48,382 nt of DNA from a virus: positions 1 to 48,382 of the IMG/VR virus record IMGVR_UViG_3300048591_000863. One strand, 5' to 3'. Below are positions 1-48,382 of this stretch, one piece after another. How positions within the stretch are numbered: the stretch's first letter is position 1; every line of letters starts with the position of its first letter. The notes under the pieces were generated by a model. The model saw nothing but the letters and a program-made list of their open reading frames with translations, did no database searches and had not been told where the DNA came from. A program made the position numbers and the translations under genes.

Positions 1-114
1 GTCGTCCTCGTCATCGAAGCCAGGGCAGGCCCCGGTCGGCTCCTTCGCCTCGAGCACGATGCCCCGGAGCTCGGCGAAGAAGGCGCGCCACGCCAGCCGG
101 CGTTCCGGGCTCAC
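1..114 (-). CDS. 5' part of small hypothetical protein, cut by the contig end
   Basis: This is the first 38 codons of the 85-residue gene that is complete at 48087..48344, interrupted here only because the contig starts inside it. The GTG start overlaps the TGA of the gene at 111..644 (GTGA). It carries a Cys codon where the right-end copy has Tyr, the effect of the single mismatch between the two copies. Count the gene once in a circular map. Confidence 0.8.
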   Translation of the reverse strand, partial: MSPERRLAWRAFFAELRGIVLEAKEPTGACPGFDDEDD

Positions 115-152
115 GGCTTCACCTCGACGAAGCGACCACCGATCGAGCCCTC
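1..152. repeat. Terminal overlap, left copy
   Basis: These 152 bases recur at 48231..48382. The only difference I see is C here at 26 and T at 48256. A near-perfect end overlap indicates a circular assembly or a genuine direct terminal repeat. Its single-copy coverage and short length favour an assembly overlap from a circularly permuted or concatemeric genome. Confidence 0.9.
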
Positions 153-644
153 GAAGGTCATCAGGGGGAGCCGGCCAATCGTGCCGCCGACTTCCAACCG
201 GAGGACCTCGATCGACTTGTGCAGCGCCTCGACCTGCTTCCGGAGATCCTCGAGCGGGTTCGCTGGCGGCTCCTTGGCCTGCCAGTAGACGTGCACCGGC
301 TCGGCGCGCCGGTTGTGGCCGCTCCAATGGTGCATGCCACCGTGGCCGGAGAACATCTGGCAGCAGACGTAGCCGGACTCGTTCGCTTGCGGGTTGCGGG
401 CCATCGCCGTGCAGGGCTTCCTCGTCAGAGCGGCCGTTGCGGTCGGGATGGGGGAGACCGGCATCTTCGGCGGCGGATCCTGCTCCCACCGCGCCGTGAC
501 GCGGATGCCCAGGAAGTCAGGCGGCAGGTCGCACTCGTGGGGCCCCTCGTGGCCCTTCGGCCGGTCGCAGGAGTACTCGTAGCCGTCCATCTCGACGACC
601 TGCCGGTCGTTGCACTTCGTCTTGTCCCAGCCGCGGCGCCCCAT
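111..644 (-). CDS. Hypothetical protein with two Cys/His GHxGxH-type clusters (177 aa)
   Basis: Function not recognised. The start is the ATG that overlaps the stop of the RyR gene (TGATG). A longer open frame exists upstream, but it only reads across the RyR gene. Two similar Cys/His clusters are visible: one near residue 30 with the form C-D-R-P-K-G-H-E-G-P-H-E-C and one near residue 95 reading CC followed by GHGGMHHW. Together they suggest duplicated small zinc-binding units. The C-terminal quarter has a short amphipathic heptad stretch (LEDLRKQVEALHKSIEVL) compatible with a coiled coil. It lies between the RyR-domain gene and the small gene that crosses the contig junction, in the leftward unit that leads to the large terminase. 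A DNA- or protein-binding accessory role is only inference. Confidence 0.65.
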   Translation of the reverse strand: MGRRGWDKTKCNDRQVVEMDGYEYSCDRPKGHEGPHECDLPPDFLGIRVTARWEQDPPPKMPVSPIPTATAALTRKPCTAMARNPQANESGYVCCQMFSGHGGMHHWSGHNRRAEPVHVYWQAKEPPANPLEDLRKQVEALHKSIEVLRLEVGGTIGRLPLMTFEGSIGGRFVEVKP

Positions 645-1036
645 CAGGCACCCGCCGGGGTCAGATCCAACGCTCGAGCCATCGCCCCGACCACCGCGAT
701 GTAGATCGCATCCTTCCGCTGCTGCTCGACGGGCAGCTCGTGATACGGCAGCAGGCAGGGGTGCGTCTTCCGGACGGCGTCCTTCACCGGGCCGAAGACC
801 CACCCCTCGGCGCGCTTGTGCGCGCACCAGAGCTCGTGCTGCTCGGTCGGGCTGTTGCCGGCCAGGACCCCCTCCACCCCCGCGATCGCGCTGTCGACCT
901 GCCACGCCGGCGCGTCCTGCCACGCCACCTGCGACCGGTCCCCGATCGCCATACAGTACCGCCGGTTCGCCTCGTGCGCCGCGGCCGCACACGCCCGGAT
1001 CCGCTCGCCCCGCGTCCCTGCCATCGCTGACGCCAT
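644..1036 (-). CDS. RyR-domain protein (130 aa)
   Basis: The C-terminal two thirds match the ryanodine-receptor repeat (RyR) domain often seen in phage genomes. Visible landmarks are the HELW core, the GWVFGPVKD turn, then KTHPCLLPYHELP and a closing QQRKDA helix. RyR domains in phages are thought to act as small binding modules, but their ligand is not established. The ATG overlaps the previous TGA (TGATG), with a GGAGGGGG ribosome-binding stretch just upstream; a TTG three bases earlier is less likely. It is the second gene of the leftward unit. A second, more divergent RyR-like module is encoded at 47539..48090 in the same unit. Confidence 0.8.
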   Translation of the reverse strand: MASAMAGTRGERIRACAAAAHEANRRYCMAIGDRSQVAWQDAPAWQVDSAIAGVEGVLAGNSPTEQHELWCAHKRAEGWVFGPVKDAVRKTHPCLLPYHELPVEQQRKDAIYIAVVGAMARALDLTPAGA

Positions 1037-1584
1037 CAACCCCCTCCCACTCTGACTCGGAATGTCTGTTCGGGCCCCTCCGCGTCCAGCTGAGCCCCTG
1101 GCACCTTCACCCCAATCTCGAACGCCTTCAGCAACGCCCGCACCCGCTTCTCATCGCTCGTGAACGGATCGGACAGGTAGCGCTCGAGCAGGTCGATGTT
1201 CGCCATCGCCACCCCCAGCAGCTTCCGACGCGCCGCCCCCGTCGTCTTCACATCCTCCAGCCCCTCCACCACCGCCCCAACCAGATCCTCCATTGCCGCC
1301 GTCATCTCCCGCTCCCCCTGCGCCGTCACCAGACGGCCGTAGGCCTCCGTTTCACGGGAAACCCCCGCCGGGGAGCCTAAGACCCGCACCTCGGCCACAG
1401 GGGGGACCCTTTCACCCTGGACAACAGAGGGAGGGGGCCCCTTCGCCTGAGCAGACGGTACAGAGAGGGGGGAGGATCGTTCCACCGGACAGGGGGGCCC
1501 CATCGACCCCGGGGACGCGTTTTCGGACACCGGGGGGGTCTCAGCAGCGCCCCGCCCCGCCTCGCTGGCAGGTTGGCCGCTCAC
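1036..1584 (-). CDS. First gene of the leftward unit; possible small terminase subunit (about 182 aa)
   Basis: Function not firmly recognised. The N-terminal half is low-complexity and rich in Pro, Ser, Gly and Glu. The C-terminal half is predicted helical (an AMEDLVGAVVEGLEDV segment, then NIDLLERYLSDPF and RALLKAFEIGVKV). Position as the promoter-proximal gene of the unit that contains the large terminase, size, and a disordered plus helical layout would suit a small terminase, but no HTH motif is obvious. The start is uncertain: GTG at 1584 gives 182 residues, while TTG at 1599 would add five. A sigma70-like promoter lies about 20 bases upstream. Confidence 0.55.
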   Translation of the reverse strand: MSGQPASEAGRGAAETPPVSENASPGSMGPPCPVERSSPLSVPSAQAKGPPPSVVQGERVPPVAEVRVLGSPAGVSRETEAYGRLVTAQGEREMTAAMEDLVGAVVEGLEDVKTTGAARRKLLGVAMANIDLLERYLSDPFTSDEKRVRALLKAFEIGVKVPGAQLDAEGPEQTFRVRVGGG

Positions 1585-1599
1585 CTTGGCAGTCCGCAA

Positions 1600-1991
1600 C
1601 GAATAAGCTGTATTATGTTAAGTAGATAGGTATGGCTCAAGTGCTTGTATCCCATAGGGTTAGCCAGTTTGTCGACAGCCAGGGCACAAGCTAGTTGAGA
1701 ATCGGGGCGTTCCACCCTACCCCTCGCAGCGCCCTTTAGGGTACGGGATGCCCGGGAAGGCCGCAAGCCTTGGCGGCGCTCTCTCCCGGTGGCACGAGCT
1801 CCCCGTCTCTCCCCTCTTGTCGTCGTGGCCTTGGTTGGAAGTGTGGAAGGTATGGGGTTTGCAGGGGTTCTATGTCGTTGTGGCTGTCTGACTGGCGCGG
1901 TATGGTCCCGGCGGGGATTAGCTGGCAGGCTGGCACGGCAGGCAAGTGACCGACTGGTCTTGCCTTACACCATTCCCAGCGAGGTACGACG
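1600..1991. other. Divergent intergenic control region
   Basis: About 390 bases separate the two divergent units. The left part (1600-1700) is AT-richer and holds the leftward promoter plus an 8-base palindrome TGTCGACA at 1670..1677 that could be an operator. For the rightward unit, a weaker pair TTGTGG (1878..1883), 17 bases, TATGGT (1901..1906) is the only spaced match I found. A 68-codon GTG frame (1789..1995) ends in an ATGA overlap with radC, but its composition is not protein-like. The RadC ribosome-binding site (AGCGAGG) sits at its right edge. Confidence 0.45.
1612..1640 (-). promoter_or_regulatory. Leftward sigma70-like promoter (TTGAGC-17-CATAAT)
   Basis: On the minus strand TTGAGC (1640..1635) is followed after 17 bases by CATAAT (1617..1612). 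That is 4 of 6 and 5 of 6 matches to the consensus in the most AT-rich patch of the window. Transcription would start near 1605 and enter the gene at 1036..1584. It is the best candidate to drive the whole leftward unit. Confidence 0.55.
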
Positions 1992-2540
1992 ATGACCGAC
2001 CTATTCACCCCGTCCCTACCCCTGCCCGTTGAGTCGTTGCCTGCATCCTGCAACACTCGCCGCACCCCTGCCACACCCAGCCCCAAGCGCACCCCACCCG
2101 CCGCTCCTGTTCTTCCGCCGTTCGTGCGTCTCGTCCGGGATGGGGCGGCGCTGGCGCAGACGCAGCGGCCCCGGATCAAGGAGCCCGCCGACGCGGCGCA
2201 GCTGCTCGAAGATTTGCGCGACCTTGAGGTCGAGCACTTCGTCGTGCTGGCGCTCGACACCCGCAGCCGGGTCATCTGCCGGTACGTCGTGAGCATCGGC
2301 CTGCTCGACTCGTCGCTCGTGCATCCCCGGGAAGTCTTCCGCGCGGCGATCGTCGCCGGGGCGGCGGGGATCATCCTCGCCCACAATCACCCGTCCGGCG
2401 ATCCTACCCCCAGCCCCGAGGATCGGGCCGTGACTCGGCAGCTCGTGGCCGCTGGCACCCTGCTCGACCTGCCCGTCTACGACCACGTCATCATTGCAGG
2501 CGCTCGGTTCACGTCGTTCGCCACGGCGGGGCTCCTGTGA
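1992..2540 (+). CDS. radC: RadC-like JAB/MPN-domain protein (182 aa)
   Basis: Residues ~45-182 match the RadC JAB1/MPN domain. Metal-binding signature: Glu81 in the first strand, then HNHPSGDPTPS at 131-141 (His131, His133) with Asp144 three residues later, the normal JAMM zinc arrangement. The first 45 residues are Pro/Thr-rich and lack the usual N-terminal HhH region, so it is shorter than chromosomal RadC. ATG start preceded by GCGAGG, eight bases upstream. It is the first gene of the rightward unit. RadC proteins are common next to defence and mobile genes. Their biochemical role is disputed, and peptidase or nuclease activity here is not shown. Confidence 0.88.
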   Translation: MTDLFTPSLPLPVESLPASCNTRRTPATPSPKRTPPAAPVLPPFVRLVRDGAALAQTQRPRIKEPADAAQLLEDLRDLEVEHFVVLALDTRSRVICRYVVSIGLLDSSLVHPREVFRAAIVAGAAGIILAHNHPSGDPTPSPEDRAVTRQLVAAGTLLDLPVYDHVIIAGARFTSFATAGLL

Positions 2541-2866
2541 GAGCCCCCAAGCGGGACCGGGCCGTGACCCGGCAGGAGTACGCCACGCTGTGGCGCTTGG
2601 CGCGTCGGACGAGCGCCGACGTGTCGGTGGGGCTGATCACGTTCCGGAAGGGGGTGGGCGCGTTCTACCCCCTGCCCGATGGGTCGGCAGTCTGGGCCCT
2701 GCATATGGCCGGGAGCTGGCGCCGTGCGGCGGTCGAGTCCTACCAGAGCCGAGGCCGCGACGTCTACACCCACGGCGTCGAGTTTGCCCGCGAATCGCTG
2801 GCGCAGGCCGTGAAGATCCGGCAGCAGCAGGAGCGCACGAGCTACCCCGTGCGGGTGCTGCCGTGA
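2537..2866 (+). CDS. Hypothetical protein (109 aa)
   Basis: Not recognised. The start overlaps the radC stop by four bases. The N-terminus is basic (KRDRAVTRQEYATLWRLARR), followed by mixed alpha/beta sequence with aromatic clusters (AFYPLPDGSAVWALHMAGSW). No cysteine cluster, signal or membrane segment is visible. Genomic position directly after radC and translational coupling suggest co-expression early in infection. Confidence 0.6.
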   Translation: MRAPKRDRAVTRQEYATLWRLARRTSADVSVGLITFRKGVGAFYPLPDGSAVWALHMAGSWRRAAVESYQSRGRDVYTHGVEFARESLAQAVKIRQQQERTSYPVRVLP

Positions 2867-3123
2867 GCGCCCCGGTGAAGGTGAACGGCTTCCCCGTCGT
2901 CGAGCCCTTGGCGCCCGATGCCCGCAGCTGCCTTGTGCTGCTCGGCCCTGCCGGTGACTGGCTCGTCGTGACCCTCGGCGCCGAAGGTGTCGAGGTGGGC
3001 ACCTACGGCGACGCCCCAAGCGTCGGGGTGCACGGCGCGATCCGTGACGCCGCCCTCTTGGCCGTAGGCGCTGCTTACGCCGACTCTGACACACTCCGGA
3101 CCCTTTGGGAGACCCTGCAATGA
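2863..3123 (+). CDS. Hypothetical protein (86 aa)
   Basis: Not recognised. The GTG start is embedded in a GTGA overlap with the preceding stop, which fixes the start better than the longer open frame upstream. The sequence is compact with alternating hydrophobic strands (SCLVLLGPAGDWLVVTLGAEGVEVGTY), looking like a small beta-rich fold. No metal-binding or membrane features. Confidence 0.6.
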   Translation: MSAPVKVNGFPVVEPLAPDARSCLVLLGPAGDWLVVTLGAEGVEVGTYGDAPSVGVHGAIRDAALLAVGAAYADSDTLRTLWETLQ

Positions 3124-3572
3124 CCAACCCCACCCCAGCGCCCCGCCTTGTCCCCTGTGGCCGTTGCGACGGCACCGGATACTTCGTGAGCGGCGCCCGC
3201 GATGAAAAGCCCTGCCCAGACTGCGACGGCACCGGCCAGCATATCAGCCCCGAGGACTTGGCCGAGCAGGACGCCGAGCGCGTCGCGCCGCTCCTGCCTG
3301 CTCACCTGTGGCCGCTCCTGCGTCGCTGGCAGGACGGCGAGGATGCCGAGGTGATCGAGCCCGTAGGCGACTGGCTCGACGAGCACGGCGACGTCGGCGA
3401 GAAGGCCGACCTCCCCACCGACGAGCTCGAATCCGACTATTGGGGCGCCTTCTGGGATGCCCTGATGGACCACGACCCGGAGACCATCGAGGCCGAGCAG
3501 CGACGCGCAGCTCGTGACGCCGAGGCCGTCCGGGCCGACCGCGAGAACACCGACCGGAGGAACAACCGATGA
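3120..3572 (+). CDS. Protein with DnaJ-type CxxCxGTG zinc-ribbon pair (150 aa)
   Basis: Residues ~13-42 hold two CxxCDGTG units (CGRCDGTGYF and CPDCDGTGQH), the pattern of one DnaJ central zinc site, with four cysteines. The rest is strongly acidic, with SDYWGAFWDALMDHD in the middle and a charged Arg/Glu-rich C-terminal helix. The ATG start overlaps the previous stop (ATGA); the longer frame from 3105 is less likely. DnaJ zinc ribbons bind unfolded chains or act as structural zinc clips. No J domain is present in this protein, but one is encoded separately at 9380..10009. A link between them is only a possibility. Confidence 0.7.
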   Translation: MTNPTPAPRLVPCGRCDGTGYFVSGARDEKPCPDCDGTGQHISPEDLAEQDAERVAPLLPAHLWPLLRRWQDGEDAEVIEPVGDWLDEHGDVGEKADLPTDELESDYWGAFWDALMDHDPETIEAEQRRAARDAEAVRADRENTDRRNNR

Positions 3573-4165
3573 TCACCGAGACCGCCGCCATCGACCGCGC
3601 AGTCTGGACGCCTGACGCCATCCTCGCCGCCTTGGGCGAGGGTTTCGCCATCGAGGTGCACGAGAACAACCGCGACCATATGCAGGTCGTCCGGCAGGGA
3701 TGGCCGCACGGCGCCCAGCTCACCATCCGACTCAACCCCTACGGGTACAAGGGCCGCGCCACCGTGAACGCGGGCGGCTTGAGCGGCCAGGGCCGCACCT
3801 GGCACCCCAACCTTGGCACGATGTCGACCGCGCTCGACCGAGGCCCGGAGGCACTCGCCAAGGCCGTGCATAGTCGGCTGCTGCCGAAGGCGCTCCCCAA
3901 GTGGCAGGAGGCCGACCAGCGCCGCACCGAGCTCGGCGCCGAGAACGCCGCCCGGTGGGCCGCGATGGACCAGCTGGGCGCCCTCTGGGGCGTCGACGTG
4001 CGCAGCCGGTGGCCCGTGCACGAGACCGAGGTCCCGGTCTGTCACGCGCACACCACGAGCGGCGCCTACGTCTCCTTCACCGACCGCCGGCTGAACATCG
4101 AGGGGATGACCAACGCGCAGGCCGTGGCCGTCTCCGAGGCCGTGGCGAAGATCCTGAAGGGCTGA
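3569..4165 (+). CDS. Hypothetical protein (198 aa)
   Basis: Not recognised. It starts with ATG overlapping the previous stop by four bases. The middle has beta-strand character with Arg/Tyr/Gly turns (LTIRLNPYGYKGRATVNAGG), followed by a helical segment (ALAKAVHSRLLPKALPKWQEADQRR). The C-terminus ends in an Ala-rich helix. It is the last gene before a 99-base gap that holds a tRNA-like fold. Confidence 0.6.
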   Translation: MITETAAIDRAVWTPDAILAALGEGFAIEVHENNRDHMQVVRQGWPHGAQLTIRLNPYGYKGRATVNAGGLSGQGRTWHPNLGTMSTALDRGPEALAKAVHSRLLPKALPKWQEADQRRTELGAENAARWAAMDQLGALWGVDVRSRWPVHETEVPVCHAHTTSGAYVSFTDRRLNIEGMTNAQAVAVSEAVAKILKG

Positions 4166-4168
4166 GGC

Positions 4169-4209
4169 TGGGGGTGAGGCCGCGCCGGGGTTCGACTCCC
4201 CGGCCCCCA
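4169..4209 (+). other. tRNA-like acceptor/T-arm minihelix in a 99-base gap
   Basis: TGGGGGT (4169..4175) can pair with GCCCCCA (4203..4209) over seven pairs. Between them lies a canonical T arm: five pairs CGGGG/CCCCG enclosing TTCGACT (4186..4202). Only ten bases separate the first strand from the T arm, so there is no room for D and anticodon arms. Two further small hairpins (around 4223-4239 and 4243-4256) precede the next gene. Alternatives are a tRNA-derived attachment site, a decayed tRNA, or chance in GC-rich DNA. It is not an intact tRNA. Confidence 0.35.
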
Positions 4210-4264
4210 TTGCAGGACCGCACCGGGACGGCATCCCGGCAACCCGAGAGACCGGGAGCTCACA

Positions 4265-4474
4265 ATGGGACGACCAGCCACCAAGCGCCGCGCGAAGGAA
4301 GTCAGGCGCCACTACCAGACCCTGCCGAACGTCGGGGATATGGCCGCGTACTTCTTCGATCTGGCGCAGCGGGTGCGCGTCGGCTTCACGAAGGGGAACC
4401 GCCACGTTGCCGCCGATCATCGCCATTGGATCGAGAAGGCCCACGGCTACGCCGTGATGCGGAGGTTGCCGTGA
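4265..4474 (+). CDS. Small basic hypothetical protein (69 aa)
   Basis: Not recognised. It is Arg/Lys/His-rich (starts MGRPATKRRAKEVRRHY), which suggests nucleic-acid contact but proves nothing. A GGGAG ribosome-binding site lies eight bases upstream of ATG, so translation restarts here after the non-coding gap. Confidence 0.55.
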   Translation: MGRPATKRRAKEVRRHYQTLPNVGDMAAYFFDLAQRVRVGFTKGNRHVAADHRHWIEKAHGYAVMRRLP

Positions 4475-4704
4475 GCGAAATCACCAACCGCGCCCGGGCC
4501 GAACGTGCCCGGGCCGCACTCGCGCTCTACCGCACGTTGCAGGACAGCGGCGAGGATGCGCCAGAGACCGACCTGATCGCGGACCTGCTCCACCTGATCT
4601 ACCTGACGCAGCTCGACGCCGGTAAAAGCGCCGACGATGCGGCCAACATCACCTTCGTACAGCACAAGCTGGGATGGACTCACTTCGAGGAGGAGGAATC
4701 GTGA
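4471..4704 (+). CDS. Small helical hypothetical protein (77 aa)
   Basis: Not recognised. The GTG start overlaps the previous stop (GTGA). It is predicted almost wholly helical: NRARAERARAALALYRTL, then DLIADLLHLIYLTQLDAG, ending in an acidic tail. The segment with two helices and a Asp/Glu-rich end resembles many phage accessory proteins of unknown role. Confidence 0.55.
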   Translation: MSEITNRARAERARAALALYRTLQDSGEDAPETDLIADLLHLIYLTQLDAGKSADDAANITFVQHKLGWTHFEEEES

Positions 4705-4904
4705 GCAAGCCCTATATCGTGCGCTGGGAGGTCGAGGTCGACGCCGACAGCGCCCTTGAAGCCGCCAAGCAGGCGCACGAAATGATGCAGGACCCCGAGA
4801 GCACCGCGACGGTGTTCGAGGTGACGGAGATCGGCAGCGGATGGTACGATCAAGTCGACGTGGCAACCGGCAAAGTGATCGAAGAGATCGAGGAGGCTCT
4901 GTGA
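4701..4904 (+). CDS. Small acidic hypothetical protein (67 aa), first of three similar neighbours
   Basis: GTG start in a GTGA overlap, with AGGAGG six to eight bases upstream. The pattern is strand (YIVRWEVEVDADS), helix (ALEAAKQAHEMMQD), then strand (TATVFEVTEI). The same beta-alpha-beta layout with an Ala-rich helix appears in the next two proteins (4901..5170, 5170..5397), suggesting a tandem family of diverged paralogues. Function unknown. Confidence 0.6.
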   Translation: MSKPYIVRWEVEVDADSALEAAKQAHEMMQDPESTATVFEVTEIGSGWYDQVDVATGKVIEEIEEAL

Positions 4905-5170
4905 GCAGGCGCCGCAAGTTTACCGTCATCGGGATCTACCGCGACAACGGGCAGGTCTGGAACCACCAGGTCGAGGCGCTCGACGTCGACGGCGCCATCC
5001 TCGAAGCCGCCGCGTGGCTGGTCGAGGGTGAGCACGTCGAGGACCGCGATTCGATCCTGAGCAACGCCGAGCTGGTCGAGATCATCGCGGGCCACCGCTT
5101 CGGCCTCAACCCCAACGACTGCCTCGCTGAGATGGTCGACCTGATCGCCCTCCAAAAGGAGACGCCCTGA
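4901..5170 (+). CDS. Small hypothetical protein (89 aa), second of three similar neighbours
   Basis: GTG start overlapping the previous stop, GAGG upstream. The strand FTVIGIYRDNG, strand HQVEALDVDG and helix AILEAAAWLV match the core pattern of the flanking proteins. It then adds a longer helical C-terminus (NAELVEIIAGHRFG). Function unknown. Confidence 0.6.
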   Translation: MSRRRKFTVIGIYRDNGQVWNHQVEALDVDGAILEAAAWLVEGEHVEDRDSILSNAELVEIIAGHRFGLNPNDCLAEMVDLIALQKETP

Positions 5171-5397
5171 TGCCCCGCTATCGCGTGTCACTCGACTGCC
5201 TGTACAAGATCACCGGGAACGCGGTGATCGAGGTCGTAGCACCCAACCCCGAGCGAGCCGGAAGGCTCGCCCTGGGCATCGCCGGAGAGAATCCCGGCAC
5301 CCACTTCGACATCGACGTAAAGGACGCCAAGCGCCCCACCGACCTGCGGTATTACGACGTGCAGGAGCTCGACGAGGAGGAGCCGACCGATGGCTGA
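5170..5397 (+). CDS. Small acidic hypothetical protein (75 aa), third of three similar neighbours
   Basis: The ATG shares one base with the previous TGA. Strand YRVSLDCLYKITG, strand AVIEVVAPNP and helix ERAGRLALGIAG repeat the layout of the two preceding proteins. The C-terminus is very acidic (QELDEEEPTDG), giving a possible nucleic-acid-mimic character, which is only a guess. Confidence 0.6.
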   Translation: MPRYRVSLDCLYKITGNAVIEVVAPNPERAGRLALGIAGENPGTHFDIDVKDAKRPTDLRYYDVQELDEEEPTDG

Positions 5398-5683
5398 CAC
5401 CAACCGCATCACCCACCAATACGCCATCGCGGAGCGCGACCGTGCGCAAGTCGAGATGGCGATCGCCTTCGGAGTCGAGGCTGACGCGCTCGTGACCGGC
5501 ACCCTCGACCTGTACACGCCGCAGCTGGCCGACCACGCGCTCGTGCAGGCGGCGCAGCTGCCCGCGGTGATCCGCGCAATGCAGCGCCTGATCCGCGCCG
5601 AGATCGCCGTGCGGGAGACCCGAAGGGAATCGGTCGACCGCATCCTCGAGGACGTGGAGGCCAACCGTGGCGTCTACCGCTGA
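5390..5683 (+). CDS. Helical hypothetical protein (97 aa)
   Basis: Not recognised. The ATG overlaps the previous gene by eight bases, with GAGGAGG upstream. Mostly amphipathic helices (QYAIAERDRAQVEMAIAFG; IRAMQRLIRAEIAVRETRRE), compatible with a coiled-coil dimer. Confidence 0.55.
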   Translation: MADTNRITHQYAIAERDRAQVEMAIAFGVEADALVTGTLDLYTPQLADHALVQAAQLPAVIRAMQRLIRAEIAVRETRRESVDRILEDVEANRGVYR

Positions 5684-5813
5684 TCCCCTCCGTGAGCTGC
5701 TGGCGACGTTCGTCGTCGGGCTCGACCTGGCCCTGACCCTCGCCTTCTATGGCGCGGGTCTGTGGCTGGCCTGCACCATCGTCCGGTGGCTCAGCCGATC
5801 GAGGGCCCGATGA
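5667..5813 (+). CDS. Small single-pass membrane protein (48 aa)
   Basis: A 49-codon frame starting at GTG. It overlaps the preceding gene by 17 bases and ends in an ATGA overlap with the next start. It encodes one hydrophobic segment (FVVGLDLALTLAFYGAGLWL) followed by a basic tail (RWLSRSRAR), so N-out/C-in insertion is expected. Double coupling to neighbours supports a real gene. Small phage membrane proteins of this type include lysis timing, superinfection-exclusion and host-takeover factors; nothing distinguishes these here. Confidence 0.55.
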   Translation: MASTADPLRELLATFVVGLDLALTLAFYGAGLWLACTIVRWLSRSRAR

Positions 5814-6103
5814 AGCGCCCGATGACTGCCGACCGAGCGAACGCGATCGCCTCGCAGCTGGCGCCAGACATCCCCATCGTCGAGGTGCGGCACCTTGGCA
5901 ATGGCTGGGTCGGGTGGGCCTGCCGCCTCGAAGCCGTGTCCACCGAGATGCTTGTCCAGGTGGCGCAGCCCAGAGACAACGGCCACCACACCCGCAGCGA
6001 CTTGGAGCAGACGGTCGAGACACTCAGCGCCGCGCGAACCTATCTGGGACGCCTATCGCGCCAGATCTACGCCGACAAGGGGATCCCCGCCCCGCCGACT
6101 TGA
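5810..6103 (+). CDS. Hypothetical protein (97 aa)
   Basis: Not recognised. ATG start within ATGA overlap with the membrane protein. Mixed alpha/beta: IVEVRHLGNGWVGWACRLEA strand pair, then a helical segment (DLEQTVETLSAARTYLGRL). Its TGA stop lies inside the -35 hexamer of the promoter at 6100..6127. Confidence 0.55.
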   Translation: MKRPMTADRANAIASQLAPDIPIVEVRHLGNGWVGWACRLEAVSTEMLVQVAQPRDNGHHTRSDLEQTVETLSAARTYLGRLSRQIYADKGIPAPPT

Positions 6104-6127
6104 CTATCCCCGCCCCGGCGGTATCCT
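6100..6127 (+). promoter_or_regulatory. Internal rightward promoter (TTGACT-16-TATCCT)
   Basis: TTGACT (6100..6105) and TATCCT (6122..6127) are separated by 16 bases, a good sigma70-type match (5 of 6 and 4 of 6). The stop codon of the preceding gene is part of the -35 box. It would begin a transcript for the genes from 6197 onwards. Confidence 0.55.
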
Positions 6128-6130
6128 CAT

Positions 6131-6152
6131 AGGGCCTCGGCAACGGGGCCCT
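6131..6152 (+). other. Leader hairpin just downstream of the internal promoter
   Basis: AGGGCC (6131..6136) pairs with GGCCCT (6147..6152) around a ten-base loop. No U-run follows (ATGTCATTT), so a terminator is weak. It would lie at the very 5' end of the transcript from the 6100 promoter, where it could stabilise mRNA or end upstream transcription. Confidence 0.4.
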
Positions 6153-6196
6153 ATGTCATTTCCGCGAACGTGTCACCCACCCAAACGGAGGCAGTC

Positions 6197-6502
6197 GTGA
6201 CCCGTGTCACCCCGAAGCAGGGCCAGGTGAAGCCCGCCCGACCGAGCGACATCAGTCGCCGGCGGAAGGCACTCGGAACCCGCACGTCGACCGCGCTCGT
6301 CGCCGCCTCGAAGTCGGCTGCGAAGGGGCAGCTGGCGATGGGCGAGCTGCTCGAGGCTGGCCTCAACGCCGGGATCTGGGCGATCCTCCCCGGCAAGCAG
6401 AAGAAGCGGCACGTCGACCCGGAGCTGCTGAAGCAGTTCACCGAGGCCTTCCTGCTGACGATGCGCCGCCGCACCACCAAGCCGAACCCCCTGAAGCTGT
6501 AA
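6197..6502 (+). CDS. Basic hypothetical protein (101 aa)
   Basis: Not recognised. The GTG start has GGAGG five bases upstream and is preferred to an in-frame GTG at 6170. Highly basic at both ends (SDISRRRKALGTRTS; MRRRTTKPNPLKL) with a small hydrophobic helix in the middle (GELLEAGLNAGIWAIL). A DNA-binding role would fit the charge, but no fold is identified. Confidence 0.6.
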   Translation: MTRVTPKQGQVKPARPSDISRRRKALGTRTSTALVAASKSAAKGQLAMGELLEAGLNAGIWAILPGKQKKRHVDPELLKQFTEAFLLTMRRRTTKPNPLKL

Positions 6503-6528
6503 CTCACACCCAGCGAGGAAGCACACCG

Positions 6529-7026
6529 ATGGCAACCACCCCAGAGATCGAGCAGGCCCTGACCACGCCCCACGCGCAGCGCATCGTCGCCAATGCGTTG
6601 CGGGAGCATAGCAAGGCGCTGAAGACCAGCGCCGCGAAGGACACCGCGCTGGGCTACGCCGACGCAGGCCGCGAGAAGGCAGGCGACGAGTCGCTGATCG
6701 CGGAGGTCATCCTCCCTGCCTTCACCGCGCAGACCGGGCTCGAGCTCGACGTCGGCGCCGAGCTGAAGGCCACCCTCGGCAACCGCCTGATCGCCAGGTT
6801 GAAGCCGCTCGCCGCCGAGATCGTTCGCCACCACACCGAGGAGACCGGCAAGGGCCACGAGGCCGTGGTGACGTGCGGCAACCAGCTGGCCGAGTGGCTC
6901 GACGAGCTGATCCACGAGGTCGCCACCCGCAGCTATCACGACGGCGTCTCCGCGCGTGAGCTGCTGCCGGAGCAGACCATCCTCCGCACCCTCCGCGCTG
7001 CCGGACTGGCGAAGGGGTCGAAGTAA
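6529..7026 (+). CDS. Helical hypothetical protein (165 aa)
   Basis: Not recognised. ATG start preceded by the recurring leader CCCAGCGAGGAAG (6508..6520). Almost entirely helical with many Ala, Glu and Arg, including EIVRHHTEETGKGHEA and a C-terminal AARGL-like helix. It heads a run of four tightly linked genes to 7944. Confidence 0.6.
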   Translation: MATTPEIEQALTTPHAQRIVANALREHSKALKTSAAKDTALGYADAGREKAGDESLIAEVILPAFTAQTGLELDVGAELKATLGNRLIARLKPLAAEIVRHHTEETGKGHEAVVTCGNQLAEWLDELIHEVATRSYHDGVSARELLPEQTILRTLRAAGLAKGSK

Positions 7027-7388
7027 TGGCGGGGGCAGGCAACGCGCGAGGGCCGCGCGAAGATCTCCGATCCCGCCTCGATGAACCGGCGCCGAAGAAT
7101 CGCATCGGCGAGGTCCAGATCGTCACCCCGGTCCCGGCGCTCACCGACCTCGAGCGCCAAGCCGAAGCCGTGCTCGAGCGGCTCGACTCGCTGCTGCCGA
7201 ATGTGCGGGGCATCGCGTCCGCCCTCGGCATCCCATTCGCCAACGACCACCCCGGCCCGACCCTCGGCAACGCCGAAGGGTTCCTGGCGCAGCTCGAGGT
7301 GCTGTCGACTCGTCAGGGCCTGCTGCTCAATCAGCTCGAGCAGGAGGTCGCCAACATCAACGCCACGCTGCGAGAGGGGAAGCGATGA
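7026..7388 (+). CDS. Coiled-coil-like hypothetical protein (120 aa)
   Basis: Not recognised. The ATG overlaps the previous TAA by one base. After a basic N-terminus it has two long helices (LTDLERQAEAVLERLDSLL; LEVLSTRQGLLLNQLEQEV) that could pair as a helical hairpin. Confidence 0.6.
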   Translation: MAGAGNARGPREDLRSRLDEPAPKNRIGEVQIVTPVPALTDLERQAEAVLERLDSLLPNVRGIASALGIPFANDHPGPTLGNAEGFLAQLEVLSTRQGLLLNQLEQEVANINATLREGKR

Positions 7389-7645
7389 GCACCAAGCCGC
7401 TGCAGTACTTCGAGATCCCGCCGAATTCCCGGGCCAGCAAGTGCAAGGGCTGTCAGGCGACCGTGTACTTCGTGCCGAACCAGCACGGGCGGATGGTGCC
7501 GGTCGACCCGGATGCTGACTCGAGCACCTACCCGCCGGCGCCACAGAAGGGGCAGGAGGGACGCGGGCTGAACCACTTCCAGAATTGCCCCCACGCCTCG
7601 GCCTTCAGCGGCAAGAAGAAGCCGGACCGGAAGGCGACGACGTGA
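7385..7645 (+). CDS. Small zinc-ribbon-like protein (86 aa)
   Basis: Contains CKGC near residue 19 and a later H-x3-C-x2-H group (HFQNCPH near residue 67), a plausible four-ligand zinc site. Between them is a strand-rich stretch VYFVPNQHGRMVPVD. The C-terminal 15 residues are Lys/Arg-rich. Similar Cys4/His small proteins are frequent in phages. ATG overlaps the previous stop by four bases. Confidence 0.6.
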   Translation: MSTKPLQYFEIPPNSRASKCKGCQATVYFVPNQHGRMVPVDPDADSSTYPPAPQKGQEGRGLNHFQNCPHASAFSGKKKPDRKATT

Positions 7646-7944
7646 GCGACGCGCCCCCGGCCAATGAAGCGACGCAGGCCGCGCAGCTCGTCGGCCGGGT
7701 GGTGCGCGCGCGGCTCGCACGACAGAAACCCGGGATCTGGTGGGGCGGTCTCGTGGTGAACTTCCGCTTCCGCTTCGGCCATTGGGATGTCCTGGTGGTG
7801 CCGCTCGTCGGCGAGGGCTCCCATTGGATGACGCTCGATTGCGTCGAGCTGACGGACGCATACGATCGCGTCCTCAGCCCGAGCGGCGTCGAGACCCTGC
7901 AACAGCGAGTGGATGAATGTGGGTTGGAAGCGGAGCCGAGCTGA
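7642..7944 (+). CDS. Hypothetical protein (100 aa)
   Basis: Not recognised. GTG start in a GTGA overlap; the longer upstream frame is a shadow of the zinc-ribbon gene. Beta-rich core with many Trp/Phe (GIWWGGLVVNFRFRFGHWDVLVV) followed by ELTDAYDRVL, which may form a small barrel. Confidence 0.6.
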   Translation: MSDAPPANEATQAAQLVGRVVRARLARQKPGIWWGGLVVNFRFRFGHWDVLVVPLVGEGSHWMTLDCVELTDAYDRVLSPSGVETLQQRVDECGLEAEPS

Positions 7945-8123
7945 AGGCGTGGCGCGAGCGGCGCGGATGGAGCATCGTCCGCGCCGCCGCGTGGTCTGGC
8001 TACGCTAGTACAACGTGGACCCAGATGGAGTCGGGTCGGCGAGCGATTCCATTACCGCTGCAGCAGAGGTTGCGCGAGGTGGAGTGGCGTCGCTCTCAAG
8101 GACTCTCGAGTACTCCCGACTGA
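7917..8123 (+). CDS. XRE/Cro-type helix-turn-helix protein (68 aa)
   Basis: Residues ~8-50 fit a Cro/CI HTH: LKAWRERRGWSIVRAAAWSG, then the recognition region YASTTWTQMESGRRAIP, which has the typical W-x-x-x-E-S-G-R-R end. At 68 residues it has only the DNA-binding domain, like a Cro-type regulator. It overlaps the preceding gene by 28 bases, and its 3' end overlaps the opposite-strand RuvC gene by 119 bases. It is the last gene of the rightward unit and the only XRE-type regulator in the genome, so it may act on the 1.6-2.0 kb control region. Confidence 0.7.
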   Translation: MWVGSGAELKAWRERRGWSIVRAAAWSGYASTTWTQMESGRRAIPLPLQQRLREVEWRRSQGLSSTPD

Positions 8124-8646
8124 GCGGAAAGAACTCCCGCAGCGTCATCACCTGCATACCGATCGCCACCGCATCGAGCTCGTCCTCCGACCACTTCCGC
8201 CCGCGCTTCGAGATCGGCTTCGCCATCCCCGCCGCCTGCAACACGGCCAACGCGCGATCCTGCTTCAGCTTCTTCTGCGTCGTCGGCGCTTCGAGCAGGT
8301 GCGTCGTCGTCGCACCCCAGAGCGCCGAGAGCATCGCGCCGCTCGCCATACTCGAGAGCAGCACCTTCGACATAACCGCCGCCGCCTTGTGCGCCGAGCG
8401 GTCGTACATCCCGCCGCGCCGTGGCAGCTCGATGACGATGCCCTTCACCTGGCTCCAGGAGTCGGCCAGCTCCCGCACCCACTTGCCGATCTGGTGGAGG
8501 CGATCGCTCATTCCGTCGTCAGGGCTGGTGTGGAACGTCGTGACCCAGCGCAGCGCCGCGACGTGGCTCTGTCCTGGTGCCTTCCAGTCCCAACCCGCCG
8601 CGGCCACGACATCGAGGCCCGGGTCGATCGAGATGAAGGTCGTCAC
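8005..8646 (-). CDS. RuvC-like Holliday-junction resolvase (213 aa)
   Basis: RNase H-fold landmarks are in order. Asp8 is in FISIDPGLD, Glu73 in GIVIELPRR, and the C-terminal acidic pair is in SEDELDAVAIG (Glu154, Asp155, Asp158), matching the catalytic acids of the RuvC/phage resolvase superfamily. The last ~45 residues are extra and poorly structured, and are encoded opposite the HTH gene. The start is GTG at 8646, overlapping the preceding stop (GTGA). Upstream in-frame codons to 8721 only read through that gene. It would resolve branched DNA made by RecT-dependent recombination before packaging. Confidence 0.78.
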   Translation of the reverse strand: MTTFISIDPGLDVVAAAGWDWKAPGQSHVAALRWVTTFHTSPDDGMSDRLHQIGKWVRELADSWSQVKGIVIELPRRGGMYDRSAHKAAAVMSKVLLSSMASGAMLSALWGATTTHLLEAPTTQKKLKQDRALAVLQAAGMAKPISKRGRKWSEDELDAVAIGMQVMTLREFFPLSREYSRVLESDATPPRATSAAAVMESLADPTPSGSTLY

Positions 8647-8882
8647 TCGGCATCCTCGCCCAGATACTCCCGGCACCACGCTTCGCCCTTCTCGGTGAGC
8701 GCGACGTCCGAGATGACCCACGGCACCCCTTCACTTCGCGGCGCCGCCTCGCGCAGCATCCCCTGCTTGATCAATCGCCCGACGACATAGCGCGCCTGCC
8801 CCACCGCGTCGAGAGCGCCCTTCTGCCGGATCTTCAGCAGCGCCTCAATCTGTGGTCTGGTCAGTCCCTTGGTCCTGGGCAT
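8643..8882 (-). CDS. Small winged-helix-like protein (79 aa)
   Basis: Layout resembles a winged helix: TRPQIEALLKIRQKGALDA, RYVVGRLIKQGMLRE as a possible recognition helix, then a wing (GVPWVISDVALTEKGEAW) whose LTEKGE ending is typical of MarR/PadR-like HTHs. DNA binding is therefore likely but the target is unknown. ATG 8882 and GTG 8885 are both possible, preceded by GGAGG. It ends in a GTGA overlap with the resolvase. Confidence 0.6.
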   Translation of the reverse strand: MPRTKGLTRPQIEALLKIRQKGALDAVGQARYVVGRLIKQGMLREAAPRSEGVPWVISDVALTEKGEAWCREYLGEDAE

Positions 8883-9127
8883 CACTCGGCGTCCTCCTCG
8901 GCTTCTTCCATCTCGGTCATATGCGACATCGCCGCCGCCGCAGCGAGCAGCAGCGTGTCGGCCGCGCCGGCAACCGGCGTCCCGCGTTTCGTCTCCGTCG
9001 TGATCTGGTAGTCGCTCGTGATCGGGAAGCGCCCCTCGTGGTCGGGTCCGGTGATCTCGAGAAACCCATCGCCTCGCTCGAGCAAGGCGCTGATTGTTGC
9101 AATGAAGCGGTCGGCCTCGTCACTCAT
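8882..9127 (-). CDS. Acidic hypothetical protein (81 aa)
   Basis: Not recognised. ATG 9127 is chosen because GGAG lies six bases upstream; a second ATG at 9133 would add two residues. Starts with a helix (ADRFIATISALLERGDG), then strands and an Ala-rich helix. The C-terminus is very acidic (MTEMEEAEEDAE). Confidence 0.55.
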   Translation of the reverse strand: MSDEADRFIATISALLERGDGFLEITGPDHEGRFPITSDYQITTETKRGTPVAGAADTLLLAAAAAMSHMTEMEEAEEDAE

Positions 9128-9383
9128 CGTCATCTCCGTCGATTCGGTACTTGTAGGTGCGCGTCGGTGGCTGCAGCTCGAGTACTTCCTGCTTCACCTT
9201 GCCGTGCGGGCCGTGCGCGACGTGCTCGATGCGGTAGCCAGGTGGATCCGCCATCAGGCGGTAGACCGGCTGAGCCCCGCAGTCCGGGCAGGGATCGCCG
9301 GCCGGCTCGCCGTCGACGGGCGGGGGAACGGTGCCGCGCCGTGCGGCATCGAACGCCTTCGCAACAATGTGGGGCGTGTTCAT
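9120..9383 (-). CDS. Hypothetical protein with one CPDC motif (87 aa)
   Basis: Not recognised. ATG overlaps the previous stop (ATGA). A single CPDCGAQPVY knuckle is present near residue 32, with several His further on, so a half-zinc-ribbon or paired-subunit site is possible. C-terminus TYKYRIDGDDDE is strand then acidic. Confidence 0.55.
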   Translation of the reverse strand: MNTPHIVAKAFDAARRGTVPPPVDGEPAGDPCPDCGAQPVYRLMADPPGYRIEHVAHGPHGKVKQEVLELQPPTRTYKYRIDGDDDE

Positions 9384-10009
9384 CGTTCCCCCAGATCGAG
9401 GAGAATGGTTTCACGCGCCCGATTGACTGCTGCCATGCGCTCCTCGGTTCCGCCGGCGTCGGGGTGGGCCATCTTCGCGGCCTCGCGGTAATAGCGGTCC
9501 AAGGTCGAGCGATCGCGGTGCTCCGGCTTGATCTCCGAGCCAGCCACGCCGGCGGCTTCTCGCGCCAGAATGTCCCACGAGGCCTCGACTCGAGTCGTCA
9601 TCGACGTCGACGCCGGGATCGCCGTCCAGCCGCGATACTGCTCGCCGGTGGCGGAGCAGCCATAGCGATCGACCCGGCGCAGCGCCTCGAGCGAGAGCGC
9701 GATCGCGCGGATGTTGGCGCGCCAGTCGGTGAAGGTGTCGCACGGCATCATCAGCGGGCCGTGCTTCGTGCTGGCGTAGAGGCAGACCCTCGGCCCCTGT
9801 GGTTTCGCATTGGCCCGCAGGGTGCCGTCCAGGCGGAGGTCGCTCGTCGAGACGTCGATCTCGATCACGACGTCGCGCGCCTCGAGCCGCTCGAGCTCTT
9901 CGAGCAGCAGGTCCTCGCTGGCGCCATACGTCGCGCGGAACGGGGAGGAGATGCGCGGCCCGGCGCGCTTCCCGGGCCAGTTGCTGATCGGTCGCGTCGT
10001 GTGCTTCAC
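9380..10009 (-). CDS. J-domain (DnaJ-like) phage protein (209 aa)
   Basis: The last ~40 residues look like a minimal J domain: YYREAAKMAHPDAGGTEERM with the invariant HPD loop near 182-184, then a helix (AAVNRARETIL). The first ~140 residues have a conserved phage/mobile-element character (DVVIEIDV strand, DWRANIRAIALSLEALRRVDRYG helix, GEQYRGW). I recall this N-domain plus C-terminal J-domain architecture from other phages, mostly of actinobacteria. J domains recruit and stimulate host DnaK; the N-domain presumably selects the client. GTG start in GTGA overlap; upstream in-frame sequence to 10201 is a shadow. Confidence 0.75.
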   Translation of the reverse strand: MKHTTRPISNWPGKRAGPRISSPFRATYGASEDLLLEELERLEARDVVIEIDVSTSDLRLDGTLRANAKPQGPRVCLYASTKHGPLMMPCDTFTDWRANIRAIALSLEALRRVDRYGCSATGEQYRGWTAIPASTSMTTRVEASWDILAREAAGVAGSEIKPEHRDRSTLDRYYREAAKMAHPDAGGTEERMAAVNRARETILLDLGER

Positions 10010-10449
10010 GGCTCCTCCGGCATCAGGTACTTCTTCGCCATCGGGTGAATCCTGTTTTCGCGGAAGCCCCTCGTGCGATCGCCGAACTTCTCGACCTGCT
10101 CCCGGTCCCGAAGAATGGTCTGGATGTCGTCGTAAGGGCGAGTGCTCCGGGGATCGGTGCCCATAATCCACGGATCCTTCAGGGCCCCGTCGAGCGCCCA
10201 TAGGAGGTCGCTCACGTTGTCGTCACACTCCTGCAGCCTGGACATCAGGCGCCGCTCCCGCTTCTCGTCGAGGAGCGCGCGCGGGTGGTCGAACTTCGCT
10301 GCCCAATAGGCGAACACGAGGCCGGCCAGCGCGCGGCGGATCTTCTCTCGCTGCTTCCGCTCGACTGCGGCCGTCCGCGCATCGGCAAGGTCCGCCGACA
10401 GCGACTCGACGATGCCCGCCATCGTGCGCTTCGCTGGGAGGTTGCTCAC
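10006..10449 (-). CDS. Hypothetical protein (147 aa)
   Basis: Not recognised. The GTG start in the GTGA overlap gives 147 residues; the much longer open frame upstream is a shadow of the neighbour. Helical, basic in the N-terminal third (ERKQREKIRRALAGLVFAYWAAKFDHPRA is helical), then LMSRLQECDDNVSDLLWALDG, and a C-terminal region with several Arg/Lys. Co-transcribed with the J-domain protein, for which it might be a partner or client adaptor (inference). Confidence 0.55.
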   Translation of the reverse strand: MSNLPAKRTMAGIVESLSADLADARTAAVERKQREKIRRALAGLVFAYWAAKFDHPRALLDEKRERRLMSRLQECDDNVSDLLWALDGALKDPWIMGTDPRSTRPYDDIQTILRDREQVEKFGDRTRGFRENRIHPMAKKYLMPEEP

Positions 10450-10928
10450 TTCAGGACGACCAACTTTGGCGGGACGCCGTCCGTCTTCTCGATCGCCAGG
10501 TTGGGGATCTGCCTCGGCGCGGCGTCGATCGCCAGCTCCTCCTGCAGCGCCACGAGCAGCTGCCCGACGTCGTGGAAGAACCGCAGCCCGTTGATCGGCT
10601 CGTTCTGGTCGAGGATGTAGAGCGAGGCGAAGGCGGTGTTGAAGCACGTCACGCACGGGATGGGCGCCCCGATCCGGTGGGCGCCGCATTGGTGCTTGGC
10701 GATCTCGATGATCGCTCGAGCCACGTTGCGCCACTTCGGCGGCTGCAGGGGCATCATCGCCGGCGGGATCGGAATCATCACCGCCTTGCCCGGGTTCTCG
10801 GCCAGCGCCTTCAGGGCGTGGCCCATCACGTCGTCGGGGATCCAGTCCTGCATCACGATGGGGTGAGCCGGGGCCGGGGTCGCTGGCTTTTCCTGCTCGA
10901 GCCAGAGCTTCTTGAACCAGTTGATCAT
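10446..10928 (-). CDS. Hypothetical protein with CxnHx7CxxC cluster (160 aa)
   Basis: Not recognised. The N-terminus MINWFKKLWLEQEKP is amphipathic and could touch the membrane. A cluster CGAHRIGAPIPCVTCFN near residue 80 could bind metal. The ATG has the recurring leader CCCAGCGAGGAAG directly upstream (10944..10932). Confidence 0.6.
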   Translation of the reverse strand: MINWFKKLWLEQEKPATPAPAHPIVMQDWIPDDVMGHALKALAENPGKAVMIPIPPAMMPLQPPKWRNVARAIIEIAKHQCGAHRIGAPIPCVTCFNTAFASLYILDQNEPINGLRFFHDVGQLLVALQEELAIDAAPRQIPNLAIEKTDGVPPKLVVLK

Positions 10929-11106
10929 CGCCTTCCTCGCTGGGGTGAAATTGTTGCTGGGTGGAGAGTCCCACCAGAGCCCCCCCTACCCCCCCAACGG
11001 CGAGCGCGCGCGCTGGGTGGCCTCGAGAGGCCCAGGGTAGGGGATGGCTGATGGGTGTCGCCGCCGTTGATCGTGCTGTACCGGAGCCGCCGCACCGTCG
11101 CCGCCC

Positions 11107-11124
11107 CCTCCGCATATGCGGAGG
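11107..11124. repeat. 18-base perfect palindrome
   Basis: CCTCCGCATATGCGGAGG reads the same on both strands, so it gives a seven-pair stem with a four-base ATAT loop or an 18-base dyad site. It abuts the 3' side of the tRNA-like fold on the minus strand. No U-run follows, so a protein-binding or mRNA-processing site is as likely as a terminator. Confidence 0.6.
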
Positions 11125-11180
11125 CCCCTCGCCGGACTCGAACCGGATCCGCAGCGCCACCCGCTCGCTGCTCGAGGGGA
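11124..11180 (-). other. tRNA-like fold lacking an anticodon arm (57 bases)
   Basis: Minus strand: TCCCCTC pairs with GAGGGGC (six of seven pairs). A D-arm-like hairpin follows, GCAGC/GCTGC with an 11-base loop containing GCGGGTGG. Three bases later comes a T arm CCGG/CCGG with the loop TTCGAGT. There is no anticodon stem or variable loop. It may be a decayed tRNA, a tRNA-mimic, or an attachment site derived from a tRNA 3' end. Confidence 0.35.
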
Positions 11181-11186
11181 GTGTCG

Positions 11187-11429
11187 CTACTTCGCCTTCA
11201 GGAGCCGTGTCAGCTTGAGCGCATCGGGCTCGACGTCGCTCTCGAACCGGAAGATCTCGATCTTCTTCTCGCGCCACTTGCTGACCGGGACGTTCCCGTA
11301 CTTCGCGTTGTTCTCCTCGTCTCTGCCGACCTCCTTGTACTCGTCTTCGGCCCAGACTCCGGAGAAGTTGCGCGTGACCGTGATCGTGAACTTCGGTGCT
11401 GGTGGTGGGGTGTTCGGAGTCGAATCCAT
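11187..11429 (-). CDS. Small hypothetical protein (80 aa)
   Basis: Not recognised. ATG 11429 has GAGG six bases upstream; upstream frame to 11501 is Arg-rich and unlikely. A Pro-rich N-terminus leads into a strand (KFTITVTRNFSGVWAEDEY) and a basic helix (KWREKKIEIFRFESD). Lies alone between two non-coding gaps downstream of recT, possibly controlled by the promoter at 11562..11590. Confidence 0.5.
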   Translation of the reverse strand: MDSTPNTPPPAPKFTITVTRNFSGVWAEDEYKEVGRDEENNAKYGNVPVSKWREKKIEIFRFESDVEPDALKLTRLLKAK

Positions 11430-11503
11430 TGCCGCCTCTACGATGGGAAGTGAAGAAGCGCCGCTTCGACGTCGGCGATGGAGACTCCCCGTCAGGGGCA
11501 TCG

Positions 11504-11517
11504 CGTTAGGTCTAACG
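11504..11517. promoter_or_regulatory. Inverted repeat CGTTAG-GT-CTAACG, possible operator
   Basis: Two six-base arms flank a two-base centre between the candidate promoter (11562..11590) and the small gene it would serve, so on the minus strand it lies within the leader. It could be an operator or a short mRNA stem. Confidence 0.35.
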
Positions 11518-11561
11518 GCGCTTCGGTGTCGGTATGGCTCCGGTCTCTCGGTGCCGGGTAG

Positions 11562-11590
11562 ATCCTACGGTGTAGCTCTCAGGAGCGCAA
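11562..11590 (-). promoter_or_regulatory. Candidate leftward promoter (TTGCGC-17-TAGGAT)
   Basis: On the minus strand TTGCGC (11590..11585) and TAGGAT (11567..11562) are separated by exactly 17 bases, each with four of six consensus matches. It lies just past the recT stop, ahead of the small gene at 11187..11429. Moderate to weak. Confidence 0.35.
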
Positions 11591-11594
11591 CCCC

Positions 11595-12524
11595 CTACTC
11601 CTCGCCCGCCAGCCGCCGGTCGAGCTCGAGGTCCAACTCCTCCTCGGTCAGCTCGGCACCCAACTCCTCCGCCCGCTGGCGGATAGCCTCGGCGCCCTCG
11701 ATCTCGGTCGGGCCGTCGCTGAAGGGCCCTGCCGGCGGCTCCGGGACGATCTCGGCCTCGACGACGTCCTCGACCTGGGCGCCGGCGATCGCCATCTTCG
11801 CCCCGCCGCGCTCGGCCGCGGCCTGCAGGCGAGCCCGGAAGTCGGCCGCGCGATCGGTGGTGGCCTGCCCTGCCTCCCGTCCTGCCGCTGCGGCCAGCTC
11901 CTCCGGGGTCGGCTCCTGATCCGGAAGGTCGATGCCGGCGATGTTGTACATCCGCTTCAGGCAGGAGACGATGCACCGCGTCTCGAGCATATCGTCCGGG
12001 TGCGCCTTCCACGTCGGCTTGTTGTGCAGCGAGGCGAAGTCGGCCCAGCCGCGCAGAATCAGGACCGGTGGGCGCCCCTCGTGGTAGCCCACGCAATACG
12101 CACCCTTCCGCGCGCCGCGATCGAACCCTTCGACCTGGTGGAGCACCTTCACCTCGTCGCCCTCACGCTTCACGGCGAACTTGTCATTGGCGTAGACGAC
12201 GCCGCTGATGATGCCTTTGTACCCAGGCTCACGGCTCGCGACCTTGATGTAGCTGTCGCGGCCGGTGACGACGCGCAGCTTGCCCTGCATATCAGCGAGC
12301 CAGATCTCGCCCATCATCGGGTCGAGGTCGTAACGCGCGGCCGTGGCGAAGAAGATCGCCAGCTCCGCGATGCCGGCGCCTCGAGGCGCGACCGCCTTCT
12401 GGATCGCCGCGATCCTCGAGTCCTTCCAGATCTCCGGCGGCAGGTTCGCCGCCTCGCGGATGATCACGGCGGTCGTGCGCTTGCCGCCCTCGCCCTGCTC
12501 GATGTCCATCCCGTCACTCGCCAT
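11595..12524 (-). CDS. recT: RecT-family single-strand annealing protein (309 aa)
   Basis: The central region (about 40-200) carries the RecT/Redbeta family pattern: ELAIFFATAARYDLDPMMGEIW, then GKLRVVTGRDSYIKVASR, YKGIISGVVYANDKF and DDMLETRCIVSCLKRMYN. RecT anneals complementary single strands and promotes strand invasion during phage replication. The C-terminus (~70 residues) is acidic and disordered, a common feature. The ATG overlaps the exonuclease stop (TGATG), so the pair is translationally coupled. This is the usual exonuclease plus annealase module. Confidence 0.92.
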   Translation of the reverse strand: MASDGMDIEQGEGGKRTTAVIIREAANLPPEIWKDSRIAAIQKAVAPRGAGIAELAIFFATAARYDLDPMMGEIWLADMQGKLRVVTGRDSYIKVASREPGYKGIISGVVYANDKFAVKREGDEVKVLHQVEGFDRGARKGAYCVGYHEGRPPVLILRGWADFASLHNKPTWKAHPDDMLETRCIVSCLKRMYNIAGIDLPDQEPTPEELAAAAGREAGQATTDRAADFRARLQAAAERGGAKMAIAGAQVEDVVEAEIVPEPPAGPFSDGPTEIEGAEAIRQRAEELGAELTEEELDLELDRRLAGEE

Positions 12525-13552
12525 CAGGACTTGCCTCCAAGTGGAAAGACGCGCAGGGAGCGGCTTCCCGCGCCCAGCTTGTAGAACTTCTCGAGATCGA
12601 GGGCGCCGGCCGTCGTGACCTCAACGATCTCCTTGTCGCTCAGCCCCACGTCGCGCAGCGCCTTCGCTACCTTGGCGCGATCGAGCGGCTTCGAGGCCTC
12701 GAGCTCCTTCGGCTGGAACGTCCGCTTGCCGGCGCTCTGGGTGTAGTACACGCGGAAACCCGCGCCCTCGGCAATGCTCCCACCGCTCAGCGTAAAGAAG
12801 GACTGGATCTCCGCCTTGGCTTCATCGACCAGCGAGGCTGCCATCTGCTCGAGCTGCTTCGCTTCGTCCCACCGGGCCATCGCGGTGCGCCACGCCTCGG
12901 TGGCGATGGTGACGACCTTCCCCGGCTCCTCCGGCAGATTGACCGAGTCGGCCAGCTTCTCGAGCGGCGGCTCGACCTCCTTCACGACGAACTCCTGCCA
13001 CCAGAAGATCGCGAACTCGCGAATCGTCTTGATCGCGGCGTCGTCGCGCTGGACATCGAACTGCAGCATATCCCAGCGCTCCGCGTTGAGCGCCGCGAAC
13101 GCGGCCACCTGGTCGCCGGTGACGCCGAGGTAGTGCTGAATCTGGGTGTAGTAGTACTCCGGCACCCCCTTCCGCTTCATCTCGCCGAAACGGTTGAGCC
13201 CCGGCGCCTTCGCCTCGAGGATCCCGCGCGCTTCGGTGGTCGGGTCGAAGAAGGAGCCGTCGATGTTTGCCATCAGCTCCGGGTGGGCCTGGTCGCGCAG
13301 CGCGACGCCGACCTCCGTCACGATCCGGCCGGTGATCTGGCCGTACATCTGGCGGATGACGGGCTCGAGGAACCGGCCGCGGGCCATCGGGCCGAGCGGG
13401 GAATCGTTCTCAGCCTGGGGGAGTACTTTCGAGCGGAAGACGTCGACCGGGGTCCGGAACGGATCGAGTCCCATAATCGCCGCGATGTCGCTGCCGCCGA
13501 GGCCGGACCGGCGACCCTCGAGGAAGTCCGTCCGCTGGGATTGCGTCTGCAT
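12524..13552 (-). CDS. YqaJ/lambda Exo-family recombination exonuclease (342 aa)
   Basis: PD-(D/E)XK fold landmarks: GLGGSDIAAIMG near 17-28, Glu63 in GRFLEP, Asp98 in NIDGSF, E-A-K at 113-115, then YTQIQHYLGVTG at 135-146 with the Q-x-Q-H motif. These match the YqaJ viral recombinase family. It would resect 5' ends to give 3' single strands for RecT. The C-terminal third is helical with a coiled region. ATG preceded by ACGAGGA eight bases upstream; upstream leader contains a copy of the recurring CCCAGCGAGGAAG motif and a strong hairpin. Confidence 0.9.
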   Translation of the reverse strand: MQTQSQRTDFLEGRRSGLGGSDIAAIMGLDPFRTPVDVFRSKVLPQAENDSPLGPMARGRFLEPVIRQMYGQITGRIVTEVGVALRDQAHPELMANIDGSFFDPTTEARGILEAKAPGLNRFGEMKRKGVPEYYYTQIQHYLGVTGDQVAAFAALNAERWDMLQFDVQRDDAAIKTIREFAIFWWQEFVVKEVEPPLEKLADSVNLPEEPGKVVTIATEAWRTAMARWDEAKQLEQMAASLVDEAKAEIQSFFTLSGGSIAEGAGFRVYYTQSAGKRTFQPKELEASKPLDRAKVAKALRDVGLSDKEIVEVTTAGALDLEKFYKLGAGSRSLRVFPLGGKS

Positions 13553-13613
13553 TGGTGTCCTCGTATGATTGGAGCGCGAGAAGGAGCCGCCGCCCTTCCT
13601 CGCTGGGAGTGAG

Positions 13614-13643
13614 CTACCCCGTCAGCGCCCGCTGGCGGGGTAG
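13614..13643 (-). terminator. Strong 13-pair hairpin before the recombination genes
   Basis: CTACCCCGTCAGC pairs with GCTGGCGGGGTAG around a GCCC loop: 13 pairs, one of them G-T. It lies just after the stop of the gene at 13651..13881. On the minus strand no U-run follows; on the plus strand TCTCGTTT follows. It could be an intrinsic terminator with a poor U-tract, an attenuator separating lysis from recombination genes, or an mRNA-stabilising element. Confidence 0.5.
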
Positions 13644-13650
13644 TCTCGTT

Positions 13651-13881
13651 TCAGGGAGCCAGCACCATCTCACGGATCGCCTTGTAGTCCGCGACCACCT
13701 GCTGCAGCGAGCGCGTCCGCAGGACCTCGCCGTACTCGAGGTTCGCCAACTTCGCGACGACCTCGACCGCCTTCTTCTCTTCCGCGCCGACCTGCATCGA
13801 CAGCCGAAAGCGCTCAGGTGCCGCCTTGTCGGCCGGCGCCCCAGCGCTTCCCTGTGGTTCCTCGCTTTCCCTTCCGTCCAT
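13651..13881 (-). CDS. Small ribbon-helix-helix-like protein (76 aa)
   Basis: Start ATG 13881 with GGAGG four bases upstream; the longer upstream frame is not protein-like. After a disordered N-terminus comes a strand ERFRLSMQVG followed by two helices (AEEKKAVEVVAKLANLE; RSLQQVVADYKAIREMV), which resembles the ribbon-helix-helix layout of small repressors. No diagnostic residues prove this. Lies between the lysis cassette and the recombination genes, where a local regulator would make sense. Confidence 0.5.
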   Translation of the reverse strand: MDGRESEEPQGSAGAPADKAAPERFRLSMQVGAEEKKAVEVVAKLANLEYGEVLRTRSLQQVVADYKAIREMVLAP

Positions 13882-13952
13882 GTCGCCTCCGGGTGAGTGA
13901 AACTGCGTGAACCCGGAAGCTACCGCGTGTCCCTGTGGACGCAATAGGGGAC

Positions 13953-14600
13953 CTACTGAGCCACGCCGACAACGAAGCCGAGCAGCGCCGCCAGCCCCGC
14001 GAACCACGTCGGGACGCTTTTCGCCGGCAGGAACGAGCTCTTCGGGTTGCAGGCATCAGGGGTAACACTCACCTGTGACAGTCCCACCCTCGCCCACGTC
14101 GGGCCCGTCACGGCGACCTCGGCCGACCGGATCCCGCCCGTCTTAGGGCCGCAACCGATCCGGACATCGAGCGGGATCGAGTCCAGCGCCACCGAGAGCC
14201 CCAGACGGGCCAGACCCGGGGCTCGAGGCAGCGAGGCGGTCACGGAGGCCGTCCACGGGGCGCTCCGGCGCTCCCACGAGGCACTCCGGACGCTGTCGCC
14301 AGGGTCAGCAGCGACCGGGACCGAGTCGACCACCACGAAGGAGTCGACCCGGACCACCGTCACCACCTGTGCCGCCGGCTTGTGCTTCAGCGCGCGATCG
14401 AGCGAGTCCCGTTCCCGCTCGAGCTGCATCGCGCGCAGCAGCCAGGTCTGCCCGTCGTGCCGCAGGGTGTCCCCTGCCGCCATCAGGGAGTCGGCCCGGA
14501 GGCCGTTGTTGCGCGCCGCGTCCCGGTAGAACCAGAGGAGTACTAACATCAGCGCGATTAGTAGCAGCGACCAAATCGGCACTCCCTTCTGGCCGCTCAC
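13953..14600 (-). CDS. Membrane-anchored i-spanin-like protein (215 aa)
   Basis: An N-terminal membrane segment (IWSLLLIALMLVLLWFY, residues ~9-25) is followed by a periplasmic helical stretch rich in charged residues (LLRAMQLERERDSLDRALKHK), the layout of Rz-type inner spanins. It is longer than usual and has a beta-rich middle plus a second hydrophobic segment at the C-terminus (WFAGLAALLGFVVGVAQ), so it may be double-anchored. The GTG start overlaps the stop of the lipoprotein gene (GTGA). Position right after the endolysin and lipoprotein supports a lysis role; the second membrane segment argues for caution. Confidence 0.55.
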   Translation of the reverse strand: MSGQKGVPIWSLLLIALMLVLLWFYRDAARNNGLRADSLMAAGDTLRHDGQTWLLRAMQLERERDSLDRALKHKPAAQVVTVVRVDSFVVVDSVPVAADPGDSVRSASWERRSAPWTASVTASLPRAPGLARLGLSVALDSIPLDVRIGCGPKTGGIRSAEVAVTGPTWARVGLSQVSVTPDACNPKSSFLPAKSVPTWFAGLAALLGFVVGVAQ

Positions 14601-15079
14601 CGCACGGTGACGATCCGGCTACGGGTCGTGACCGACGAGATCGAGAGCAGCTGGTACTTCCCGGCCTTGTTCGCGGCCACCTCCCGGACCTGCACCCGGT
14701 AGGTCGGAACCGCCTTGCCGGCGCCGAGGACGAGCGCCTCGTAGTTGAGCAGCAGCGCCTTCTTCTTCGGAGCGAGGATGACGACCTCCGTTGGGAGGCC
14801 GAGCGCATCCCGCGCCGCCACCACGACGCGCGACGGATCCGCCCAGCGCACGTCGGAGACGGTGCGATCGTACTCGATGCTCAGCCGGACGGCGCCGAGG
14901 TTCTTCGGGCCGTCGACCTGCAGGAGCGCGCCCTGCCGCGGCGGATCCTTCCGCCCCTGCAGTTGGCCGGCCGGCGCGCAGCTCATCAGCAGCGCCGCCA
15001 GAATCGCGGCGAGCATCAGGTACACCCACGTCGCGCTTGTCGCGTGTGGTGAGCTGGTCCTCGTTGGGATCGGGGTCAT
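14597..15079 (-). CDS. Lipoprotein, possible o-spanin (160 aa)
   Basis: Signal peptide with hydrophobic run (VYLMLAAILAALLMSC) and lipobox LMSC ending at Cys34, so it should be lipid-anchored after signal peptidase II cleavage. The mature part has basic Pro-rich sequence then beta-strands (LLQVDGPKNLGAVRLSIEYD), longer than classical Rz1. In context (endolysin, lipoprotein, membrane-anchored protein) it may be the outer-membrane half of a spanin pair. ATG overlaps endolysin stop (ATGA). Alternative: a phage lipoprotein for superinfection exclusion. Confidence 0.6.
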   Translation of the reverse strand: MTPIPTRTSSPHATSATWVYLMLAAILAALLMSCAPAGQLQGRKDPPRQGALLQVDGPKNLGAVRLSIEYDRTVSDVRWADPSRVVVAARDALGLPTEVVILAPKKKALLLNYEALVLGAGKAVPTYRVQVREVAANKAGKYQLLSISSVTTRSRIVTVR

Positions 15080-15606
15080 GTCGCCTTCCTTGGGGTGAGG
15101 TAGCAGAGAACCCGCTTCTCGTCGACCGCCTTCATTGCGACGGCGACGCCGTTCCTGGCGACGGCCGCACCCCCGACCGAGGTATTGCCCTCGACCGAGA
15201 GAATCAGGCGAGAGGCTGGGTAGATGACGGTGCGGATGATCAGGCCGATGTGCACCGCGTCGCGGCCGACGCCGTAGAGCACCACGTCGCCGGGTTCCGG
15301 ATCTTGGCCGGCCGGCCGGCGGAGCCCGAGGCCCTCGCCCTGGCGGAGCCACTCGTCGCAGCTGGCGTACCCCTTCGGCGTCCACGCGCCGCACTCGAGG
15401 TGCCAGATGCCAGCAGCCGAGGCACACCAGTAGCTACCAAGCGCAACGCCGGCGCGACGATTGTACTCGTCGATCCGGCCGGAGCGGTTGGAGCCCGGAG
15501 GCATCTCGCAGATGCCGATGTCGTGCATTGCGCGGTACACCAGGGCGACCCGGAGCGGCCCCAGCTCCGGATCCAGCCAAGGTGCGAGGCTACGCCCCGA
15601 GATCAC
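15076..15606 (-). CDS. CHAP-type endolysin (176 aa)
   Basis: Cysteine peptidase/amidase fold: Cys61 in GSYWCASAAG, His119 in DAVHIGLI and Asn141 in SVEGNTS form the expected catalytic triad. PEPGDVVLYG precedes the His as in CHAP enzymes. It would cleave peptidoglycan cross-links or the amide bond. No signal peptide, so it needs a holin for release. The GTG start overlaps the holin gene by 17 bases. Small single-domain architecture without a wall-binding domain fits a Gram-negative host. Confidence 0.8.
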   Translation of the reverse strand: MISGRSLAPWLDPELGPLRVALVYRAMHDIGICEMPPGSNRSGRIDEYNRRAGVALGSYWCASAAGIWHLECGAWTPKGYASCDEWLRQGEGLGLRRPAGQDPEPGDVVLYGVGRDAVHIGLIIRTVIYPASRLILSVEGNTSVGGAAVARNGVAVAMKAVDEKRVLCYLTPRKAT

Positions 15607-15943
15607 GAGCCGGCTTGGTGAGAGCGTTCGCGATCGACTTCTGCGTCTTGTGCGCCTTGAACCCGAACATCGCCGCCGCCGACGTGATAGCGGTCAGCAA
15701 GAGATTCAGGTCGCCCTGCGCGATCTGGGTGACGTCGCAATTCGGCGCGCACTCGAGCGCCGCGAACTTCACCTGGGCGGCGTAGTTGAGGCCGAAGTTG
15801 ACGACGCCGAGCACGAGCTGCGTGACCGGTGCCGGCAGGGACTTGAGCGCGGTGATCGCCTTCTGCAGCCCGTCGTAGGCGGGCACCAGCGCCACGCCGA
15901 CGACGAGCGCGATCATGTACGGAATGAAAGCGTCCAGGAACAC
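15590..15943 (-). CDS. Putative holin, three membrane segments (117 aa)
   Basis: GTG 15943 with GGAGG five bases upstream fixes the start; the longer frame upstream is low-complexity. Three hydrophobic segments are visible: FIPYMIALVVGVALVPAY, PVTQLVLGVVNFGLNYAAQ and LLLTAITSAAAMFGF, with a basic C-terminus (KAHKTQKSIANALTK), typical of class I holins. Two Cys in the second loop (LECAPNC). It is directly upstream of the endolysin. Would form the lesion that releases the endolysin. Confidence 0.65.
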   Translation of the reverse strand: MFLDAFIPYMIALVVGVALVPAYDGLQKAITALKSLPAPVTQLVLGVVNFGLNYAAQVKFAALECAPNCDVTQIAQGDLNLLLTAITSAAAMFGFKAHKTQKSIANALTKPARDLGA

Positions 15944-15945
15944 GG

Positions 15946-16296
15946 CTACCTCCGGGGAATCGGGGTTTGGAGATCGTCGCAGGGAAGGCCCGCCCCTTCC
16001 GCCGCGTTGCGGTCCCCTCGGCATTGCAGCCGAGCGATGGGAACCAGCAGGTCGAGGATGCGATCGCTGCGCACCCGGTCGCTGACGATCGCCTGCGACA
16101 CCACGCCGAGCGAGTCGGTAATGGTGCGCGACGTCGTCTTCAGGGCGGCGAGGTCGTTGCGCGCGGTCACGATGCCCGCGCCGGCCACGATGATGACCAC
16201 GGCCACCCCGCCCACCACCTTCACCTGACCAAGCCACTCCGACGCCCGCTTCAGCGGGGACTCGTCGGCGCGCCGGCGCCGCGGGAGCTCACTCAC
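15946..16296 (-). CDS. Single-pass membrane protein of the lysis region (116 aa)
   Basis: Start GTG 16296, overlapping the giant gene's stop by eight bases. A basic N-terminus (RRRRADESPLKR) precedes one membrane segment (VVGGVAVVIIVAGAGIV), then a helical tail with Ser/Thr, and two Cys in the C-terminus. It may be an antiholin, second holin component or spanin; not resolved. Confidence 0.55.
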   Translation of the reverse strand: MSELPRRRRADESPLKRASEWLGQVKVVGGVAVVIIVAGAGIVTARNDLAALKTTSRTITDSLGVVSQAIVSDRVRSDRILDLLVPIARLQCRGDRNAAEGAGLPCDDLQTPIPRR

Positions 16297-19200
16297 GGAA
16301 GCCTCCCGCCGCCCGTTCGGCAACCTCCCGCATCCGGGAAAGGATCGCGTCGCGCTGTGCTGCCGTGCCGCCCTGCTGTTCGATCCGGCGCAGCTCGCCC
16401 CGCAGCTTCGTCATCTCAGTCATTCCTCGGCGGAGTGGTCCGGCCTGCCCCTCGCTGGCCGGTCGCATCGCGTCGATCATCGCGCGGTGCTTGTCGTAAT
16501 ATGCCTTCGCGGCGAGCGGCTGGCCCTCGTCTCGCCGCTTCTGCCACGCCCGGTAATGGCTCTCGGCCTCGGCCTGCAGCTCGTAGAACTGGCTGATGGA
16601 TTCCCCACCCTCGGCCGGCACCCGCGAGAAGAGCCGGCGCGCCATCGGCAGCTTCGTCGGCAGCGGGTCCGACGTGGCCGCACTCGGCCGCTTCAGCGGC
16701 TCCACGCCGGCGAGCTCACGCCCTTCCTTCACGGCCAGGTCGGTGACGTCCGTCACCATCTTGCCGACGCTGCCGGTGTGGCCCCGGTACATATGCTCGA
16801 CCTTGGCGGGGCTGATGCCGAAGATCCGGCCGATCTGAATCGCCGTCTCGCCGGTGCGCGGCGTGAACTGGTCCGCCGGCGGCAGGCCCTCGACGCCACG
16901 CGGCACGATCGGGCGATCGAAGAACTCGCTCCGGTTGGCCCGGACCTCGGCCCACGGCCGCGTTGCCGCCATCCACGCCAGCGGCTCCCAGCCGCCGAGC
17001 GGGTTGAGCTCCTCGGTCAGCCGGCCGACCGCCACCTTCGCGGCGTCCGGGTTCTCCTTGAGGATGCTCTCGAGGATCGACTGCGGGAGCGTCCCGAAGA
17101 TCGTCCCCATCAGCGGCGTCTTGGGCAGCAGGAAGACCATCGTCGGCTTCCCGGTGCCGTAGCCATCCCAGCCGGCGCTGCGATCGTTGCCGCGGATGAT
17201 GATCGGCCACGCCACCGTCTTCTTCCAGGTCTCGATCTCGTCCCAGAGCGGGTCGTCCTTCTGCAGCAGGTAGGTCGCGATCGAGAAGAGCGTGTAGGTG
17301 CCGAGCGCCGTCGCGTAGCTGGCGCGCATCCGATCGTACTTCCCTTCCCCGGGCATCAGGTCCGCCGCCGGCGTCGGCCGCGCGAACGTCGCGACGAACT
17401 TCGCCGAGCCGCCCATCGTCGCGCCGGCGAACGGCACAAAGCGATTCACGACGCGCACGACTGCGCCCATCTTGGCGAAGTCCTGCGTCACTTCGCGGCC
17501 GGCGATCCCCGCCGCCACCGCCGCGTCCTCCTCGCTCATTCCCTCGGCGATCTTGTCCTGGTACACGGCCTTGAACTCGCCAATGCGGTTGCCCATCTCA
17601 CCCAGCTCCGCGACCAGCCGCATCGCGTCGACCGGGTGCTTCACGACGTAGGTCAGTCGGCCAAGGGCTCCGCGCTCGCCGATCATCAGGCGCTGGAACT
17701 GCTTCTGCAGCTCCGAGCGGTCATACGTCACCATCCCGGAGCTGCCGGCGCCGGCCTGCACGAAGCGCTGGAACCACGCATCCTCCTGCAGCCACGACGA
17801 CACGCCGCGCGCCATCAAGACACCCGGGACGCGCGCGGTGACGTGCTTCGACCGGGAGAAGACGGCCGCGGCGAAGGTGTCGCGCAGCAGGTTGATCAAG
17901 CCGAACTCCGGAGTACTCGTGACGCCGAGGCGGAACATCCGCGCCGGCGCGCTCAGGATCTGCTCGAAGAGATGCAGCTCGCCCTGCGTCGTGCCGGTCA
18001 GGACCTTGTACAGCTCCGGGCTCTTCACCTGGACCCACTTCAGCTGCCCGTTGACGCGCACGGGGAAGACGCGGTCCGCCTTCTCGCTCCCGCGCGGGCT
18101 CGAGATCTTCTGGTAGATCGCCAGCTTCTCGGCGAGTACTCCGATGTCCGGCGCGATCGCTGCCGCCTCCGGATTGACGAAGTCGAGCTCCTCCTTCAGC
18201 CACGCCCGCAGCTCGCCCTTCGTCTCAACGCCCAGCGGCGTGATCCCGAGGTTTGCCAGCTGCCGGATGATGACCTCGAGGGGGAACTCGATCTTGATCT
18301 CCGGGGCCGGGACCTCCTGGATGAAGTGTCCGGATCCCTCCATCGCGTTCGGCGACTTGAACAGCGCGAACTCGGCGAGGGTCTGCACCGCCCGGTGGAT
18401 CCGGACGTCCATCAGCGTCCGGAACACGTCGGTCATCAGCGTCTCGCGCGGGTCGCGGATCTGCAGGTCGCTTCCCTTGATCCGCTTCAGCCCCGTCGAC
18501 GACACGCTGGCGCTCCCGCCGCGCGCGCCATCCTCGTGCTCGAGTACTCGCTCGAAGGAGATATAGAACTTGTTGGCCCGGGAGATCTTCTTGATCTCGT
18601 CCTTCGTGAGCTTCGTGCCGTAGCGGTAGACGAGCTCCGCCACCTTGTTCTCCCAGACGATCTCGCCGGCGGCGCGGAACTCCTGCTGCGCGGCCTCGTT
18701 GGTGAGCTCGAGCGCGTCCTTCACGTCGAAGCCGGAGTCGACGCCGCGCGCGTGGAGCTCGAGGACGCGCATCGCCACCAGATACCGGATGAAATCGCGG
18801 TGCCGCTCGACGGGAATAAGGTCGAACGCGCTCTTCAGCGGCCGGGTGATCCGCTTGATGCTGCCGATCTCCGGCGCTACCCAGCCGCGCTTGATGACGT
18901 CGACCGCCTGGTCGGCGACGCCCTTCGTCAGCTGCATAAGCCACGAGATGTTCTGGGCCGGCGAGAGCGCCTTCCCCTTCCGCGTGACGGCGAGGCGCAT
19001 GACTTCGCGCACCGCCTGATTGTCGTCGATGAACAGGTGCACCAGCTGGTTCGCCGTGGGCAGGCCGCGACGCTTGGCCTTCTCCGAGATCATCGACGCG
19101 AAGCGGCGCGCGGGGCTGCTCTCCTTGTGGCGCTTCAGCTCGAGCTGCGCAACCTTGAGCGCCTGGTAGAGCTCCGGCTCGCGCTTGAAGACCTCGTCCA

Positions 19201-22200
19201 TCACCTTCGAGAACTCCGGCGCCTTCTCGGCCAGCACATCCGGATCCGTCACGAAGAAGCCGACCCACTCCGCAATGCCCTCTTCGCCGTAGCCGGCTCC
19301 CGGCTTCCGCGCGCCGTAGAGGTCGGTGCCCATCTTGTTCAGCTCCTGCACGGCCTCCTTCGAGAGCTTGATCTTGCCGGCGAGGCTGCTCGGCGTCGTG
19401 CGCGTCGGCCAGCCGAGGAACTTCTTCGAGATGTAGTGGCCGGCCTCGTGCGCGGCCGTCTTCAGCTTGCCGCTATCCCACCGCACCAGCCGGATGTTCT
19501 CGAAGAAGAGATTGTACCAGCCCAGCGCCTTGCGCTGCGCGAACTTGCCGCGGCCGGACTCGCCCCAGATCCCCATCGCGTCGTAGAGGTTCTTCGCGAT
19601 CTGGCGCACCGACTGGACATCGGTGTCCTCCCGGCTGCGCTTCGCGCCGGTCAGCTTGCGCCAGGTGCGACCGGCCTCGGTCGCCTGATTGGCCGGGTTG
19701 AAGAGCGACTCCTGCCGATAGCCGCCCTCGTCGAGTGCGGTGTCTTCCTCGGCATCCTGCTGCAGCTGCTCCGCTTCGCTCAGCTCGAGCTCCGCCTGCT
19801 CGATCTCCCGGGTCGCCTCGGCCTCGAGGCGCTCGAGTACTTGCTGCCGCAGCTCGTCGCCGGTGGACTCGGCGCGGAGGCGCTTCAGCTCCTCGAGCGT
19901 CCCCTCCGCGTCCTCGATGACGTCCCGGATGAAATCCGACTGCAGCGGGTCGGCCATCGCCGCCGCCTCGTCGGGATTGGTGGCGTTGCCCAGCTCGTCA
20001 CGCCGGCGCGCGAACTCCTCGGCCGTGATCTTCCCGGCCTCGCGGTCGCCCTCGAGCTGGCGCTGCCGGCGCGCGATCTCGGCCTCGCGCTTCTGGGTCC
20101 GCTCCTGGCGGTTCCCCATCTCGTCGGCGCCGAACATCTGGCCCTGCCCGCCGCGGTCGACCTGGTCCATTCCGCCGAACAGGTCCGGCGAGAAGAGCGC
20201 GTCCTGATTCGGGTCGGTGGAGTCCCGGCTCTCCTCGTCTACGGCGCCTTCGGATCGAACCGCAGCCCCGCCTTCCCCGGCTTCCTCCGCAGCAGCCCCG
20301 CCTCGTCCAGCTTCCGGGTTTCCTCGATCGCTGCGTCCAGCGCCTCCTTCGGCAGCGGTGCGTTCGGCGAGGAGGGCTTCGGTGACGGCGTCTTGGATTT
20401 CACGAGCGACCCCCTTCGGCGACTCGCCCTGCGCAACGCGCCGAGCGGCCTCGGTGATAAGGCGCGCGACTTCGCCGCCTCGAGTGTACAGACGATCAAA
20501 CAGCTCCTCGACGGCCGCGCTGTCGGCCGCGCGCTGCGTGGCGGCTTCCTTGTCGATCTTCGTCCCGCCGGCGCCCTCGAGCGCCGTCGCGCGATCGCCC
20601 TTGGTAATGAACCCGAACAGCCGGCGATCCTTGGCGAGATTGCTCTTCAGCGCCGCGGCGACCTGCGCGCGCGGGACGTAGAGCCCGGTGCTCGACTCCT
20701 CTTCCCCGAAGAGCGAGTCCTGCGTGACGGTCTCGCTGCCGGCGACCTCGATCTGGCGCGCCACTTCCCGGACCTCGGCCTGCGTCATCCGCCCCTTGGC
20801 GCCGCGCACCACCTGCACGGCTTCGCGCTGGCGCTCCGGGTCGGTGATCATCTCGCCGATCGCCGCCGCGTGACCCTCGTCGAGCTTGCCGGTGGCGACC
20901 TGGGCAAAGAGATCCGGCGCCAGCTTCGACAGCGAGACGCCCTTCTTGGCGAGATCGCCGCGGATCGAGACGCCGCGGTTCTCGAGATCCTCCTGCGTCG
21001 CCCCGGTGTCCCGGAGGAACTTCGCGACGTCGGTCGCGGTGCCCCGGCCCTCGGCGATGTTGATGAAGGCGCCGGTCGCGCGCGCGGCCTCCGGCGTCGT
21101 GGCGAAGACGTAGCGCACGTTCACGCCGTCGACGCCGAGCCGCTTCGCCAGCTCGAGGCGGTGGTGGCCGTTGACGACGACCGTCTCGCCGCTCTCCGGG
21201 TCCTTCCAGACCGAGATGACGCCGGCGAGATCCTCGTTCCACGTCTTGACGCCCTTGAGCTCCTGGCCGGTGCCCGTCTCCGGGTCGACGTTGCTCTTGA
21301 ACTGCATCTGGTCCGGCCGGCTGACGATGTCGGCCGGGGCCATCCGCACGATCGACTTCGGCACGTCGTTGGCCGGGAGCTCCATCGGCTTGCTCTGCCG
21401 CTCCTTCGGCCGGTTCCGCTTGTACTCAGCGAGGCGCGCCGTCGCGTCGGTCCAGTTGCTCGCCACCGCCCCGCCGAGGCGGTTCGCGAAGCCGGACTCG
21501 CCGATCGGGTGATCCCCCATCAGCTCACGCGCCCGCGAGACCAGCTGCTCGCCGAGCCCCTTCGGCACCACGGCCGAGAACTCGTCCCCGCCGTGGCGGT
21601 ACAGGTTGCGCGGGTCGATGCCGAGCTCGTCCGCCGCCTGAGCGATCGCCGTCGACGCCCGCTGCAGCATCGCGTCCCCGGCCGGTTCGCCCTCGGTGTT
21701 GTTCCGGACGCCCAGCGCCTCGAGGTCCATCGCGACCACGTCGACGTCTTCCTTGTCCTGCTCGACGCGCTTCAGGTGGCCCTGCTGCGCCCGCTTGTTG
21801 CCCAGCCCGGTCAGGGGGTCGGTGTTCGCTTCCTTCTCGAGCGCGCGGCGCTCCTGCTCGAGCTGCTGGATCTTCTCCTGCGGCGTAATCGGCCCCTGGG
21901 CGCCCTCTGGGAGCTCCGGGGGCGCTTCTGGGGGTGCAACCTCTGGGGGCGGCTCGTGCGAGCCGGGAGGCACCTCCACGGCCGGCGGCACCGCGCCCGC
22001 GGCGGCGCTGGCCCGCTGCATCTCGTCGAGGGCGGCGCGCCGTTCGATGCTCTTCCCGGTCAGGGACTTCGCGACCCGGCTGGCGACCTCGGTCCCGGCG
22101 CTCACCGTGGCACCGCCGACCGCGCCCTGGATGGCGGCTTCCTTGCCCCGGCTCAACAGCTCCGAGACGCTGAAATCGTCTTCCGGCGTGGCGTAGCGGG

Positions 22201-23050
22201 TGCCGGCGTACTGGATCCCCTCCTGCAGCCCTTCCGTGATCCCCTCGGTCGCGACGTCGACGAGCGCGTTCTTGGCGATCGCCTTCGCGGAGTGGCGCAC
22301 GGCATCGGCCGTCAGGGTCTTCGAGAAGCGGCCGACCAGCTTCGAGGGGAGGTAGGCATCGAGCGCCGCCATCGGGATCCCGATCGCCGCGGCCGTCTCG
22401 TTGGCCGTCTCCTGGTCGACGCCGAGCTCGCCCATCTCCCGGCGCGCGTTGCCGGCGTTCTGCAGGTAGGAGGCGAGGAAGGCGCCCACGAGGGCGCCCG
22501 GAGGGCCACCGACCGCGAACCCTGCCGCGGCGCCGCCCAGCGACGGCGCGCTCGAGGCCGCGGCCGAGCCGGCGGTCCCGGCGACGAAGTCTCCGACGTC
22601 CCGCCCGCTCTTGATCTGGGAGGTCTCCGCCACCCGGGCAGGAGCGACCGACTCCTCGATCGCCTTGCCGCCGCGCTGCAGCAGCCGGCCGAGTGGCTCC
22701 GCGCCGGGAGCGGAATAGGCTTCCTGCCCAATCAGCTCCGCGGCCGAACCGATGTCCCGCATCGTCGAGCCGGTGCCCCGGACGATCGCCCTGGCACCCT
22801 CTGCCAAGAAATCGAGCACCCCCCGCGGCTTCGTCTCCGGCAGCTCGTCGTTCTCCGGCCGCGACGGGGTCCGCGCCCCGACTGCCGGCGTGAACGGCGA
22901 CACGGTCGGGTCGATCGGCTCCGGCTCAGGCGCCGCCGGTGCGGCCGCGGCCGGCTGGGTCGGCCGCATCGCCTTGTACGCGCGAAACGCCGCTTCCTCT
23001 TCGGAGCGGCGCCGCAGCCACTTCTGGTACTCGTCCTCGTCCGGAATCAC
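16289..23050 (-). CDS. Giant polyvalent virion-associated protein: GGDEF, ParB-like and zincin domains (2253 aa)
   Basis: Multi-domain protein. An N-terminal Ala/Gly-rich hydrophobic region (about 90-340, including GGAAAGFAVGGPPGALVGAF) could insert in membranes. A GGDEF domain (about 408-545) starts DPLTGLGNKR and has intact GGDEF at 487-491 preceded by Y-R-H. The usual DxDxFKxxND loop reads D-L-E-A-L-G-V-R-N-N, and the RxxD inhibitory site is absent. A ParB N-terminal-type domain (about 555-705) has GHHR at 628-631. Three QxxLF motifs lie at 777-781, 949-953 and 1113-1117. A zincin site HEAGH at 1201-1205 has a likely third ligand Glu1261. The C-terminal ~500 residues resemble the LPD38-type region of phage polyvalent proteins (FAKMGAVVRVVNRFVPFAG). 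Placed after two internal-protein candidates, it is probably packaged and ejected with DNA to act on the new host. Confidence 0.85.
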   Translation of the reverse strand: MIPDEDEYQKWLRRRSEEEAAFRAYKAMRPTQPAAAAPAAPEPEPIDPTVSPFTPAVGARTPSRPENDELPETKPRGVLDFLAEGARAIVRGTGSTMRDIGSAAELIGQEAYSAPGAEPLGRLLQRGGKAIEESVAPARVAETSQIKSGRDVGDFVAGTAGSAAASSAPSLGGAAAGFAVGGPPGALVGAFLASYLQNAGNARREMGELGVDQETANETAAAIGIPMAALDAYLPSKLVGRFSKTLTADAVRHSAKAIAKNALVDVATEGITEGLQEGIQYAGTRYATPEDDFSVSELLSRGKEAAIQGAVGGATVSAGTEVASRVAKSLTGKSIERRAALDEMQRASAAAGAVPPAVEVPPGSHEPPPEVAPPEAPPELPEGAQGPITPQEKIQQLEQERRALEKEANTDPLTGLGNKRAQQGHLKRVEQDKEDVDVVAMDLEALGVRNNTEGEPAGDAMLQRASTAIAQAADELGIDPRNLYRHGGDEFSAVVPKGLGEQLVSRARELMGDHPIGESGFANRLGGAVASNWTDATARLAEYKRNRPKERQSKPMELPANDVPKSIVRMAPADIVSRPDQMQFKSNVDPETGTGQELKGVKTWNEDLAGVISVWKDPESGETVVVNGHHRLELAKRLGVDGVNVRYVFATTPEAARATGAFINIAEGRGTATDVAKFLRDTGATQEDLENRGVSIRGDLAKKGVSLSKLAPDLFAQVATGKLDEGHAAAIGEMITDPERQREAVQVVRGAKGRMTQAEVREVARQIEVAGSETVTQDSLFGEEESSTGLYVPRAQVAAALKSNLAKDRRLFGFITKGDRATALEGAGGTKIDKEAATQRAADSAAVEELFDRLYTRGGEVARLITEAARRVAQGESPKGVAREIQDAVTEALLAERTAAEGGAGRSDRGNPEAGRGGAAAEEAGEGGAAVRSEGAVDEESRDSTDPNQDALFSPDLFGGMDQVDRGGQGQMFGADEMGNRQERTQKREAEIARRQRQLEGDREAGKITAEEFARRRDELGNATNPDEAAAMADPLQSDFIRDVIEDAEGTLEELKRLRAESTGDELRQQVLERLEAEATREIEQAELELSEAEQLQQDAEEDTALDEGGYRQESLFNPANQATEAGRTWRKLTGAKRSREDTDVQSVRQIAKNLYDAMGIWGESGRGKFAQRKALGWYNLFFENIRLVRWDSGKLKTAAHEAGHYISKKFLGWPTRTTPSSLAGKIKLSKEAVQELNKMGTDLYGARKPGAGYGEEGIAEWVGFFVTDPDVLAEKAPEFSKVMDEVFKREPELYQALKVAQLELKRHKESSPARRFASMISEKAKRRGLPTANQLVHLFIDDNQAVREVMRLAVTRKGKALSPAQNISWLMQLTKGVADQAVDVIKRGWVAPEIGSIKRITRPLKSAFDLIPVERHRDFIRYLVAMRVLELHARGVDSGFDVKDALELTNEAAQQEFRAAGEIVWENKVAELVYRYGTKLTKDEIKKISRANKFYISFERVLEHEDGARGGSASVSSTGLKRIKGSDLQIRDPRETLMTDVFRTLMDVRIHRAVQTLAEFALFKSPNAMEGSGHFIQEVPAPEIKIEFPLEVIIRQLANLGITPLGVETKGELRAWLKEELDFVNPEAAAIAPDIGVLAEKLAIYQKISSPRGSEKADRVFPVRVNGQLKWVQVKSPELYKVLTGTTQGELHLFEQILSAPARMFRLGVTSTPEFGLINLLRDTFAAAVFSRSKHVTARVPGVLMARGVSSWLQEDAWFQRFVQAGAGSSGMVTYDRSELQKQFQRLMIGERGALGRLTYVVKHPVDAMRLVAELGEMGNRIGEFKAVYQDKIAEGMSEEDAAVAAGIAGREVTQDFAKMGAVVRVVNRFVPFAGATMGGSAKFVATFARPTPAADLMPGEGKYDRMRASYATALGTYTLFSIATYLLQKDDPLWDEIETWKKTVAWPIIIRGNDRSAGWDGYGTGKPTMVFLLPKTPLMGTIFGTLPQSILESILKENPDAAKVAVGRLTEELNPLGGWEPLAWMAATRPWAEVRANRSEFFDRPIVPRGVEGLPPADQFTPRTGETAIQIGRIFGISPAKVEHMYRGHTGSVGKMVTDVTDLAVKEGRELAGVEPLKRPSAATSDPLPTKLPMARRLFSRVPAEGGESISQFYELQAEAESHYRAWQKRRDEGQPLAAKAYYDKHRAMIDAMRPASEGQAGPLRRGMTEMTKLRGELRRIEQQGGTAAQRDAILSRMREVAERAAGGFRE

Positions 23051-24198
23051 GGACGACGTCCGCCGGGGAACGCCGGGAAGATCGACGGCTTCGCCTGCGG
23101 CATCTGATAGCCCTGCGAGCTCAGGAACTCGCCGTACTGCGGGTCACGCTGCGCGCGCTGCAGCTGCTCCGGGCTGGGCGTCTTCGCGCCGCCCTGGTCG
23201 AACTTGGCCCCGGTGGTCCGGGCGAAGGCGCTGTCGCTCTGGGCGCGGTAGGTGCCGGCGCGCGTGTGCAACGTGCTGACCTCCTCGCGCGCCTGCTGGA
23301 TCGCGGCCTGATGGGCGTTGGCCTCGGCCTCGTCGTAGGGGATCGGCAGGCGCTGCAGGTCCCGCAGCCGGTTCTCGGCGTTGACGAGATCCTGCCGCGC
23401 GTTGTCCGTGGCCCGGTCGAGATCGGCCCGAGTCGGTGCACGGCCTCCCTCTTCGCGGTCAGCCTGGTTGCGCGCGCGCTGCGAGCCAAGAGCGCGGCTG
23501 ATGGCCGCGCCGGTGTCGATGTTGGTCTTCCGGCGATAGGCGCCCTCGAAACCGGGGCGATCGAGCTCCGGCACGACATCATCGAAGTTGACGTCGCGGT
23601 CGACGATCGCGCTGGCGGTGGGCGCGTCGCGACCCATTCCCTCGAGCTGGCCGATCCGGCGAGTGCGATCGCTCTCCGACTGTGCACGAGCTCGAGCGTC
23701 GCGCTGCTTGGTCAGCTCGTCCTGCAGCAGCGTCGCCATCCCGCCCGTCGAGCGGCGGTAGTCGCGCGCGCCGAGACGCGGGTGACGCGCTTCGTCGGCC
23801 GTGGGCACCTGGACGCCGGGATGCCGGCCGCTCGCCGTGGCGACGGGCCGCGGCGCCTCGAAGCCGGGGTCGATCTCGTCGCCCGGAAACGGACCCATCC
23901 GCGGCGGGCTGTACTCGTCGCCGTCCGGCATTTCCCCGACCTCGGTCGTCTCGGCGCTCTCCGAGTGGCCGCGGCCCCGGTTCAGGTCGAAGCCGGCCTC
24001 GATCGCGCCCTGGTCAATGCGCACGTCTTCCTGGTCGATGCGACGGTCGGCTTGGCCGGCCGTGCGCTCGAAATTGCTCTGCTCCTGCTTGTCCTTCCGC
24101 CGCTGCCGCTCCTGCCCGAGAAAGTCGGTGACGGCGCCCGCGAGCATCGAGCCCTGGCTCGGCGCGACATACGGGCGCTCGAAGTCGAATCGTGCCAT
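23047..24198 (-). CDS. Candidate internal virion/ejection protein (383 aa)
   Basis: Not assigned to a known family. Begins MARFDFERPYVAPSQGS then an Ala/Gly segment, followed by very long charged, largely disordered and helical sequence with many Asp, Arg, Gln repeats and few hydrophobic residues. Coiled-coil-like stretch near 275-330 (RATDNARQDLVNAENRLRDL). Overlaps the start of the giant gene by four bases and follows a similar protein at 24198; the trio occupies the place of podovirus ejection proteins. Confidence 0.6.
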   Translation of the reverse strand: MARFDFERPYVAPSQGSMLAGAVTDFLGQERQRRKDKQEQSNFERTAGQADRRIDQEDVRIDQGAIEAGFDLNRGRGHSESAETTEVGEMPDGDEYSPPRMGPFPGDEIDPGFEAPRPVATASGRHPGVQVPTADEARHPRLGARDYRRSTGGMATLLQDELTKQRDARARAQSESDRTRRIGQLEGMGRDAPTASAIVDRDVNFDDVVPELDRPGFEGAYRRKTNIDTGAAISRALGSQRARNQADREEGGRAPTRADLDRATDNARQDLVNAENRLRDLQRLPIPYDEAEANAHQAAIQQAREEVSTLHTRAGTYRAQSDSAFARTTGAKFDQGGAKTPSPEQLQRAQRDPQYGEFLSSQGYQMPQAKPSIFPAFPGGRRP

Positions 24199-25391
24199 TA
24201 TCGCTTCGCTCCGGCGTAGGTGGCGTAGGCATTGGCGCCGGCGCCCAGCAGGTCATAGAAGCCCTTCGATCGCTGCGCCTTCCGCTCTTCGTTGGCGTTC
24301 ACGTTCTGCGTCGCGCGGTTGACGTTGCCGGTCAGCAGGTCGAGGTAGTCGTTGCTGCTCTCCGCTTCGCGCTCCGCCGCGCGATCGGCGCGCTGGCCCC
24401 GCGCCCCGAGACCAACCTCGGCGCCGCGCTGCGTGTACGAGTCCTGAAACTCCGCGGCGTCGAGCCCCATCTTGTCGGCCGACGTCGCCTTGTCCAGATC
24501 GAACCCGGTGGCGTCACGCACGGCGTCGGCGCGCGTCTTGTCGATGGTGCCGGCGCGATCGAGCTGCAGCGAGCCGAGAGACTTCCCGCGCTCGAGCATA
24601 TTGCGGTCGATGCCCTCGGCCCGGTTGAACCGCAGGGTGCCGGCGTCGCTCAGCGCCTTCAGCCGGAAGTCCTTCCCCGACGTGAGCGCGTCCAGCTTCA
24701 TCCGATCCGCGGCCGTCTGGCTCTGGCTGGTGATCCCGGCTGCAGCGACCGACTGGCGCGCGATGTCGCTGGTCAGGCCGCGACCCAGCTCGGTAATGAC
24801 GTCGCCCTGGTCCTTGTCGAAGAGCCCGGAGTCCGCGCGTCCCGCGCCGGCAGACTTCGCGCGGAGCGTGTCGAGCGCGCGCCCGCTCTGCACCATGAAA
24901 TCACTCGTGGCGCCGCGCGCGTAATTCTCGACGGCCGCCTGCGCATCGAAGTCGCGCGCCGTGAAGTCGACGCCGCTTTCGTTGTCGGCGAACTCCTTCA
25001 GATCCGACCCCGGATCGAGGCCGGCCAGCTCGTCGCTGCCGTAGTCCTGCAGCTCCTGGAAGCCGACACCGCGCGTCTCGGCCGCGTCCATGTTCCGCAG
25101 CTGCGTCGTGTCGACCGCGTCGGTGCGCGTCGGCGAGAACCCGGCCGTGTTGGTCGGCTGCATCCCCTCCACGCGGTCGATCGCCCCGCCGAATTCGGAG
25201 TCGCGCTGCTGATAGTCGAGCCCGCGCTGCTCCATCTTCAGGCGAGAGCGGCCGAACTCGTCGAAGAGGATCTTGTCCATCTGCGCCTGACGCGCCTGGT
25301 CCTGCAGCTCCTTCTTCTTGTTCCCGCCACCGCCGAAGAGCTTCTTCGCCAGCCCGATGCCGGCACCGATTGCCGCGACTGGAATAGCCAT
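24198..25391 (-). CDS. Candidate internal virion/ejection protein with N-terminal glycine-rich helix (397 aa)
   Basis: The N-terminus MAIPVAAIGAGIGLAKKLFG is a short hydrophobic, glycine-rich segment that could insert into membrane, then KKKELQDQARQAQMDK. The rest is a long charged helical rod with repeating Asp/Arg/Gln residues (DRVEGMQPTNTAGFSP; RNMLERGKSLGSLQL). Ejection proteins of podoviruses commonly look like this, but no direct family match is claimed. ATG 25391, with GTG 25394 also possible; GGAGG upstream. Confidence 0.6.
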   Translation of the reverse strand: MAIPVAAIGAGIGLAKKLFGGGGNKKKELQDQARQAQMDKILFDEFGRSRLKMEQRGLDYQQRDSEFGGAIDRVEGMQPTNTAGFSPTRTDAVDTTQLRNMDAAETRGVGFQELQDYGSDELAGLDPGSDLKEFADNESGVDFTARDFDAQAAVENYARGATSDFMVQSGRALDTLRAKSAGAGRADSGLFDKDQGDVITELGRGLTSDIARQSVAAAGITSQSQTAADRMKLDALTSGKDFRLKALSDAGTLRFNRAEGIDRNMLERGKSLGSLQLDRAGTIDKTRADAVRDATGFDLDKATSADKMGLDAAEFQDSYTQRGAEVGLGARGQRADRAAEREAESSNDYLDLLTGNVNRATQNVNANEERKAQRSKGFYDLLGAGANAYATYAGAKR

Positions 25392-25573
25392 CACGCCCCT
25401 CCCGTGTACCAGAGCAGGACGACGTAGTTGCCGCCCTCAACCTGAAACTGCTTGTCCTGCAGGTCGATCTCGCCGGCCGTCTCCAACCACGCATTGACCG
25501 CCGTGGTCAGCAGCGCCGCGCTCGCTGCCTCGATGACCTGCACCTGGATAACTCGTGCCTTGGGTGCGCTCAC
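25391..25573 (-). CDS. Small alpha/beta protein (60 aa)
   Basis: Strand (RVIQVQVIEA), helix (SAALLTTAVNAWLETAG), strand (FQVEGGNYVVLLWYTG). The layout recalls small Cse60/YqzC-like proteins, but similarity is only at pattern level. GTG start overlaps the stop of the preceding tail gene. Role in virion assembly not known. Confidence 0.55.
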   Translation of the reverse strand: MSAPKARVIQVQVIEAASAALLTTAVNAWLETAGEIDLQDKQFQVEGGNYVVLLWYTGGA

Positions 25574-26088
25574 CCTTCGCTCCGCTTCTGGTCTGGGGAT
25601 TCGTCGTGCTCGATCGCGACACCGTCAAAAATCAAGTCACCGAGGCCGAGCCCTCCGACGCTCTCAATCTGCAACCGAAGACGGGTTCCGACCACCGCGT
25701 TCCGGCTGAGCTCCTCGTCCGCCGGCCCGAGAATCAGCCGCAGGAGCGGGATCCGGAAGCTCCTCGTGACCCGGCCACCGGTCGGCGCCGCCAAGGTGAT
25801 CTCGATCGGCAGGGTCTGCACCGAGCCACCGATCCGGGCGATGGTCTCTTCGTCTTCGTCGACGAGCGGGGTAAAGCGCAGCGTGACGGCCATCGTCCAG
25901 GTGAGGGTGACGATCGCCGTCCGAAAGACGGAAACCCGGGTGCCATTCCCGGGAGAGAGCGGGTTCGAGATCGCGAAGACGTCGTAATCCGACCCGCCAT
26001 CATCGGCGCCGTCCGCCAGCTCCCAGATCAACGCGCCGGGAGTGGCGGTAGCACCTGCTTGGCCGAGGAGCAGCGCGGAGCCTTGCAT
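25570..26088 (-). CDS. Tail-associated hypothetical protein (172 aa)
   Basis: Not recognised. Beta-rich throughout (ALIWELADGADD; TRVSVFRTAIVTLTWTMAVTL; SFRIPLLRLILGPADEEL), with an acidic C-terminus. Directly downstream of the nozzle-like protein and coupled to it (TGATG). Probably a virion component by context. Confidence 0.55.
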   Translation of the reverse strand: MQGSALLLGQAGATATPGALIWELADGADDGGSDYDVFAISNPLSPGNGTRVSVFRTAIVTLTWTMAVTLRFTPLVDEDEETIARIGGSVQTLPIEITLAAPTGGRVTRSFRIPLLRLILGPADEELSRNAVVGTRLRLQIESVGGLGLGDLIFDGVAIEHDESPDQKRSEG

Positions 26089-28787
26089 CAGGAAAGCGTC
26101 ACCGTGTCTTCGGTCGGCAGGGAGTAGCGCGGGGTGCCACCACCAAGGTAGTGCAGGACCCGGACGCGGATGGTCGCCCCGATGCCGGCCAGGGCCGGGA
26201 ACCCGGGCTGCGGGCCGGTCAGGAGGTCATCCGGGCCGCTCTTGGCGAACTGCGGGCCGAGCGACTTCGCCAGGGGATCGACGGCGTCCTCCCATTGCAG
26301 CACGAGGTTATCCGTGCCCCACGCTTCGTTGTCCCACGCCACCCCGATCTCGGCGACCCCGGGCGTCCCCTGCACCACGACGAGGTTCGTCGGCCCAGGC
26401 GGCAGCATCGGGATCGTCGCTGTCACGCCGCTGCTGATTTTGCGCTGGCCTCCGGAGGTCAGCAGCCGGTAGAGCGCGACGGCCTCGGTCGGCACGACGG
26501 CCGCGGTCGAGATCGGTGCGTAGAGCGGGCCGTTGTCCCGGATGGTCAGCGACATCGAGGTCGCCGCGTCGCTGGGCTCGATGGTCACGGCCGGCGCGGT
26601 CGGGCTCTGGTATTCCGCCAGCGTCGAGAGCCCACCGCCGGCCGCGTCGAAGAGCGCGTCGACGAGCTGGTTCGCCACCCACTCGCCATCCTCGCCCGTC
26701 ACCGGCGACGGCGCGGCCGTGTTGGTCAACGTGATCTGCTCGACTGCAGTCCAGGGCCCCGCGTCATCCACGCCGAACGCCGTCTCGAGGAATCTCGCCC
26801 GCAGGTACGTCACGGACGCCAGCGAGATCGGCGAGCTCACGTTCTGCTTCACCGTGTAGCTGGCACTCTGGAACTGAGTCGCCCACCCGGTCGTGCCATC
26901 GGGCGAGGTCTGCACTTCGAGCTTGTCGCCGGTGTTGGCGGCGATCCACAACTGAAAGACGCTGGTGGTCCCGGTCTGGACGACGGTCAGGACGCTTGGC
27001 GTGATCGACGGCCCGATGCGCACCGCCACGACGTTGCTATACGCGCTCTCCTCGGTGCCGAGCACCGCGCGCAGCCGGTAGTACTTCGTCAGCGTCAGGA
27101 GCGCGTCGGCCGTGGCGTGTGCAATCGTGCGCGGCGCATAGGGCGCGGCCACCGTCTTCACGTTGGTCCAGCCGCCGACTCCGTCGTCGCTCTGCTCGAG
27201 CTCGAAGCCGAGGCCGGTTTCCGGCAGCGTGAACGAGAACAGGATCTGGTGCGTCGACGCGCCGATGCGCGACCACACGCCAGCCAGCGCGGAGGGGGCG
27301 CCGCTACTGGTGACGAGAGTCGTCTTCGAGCCCGCGGCGGTCGGCGCGTCCCAATCGTCCGGATCCGTCGACGTGTAGCCAGGGGTCGCGATCCCGCCCT
27401 TCGTGAAGCGGATCGCCAGGGCGTAGTCGGACAGCGCCGGGACGCCGTTGAGGGTGCGGCTCTGCGTCCCGCCGGACGCCGCCACGCTGTCGAGGAGCGT
27501 CCACCCGCCGCCGACCAGCCCGCCGAAGATTTGCACGGTCTCGCCGGCGCCCAGCGCGTTGTTCGTCCAGTCGAGGTCGACCGTCCGCCCGGTGCCCGAC
27601 TGGCCGGTGTCCGTGGCGGAGAGTGCCGAGGCGTAGGCCGTGATCGTGGCGCCGATCGTCTGGGCGCCTTCGATGATCAAGCCGGCACAGTAGATCGCCT
27701 GCGAGATCTCGAAATAGCTCCATCGGATGACGCCCTCTTCGCGGAGCGACATCGCATAGCAGCGCGTAACGGTCTGCGCCGGATCCAGCACGGGGAAGCC
27801 GAAGATCGCGAGGCGCTCGAGCGGCTCGTACACCACCCAGCCGTACTCGTCTTCGCCGGCGGTCGCGAGACCTTCCGGGTCGGGCCCGTCGAGCTCGAGC
27901 GGAAGCGACAGGTCGACACTCCGCCCGCCCGACGTGACGCGCGGCCCCTGCTCACCCCACGCATACGACTGGTCGCCGATCGTGATCGCCAGCCGGTCCG
28001 CCACGCAGCCGTGGACCTCCTCGAGCGGCAACACGCCGAAGTCGAGGAACGACGTGCCGACCAGCTTGAAGCGCCCGCCCTTCTTGTAGATGACCAGCAC
28101 GTCGCCGGCCTTGCCAACGGACGTGATCGCTTCATCGCGAACGCCGGCCAGGAAGTAGTGCTGCTTGTTCATCGTGAGCGGGTCGCCGCTCAGCGAGAAG
28201 CGGAAGTACTCCGGCCGGTTCGGTTCGGCCGCGGTCCCGAAGCCGTAGCCCACCAGGTACTGCATATAGGCGTAGACGCCCCGGAAGTAGACCGGAGCGT
28301 CGCCGGCACCATCGAAGTTGCCGAGGTAGTCGAGGAGCTGCGCGCCGACCGTCGCTTCAGGGTCGAAGTAGATCGTGCGCGCGCGGTAGTTGTAGAGCGG
28401 CTCCGAGTGCGCGAGGAACAGCTTCGCGTAGCTCTCGGCCGCGGTGACGCGAGGAAGGGGAGCACCGACCGGCAGCGTCGCCCAATCGCCGATGTAGACG
28501 GGAGTGCCGCCGGTGCCGTCCGTGCGCCAGACCGACAAGATCCGCGTCGTGCGGTTGTAGCCGATCGAGACGCCGCCCTTGATATACCGGAACGCGAAGA
28601 TGCCGACGACATCGGTGCAGCCATCGAGCGGCTCGCCGGTGTCCGGCACGACCGCGCCCCCGCGCGCCATCAGCTTGTAGTCGCGGGGGATCAGGTTGCG
28701 CAGGTCCTGAAACGTCGACGCATCGACGCGGAAGGAACCGGTCGCGCGGTCGATGGCCTGCCCGAACGTCAGCGGCGTCAGCGTCAT
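26088..28787 (-). CDS. Nozzle-like beta-propeller tail protein with fibronectin-like modules (899 aa)
   Basis: The N-terminal ~370 residues look like a repeating beta-sheet protein with Trp/Tyr-rich blades (MARGGAVVPDTGEPLDG; YFRFSLSGDPLTMNKQHYFL; FGFPVLDPAQTV), as in podovirus tail nozzles or P22-type DNA stabilisation proteins. C-terminal ~500 residues contain several Ig/fibronectin-type units (SGAPSALAGVWSRIGAS; PPGPTNLVVVQGTPGVAEIGV). Gene order between internal proteins and fibres supports a tail-tip role. No signal peptide. Sequence identity to any named nozzle protein is not claimed. Confidence 0.6.
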   Translation of the reverse strand: MTLTPLTFGQAIDRATGSFRVDASTFQDLRNLIPRDYKLMARGGAVVPDTGEPLDGCTDVVGIFAFRYIKGGVSIGYNRTTRILSVWRTDGTGGTPVYIGDWATLPVGAPLPRVTAAESYAKLFLAHSEPLYNYRARTIYFDPEATVGAQLLDYLGNFDGAGDAPVYFRGVYAYMQYLVGYGFGTAAEPNRPEYFRFSLSGDPLTMNKQHYFLAGVRDEAITSVGKAGDVLVIYKKGGRFKLVGTSFLDFGVLPLEEVHGCVADRLAITIGDQSYAWGEQGPRVTSGGRSVDLSLPLELDGPDPEGLATAGEDEYGWVVYEPLERLAIFGFPVLDPAQTVTRCYAMSLREEGVIRWSYFEISQAIYCAGLIIEGAQTIGATITAYASALSATDTGQSGTGRTVDLDWTNNALGAGETVQIFGGLVGGGWTLLDSVAASGGTQSRTLNGVPALSDYALAIRFTKGGIATPGYTSTDPDDWDAPTAAGSKTTLVTSSGAPSALAGVWSRIGASTHQILFSFTLPETGLGFELEQSDDGVGGWTNVKTVAAPYAPRTIAHATADALLTLTKYYRLRAVLGTEESAYSNVVAVRIGPSITPSVLTVVQTGTTSVFQLWIAANTGDKLEVQTSPDGTTGWATQFQSASYTVKQNVSSPISLASVTYLRARFLETAFGVDDAGPWTAVEQITLTNTAAPSPVTGEDGEWVANQLVDALFDAAGGGLSTLAEYQSPTAPAVTIEPSDAATSMSLTIRDNGPLYAPISTAAVVPTEAVALYRLLTSGGQRKISSGVTATIPMLPPGPTNLVVVQGTPGVAEIGVAWDNEAWGTDNLVLQWEDAVDPLAKSLGPQFAKSGPDDLLTGPQPGFPALAGIGATIRVRVLHYLGGGTPRYSLPTEDTVTLS

Positions 28788-28790
28788 CGC

Positions 28791-29429
28791 TCAGAGGTCC
28801 ATGATGACGTAGTACAGGGTCGCCTTGAAACTGTTCGCGGCGTTCCCACCCGTCAGGTTGCCAGACGTGTGATTGTACATCGCCAGGTAGCAGGGCTGAT
28901 TCTCGATCTCGGACTGAATCCGGCCGTTCCAACCATACGTCGCGGCGGTCGGAACCGGGCCAATCCCCGTGACGATCTTGATCGGGTTGACCCCGGAAGT
29001 GCCGAGTAGGCCAGTACCTACGCCCGCCGCGAGGGTCATCCCGTTAAAGCCGACCGTCGACGCGAACGGCGTCGCGCCGATGATGGCCGGATAGGTGCCG
29101 TCCAGGTTGGTGTACTGGCGCCCCGCCGACATGATCGTCCGCAAGATCATCGCGAACGGGACGATGATCTTTCCGGCGCCAGGAGCAGCGACCCACACCT
29201 TGTAGGTGGTGTGCAGCGCCTTCAGCTCCGCATCGGTCAGCGTCACCGACGCCATCAGCAGCGAGGCCGCGCCGGTGTCGAGCAGCGACACAATCGGCGC
29301 CGCAGGATCCGTGGCGTCGACGCCAATGCCGGTGCCGGCGACGACCTCCTCGACGATCCCGGTCCCGCCGGCGCCCGGAGCGACGTAGGGCACCCAGGAT
29401 CCATTTTCGCGAATCAGAACGGTCGACAT
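28791..29429 (-). CDS. Tail appendage/receptor-binding candidate (212 aa)
   Basis: The N-terminus MSTVLIRENGSWVPYVAPGA contains a beta-strand then a Gly/Ala-rich segment (GAGGTGIVEEVVAGTGIGVD), a fibre-like linker. The C-terminal half is a beta-sheet domain with aromatic residues (YVIMDL end), probably trimeric receptor-binding. It directly follows the collagen-like fibre gene and is preceded by a CCCTCGAGGG box at the ribosome-binding site. Confidence 0.5.
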   Translation of the reverse strand: MSTVLIRENGSWVPYVAPGAGGTGIVEEVVAGTGIGVDATDPAAPIVSLLDTGAASLLMASVTLTDAELKALHTTYKVWVAAPGAGKIIVPFAMILRTIMSAGRQYTNLDGTYPAIIGATPFASTVGFNGMTLAAGVGTGLLGTSGVNPIKIVTGIGPVPTAATYGWNGRIQSEIENQPCYLAMYNHTSGNLTGGNAANSFKATLYYVIMDL

Positions 29430-29434
29430 CGTAT

Positions 29435-29444
29435 CCCTCGAGGG
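29435..29444. promoter_or_regulatory. CCCTCGAGGG box at a gene junction
   Basis: On the minus strand the layout is TAA, CCCTCGAGGG, five bases, ATG. The same ten-base palindrome sits in the same layout at 41813..41822. Its second half (GAGGG) provides the ribosome-binding site of the next gene, and the palindrome could also make a short hairpin or be a protein-binding site. Confidence 0.5.
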
Positions 29445-30776
29445 TTAGGTCGGCATCACGAAGCGCGAGTCGTCGACGCGGATGAAATCGCACATCGCTT
29501 CTGCGGGGTTGCTGCTGGTGGCCGAGACCACGAGCGAGAGGTACAGGTAATTCCAATTCCAGTTGCGGGTCGCGCTCGACCAGAGCCAGAACCCCTCGCC
29601 GTCCGTCGAGTAGAAGTACTTGACGAGGTTGCTCGTGTTGCGCGTGAGCAGGATCCAGACCGAATTCTGGCCGGGGCCGAGGTTCTGCGTGTTGAAGGAG
29701 CCGTCGTAGGAGAACACGCGCATGACGCCAGAGCCGTTCGCGTTCAGCCCGAAATTCAGGTAGTTGCCGGTCTCGATCGTCGACGTGTCGCCGATCGACG
29801 CCGAGGCGAAGACGTCGGTGCCGCCGCCGTTCTGGTGAATCGCGAAGCGCGCCAGGACCGAGAAGGCGACGCCGGCGTTCTTGCCGGTGATCGCCTGCCG
29901 GCGCTCGAGCTTGCGGATCGAGGCCGTCGCGCTGCCGGTCCCGCCGTGCGCGACCCAGGTGCCGTTCTTCCCATCCGTGACCGTGTGCCCCGCGCCGGTG
30001 CCGGCGTTGGTCGTCGTCCACTTGGCATCCGGCGTCCCGCTCGTGAACTCGTCATCGAAGGCGCTGGGCGAGGCCGGCGCCGAGTAGGGGAAGACGAGCC
30101 CGCCGCCTCCGCCGCTCTCGTCGGCATACACCAGCACCCCGCTCGACGTCTTCAGGATCTTCCCGTCAGGCTGGCCCGTGGGATCCGGGACGAACGTGTC
30201 CCCATCGGCGCCGTCCGCTCCGTCGGCACCATCGGCCCCCGGAGCTCCAGGAGCTCCTGGAGCGCCGTCGGCCCCATCCGCGCCCGGGGGACCCTGCGGG
30301 CCCGGATCCCCGTCCGCGCCGTCGACCCCGGCTGCTCCGTCCGCGCCATCAGCTCCCGCGGGCCCCTGGGGGCCTGCAGGGCCTTCGAGGGCGCCGAGAA
30401 AGGGCCGACGGTCAACGACGCTCGTGATTGCGCCCCCGGCCGTCGTAGCGATCGCCAGCGGCACCTTCCCGGAGTCCCAGCCCGACGTCGAGACGCTCAC
30501 GACGCCCAGCAGGGTGCGCTGGACGTAGTTGGTGGCGTTGTCCGTCAGGGCGACCGTGCCGGCCGCGATCAGGGAGTAGAGCCCGGTGCCGGAGTTGTAG
30601 ACCATACCGCCGCGGTAGGCGAAGGTGAGGCCGGTCGTCAGGAACGGATCGAAGCAGAAGCTCTCGACGCCCATCGCGTCGAAGCGCTGCAGGTTCCGGT
30701 TCATCTCGTCGCCCCACCCGGTTTCCCCGGGGGCGCGGCCGTAGACGGTGCCCTTTGGCGTGGTGGTGGTGGTCAT
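29445..30776 (-). CDS. Collagen-like tail fibre protein (443 aa)
   Basis: Residues ~1-130 form the attachment region (PKGTVYGRAPGETGWG then beta-rich sequence). Then 21 consecutive Gly-X-Y triplets rich in GAD, GAP and GPQ form a collagen triple helix (residues ~131-193). The C-terminal ~240 residues are a beta-sandwich domain (FDDEFTSGTPDAKW start, NLGPGQNSVWILLTRN) of the concanavalin/laminin-G or DUF1349 type, a plausible carbohydrate-binding tip. The fibre is homotrimeric by analogy. Stop TAA lies next to the CCCTCGAGGG box. Confidence 0.75.
   Translation of the reverse strand: MTTTTTPKGTVYGRAPGETGWGDEMNRNLQRFDAMGVESFCFDPFLTTGLTFAYRGGMVYNSGTGLYSLIAAGTVALTDNATNYVQRTLLGVVSVSTSGWDSGKVPLAIATTAGGAITSVVDRRPFLGALEGPAGPQGPAGADGADGAAGVDGADGDPGPQGPPGADGADGAPGAPGAPGADGADGADGADGDTFVPDPTGQPDGKILKTSSGVLVYADESGGGGGLVFPYSAPASPSAFDDEFTSGTPDAKWTTTNAGTGAGHTVTDGKNGTWVAHGGTGSATASIRKLERRQAITGKNAGVAFSVLARFAIHQNGGGTDVFASASIGDTSTIETGNYLNFGLNANGSGVMRVFSYDGSFNTQNLGPGQNSVWILLTRNTSNLVKYFYSTDGEGFWLWSSATRNWNWNYLYLSLVVSATSSNPAEAMCDFIRVDDSRFVMPT
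30196..30385 (-). repeat. DNA encoding 21 collagen-like Gly-X-Y triplets
   Basis: A GC-rich nine-base-periodic region coding for repeated GAD/GAP/GPX units without interruption. Such tracts are prone to slippage, so copy number may vary among close relatives. Confidence 0.75.
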
Positions 30777-31891
30777 TCGCGGGTCGTCCTGGTGTCGTTG
30801 TGAGAGCGCACCTGAGCCAGCAGGTCCGACTGCGCGCTGCGGAGCTCTCGGCCGAGGGAGCCGGCTTCGACGGCCAGATCCCCCTTCAGGGCAAGGAAGC
30901 GGGCCGCCTCGAGGACCAGGCAGCGACAGAACACGGGACCGATCAGCTCGTTGGGCGGCAGGATCGTTTCATCCCAGACGATGCCGGTCATCGCCGGCAC
31001 CCGGATCCCCACCAGCCGCACCCGGTCGTAGATCCCCTGCCACTCCTCCGTGAAGCGTAGCAGGACGACCTCCGTGTCGCGCAGCAGGATCGCCGGGTCG
31101 CCCAGGTCATCATCGGTCGGGCTGAGGACCTTCGCCTTGACCCACTCGCCATCGGACACGCGGCGCGCCTTCGCCTCCCAGATCGCCTCCATCTCGGCGA
31201 TCGTGACCGCCGGGTCGAGGTTGGCGTCGCCGCCCCACGGCCCGCCCCACGGGCCGCCCCAGCCGATGACGTCCGGCACGTCGATCTCGAGATCCCCGTT
31301 CTCCACGTCGAGCCACTCCGAGGCGCACCGACTGAGCAGGCGCTGCCGGAATCGCAGGACGTGCTGCGAGAGCGCCTGCAGCGTCGTGACACCGCGCGCG
31401 TCGATCCCGCTTTCCATCTGCCCCTGCTCGAGCACGAAGGCCATCGTGCAGCCGGCGCGCTCGAGTCGGATCCCCTGAATCTCGAGGCCGAGGTCGAGCT
31501 CCTCCGGAGCGATCTCGCGGAAGTAGTCGTCCAGGCGCGACGGGTCGACATCGAGGCCGAAGTCGAGCTCGTCTTCCGTCTGGCCGCGGAGCAGGCCCGG
31601 GGACTCCGGCACGTCGAACTGGTCGACGAGCAGGATCCCGTACACGTCGTTGAACTGCAGCTTGGCGACCATGACCGGTTCGCGCTCGGCGTTCCGGCCG
31701 GCGCGCCCGGTGGCGTCAAAGTCTCCCTGACCCACTTCCACGAACGTCACGACGCCCGGGGCGTCTTCGACGACCTCGAGCGGCGGGTTGTTCGGATCGA
31801 AGTAGTAGGCCGTGTGCGGGAGCGGCAGCGGCCCCGAGTCGATCGGGTTGAGCTGCGGCGTCGGCAACCAGCCGGACGTCGGGAGCGCCAT
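30773..31891 (-). CDS. Tail/baseplate-region hypothetical protein (372 aa)
   Basis: Not recognised. Beta-rich N-terminal half with acidic segments (LRGQTEDELDFGLDVDPS), a Trp/Gly loop near residue 225 (GWGGPWGGPWGGD), then mixed alpha/beta. Coupled to flanking genes (TGATG and four-base overlap) between the paralogous adaptor pair and the collagen fibre. A fibre-base or adaptor role is inferred from position. Confidence 0.5.
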   Translation of the reverse strand: MALPTSGWLPTPQLNPIDSGPLPLPHTAYYFDPNNPPLEVVEDAPGVVTFVEVGQGDFDATGRAGRNAEREPVMVAKLQFNDVYGILLVDQFDVPESPGLLRGQTEDELDFGLDVDPSRLDDYFREIAPEELDLGLEIQGIRLERAGCTMAFVLEQGQMESGIDARGVTTLQALSQHVLRFRQRLLSRCASEWLDVENGDLEIDVPDVIGWGGPWGGPWGGDANLDPAVTIAEMEAIWEAKARRVSDGEWVKAKVLSPTDDDLGDPAILLRDTEVVLLRFTEEWQGIYDRVRLVGIRVPAMTGIVWDETILPPNELIGPVFCRCLVLEAARFLALKGDLAVEAGSLGRELRSAQSDLLAQVRSHNDTRTTRE

Positions 31892-32859
31892 CAGCGCCTC
31901 CCGAACGTCACGGCGAAGAGGAGCTTCAGCTTCTGGTCGGCCGTCTTCGGGATGGGCGGCGAGAACAGCACCTGGTAGTGCGGCGCCGGGTCATCCGAGA
32001 GCGGGAAGGTGATCATCTCGATGCCGCCGGCGAAGTTGGCGGTTGCCATATTCCACGTCGCGCGGTAGCCGCGGCGCGCGCTGCCGCTCGAGTACGGCGC
32101 GGTGGCAATGCCATCGGCGATCGTTCCCGCCGGCGGATCCGCGTCGATCGCGACGAGTGGACCCTCCTCGCTGGCGCTGGGCGGCGTCGGCGTCCCCACG
32201 CCGAGTGCGGCGAAGAGCGCCTCGGTCCAGAGCAGACCCGCCTCGTAGTTGCAGGGCCGCACGGTGAAATCGTAGGGGACGCCGGCGATCGCCACGGTCC
32301 CTTCGACATCGGTCGAGGTGACGTAGAGCCGCAGCTCGTAGAGAACCACGAGCTCGTCATCCGCTTCCATCTCGACCGTTGTCGGCGTGTCGGTCTCGTC
32401 GAGGATCAGCACCCGGCTCCACATATTCGCGCCGGTGGCGCCGCTGAACCAGCCGACCTCGGCGATCTCTCCTTCGACCGATCCCTCCACGAACACGCGC
32501 TGGCGGGTCACGCTGACGTACTCGCTCGTCCAGTCGTAGTCATCCGGCAGGGTGCCGTCGTCGTTGGTGCGCGCGCCCACTTGCGCCACGAGGGCCGTCT
32601 GTCCGATGGCCGGCGCGGTGTTGCCGGTGCCGGCCGCGGCGTACTCGAACTGCGCCAGGAGCCCGCCCGTCGCGATCGCGTCGATCCCGGCATCCGTAAT
32701 CAGGTTGCGGAACCGGCGCCGCAGCCGCTCCTCGCCGTGCCGGCGGACCGAGACCGTCACCCAGCCCTCGAGGCGGAAATGCGCCTGCGGCCGGGGCGCA
32801 CGAGGCGCCCGCAGCAGCTGATGGGGAACGTTCCCGAAGATCCGCGGCCGGCGGCTCAT
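31891..32859 (-). CDS. Tail adaptor-like protein, paralogue of its neighbour (322 aa)
   Basis: It shares a clear block with the next gene: NLITDAGIDAIAT then TGNTAPAIGQTALVAQVG, versus NLVVDAGLDTLHT and TGSTAPAAGQTALVAEVA. A beta-rich body follows in both. The ATG overlaps the neighbour's stop (ATGA). This block occurs in many phage virion-surface proteins annotated as hypothetical. The tandem copies probably form related subunits of a tail or decoration complex. Upstream in-frame sequence to 33327 is a shadow. Confidence 0.6.
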   Translation of the reverse strand: MSRRPRIFGNVPHQLLRAPRAPRPQAHFRLEGWVTVSVRRHGEERLRRRFRNLITDAGIDAIATGGLLAQFEYAAAGTGNTAPAIGQTALVAQVGARTNDDGTLPDDYDWTSEYVSVTRQRVFVEGSVEGEIAEVGWFSGATGANMWSRVLILDETDTPTTVEMEADDELVVLYELRLYVTSTDVEGTVAIAGVPYDFTVRPCNYEAGLLWTEALFAALGVGTPTPPSASEEGPLVAIDADPPAGTIADGIATAPYSSGSARRGYRATWNMATANFAGGIEMITFPLSDDPAPHYQVLFSPPIPKTADQKLKLLFAVTFGRR

Positions 32860-33881
32860 ACGCGCGCCCAGACGAAGTCGAGGTCGAGCACGAACCGCTT
32901 CGTGTTGTCCTTCGCGACCCGGGGCGTGAAGGTGATGTCCCACGTCCCGTTCCCGTTGAACGCGCTCCGCGCGATGATGCAGCCGCCGATCCCCGGGGTG
33001 CCGCCGGCATAGTTGGCGTCGCCGGTCTCCCAGAGGATCGAGACTTCGCGATGATGGTCGCCGGCGGTGTACGCCGCCCAGGTCGCCGACGTGGCGTTGT
33101 CGCCGTTGTTGTCGAGTGCGGTGTAGCCGACCGGCGTCAGGCTGTTCCGCGACCGGGCCAGCTGCCCACCGCTCGCCTGCCCCATGAAGGTCGGGCCATA
33201 CTGCGCGTGTTCGCTCCACCCGTTCGTCGCCTTGCCGATCGGCCGGTGCGAGACCGCCGTCGAGACGCCGCTCAGGTTGTAAGTCGGATCCACGGTGTCG
33301 GCGCTCGCCGGCGGGTAGACCCGCCACTCGTAGCGGAGCCGCAGCTTGTCGCTCGAGGTCTTGACGATCGTGGTCGGAGTGCCGCCCGAGTCGGTGAAGA
33401 GCGCGCGGGAGAACATCGCGCCACCCGCCCCGGTGAAGATGCCGACCTCGGTCAGATTGCCGTTCGCGACGGCGTAGTCGAACTCCCAGGTGTAGCGGCC
33501 GTAGCCGTAGCCGCCGCCGGAGTCGTAGCTGCCGGCGATCGTCGGGCCGGTCGTCATCCGGGCGACCTCCGCGACGAGCGCGGTCTGCCCTGCGGCCGGC
33601 GCCGTGCTGCCCGTCCCGACCGCGACGCGGTTCACGACCGAGGCGCCGATCTGGGATCCGTTGAGCGTGTGCAGGGTGTCGAGTCCGGCGTCGACGACCA
33701 GATTCGGAAACTCGAGCTCCTGCCGGATGATGCCGCCGCGGGAGACCAGTTGGACCAGCCAGCGGCCTTCGACGGTCGCCCCCAGCCGTGCCGTGCGGTG
33801 GACGCTGGGCCGGGGGCAGGGACCGCGGCCGAGGATCAGATTCGGGGCCGGAATGATCAGGCCAGAGGTGCGTCGCTTCAT
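32856..33881 (-). CDS. Tail adaptor-like protein, paralogue of its neighbour (341 aa)
   Basis: Begins MKRRTSGLIIPAPNLILGRG, then the shared NLVVDAGLDTLHT/TGSTAPAAGQTALVAEVA block (about residues 61-110) found in the gene downstream, and a beta-sheet-rich remainder (FDYAVANGNLTEVGIF; FTPRVAKDNTKRFVLDLDF). Tandem duplication with strong divergence outside the block. Virion role inferred from position. Confidence 0.6.
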   Translation of the reverse strand: MKRRTSGLIIPAPNLILGRGPCPRPSVHRTARLGATVEGRWLVQLVSRGGIIRQELEFPNLVVDAGLDTLHTLNGSQIGASVVNRVAVGTGSTAPAAGQTALVAEVARMTTGPTIAGSYDSGGGYGYGRYTWEFDYAVANGNLTEVGIFTGAGGAMFSRALFTDSGGTPTTIVKTSSDKLRLRYEWRVYPPASADTVDPTYNLSGVSTAVSHRPIGKATNGWSEHAQYGPTFMGQASGGQLARSRNSLTPVGYTALDNNGDNATSATWAAYTAGDHHREVSILWETGDANYAGGTPGIGGCIIARSAFNGNGTWDITFTPRVAKDNTKRFVLDLDFVWARV

Positions 33882-35068
33882 GGAGTCACCAGGGCTGCGC
33901 TGAGGAAGCTGAGAACGCCTTCGGTCTCTTCGTTCGATCCCGGGAGGCGCGCGGCGGTCTCCTGCTCGACCACGATGACCACAATCGGCGCCGTGGCATC
34001 GAGAAAGGTAAGCGCCGCCTCCGTCTCCTCGGTGTCACCGCCAAAGCGCGGATCCGTGTCGTGCTGCACGACGATGACCGCGTTCTCGAGGGCCGCATCG
34101 AGGAAGGTGAGCGCCGCGTCGATCCACTCGTCGTCCGACGACCAGGCGGGGTCGGTGTCCTGCGTGACGACGATCAGGTTCGTGACGATCGCCGCGGCGA
34201 CGAAGAGCAAGGTGCCGTCGATCGAGTCGTCCGGCCCGGAGAAGAAGGCGTCGACGCCAGCCGGGAAGCCCGCGTCGATAATGATCTTGACGACTGCCGC
34301 ATCGAGGAAATACAGGTCGCCCTGCATCGGATTCTCGAGGAGCGCGATCGGGTAGAGCGTACTCTCGACCGACTCGAGCGTGTAGGTGCCGGCGCCGACG
34401 TTGTGCACCGACGCCACGATCCGGATCCGGGAATCGCTCACCTTGACCACGTCCTCGAGGTACTTGTCGGCGACGTCGGTCAGGGGAACCGCGTGGGGCG
34501 TGGCGTACTCCTCGCGCTGCACGAGCATCTTCGCTTCGTCGTCGCCGTCGTGCAGGTAGAACACGAGCACGTCGGATTCACTCGTGAAGTCCGGCTCGTC
34601 GAGGATCGCGCGCGGCGTCCGGCCGGAGCCGAAGTTTTGGAAGACGAAGCCGGTCCCGACGTCGAACCAGTAGAGCCAGATCTCCGGCGCGCCGGCCGTA
34701 CCAGTCGGCCGCTCGGCGCACACCACGACGCGGCCGGCCTGCTCGAAGGCGAGATCGAGCTCGGTGATCAGGGCGCCCGAATACGAGAAGAGCACCGCCT
34801 CAGCTTCCCAGGCGGTGTTCCCGTCGTTGGCGCGCGCATAGTAGACGGTGGTGCCTTCGCAGCGGACGTACCACGGGCGATCGCGGATGCCGCGGGAGAG
34901 GTCGGCGATCCCGACCGGGCCGTAGGCAAAGGACCAGAGGTAGTCGAACGAGACGGCATCCGGCCGGCGATCGAGCGAGGCGCGCAGCAGCTGGTGCGTC
35001 GGCGTCTCGAACTCCGCCTTCGTCCGGCGCTGCCCTTCGGCGAATTCGTCAGCCCGCGAGATCTCCAC
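33878..35068 (-). CDS. Virion-region protein with 33-residue tandem repeats (396 aa)
   Basis: Residues 1-248 are beta-rich and unrecognised. Residues 249-396 hold four full repeats of 33-35 residues and a partial fifth. Each has the pattern x-G/A-x-L-x-F-L-D-A-A, then a hydrophobic strand (VIVV), an acidic/His stretch (QHDTDPRFGGD) and E-E-T. Such repeats may form an extended or beta-solenoid rod. GTG start; stop TGA overlaps the next gene. Neighbouring connector and tail genes suggest a virion protein. Confidence 0.6.
   Translation of the reverse strand: MEISRADEFAEGQRRTKAEFETPTHQLLRASLDRRPDAVSFDYLWSFAYGPVGIADLSRGIRDRPWYVRCEGTTVYYARANDGNTAWEAEAVLFSYSGALITELDLAFEQAGRVVVCAERPTGTAGAPEIWLYWFDVGTGFVFQNFGSGRTPRAILDEPDFTSESDVLVFYLHDGDDEAKMLVQREEYATPHAVPLTDVADKYLEDVVKVSDSRIRIVASVHNVGAGTYTLESVESTLYPIALLENPMQGDLYFLDAAVVKIIIDAGFPAGVDAFFSGPDDSIDGTLLFVAAAIVTNLIVVTQDTDPAWSSDDEWIDAALTFLDAALENAVIVVQHDTDPRFGGDTEETEAALTFLDATAPIVVIVVEQETAARLPGSNEETEGVLSFLSAALVTP
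33881..34324 (-). repeat. Tandem coding repeat, ~99-base units
   Basis: Four full units of about 33 codons plus a partial one, at residues 249-283, 284-316, 317-349, 350-382 and 383-396. The third and fourth are closest (both contain ALTFLDA). Copy number may vary between relatives. Confidence 0.6.
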
Positions 35069-35071
35069 GGC

Positions 35072-35731
35072 TTAGTCCTGGCGCGTCGTGCGGCCGAACC
35101 GGGAGACCTCAGCGTACTGGAAGTTGCGAAGATGGGCGTCGAAGTCGGCGAGTACTTCTTCCTCTTCGACGGTGAAGACGTCGAGGATCTCCTTCCGGCT
35201 CGTCGCGTTGAGCGCGATCGTCTTCCGGATCATGCTCTTCGCCAGGTCGATGACGAGCAGCTCGTGATACTGCGCCGGCATCGCCGGCACGTCGGCACCG
35301 CTCTCGAGGTCGGCCGGCCGCTTGGCATACCAGACGCGGACGCTGGTCACGCCCTGCAGGTCGGTGCCCACTTGCTGCAGGATGCCATCGCGGAGGGTCA
35401 TCCGCGGCGGCAGCGCGCAATCGAGATCGTCGACCGGCACCACCTTGACCGGGCGGCCGACCGGCCACGAGCTCGAGCCCGGGTCGTCGATCGTCACGAG
35501 CGAGATCCGCATCGGGAGCGGATCGAGATCGGCGGTGTCGCAGGCGCCGGCGGTCAGCGTCAGCTCGGCGTCGCGGCCGGCATAGTCGCGGTTCCGCTCA
35601 GCGATCCGGGCGAACAGCTGCTGGTGCCGCTGGTTCATCCGGCCGACCGAGACGGAGAAGGTATTGGGGACCTTGTCCGAGAACTCCATCGCCCGGGCGA
35701 GCGCGGCCTCGACGATCTCCTGGACGGTCAT
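35072..35731 (-). CDS. Connector-type head-tail protein (219 aa)
   Basis: A helix-rich N-terminus (MTVQEIVEAALARAMEFSD; NQRHQQLFARIAERNRDY) then a beta-barrel-like middle with ASWPVGRPVKVVPVDD and MTLRDG, ending in a helical region (YHELLVIDLAKSMIRKTIAL). This size and layout match phage adaptor/head-completion proteins that follow the capsid gene. No specific family assigned. ATG overlaps the upstream stop (ATGA). Confidence 0.55.
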   Translation of the reverse strand: MTVQEIVEAALARAMEFSDKVPNTFSVSVGRMNQRHQQLFARIAERNRDYAGRDAELTLTAGACDTADLDPLPMRISLVTIDDPGSSSWPVGRPVKVVPVDDLDCALPPRMTLRDGILQQVGTDLQGVTSVRVWYAKRPADLESGADVPAMPAQYHELLVIDLAKSMIRKTIALNATSRKEILDVFTVEEEEVLADFDAHLRNFQYAEVSRFGRTTRQD

Positions 35732-36402
35732 CCTGCCACCCCACCGCCCAGCAGGGCGCCATTCGGGACGAGCGCCTGCAGGTTGAACCGGCGGACGTGG
35801 CCGTACTTCCGCCGCTCCATCGACGAGAAGACGTGCTCGACGTGCGCGGCATAGAGCGCCAGGGCGCGATCGCGGCTCTCGATGAAGCCGGCCTCGTCGC
35901 CGCGGCCGTCCTTGATGGCGAGGTAGTAGGCGATCTCGCTGATGATCAGATCGAGGTGGCTCTCCGGGAAGTCCGGGTCGATCGGGTCCGTCACGTCGGC
36001 CGGGTCGACCGGGCGCCGCGAGAAGTAGACGGTCAGGTTCCCGCTGGTCGGGTCGCCCGTGTTGCCGGCCGAGTAGAAGTACTTGCCCATCGCATAGACG
36101 GCCTTCTTCGTCGGCTCCGCGTCGCGCTGGTCGAACGGGACGACGACAACCTCCTCGCCGCCGTGCTCGAGGTAGAACATCAGCTCCGCACCGGCCGGCC
36201 ACGCCCAGCGCCCGCCGGAGTAGCTCGCTGCTGCCGACTCGCCGTAGTAGGTCGGCGAGATCCGGGCGGTCAGCGCGAAGACGCCGCGCACCGTGCGCGT
36301 AACGGCCTGCAGCAGCTCACTACTCTGGGTAGCGAGCTGCTGATTGTTGAACCGCACCGATCGCCCGTAGGCCGCGACGAGAATCTCGTTGACCGTTGCC
36401 AT
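35728..36402 (-). CDS. Connector-type head-tail protein (224 aa)
   Basis: Similar organisation to the flanking genes: an N-terminal helix (VNEILVAAYGRSVRFNNQQL), a beta-rich middle (AELMFYLEHGGEEVVVVPFDQ), then helix (LDLIISEIAYYLAIKDGRG) and a beta tail. Length and gene position suit an adaptor or head-completion protein. ATG start directly after the TAG of the preceding gene. Confidence 0.55.
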   Translation of the reverse strand: MATVNEILVAAYGRSVRFNNQQLATQSSELLQAVTRTVRGVFALTARISPTYYGESAAASYSGGRWAWPAGAELMFYLEHGGEEVVVVPFDQRDAEPTKKAVYAMGKYFYSAGNTGDPTSGNLTVYFSRRPVDPADVTDPIDPDFPESHLDLIISEIAYYLAIKDGRGDEAGFIESRDRALALYAAHVEHVFSSMERRKYGHVRRFNLQALVPNGALLGGGVAG

Positions 36403-37044
36403 CTAGTCCCTCACGTCTCGGATGAAGCGCGCGTCGGCGCTTCGCAGCAACCACAGATTCTTCAGGAACCGCTCCCGCTCGACCTCGGCGTTCGCGGCGA
36501 ACTGCCGGTAGTTGGGCGCCTCGATGTCGCGCCGCTGCGAGCCGCGGCCGGCCATGAACGCCGCCGCACTCGTGACCAGCGCCTCGCGGGCGGTGTCGGG
36601 CAGAATCAGGACCGAGTCTTCCGACGTGAGGGCGGTCGGCGTCGTCGCGTACCGGATCCGGATGGCGTCGGAGCCCGCCCAGGCGCTCGCCTTGCCATCG
36701 AGGTAGAGCCGCCGGTTGACGATCCACGCGGAGCGATCGGGCCGCGGGTCGTGGCGGTGCTCGTAGGGGATGACCACGACGGGCAGCTCGCGGTCCCCCT
36801 TCAGGACCACCACGTCGTAGACGAAGAGGGGGGCCGTGAGCGCGATGCCCGCCGCGTGATCAGCGAGGGGCATCGGCTCGTCCTGCGTCGTGCTCCACAG
36901 GGACGGGTAGCGCGTCAGCGCGTCGGAGATCAGGGCGAGCTGGAAGCGCGACAGGAACCGCACCACGATCTTGTCGGGGTGCGAGTTGTCGTCGAACGCG
37001 GGATGGAGGTCCCGCGCCTCGTCCACGATCTCCGCGGCGTTCAT
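36403..37044 (-). CDS. Connector-type head-tail protein (213 aa)
   Basis: Helical N-terminus (MNAAEIVDEARDLHPAFDD; KIVVRFLSRFQLALISDAL), then beta segment (AAGIALTAPLFVYDVVVL), and C-terminal helices with basic residues. The three consecutive proteins 35072-37044 share size and pattern and probably build the neck. ATG overlaps the upstream stop. Confidence 0.55.
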   Translation of the reverse strand: MNAAEIVDEARDLHPAFDDNSHPDKIVVRFLSRFQLALISDALTRYPSLWSTTQDEPMPLADHAAGIALTAPLFVYDVVVLKGDRELPVVVIPYEHRHDPRPDRSAWIVNRRLYLDGKASAWAGSDAIRIRYATTPTALTSEDSVLILPDTAREALVTSAAAFMAGRGSQRRDIEAPNYRQFAANAEVERERFLKNLWLLRSADARFIRDVRD

Positions 37045-37625
37045 TCCTCGTCCTCGTCCGTGGTCTCCTCGCCGGCATCATCGCCGTCATCGGCCGGCGG
37101 CGCTTCCGCGCTACCCGCCGCGGCCAGCTCCCGCAGCAGCTCGGACGGCGACGCGGGATCCTCCGCGATCTCCTTGAGCTCGCGCTCCGGCAGCTTCGGA
37201 CCCTTGCGCGGGCGCTTCTTCAGGTCGGCCACCTGCTCGACGTCCTCGCCGGTCTTCAGGAAGTTGTCGACCCGGATCTTGAGCTTCGTCTGCTCGCTCT
37301 CGTCGTAGATCTTCGGCGCGATCTCGAGGAAGAGCGACAGCACCTTCCGGCGGACCCCGCCCGTCTTCGCCCGGTTGAACTCCTGCTCGACGTAGGTCGT
37401 CAGGAAGGCCGGGTTCGCGGTGAGGATCTCGCGGATACGCTCCGCGCTGGCTCCACCCGTGACCGGCTTGCTGTCGGGGAGCGGCGTGTTGGTCCCAGGC
37501 TTCGCGCCCTTGTCGCCCAGGACGAGCGGGCCGAACTTGTGCCGCCGCTCCTCGAGGAAGGTGCGCTCTTCGGCCGCGCGCTCCGCGCCGACCACGAGCT
37601 TTCCAAAGAGTCCCTTGCGCTTCAT
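37041..37625 (-). CDS. Acidic/basic hypothetical protein of the head region (194 aa)
   Basis: Not recognised. ATG 37625 overlaps the previous stop (ATGA). Basic N-terminus (MKRKGLFGKLVVGAERAAEERTF), then long helices (RIREILTANPAFLTTYVEQEFN), and a very acidic C-terminus (DDGDDAGEETTDEDEE). No membrane segment. Possibly a head-assembly factor. Confidence 0.5.
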   Translation of the reverse strand: MKRKGLFGKLVVGAERAAEERTFLEERRHKFGPLVLGDKGAKPGTNTPLPDSKPVTGGASAERIREILTANPAFLTTYVEQEFNRAKTGGVRRKVLSLFLEIAPKIYDESEQTKLKIRVDNFLKTGEDVEQVADLKKRPRKGPKLPERELKEIAEDPASPSELLRELAAAGSAEAPPADDGDDAGEETTDEDEE

Positions 37626-38200
37626 AGAGTCACGATCCTCTGTCGGTTCGCCCGGGGGACGAGCAGGTTTGGCTTCGGGGGCACCGAGAGCGTGACGCTC
37701 TTCCGGTGCTTGTTGATGATCGCCCAATCACTCTTCCCCTCGGAGTGCAGGCGATCCTGCATGATCTTCTGGCGGCGCAGCAGCGACGTCGCGCTGTCGC
37801 TTTCCTTCAGCATCTGGCGGAAGTCGGCATCGAGTAGGCCGTGGTCTTCCTTCCAGCACATCCGAGCATAGTCGATTTCGATCCGGCCATCCGGCGGGCC
37901 TTCGTAGTCGCGGATCCAGGTGAATCCCTGCATCAGCAGGAGTCCCTCCTCGAGAAACCGGCGGTGGCGCGGGTCGCTCAGGACCGCGACCCCCTCCTTG
38001 TGCCGGTTGTGGAGGAACTGCGCGATGATGGCAACGCCCCGGCGGTACTTCTCCCAATTCCAGCGGACCTCGCCGAGCATCCACCGGCCCTCCCCCTGAT
38101 AGAGCAGCTCCACGTTCGGCCGGATAGCCCGGAGCCGCCGGAGCAACTCCGGCGGCGCATCGTAGATCGCGGACCACTCTACCAGGGGGCGGTCGTTCAT
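37622..38200 (-). CDS. Hypothetical protein of the head region (192 aa)
   Basis: Not recognised. Helix-rich with many Trp and Tyr (LYQGEGRWMLGEVRWNWEKYRRG; LMQGFTWIRDYEG) and a basic C-terminus (SVTLSVPPKPNLLVPRANRQR). Coupled to flanking genes between the decoration-like and acidic head proteins. Confidence 0.5.
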   Translation of the reverse strand: MNDRPLVEWSAIYDAPPELLRRLRAIRPNVELLYQGEGRWMLGEVRWNWEKYRRGVAIIAQFLHNRHKEGVAVLSDPRHRRFLEEGLLLMQGFTWIRDYEGPPDGRIEIDYARMCWKEDHGLLDADFRQMLKESDSATSLLRRQKIMQDRLHSEGKSDWAIINKHRKSVTLSVPPKPNLLVPRANRQRIVTL

Positions 38201-39021
38201 TCGTAGCTGCTCTGGCCCGCGGCCGGCCGGATCTTGATGACCGGCGTCACGACGCCGTTCGTCAGCGCACCGGTCCCGTCCGTGGTGTAGAGCACGATCA
38301 GGTGGTCCGTCTTGCTGCCACGCACCCGGGTCCGGTCAGTCGACAGGGTGCCGCGCGCCTCTTCGCCGGCGACGAACGCCAGCGCCGAGGAGCAGGCACG
38401 GGCCTGCGCGGCGTAGGTGGTGATCGTCGCGGTGGTCAGGTCCGACCCGTTGGTCAGGTCGTCGGTGATCGCCGTCCAGCCGCCGGAATCGGCCGCGATG
38501 ATGATATGACCCACCGCGATCTTGTCGGCATCCGGCGAGAGCGCCAGGACGGCGAGCTCTGCAGCGGTGGCCGTGTCGTAGGCCATCGCGGTAGTCGCCG
38601 TGGCCGCAGGCACCTTGGTCGACCAGGCACCCGCGTTGCTGCGCTGCAGCAGGATCGCCCCGAACTTCGAGGCCGTGACGACGTGCGCCGCCGAGAAGGC
38701 GAGCGCGGTGCCGGCCGCGACGGAGATGACCTTGCCGCCGATGATGTAGCGCGCGATCGCCGAGGCGAGCTGCTCCGGCGTCGAGTGCACCGAGATCGCG
38801 CCAGCCAGCAGGATCGCGGTCGGCGGGGCAATCACGACGTTGGCCGTGACGGCGCCAGCCTCGGCCGAGCAGGAGCCGCGCAGCGCGGCGAGCTCGAAGC
38901 TGTACCCCGGCTTGTAGTTGAGCGCGAGCACGTCGGTCTGCGTGGTCGCCGTGATCAGGGGGATCGGCAATTCCTTCAGCGCGACGGCAGCGCGCGGGTC
39001 GAGCTTGTTGTCTCCGATCAT
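38197..39021 (-). CDS. Head decoration/fibre-like candidate (274 aa)
   Basis: ATG 39021 has GGGAG nine bases upstream. Long runs of small residues (Ala, Thr, Val, Ser) with beta character (AAGTALAFSAAHVVTASKF; IIIAADSGGWTAITDDL; LIVLYTTDGTGALTNGVV). The composition resembles phage capsid decoration or fibrous surface proteins. It immediately follows the major capsid gene, a common place for such genes. Confidence 0.55.
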   Translation of the reverse strand: MIGDNKLDPRAAVALKELPIPLITATTQTDVLALNYKPGYSFELAALRGSCSAEAGAVTANVVIAPPTAILLAGAISVHSTPEQLASAIARYIIGGKVISVAAGTALAFSAAHVVTASKFGAILLQRSNAGAWSTKVPAATATTAMAYDTATAAELAVLALSPDADKIAVGHIIIAADSGGWTAITDDLTNGSDLTTATITTYAAQARACSSALAFVAGEEARGTLSTDRTRVRGSKTDHLIVLYTTDGTGALTNGVVTPVIKIRPAAGQSSYE

Positions 39022-39119
39022 CGTCTCATTCTCCCTACCGCACACCATCTGCGGCGGAATAGATGATGGCTGGGGGAGCCGAGTGCTCCCCCGAGCCGAG
39101 GTCTTGCGTCACCCGCAGC
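39022..39119. other. Gap after the capsid gene containing a hairpin
   Basis: 98 bases with no frame of interest. Contains the eight-pair hairpin at 39072..39092 and the ribosome-binding site of the next gene. It is the longest gap among structural genes of the leftward unit, which suggests transcript processing or partial termination after the most abundant protein. Confidence 0.5.
39072..39092 (-). terminator. Hairpin downstream of the capsid gene
   Basis: GGGGGAGC pairs with GCTCCCCC around a CGAGT loop (eight pairs). It lies 28 bases after the capsid stop codon on the minus strand. No T-run follows, so a weak terminator or an mRNA-stabilising 3' end is possible. Confidence 0.45.
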
Positions 39120-40520
39120 TTAGGCCTGCAGGTTCTGGATCCGGACGTTCTTGCGCGGGGCAATGTTGCCCAGCTGCAGATACCACAGGTACACGGCGTA
39201 GAAGTCGTCCTTGCGGCCGACGCCGTCCGTGACGCGGTTCCAGATCGCGCCCGTCTTGTCGTCCCACTTCCCGCCGTCGACCTGCCACCGGCGGAAGGTG
39301 TCGGTCTGCAGCATATACGCCAGCTGCGGCGGCATCTTCCGCGAGACGCGGATCGGGACCACGCGATCGCCGAGACGGACCCAGAGCTTCCCGCGGCCAC
39401 CTTCGTAGCTCTTCGGGTCGTTGAAGGTCCGGTCGCTCTTCAGGCTCCACCAGTAGCGGTCGGCCTGAGTGCGGCTGGTGACGACGGTGTTCGGCATCCC
39501 CTTGCCGAGCACATACGCCTGGTTGTCGGCGTGGACCATGACCTGCTCGTCGAGGTCCCCGGAGAAGTTACCGGAGTTGCCGTCGATGACGTTCCCGCGC
39601 CACAACCGATAGGTGTTGCGGTCGAGGCCCTGGAACTCCTGCAGGATCGAGCCGTCGTCGACCATGCCGGCCAGACCGATCATTTCACGGTCTTCGCCCG
39701 CGGCCTGCCCCGAGTGGCCCGTGACGTCGCCGCCGAAGAGGAAGTCACCCGGCGCCCACGCACCCGGCACCGCATTGACCGTGATCGTCCCGGCCTCGTT
39801 GTCGACGTCCTCGACGATCGCCGCATCGGCGCCGCCGTTGCCGTTCGCGTTCCGGAGCGGGCTCGCGTCCGCGTCGGCAGAGGCGACCAGCGACTCGCCC
39901 TCCTGGAACTGCAGCCACGCATCGGTCCACCCGGTCACACCGAGAGCGGAGTCGACCGTGATGACGAGGCCGTTGATCTGGGCGATCTTCCCCTTCGCGC
40001 CGTTGCCGTAGCCGAGAGCGGCCCGGTCAAGGTTGTCGTTGAAGCGCTCGAGGAAGTCGGGCATCGCCCGGTCCATGTAGTCGATGTAGGCGCCCATGTT
40101 GGTCCGGACGCGCTCCATCACTTCGCCTTCCATCTGCACGACGCCGACGCCCTTCTTCAGATAGACGCGGCTGTTCTTGATCTTCGGGGCACCCGGCACC
40201 GGGAGGTAGTCACCCTTGGTGCGGAAGCCCGCGCCGGCCGGGAGCCGGAAGTACTGAGCGGTCTCGATGTACCGCCCGCCCGTGGTGGTCTCGATCTGGA
40301 CGTTGTTGTCCTCCATCATCAGATCGAGGATCTCGGTGTCCGTGACGACGTTCACGACGATGGGATCGGTGAAGTAGATCTTCATCGCTTCATTGATGTC
40401 GGAAACGTCGGTCGTCTCACCCACGAAGAGCGGCGCGGCGAGCGCCACCTTCGGGAAGACGATGGCCGCGACAGCGACCAGCAGGACCGCGAGCAGACGA
40501 TTGCGCAACAGATTCTTCAT
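39120..40520 (-). CDS. Major capsid protein with Sec-like signal peptide (466 aa)
   Basis: N-terminal 30 residues look like a Sec signal peptide: basic n-region (MKNLLRNR), hydrophobic core (LLAVLLVAVAAIVF) and a PKVALA-AP cleavage site. The ATG has AAGGAG nine bases upstream, so it is the natural start. The remainder is a capsid-like alpha/beta protein with an acidic loop region near 225-255 (NGNGGADAAIVEDVDNEAG) that could be an insertion domain. Assigned as major capsid by position after portal and scaffold, size, and conserved capsid-like segments (QIETTTGGRYIETAQYF; RVRTNMGAYIDYMDRAMP). It may be a capsid paralogue, but no other candidate exists in the genome. Confidence 0.75.
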   Translation of the reverse strand: MKNLLRNRLLAVLLVAVAAIVFPKVALAAPLFVGETTDVSDINEAMKIYFTDPIVVNVVTDTEILDLMMEDNNVQIETTTGGRYIETAQYFRLPAGAGFRTKGDYLPVPGAPKIKNSRVYLKKGVGVVQMEGEVMERVRTNMGAYIDYMDRAMPDFLERFNDNLDRAALGYGNGAKGKIAQINGLVITVDSALGVTGWTDAWLQFQEGESLVASADADASPLRNANGNGGADAAIVEDVDNEAGTITVNAVPGAWAPGDFLFGGDVTGHSGQAAGEDREMIGLAGMVDDGSILQEFQGLDRNTYRLWRGNVIDGNSGNFSGDLDEQVMVHADNQAYVLGKGMPNTVVTSRTQADRYWWSLKSDRTFNDPKSYEGGRGKLWVRLGDRVVPIRVSRKMPPQLAYMLQTDTFRRWQVDGGKWDDKTGAIWNRVTDGVGRKDDFYAVYLWYLQLGNIAPRKNVRIQNLQA

Positions 40521-40532
40521 CTGGGCTGCTCC

Positions 40533-41807
40533 TTAACGGTTCGGTGAAAACATCGTGCGCAGGCGGTCGATCCGCGCGCGCATATTCTCTTTCGGCATCT
40601 CAGCGACCGGCGGCGTCACCCCACTCCCAGCGGAAGGCTGGGCGGCTGCGGCGCGGCGGGCTTCAGACGACGATCGAAAGCGGCGACCCTGTTCCCTTGC
40701 CAACTTCGCTTGAGCAGCGATCCGTTGCGCTGCTTCACCCTTCGGGGTTCCCCGTCGGGCCGGCGGCAATTCTCCGGGGGCCGTTACTGCGGTCAACGCG
40801 ATCTTCGGGTCGACGCCATACAGCGAGAGGCGTCGCTCGAAGACTCGCACCATCTGGGCGGCGGTCAGCCGGCCCACATTCGGATTCGCCTGCGCGAATC
40901 GCTGCATCTCGCCGAGGAGGTCGTCGGCCAGGTCGTTCTGCCGTTCGGCCGGCACCAGCTGCGTGATCGCGTCGACGGTGTTGTTCACCTCGCGCACGAA
41001 CGCGCGCGCCTCGCGCTTCGCCTCGACGGCACCTTCCACGTCGCGCCGGCGATCGGCGCGATCCTTCTCGGCCTTCAGGCGGTCGATCTCGCGCTGCCGC
41101 GGATCCTCTTCCCACGTCGACAGCGTCTCGCGCACCGCGTCGAGTACTCCGTCCTGCGCCAGCAGCGCCAGGGCGACGTCGACGGCGCGATCCGAGGGCA
41201 GGGTCTGGACGAGGAACCCGGTCGGGTCGACCTCGATCAGATCGCGCACCGTGGCGAGATCCTCCTCGCGGCGCTCGACGCGCGCCCGTTCCCGATGCAG
41301 CTCCTCGCGACGCAGGTTGCCGCGCACCAGCGCGCGCAGCTCTTCGGCCGCTTCCGGCGTGTCAGCGAACATGACCCGCGGCTGGGCGTTGCCGCGCATC
41401 GCCGGGATGACGACGCGGAGGGCCTCTTCGTCGTCCGCCCCTTCGCCGGCCGGCTGCTCGCCATCAGGCGGCAGCTCGTCGCCGGTCGCATCCGGATCCG
41501 TCTCGAGCGAGGCGGTGCCGTCCGGCGCGAACTTGCCGTCGTCCGTGCGAGTCGGCGTCGCCGGCGGATCGGCGGGCGGGGTGGCCGGCGGTGCCGGCGG
41601 GGCATTGGGATCGACCGGTGCACGAAGCGCCGAGCCGTCCGGGGTCAGCTGGCCGCGGAGGTTCTGGAAGGTCTGGTGGAGGCGCTCACCTGACGTGAGC
41701 GGAGCTGCCGGAGCCGGGGGCGCCGCGGGGGGAGCGACCGGCGGTGCTGCCGGTGCGGCCCCAGGGGCGTCGCCGAGGTCACGGAACAGCGAGGAGAACC
41801 ACAGCAT
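40533..41807 (-). CDS. Scaffold-like assembly protein (424 aa)
   Basis: Lies between portal and major capsid as scaffolding genes do. A Pro/Ala-rich disordered N-terminus (residues ~14-90) is followed by long charged helices (RALVRGNLRREELHRERARVERREED; RLKAEKDRADRRRDVEGAVEAKREAR) and a basic C-terminus (MRARIDRLRTMFSPNR) typical of capsid-binding ends. Ribosome-binding site is the GAGGG of the CCCTCGAGGG box. No protease motif seen. Confidence 0.7.
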   Translation of the reverse strand: MLWFSSLFRDLGDAPGAAPAAPPVAPPAAPPAPAAPLTSGERLHQTFQNLRGQLTPDGSALRAPVDPNAPPAPPATPPADPPATPTRTDDGKFAPDGTASLETDPDATGDELPPDGEQPAGEGADDEEALRVVIPAMRGNAQPRVMFADTPEAAEELRALVRGNLRREELHRERARVERREEDLATVRDLIEVDPTGFLVQTLPSDRAVDVALALLAQDGVLDAVRETLSTWEEDPRQREIDRLKAEKDRADRRRDVEGAVEAKREARAFVREVNNTVDAITQLVPAERQNDLADDLLGEMQRFAQANPNVGRLTAAQMVRVFERRLSLYGVDPKIALTAVTAPGELPPARRGTPKGEAAQRIAAQAKLAREQGRRFRSSSEARRAAAAQPSAGSGVTPPVAEMPKENMRARIDRLRTMFSPNR

Positions 41808-41812
41808 GAATA

Positions 41813-41822
41813 CCCTCGAGGG
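41813..41822. promoter_or_regulatory. CCCTCGAGGG box at the portal-scaffold junction
   Basis: Same design as the box at 29435..29444: TAA stop, CCCTCGAGGG, five bases, ATG on the minus strand. Extended here to the 12-base palindrome ACCCTCGAGGGT. Confidence 0.5.
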
Positions 41823-43952
41823 TTATGGGGCGTCGGAGGGCGGGCCGTTGCCGCCCCCATCGGACTCGGCGCTGGCCTGAGCAGCCATCGCTTCGAGTGC
41901 CGGCTGCGCCAGCATTTCGTGCAGCTGGCGGTGGAGCATGAACGACATCTTCACTTCGGGCGACAGCTGCTTGAACTCCGGCGTCCGCATGAAGCGCGTG
42001 TGCACGTCGAGGTGGATCAGGTGGTCGTAGAACTCGTAGGTCTCGATCTCCTGCGCCTGCACCCCGAGCACCATCTGCCCGTTCTCCTGATTCGCCGTGA
42101 CCTCGTCGATGCCGCCAACGGCCGAGGCGAAGCGCCCAAGGTGCGTGAACCGCGACATCTGCATAAAGGCCCGGGCCGCGCCAGGAGTGCCGGCCGGTCC
42201 CCAGACGCCGAGCTGGTAGAGCTTCTCGGCGCGCGCCTGCCGTTCGCCGCGGCGTGGGGGCCGCCCCGACTCGATGATCGGCACGACGTTGACCCGGCCG
42301 AACTGGAACATCTCCGGCAGGACCGTCACCGTCATCGCGATGTTGTCCTCGCCGGCGTAGGTGAGGATCTTCTCCTCGTCCCACAGGATCTTGATGTAGG
42401 CGAGCAGCGTCTCGACGAGCCGCGCATCCTCGACGACGTTGCGGCGCTGCGTCGCGCTGATGCCGCGATCGGCATTGAACCGGAGCTCCTTCACGAGCTC
42501 GCCCGAGGCGTCGAGTGTCGGCGGGGTGCCTTCGGCGCCCTCGACCCACGACAGCTCGCGCATCTCCTGCCGCAGCAGCGCCTGCACCCGGAAGACTTCC
42601 TCGCCGATCCGCGGCGGGTTCACATACTCGAGCGCCGCGACGCCCTGCCGCTTGATCGCGGTCACGAGCAGTCCCGGCTTGTTGACGATGTCCTTGTCGC
42701 GGATGCCGCTCACCTGGTCGATGACGCCGACCGGATTGGTGCAGAGGTTCCGGTACTCCTGCATCTGGCCGTAGCCGCGATTATACGAGCGCTGCAGGGG
42801 GTTGAGCGCTTCCTGCGGCGTCGTCGCGCCGGGGCGCCCGGGCAGGTTGACGAAGCGGTACTCGTGGAGCGGCGACGTGTGGGGGAAGGCGGCGTTGCGC
42901 GGGCCGTCGTAGATCAGCCGCGTCGCGGTGCCTACCATCATCCGCCCGCCGGGGCCGTCCGCCGTCTCCGGGTATTCCTTGCTGGGCCGATCCCAGCGCG
43001 TGTACAGGCCGGCCGAATCCTTGAGCAGCGTCACCAGCCCGTCGCCCTGGCCTCCGCCCATCGCGCCATACCAGCCGGAACCGTTCAGGATCCGGGACAG
43101 CTCGTACTGACTGCCGGTAGAGCTGGCGCCATCCGCGGCGACCTCGACGCCCCACCGATCGTAGATCTCCTCGAGCGACGTGTGGGCGAACAGGTAGTGG
43201 AACCGCTTGCGGTGCCACGGCCGCTGCGACCACTCGCCGCGCACCTGCAGGGCGCACAGGGCCTGAATCTGCAGCGCGCCGGAGGGCTCGACGTGCGGCT
43301 CGCCCGTGACTTCGTAGCTGCCATCCGGGTAGGCGACGGCGAGCGGCTGGCCCGTCTTGTCGTAGGGGACGGCGTCGGCCATCAGCTCGAGCGGCTGGCC
43401 GCTCTCGTCGAGGTACGGCTGTCCCAGCTCGTCCATGACCGGCAGCATCCCAGGGCCGATCCACGGCTTGAGCTCGCCGGCGTCCGGGTCGATGTAGGGG
43501 TAGAGGTACGACTGCCCGCAGGGGATCATCCACGCGGCGCGCCAGTCGATCGCGTCGTCCATGCCGGCCTGCTGCCACACCGTCTTGGTGACGGTGTCCA
43601 TGACCTCGGCGAGCATCTGGTCGAGGCGGTCGGGCGACGCCGGCTGGAAGGAGACGATCGACGGGTTTTCCGTCATCCGCGCGTGGGTCAACATGAACCA
43701 GTAGAGCAGGCGGTTGACGACCGGCCGCTGCTGCCAGTACTTGTCGTTCTGCCCCATCCACTCGCCGACGTCGATCCACTTCTGCAGGTAGGGGTTGTAC
43801 TGAGACCACTGCCGGCCGCAGAGCATCCGGATGTTCTCTTCGATCGTGCGGTCGCGCGATCGCAGGACATCATCCTGGCTATGCCAACCGTGCTTCAACC
43901 ACTCGAGCCGGGCCCCGTCGAGGGAGTCCGGCTGCAAGGGGTTTCGCCGCAT
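41823..43952 (-). CDS. Portal protein, P22-like (709 aa)
   Basis: Long portal with P22-like pattern: an N-terminal segment (NIRMLCGRQWSQYNPYLQKW), NRLLYWFMLTHARMTENPS, then alpha/beta stretches and a C-terminal helical part (EVKMSFMLHRQLHEMLAQ). The position between terminase and scaffold supports it. Length near 700 residues is typical of P22-type portals. No obvious ribosome-binding site precedes the ATG, unlike its neighbours, so the true start or translation rate is uncertain. Would form the dodecameric ring through which DNA passes. Confidence 0.85.
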   Translation of the reverse strand: MRRNPLQPDSLDGARLEWLKHGWHSQDDVLRSRDRTIEENIRMLCGRQWSQYNPYLQKWIDVGEWMGQNDKYWQQRPVVNRLLYWFMLTHARMTENPSIVSFQPASPDRLDQMLAEVMDTVTKTVWQQAGMDDAIDWRAAWMIPCGQSYLYPYIDPDAGELKPWIGPGMLPVMDELGQPYLDESGQPLELMADAVPYDKTGQPLAVAYPDGSYEVTGEPHVEPSGALQIQALCALQVRGEWSQRPWHRKRFHYLFAHTSLEEIYDRWGVEVAADGASSTGSQYELSRILNGSGWYGAMGGGQGDGLVTLLKDSAGLYTRWDRPSKEYPETADGPGGRMMVGTATRLIYDGPRNAAFPHTSPLHEYRFVNLPGRPGATTPQEALNPLQRSYNRGYGQMQEYRNLCTNPVGVIDQVSGIRDKDIVNKPGLLVTAIKRQGVAALEYVNPPRIGEEVFRVQALLRQEMRELSWVEGAEGTPPTLDASGELVKELRFNADRGISATQRRNVVEDARLVETLLAYIKILWDEEKILTYAGEDNIAMTVTVLPEMFQFGRVNVVPIIESGRPPRRGERQARAEKLYQLGVWGPAGTPGAARAFMQMSRFTHLGRFASAVGGIDEVTANQENGQMVLGVQAQEIETYEFYDHLIHLDVHTRFMRTPEFKQLSPEVKMSFMLHRQLHEMLAQPALEAMAAQASAESDGGGNGPPSDAP

Positions 43953-43978
43953 CGGCGGCGCGCGGCGAATGTTCGAGC

Positions 43979-44368
43979 TCAGTCGGTGCGAGCCGCGACG
44001 TCGACGAACGTCACGGTGGCGGGTCCACCGGCGGGGGCGGTCAGGGTTACGAGGATGTAGCTCTCGCCGAGGATCGCGATGTCGACCATGTCGTCTTCAT
44101 CGGCGACGAGGCCGGTCAGCTGCATTGCGCCTTCGGAGTACGGGACGCCGTCCTGGTCGCACAGCTCGACGGTCAGCTCCGCGTCGTCGGCGTCCTGCTT
44201 CACGCGCACTCTGGCCGAGGAACAGCCGGCGACGGCGATCAGCTCGGAGGCCGATTCGGTGGCCGCGATGACGGTGCCGACCGCGAGGTCGCCCGTGAGT
44301 CGTCGACCCTGCAGGAACGTGCGCCGTCCGGGACGAGGCGGCGGCGGGGACTTCGGTTGACCTGGCAT
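43979..44368 (-). CDS. Small beta-rich protein before the portal (129 aa)
   Basis: Not recognised. After a basic Pro-rich N-terminus, a Val/Ala-rich beta body (ELIAVAGCSSARVRVKQDAD; MVDIAILGESYILVTLTAPAG), like small decoration, head-fibre or stabiliser domains. ATG overlaps the HTH gene stop (TGATG), AGAGGA upstream. Confidence 0.5.
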   Translation of the reverse strand: MPGQPKSPPPPRPGRRTFLQGRRLTGDLAVGTVIAATESASELIAVAGCSSARVRVKQDADDAELTVELCDQDGVPYSEGAMQLTGLVADEDDMVDIAILGESYILVTLTAPAGGPATVTFVDVAARTD

Positions 44369-44706
44369 CAGGAATCCTCTGGGAAGAGGAGGGAGTGGTG
44401 GACCGATTCCGGGTGGGTGGCCGGATAATCTCGCTCAACAATGGGGAACCCTTCCCCGTCCCGCAAGCCAGCCAAGTACTCGGCCACCCCGATCTGCTTC
44501 GCCCGCCACAGGATGATACGCTCCCGGTGGTTGAAATTGTGGTGCCCGGGGATCTTTAACCCGACCGAGGCGATCAGCTTATCCGCGTAGGCATTGGACA
44601 GCCCGAGGGACCGGGCGACCTCCCAATTCGAGAGGCCGCAGCAGACCAGGTCGACCACGTCCCACTCCCGCCAGGTCAGGGGCCGCAGGAGCCCGAGGAC
44701 GGTCAG
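44368..44706 (-). CDS. LuxR/GerE-type helix-turn-helix protein (about 112 aa), start uncertain
   Basis: Residues ~10-70 fit a LuxR-type HTH: LTWREWDVVDLVCCGLSNWEVARSLGLSNAYADKLIASVGLK. That gives the LTxRE start, the GLSNxEVAxxL helix and the LS...Y..K.I recognition region. Receiver or PAS sensor domains are absent. No canonical start lies near the domain. The NTGA overlap pattern of this phage would place a CTG at 44706..44704, overlapping the preceding TGA; otherwise the gene would extend in frame across its neighbour. It could regulate late transcription, an unusual place for such a protein within the packaging block. Confidence 0.55.
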   Translation of the reverse strand: MTVLGLLRPLTWREWDVVDLVCCGLSNWEVARSLGLSNAYADKLIASVGLKIPGHHNFNHRERIILWRAKQIGVAEYLAGLRDGEGFPIVERDYPATHPESVHHSLLFPEDS

Positions 44707-45026
44707 CCGCCGGGTTCGCCCAGCTCCTCGCCCAGCATCATCGCCTTCGCCTGCCGGCGGGCCTCCATTGGGTCGAGCGGCCGGTTCAGCTCCCGGGCCA
44801 TCTCCATCAACCGCCTCGCTCCGTACTCGACCACTTCCTCCGGTACGCCATCGCTTGTACTCGTCGAGTCGGCGTTGTTCTGAAGCACGCGCGCGCGCGG
44901 CGATCCAGTCGGCGAGGCTCCCGTGATCAGATGGCGCGTCCACAACAAGAACACCATCATCCCACCGAACCCGAACCCCGCCACGAAGGAGAGGACCGCT
45001 AACACCTCCGTGGACCTGCTTGTCAT
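44703..45026 (-). CDS. Single-pass membrane protein (107 aa)
   Basis: ATG 45026 overlaps the previous stop (TGATG). An N-terminal membrane segment (VLAVLSFVAGFGFGGMMVFLLW, residues ~8-29) is followed by a polar and helical tail (VVEYGARRLMEMARELNRPLD; MEARRQAKAMMLGEEL). Located between large terminase and portal. May tether assembly to the membrane or act in exclusion; unknown. Confidence 0.55.
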   Translation of the reverse strand: MTSRSTEVLAVLSFVAGFGFGGMMVFLLWTRHLITGASPTGSPRARVLQNNADSTSTSDGVPEEVVEYGARRLMEMARELNRPLDPMEARRQAKAMMLGEELGEPGG

Positions 45027-45295
45027 CAGGCGCCCCCATCGGTCGCCTTGGCCTTGAGCTTGAGCAGCTCGGCGATCTGCGAGAATTCGCGCTTCGTCCG
45101 CGCCCAATCGGCGGCAAAGAAGGTCGACAGCTGGCCGCGCAGCGTGTGCCGCTTGCGGTAGTTGTTCAGCGCGATGTCGAGCGCGCTAATCAGCTCGCCG
45201 CGCGTGACGTACTTGCCCTGGTTCTTCGGGTGGGCCCACTCGCTCCACTTGACGCGGCGCTCCTTCGGCCGCGGCGCTTCGGTGAACTTCGGCAT
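45026..45295 (-). CDS. Small basic protein next to the large terminase (89 aa)
   Basis: Not recognised. Lys/Arg-rich with two helices (RGELISALDIALNNYRKRH; FFAADWARTKREFSQIAELLKL). Because it is coupled to the large terminase (TGATG) it might be an accessory packaging factor, or a small terminase in an unusual location. Confidence 0.5.
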   Translation of the reverse strand: MPKFTEAPRPKERRVKWSEWAHPKNQGKYVTRGELISALDIALNNYRKRHTLRGQLSTFFAADWARTKREFSQIAELLKLKAKATDGGA

Positions 45296-46851
45296 CAGTA
45301 AAACCCTCCGAACTCAGGATGAATCATGCGGCCCTCGGTGGCCGGCAGGTCGGTCACGCGCATCTTCGTCTCGTACTCGTGCTGCAGCGTCGCCTGACTC
45401 CACGCGCCACCACTCGGCGGATCCTCGCTGTACGCGCGGCGCCGGCAGCTCATGGCGCCGTAGCGCGTCTCGTCATAGCAGTCGTCGCCGTTGTCTCCGC
45501 GCTCGTCGGCGTCCTGCTTGAGCACGTCCTCCATATTCGCTTCGTTGAGCACCATCGACTCGAGCTGATTGAAGCACCAGCGATTGCCGACCGTGTCGAA
45601 GAACTTCAGCTGCGGCTCGCCGGCCTGCCCTTCGCCATCCGTCCCCGCCTCGACGCTCTGCCACGCCAGCATCCGCAGGAGGTTCTGGTAGCCCTGGATC
45701 CGGTCGATGTCGGCGTGAATACAGTAGATGCCCTGGCTCGCGAAGTACTCGAAGAGCGTCTCGCCGACATCGCCGCGGGCCTTCCCGCGCGCCCACAGGT
45801 CGTGACCGGCGACGATGTACTCGAGCTGCTCGACATTCGGCACCTTGTACTTGATCAGGCGCGCGATGTCGTGCGGCTGCATCCGCGGCGCGGTGATCGT
45901 GTCGAGCTTGAACACCGTGCCGTCCTCGTCGATCGCGTAGTGCCCGAACGAGAACGGGTGGTGATAGCCCCAATCGAACGCGCCGAACTGGCGCCAATGC
46001 GGCGGCACCGCGAACGGCTTGACGAAGTGCGTCCCGCTGTCGAGCTCCGGGAACGCGCCGCCGGCGCCGGCGGTCCAGTCGCCGTCGCGCATCCACGAGC
46101 GCCACGGTTCCGGAAGCCGGTTGAGGCGGCGCTCATACTTCGGGTCGCGATCGCGGAGGATCTGGTTGTCGCTCAGGCGCGCCTGGACGAAGGTGTACTC
46201 CTCCGGCCGCTCGTCATCTTCCGTGTGGAAGTTGCGGTCGATGAAGAGGCGCTTGAACCACGCATGGCCCTTGTTGCCGGGATTGCTCGGATAGAGGCAG
46301 AACGGGCGCGCCTCCGGCACGGTGGCGCGGAGGCGGTTCGCGGTGAGCCAGTTGACCATCTTCCAGGAGTAGTGCGTCGCCTCCTCGAAGATCATCACGT
46401 CGTATTCGGGGCCCTGATAGCGAAACACGTCGTCGTCGAGGCGCAGGTAGCCGAAGTAGGTCCGGCTGCCGTTGAACCAATGCGCGCACATCTCCTCGCC
46501 GTTCCAGCTGTACACCCGCTTCCCGTTGAGCTTCTTCGGGACCTCGGCGAAGAACTTGTTGACGTGGTTCTCCATCACCTCCCGCTCTGTCTTCCGGAAG
46601 ATGATGGAGGTTGATCCCGGCCAGGTCATCGCCACCGCGGCGAGCGTCGCGCGCGCAAGGTGGCTCTTGCCGGAGCCGGCGGAGCCGCCGTAGCCGGTGT
46701 GCTCGAAGACGTGGTCGCCGGGAGCGCGCGCCACGGGGAGCAGGTTGAAGCACTCGAGCTGCTTCGGCTGCAGCGCGTACATGACCTGCCCGGTCTCCTC
46801 GAGCCACACGACCGGCGTCTGGTCGGGCCGCAGGTCCTTCAGCAGCATCAT
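45295..46851 (-). CDS. terL: Terminase large subunit (518 aa)
   Basis: ATPase: Walker A GGSAGSGKS at 55-63; Walker B DVMIFEE at 151-157 with the catalytic Glu; adenine-type region near 30. Nuclease half: FGAFDWGYHHPF near 285 with the first catalytic Asp, and further acids in DLWARGKARGD and the ERGDNGDD segment. It powers DNA translocation into the prohead and cuts concatemers. ATG 46851 overlaps the Tat-signal gene stop (ATGA). Confidence 0.95.
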   Translation of the reverse strand: MMLLKDLRPDQTPVVWLEETGQVMYALQPKQLECFNLLPVARAPGDHVFEHTGYGGSAGSGKSHLARATLAAVAMTWPGSTSIIFRKTEREVMENHVNKFFAEVPKKLNGKRVYSWNGEEMCAHWFNGSRTYFGYLRLDDDVFRYQGPEYDVMIFEEATHYSWKMVNWLTANRLRATVPEARPFCLYPSNPGNKGHAWFKRLFIDRNFHTEDDERPEEYTFVQARLSDNQILRDRDPKYERRLNRLPEPWRSWMRDGDWTAGAGGAFPELDSGTHFVKPFAVPPHWRQFGAFDWGYHHPFSFGHYAIDEDGTVFKLDTITAPRMQPHDIARLIKYKVPNVEQLEYIVAGHDLWARGKARGDVGETLFEYFASQGIYCIHADIDRIQGYQNLLRMLAWQSVEAGTDGEGQAGEPQLKFFDTVGNRWCFNQLESMVLNEANMEDVLKQDADERGDNGDDCYDETRYGAMSCRRRAYSEDPPSGGAWSQATLQHEYETKMRVTDLPATEGRMIHPEFGGFY

Positions 46852-47204
46852 TGCGGCACGAGAGAATCCAGCCAGGGTGCTGCAGCGGGCATCTGTCGCG
46901 CCGTTGCCGGCAGCTCCTTCAGCCGGTCAACGTACGATCGGTGGACCACGAAGACGTGCTCCTTCGGCACACGTCGATCGACGACCCACATCTCATAGCT
47001 GGTGAACATCTCGATGTCGAAGCCAATCGGCGGGCCAGCGCCGATCGCCGTCGACCAGATCCCCGGATTGACATTGTCCCACTCCCACGTCGGCTTCTTC
47101 GCGAACAGCTGCTTGAACCAGCTGCCGAACTGCGGCACGAAGATCGTCGCCGCGGCCGGCACCAGGACGCCACTCGAGCGGCGGAGGAATTCGCGGCGGT
47201 TCAT
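46848..47204 (-). CDS. Protein with Tat-like signal peptide next to the terminase (118 aa)
   Basis: N-terminus MNRREFLRRSSGVLVPAAATIFVP has the RREFL core of twin-arginine signals followed by a moderately hydrophobic Ala/Val stretch. The mature part (residues ~30-118) is a small alpha/beta protein (IGFDIEMFTSYEMWVVDRRVPKEH; LKELPATARQMPAAAPW) of unknown family. Finding it between packaging genes is odd. ATG overlaps the previous stop by four bases. Confidence 0.6.
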   Translation of the reverse strand: MNRREFLRRSSGVLVPAAATIFVPQFGSWFKQLFAKKPTWEWDNVNPGIWSTAIGAGPPIGFDIEMFTSYEMWVVDRRVPKEHVFVVHRSYVDRLKELPATARQMPAAAPWLDSLVPQ

Positions 47205-47542
47205 CGGGACTCCTGCACGGAGACGACGTCGCGCGGGAAGAGGGACGACGCGATGCTCTCGGCGACGGCCTTCGACGGCGCGGACAGCATCGCCGCGCGC
47301 ACCCAGCCGCCATCGGTGAGCTTCAGGATCTCGAAGCTGTTGAGCGGGGTGTCCGGATCGTCGGGATCCCGGGGGACCATCCCGCGCACCACGATCCCGG
47401 GCCCGTACTTCTGGCGGGCGTAGTCGATCGCCAGGTCGCCATCCGGCAGCTCGACGTCCTCGGTCGGCCGCAGGGTGAGCTGAATGTCGCCGTTCGCGCG
47501 CTCGCGCGGTTGCCCCAGCGGGGTGTAGATGCGCCAGATCAC
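47201..47542 (-). CDS. Hypothetical protein (113 aa)
   Basis: Not recognised. GTG start in GTGA overlap. Beta-rich (IWRIYTPLGQPRERANGDIQ; YGPGIVVRGMVPRDPDD) with a C-terminal helix (LSAPSKAVAESIASSLF). The longer upstream frame to 47677 is a shadow. Confidence 0.5.
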   Translation of the reverse strand: MIWRIYTPLGQPRERANGDIQLTLRPTEDVELPDGDLAIDYARQKYGPGIVVRGMVPRDPDDPDTPLNSFEILKLTDGGWVRAAMLSAPSKAVAESIASSLFPRDVVSVQESR

Positions 47543-48090
47543 AGGACGAGGAGCCCCTCCGGGGCCAGCGCGCGGACGGTCACGGCGGTCACGGTGAAGT
47601 GTTGGCGGGCCAGCGGGGAGATCTCGCCCCACGGCCGGATCCACGGGTGGGTGGTCGCCGTCCGGATCTCCCCCCACTCGAGGCCGGCGGCTTCCCGGCC
47701 CTGCTTCCAGCGGCCGTGGAGGCTCTCGCCGTCCCAGGCCTCGCCGCGGAGGAGGGTCGCCACCTGCTCGAGCAGCAGCTGCCGTGCCCCCAGCGGTGCC
47801 CCCTGCCAGGGCGCCAGCCGCTCGCCGACGCCGAATTCGGCCTCGTAGGCGCGGTGGGTCGCCCAGACCACCTTTGCGATCTCCTCGGTCAATCTGGCGA
47901 GGCCGTGGCCCATCGCGGCGAGCTTGCGCTGCAGCTCCTTGTCGGTGCGCCGCGGGGTCCAGCTGCCATCGTGCGGCACCCGGACCCCCTGCTGGAAGAG
48001 CCAGGTCGCCTGCTCGCCGGTCGTCAGGCCGGCCGGCATGCCCTCGAGGCGGCGGCAGAGGGGCTCGACCGCGGCGTAGTCCCCGCTCAT
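47539..48090 (-). CDS. Protein with divergent RyR-like module (183 aa)
   Basis: The N-terminal half is helical with QRKLAAMGHGLARLTEEIA. The C-terminal half keeps the RyR outline: LHGRWKQGREAAGLEWGEI, then THPWIRPWGEISPLARQ. This parallels the LWCAHKRAEGWVFGPVK and THPCLLPYHELPVEQQ of the gene at 644..1036. So two RyR-type modules are encoded in this unit. ATG overlaps the previous stop (ATGA). Confidence 0.6.
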   Translation of the reverse strand: MSGDYAAVEPLCRRLEGMPAGLTTGEQATWLFQQGVRVPHDGSWTPRRTDKELQRKLAAMGHGLARLTEEIAKVVWATHRAYEAEFGVGERLAPWQGAPLGARQLLLEQVATLLRGEAWDGESLHGRWKQGREAAGLEWGEIRTATTHPWIRPWGEISPLARQHFTVTAVTVRALAPEGLLVL

Positions 48091-48344
48091 CCGGCCCGCC
48101 GTTGCAGGTCGTCGAGGCGCTCCTCGGCGAGCACGAGCATCGCTTCGAAGTCCCGGACGGCCTCGCGGTACTGGAAGTCCTTGGAGGCGACCCAGCGCAT
48201 CAGGGTGCGGGCGTAGGACTCGATGACCGGGTCGTCCTCGTCATCGAAGCCAGGGTAGGCCCCGGTCGGCTCCTTCGCCTCGAGCACGATGCCCCGGAGC
48301 TCGGCGAAGAAGGCGCGCCACGCCAGCCGGCGTTCCGGGCTCAC
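48087..48344 (-). CDS. Small hypothetical protein, complete copy (85 aa)
   Basis: Not recognised. Helical with acidic centre (FFAELRGIVLEAKEPTG; PGFDDEDDPVIESYARTLMRWV), possibly a coiled-coil dimer. GTG start overlaps the stop of the gene at 111..644 once the contig is circularised. Its first 38 codons recur at 1..114 with one substitution. Confidence 0.6.
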   Translation of the reverse strand: MSPERRLAWRAFFAELRGIVLEAKEPTGAYPGFDDEDDPVIESYARTLMRWVASKDFQYREAVRDFEAMLVLAEERLDDLQRRAG

Positions 48345-48382
48345 GGCTTCACCTCGACGAAGCGACCACCGATCGAGCCCTC
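48231..48382. repeat. Terminal overlap, right copy
   Basis: Matches 1..152 except T at 48256 (C at 26). The variable base changes a Tyr codon to Cys in the small minus-strand gene. A base difference between the two ends of an assembly overlap suggests strain mixture in the source sample. Confidence 0.9.

Follow-up and report, generated by a model that had tools for sequence, protein, structure and literature searches.

A compact GGDEF domain in a giant phage protein of probable ejection type

Described GGDEF proteins of phages and bacteria

The occurrence of GGDEF domains in the polyvalent proteins of phages was reported by Iyer et al. in 2017, who considered them 'not very widespread', found the LPD38 domain to be of phage type only, and proposed or described both processing by zincin peptidases and packaging of such proteins into the virion (PMC5512222). 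The concept of a GGDEF domain in a polyvalent protein is thus not new; the present analysis contributes a count of giant homologues and data on how far their active sites are conserved, on their phage-only grouping and on their synteny. A literature search for an experimental test of a GGDEF domain in an ejected protein found none.

In the active site of the bacterial enzyme DgcR, D174, E217 and E218 bind the metal ions, N182 and D191 contact the guanine, K289 and R293 the phosphates, and main-chain amides of the metal/base loop join the C-terminal Lys/Arg pair in binding the terminal phosphates; coiled-coil stalks of diguanylate cyclases are described in the same study (PMC8041772). The Hypr GGDEF enzymes that make cGAMP carry a serine at the D344 selectivity position, and the paper on GacA scored motifs of the [G/A/S]G type as active (PMC6456294). 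Panoptes is an example of an immune system whose effector can be kept silent by cyclic dinucleotides (PMC12657218).

The giant gene and its neighbourhood

The window analysed here – the whole of the viral record IMGVR_UViG_3300048591_000863, 48,382 bases with 68% GC – encodes a protein of 2253 residues (Table 1). GC contents of 0.70/0.47/0.92 at the three codon positions led us to accept its minus-strand frame as real and coding. A plus-strand ORF of 2206 residues that runs antisense to it (16487-23107) was rejected as a GC-rich shadow rather than a gene, since the coding pattern of GC lies on the minus frame and the plus ORF fails the same filter; we attribute the open antisense frame to high GC content and codon use.

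Table 1. Features of the giant gene and its neighbours (window coordinates)
Feature	Position	Strand	Basis or remark
Giant protein, 2253 aa, very probably polyvalent and of ejection type	16289..23050	-	GTG start; 4-base overlap with the end of the upstream gene
LPD38, residues 1934-2109	16724..17251	-	Pfam PF18857, E=1.6e-23
EGIAE, second half of zincin signature, residues 1257-1261	19268..19282	-	E, G, A and E invariant in 7 homologues
HEAGH zincin motif, residues 1201-1205	19436..19450	-	H/E/H invariant in 7 homologues
ParB/DdrB-like region, residues 536-871	20438..21445	-	phrog_21, E=7e-58; Pfam ParB HTH below cut-off only
GGDEF domain, residues 408-548	21407..21829	-	Pfam, AlphaFold2, Foldseek
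K544, matching DgcR K289, the gamma-phosphate lysine	21419..21421	-	Alignment; PMC8041772
GGDEF motif, residues 487-491	21578..21592	-	Sequence and alignment
Metal/guanine loop, D442-x4-G447-x2-N450-x8-D459	21674..21727	-	Alignment of 105 domains
Helix, residues 390-408, entering the DxLT turn, like a diguanylate cyclase coiled-coil stalk	21827..21883	-	Helix in the model; putative role in dimerisation
383-aa protein between internal-virion-like gene and giant gene	23047..24198	-	Position only
398-aa protein at internal virion protein position	24198..25394	-	HTVC034P synteny; L129 and L132 have homologues before the giant gene
899-aa protein at tail tubular B/stabilization protein position	26088..28787	-	Synteny; homologues in L126, L129, L130, L132

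Several unrelated domains, including an LPD, are combined in this single chain: LPD38, GGDEF and the ParB-like region recognized by phrog_21. The 2253-aa protein gave no match to the Pfam ddrB-ParB family (PF18763), a match that is present downstream of the GGDEF domain in the giant protein L098. The seven homologues compared over the zincin signature HExxH...EGxAE are divergent; the region itself has no Pfam match, and its AlphaFold2 model is of low confidence (pLDDT 50). A weak match to phrog_2206 (E=1e-4, residues 86-472) was not accepted as evidence for a virion RNA polymerase.

In the window, the giant gene follows genes for the 899-aa protein, for proteins of 172 and 60 aa, for the 398-aa internal-virion-like protein and for the 383-aa protein, an order that may be set beside that of phage HTVC034P and podovirus ct8d5349, namely tail tubular B/stabilization protein, GNAT, internal virion protein B-like protein, hypothetical protein, giant LPD38 protein and tail fibre. 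Four further contigs, L126 (the contig of L094), L129, L130 and L132, hold a GGDEF giant at the equivalent place and share varying subsets of the head genes, the 899-aa gene and other neighbours with the window. The giant gene is encoded beside virion genes, between the internal-virion-like gene and genes of replication and recombination; farther upstream, and running in the same direction, are those for terminase, portal and major head protein. A RecT-like annealing protein and a RecE/YqaJ-like exonuclease are found directly downstream of the virion module (11595-13552, minus strand).

The LPD38 domain, the zincin motif and the gene position fit a virion-carried polyvalent protein, and we regard the giant as very probably belonging to this ejection type. 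The first-pass annotation had called it a probably ejected protein, a description with which these features agree; delivery itself we infer.

The GGDEF domain and its phage relatives

Residues 408 to 548 form what is virtually certain to be a genuine GGDEF domain. The Pfam family GGDEF (PF00990) matched residues 408-506 (E=2.8e-9 and 37.4 bits, with 41.7 bits in another search, against a cut-off of 23.8), a match that ends at position 102 of the 161 in the profile because the C-terminal part is compact: E490 and K544 are 54 residues apart, as against 71 for their counterparts in DgcR, judged by residue numbers (PMC8041772). TIGR00254 scored 40.3 bits with the isolated domain and 34.5 with the whole protein at a cut-off of 37.4, several PHROGs families overlap the domain at about residues 393-512, and phmmer with the single sequence against the PDB matched only GGDEF or GGDEF-kind proteins (best E=3e-6). 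An AlphaFold2 model of residues 385-560, calculated from an input of 31 phage rows, reached a pLDDT of 94.5 and a pTM of 0.86 and shows the GGDEF topology minus its last strand. As evidenced by Foldseek against the PDB, its top matches – WspR, SadC, DgcB, PleD and others – are all diguanylate cyclases (best E=8.6e-10); the GGDEF protein of Bordetella phage CN1 is one of the few viral fold matches. The GGDEF domain that the first-pass annotation had placed at residues ~408-545 on the letters alone is thereby confirmed in family and fold, with boundaries correct to within a few residues. The CD-NTase affiliation that it had suggested checking did not emerge, as PADLOC defence family profiles, those for CD-NTase and mCpol included, gave no match to the domain at E<=0.1. 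Across the window, a search for an EAL or PilZ partner returned none.

The metal ligands D442, D489 and E490 are all present, as are the guanine contacts N450 and D459, and the spacings from D to N (+8) and from N to D (+9) equal those in DgcR. R485-H486 precede the GGDEF motif and DPLTGLGN begins at residue 411. The lysine of the loop is replaced by G447, the RxxD I-site is missing, with I478 and R481 at its two positions, and the D336-type residue is an asparagine. Towards the C-terminus K544 is kept, but P548 replaces the arginine of the KxxxR motif at K+4, with R545, R547 and R551 close by. These residues agree with the earlier reading of the sequence, which had listed the full motif with its preceding R-x, the DPLTGLGN start, the D and N of the metal/base loop, and the loss of both the loop lysine and the inhibitory site; a loss of metal ligands, which it had named as a refuting observation, is not seen. 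Given the phosphate contacts seen in DgcR (PMC8041772), and as the same change from K to G occurs in other phage domains, we do not read the loss of the loop lysine as a strong sign of decay. The Hypr-type serine is absent, and because D459 is kept at this Ser/Asp position (PMC6456294) a product of the cGAMP type is less likely and c-di-GMP is favoured; of the c-di-GMP or related dinucleotide envisaged at first, the former is the likelier.

Of six scans of viral contigs, four yielded GGDEF loci, and filtering of these left 105 distinct domains, of which 51 belong to ORFs of 800 aa or more (window included) and 35 to ORFs below 230 aa. At least 45 distinct giant ORFs of 1200 aa or more (1200-4836 aa) in viral contigs carry a GGDEF-type domain, and GGDEF giants are therefore more numerous than the 2017 paper suggested. 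The viral contigs L104, L114, L115, L118 and L161-L193 are among those with such giants. Matches to fecal 'Bacteriophage sp.' were left out; the one inspected, L005, proved to be a membrane cyclase of sensor type with 502 aa, its sequence probably bacterial. A scan of viral contigs with the whole 2253-aa protein gave no relative, and an LPD38-based viral scan gave 80 loci, many of them short fragments, with a GGDEF domain in none.

For the active-site positions we use the PleD numbers D327, K332, N335, D344, R366 and K442 as labels. In the 51 domains from ORFs of at least 800 aa, the metal Asp is conserved in 49, the N335-type Asn in all 51, the D344-type Asp in 42, the motif Asp in 51, the motif Glu in 49 and the K442-type lysine in 46. 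The first glycine of the motif is a serine in 25/51 and R366 a histidine in 24/51, and the loop position holds K in 44, G in four (window included) and H in three; the K-to-G change recurs in one of the 35 small phage domains. According to these counts, where the window departs from the consensus other domains vary too, and the invariant positions are intact in it. Note that SGDEF with a histidine for R366 is a variant of about half of the phage giants, and that histidine occupies the loop-lysine position in 20/35 of the small domains. The near-invariance of the catalytic residues argues for a working enzyme over a relic, and judged from sequence the domain is probably catalytically active. 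RxxD is missing in 45/45 giants of at least 1200 aa and also in 74/80 cellular domains, a sample biased by its selection for likeness to the query. The loss of the I-site, being common in cellular relatives too, is thus not distinctive and says little; the escape from feedback proposed in the first-pass annotation is possible but unremarkable.

A tree calculated by a quick method from the domains of 45 giants, 35 small phage proteins and 40 cellular proteins placed 40/45 giants and eight small phage domains in one group free of cellular rows, with weak support (SH-aLRT 86), and the window with L098, L094, L130, L129 and L132, again weakly (SH-aLRT 80). This suggests a lineage held by phages, as opposed to frequent recent acquisition from bacteria. 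A set of stand-alone phage GGDEF proteins of 150-200 aa with the histidine at the loop-lysine position (L108, L116, L117, L119-L122, L125 and others) occupies a separate part of the tree. Further GGDEF giants bear ART, InPase, Eco57I, helicase, RadC or ddrB-ParB domains and are classic polyvalent proteins. A 3687-aa ORF (L115:5142-16202) joins GGDEF to an inorganic pyrophosphatase, an Eco57I-type methylase and a helicase, a suggestive combination given that a cyclase releases the pyrophosphate on which a pyrophosphatase acts.

Possible roles and comparison with known systems

On balance we lean towards an active diguanylate cyclase that is delivered at infection. Starting from the computed domain, fold, ligand residues, conservation and gene context, this would be a compact, GTP-binding GGDEF enzyme, lacking I-site and sensor, inside an LPD38-type polyvalent protein that would be made late, packed into the virion near the internal or ejection proteins and brought into the cell with the phage DNA, where its zincin-like part may cleave it. 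GGDEF catalysis requires two domains facing each other, and two copies might pair via the helical stalk and convert host GTP to c-di-GMP free of feedback; the limits on the domain would be pairing and GTP, since it has neither sensor nor I-site. An early shift of the host could follow – loss of motility, a changed surface or receptor, superinfection exclusion, or disturbed nucleotide-based immunity – and the outcome of c-di-GMP would depend on the host. Counting against this reading are G447, the asparagine at the D336-type position, the KxxxR arginine out of register, the absent last strand, the setting within a 2253-aa chain that makes pairing uncertain, the lack of EAL or PilZ in the window, and a zincin region that has no confident fold. 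A literature search for proteomic data on LPD38 proteins in virions returned nothing.

The same losses of loop lysine, KxxxR arginine and last strand, together with the drift of the active site in the serine- and histidine-bearing half of the giants, would also suit a catalytically weak or dead fold that the ejection protein retains for structure or for binding GTP or c-di-GMP. We consider this a serious candidate but unlikely, since the window retains the metal D/D/E and the guanine N/D and these hardly vary across the family, and the degenerate nucleotide-binding module offered as an equal alternative in the first-pass annotation is accordingly disfavoured. Binding-only GGDEF domains usually lose the GGDEF motif or retain the I-site; here the motif is kept and the I-site lost, the reverse of that pattern. 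It is rather improbable that the giant stays out of the virion and is produced in the late or lysogenic cell, its domain serving there as an auxiliary diguanylate cyclase of the ordinary kind: the LPD38 domain, the zincin motif and the location of the gene match the phage-type polyvalent proteins described as virion cargo (PMC5512222), although small stand-alone GGDEF genes do lie at non-virion positions in phages (Bordetella CN2, Pseudomonas Epa38) and Bordetella LK3 lysogens form more biofilm, a finding about lysogeny and not about the enzyme (PMC8471281).

The target might also be immunity rather than lifestyle, with a counter-immune enzyme whose cyclic dinucleotide feeds or confuses host nucleotide sensing, for example by silencing a Panoptes-type effector. 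Iyer et al. propose interference with host nucleotide signals (PMC5512222), an mCpol enzyme that shares the palm fold makes the cyclic dinucleotides which keep Panoptes effectors silent (PMC12657218), and predicted conflict domains (ART, InPase, Eco57I, helicase) accompany the domain in related giants. As no PADLOC defence family matches the domain in sequence, and the base contacts predict 3',3'-c-di-GMP, which is not known to act on Panoptes-type effectors, we hold this to be quite doubtful. More speculative still, and in our view very improbable, is its extension to diverse phages that share their own compact GGDEF lineage in ejected giants, where a cyclic dinucleotide released at entry would pre-empt nucleotide-sensing immunity, for instance as a decoy ligand that silences effectors. 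Should the domain be both active and delivered, as in the explanation we prefer, a phage could act on a global second messenger of bacteria ahead of any transcription of its own genes. The giant homologues with intact catalytic residues make the suggestion of 2017 testable, also in culturable relatives.

With PleD, WspR, DgcB and DgcR the window domain shares the fold, the DxLT turn, the metal Asp, the GGDEF motif, the guanine N/D, the C-terminal lysine and the stalk helix; it differs from them in the absence of I-site, last strand, arginine at K+4 and sensory domain, in the glycine at the loop lysine, in its compact C-terminal half and in its setting within a phage protein. The palm domains of mCpol/OptS (Panoptes) and Cas10 have a related fold (PMC12657218) but, unlike the window domain, nearly no GGDEF motif. 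The stand-alone GGDEF proteins of phages (Bordetella CN1/CN2, Pseudomonas Yuavirus and many IMG/VR contigs) are compact like the window domain, but are single-domain proteins of 150-230 aa, some with AGDEF or SGDEF, and where annotated lie outside the virion module. In two siphoviruses, the annotated 'diguanylate cyclase' (L003:5944-6399, Bordetella; L004:5838-6299, Pseudomonas) has AGDEF, and its gene is found outside the virion module, in a stretch of small genes close to exonuclease genes. The LPD38 giants of podoviruses (Pelagibacter HTVC034P, Vibrio VvAW1, Thalassomonas BA3) are 22-28% identical to the window protein over the C-terminal ~800 residues, and HTVC034P has the same gene order. 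Closest in concept are the GGDEF polyvalent proteins of Iyer et al., such as WP_004096050.1 of Acetonema longum, likewise giant multidomain phage proteins, which combine GGDEF with a zincin peptidase, only putative in the window protein, and other conflict domains and for which the same role was proposed; the window protein is distinguished from these by its LPD38 type, its ParB-like region and its membership in a largely phage-only group of GGDEF domains.
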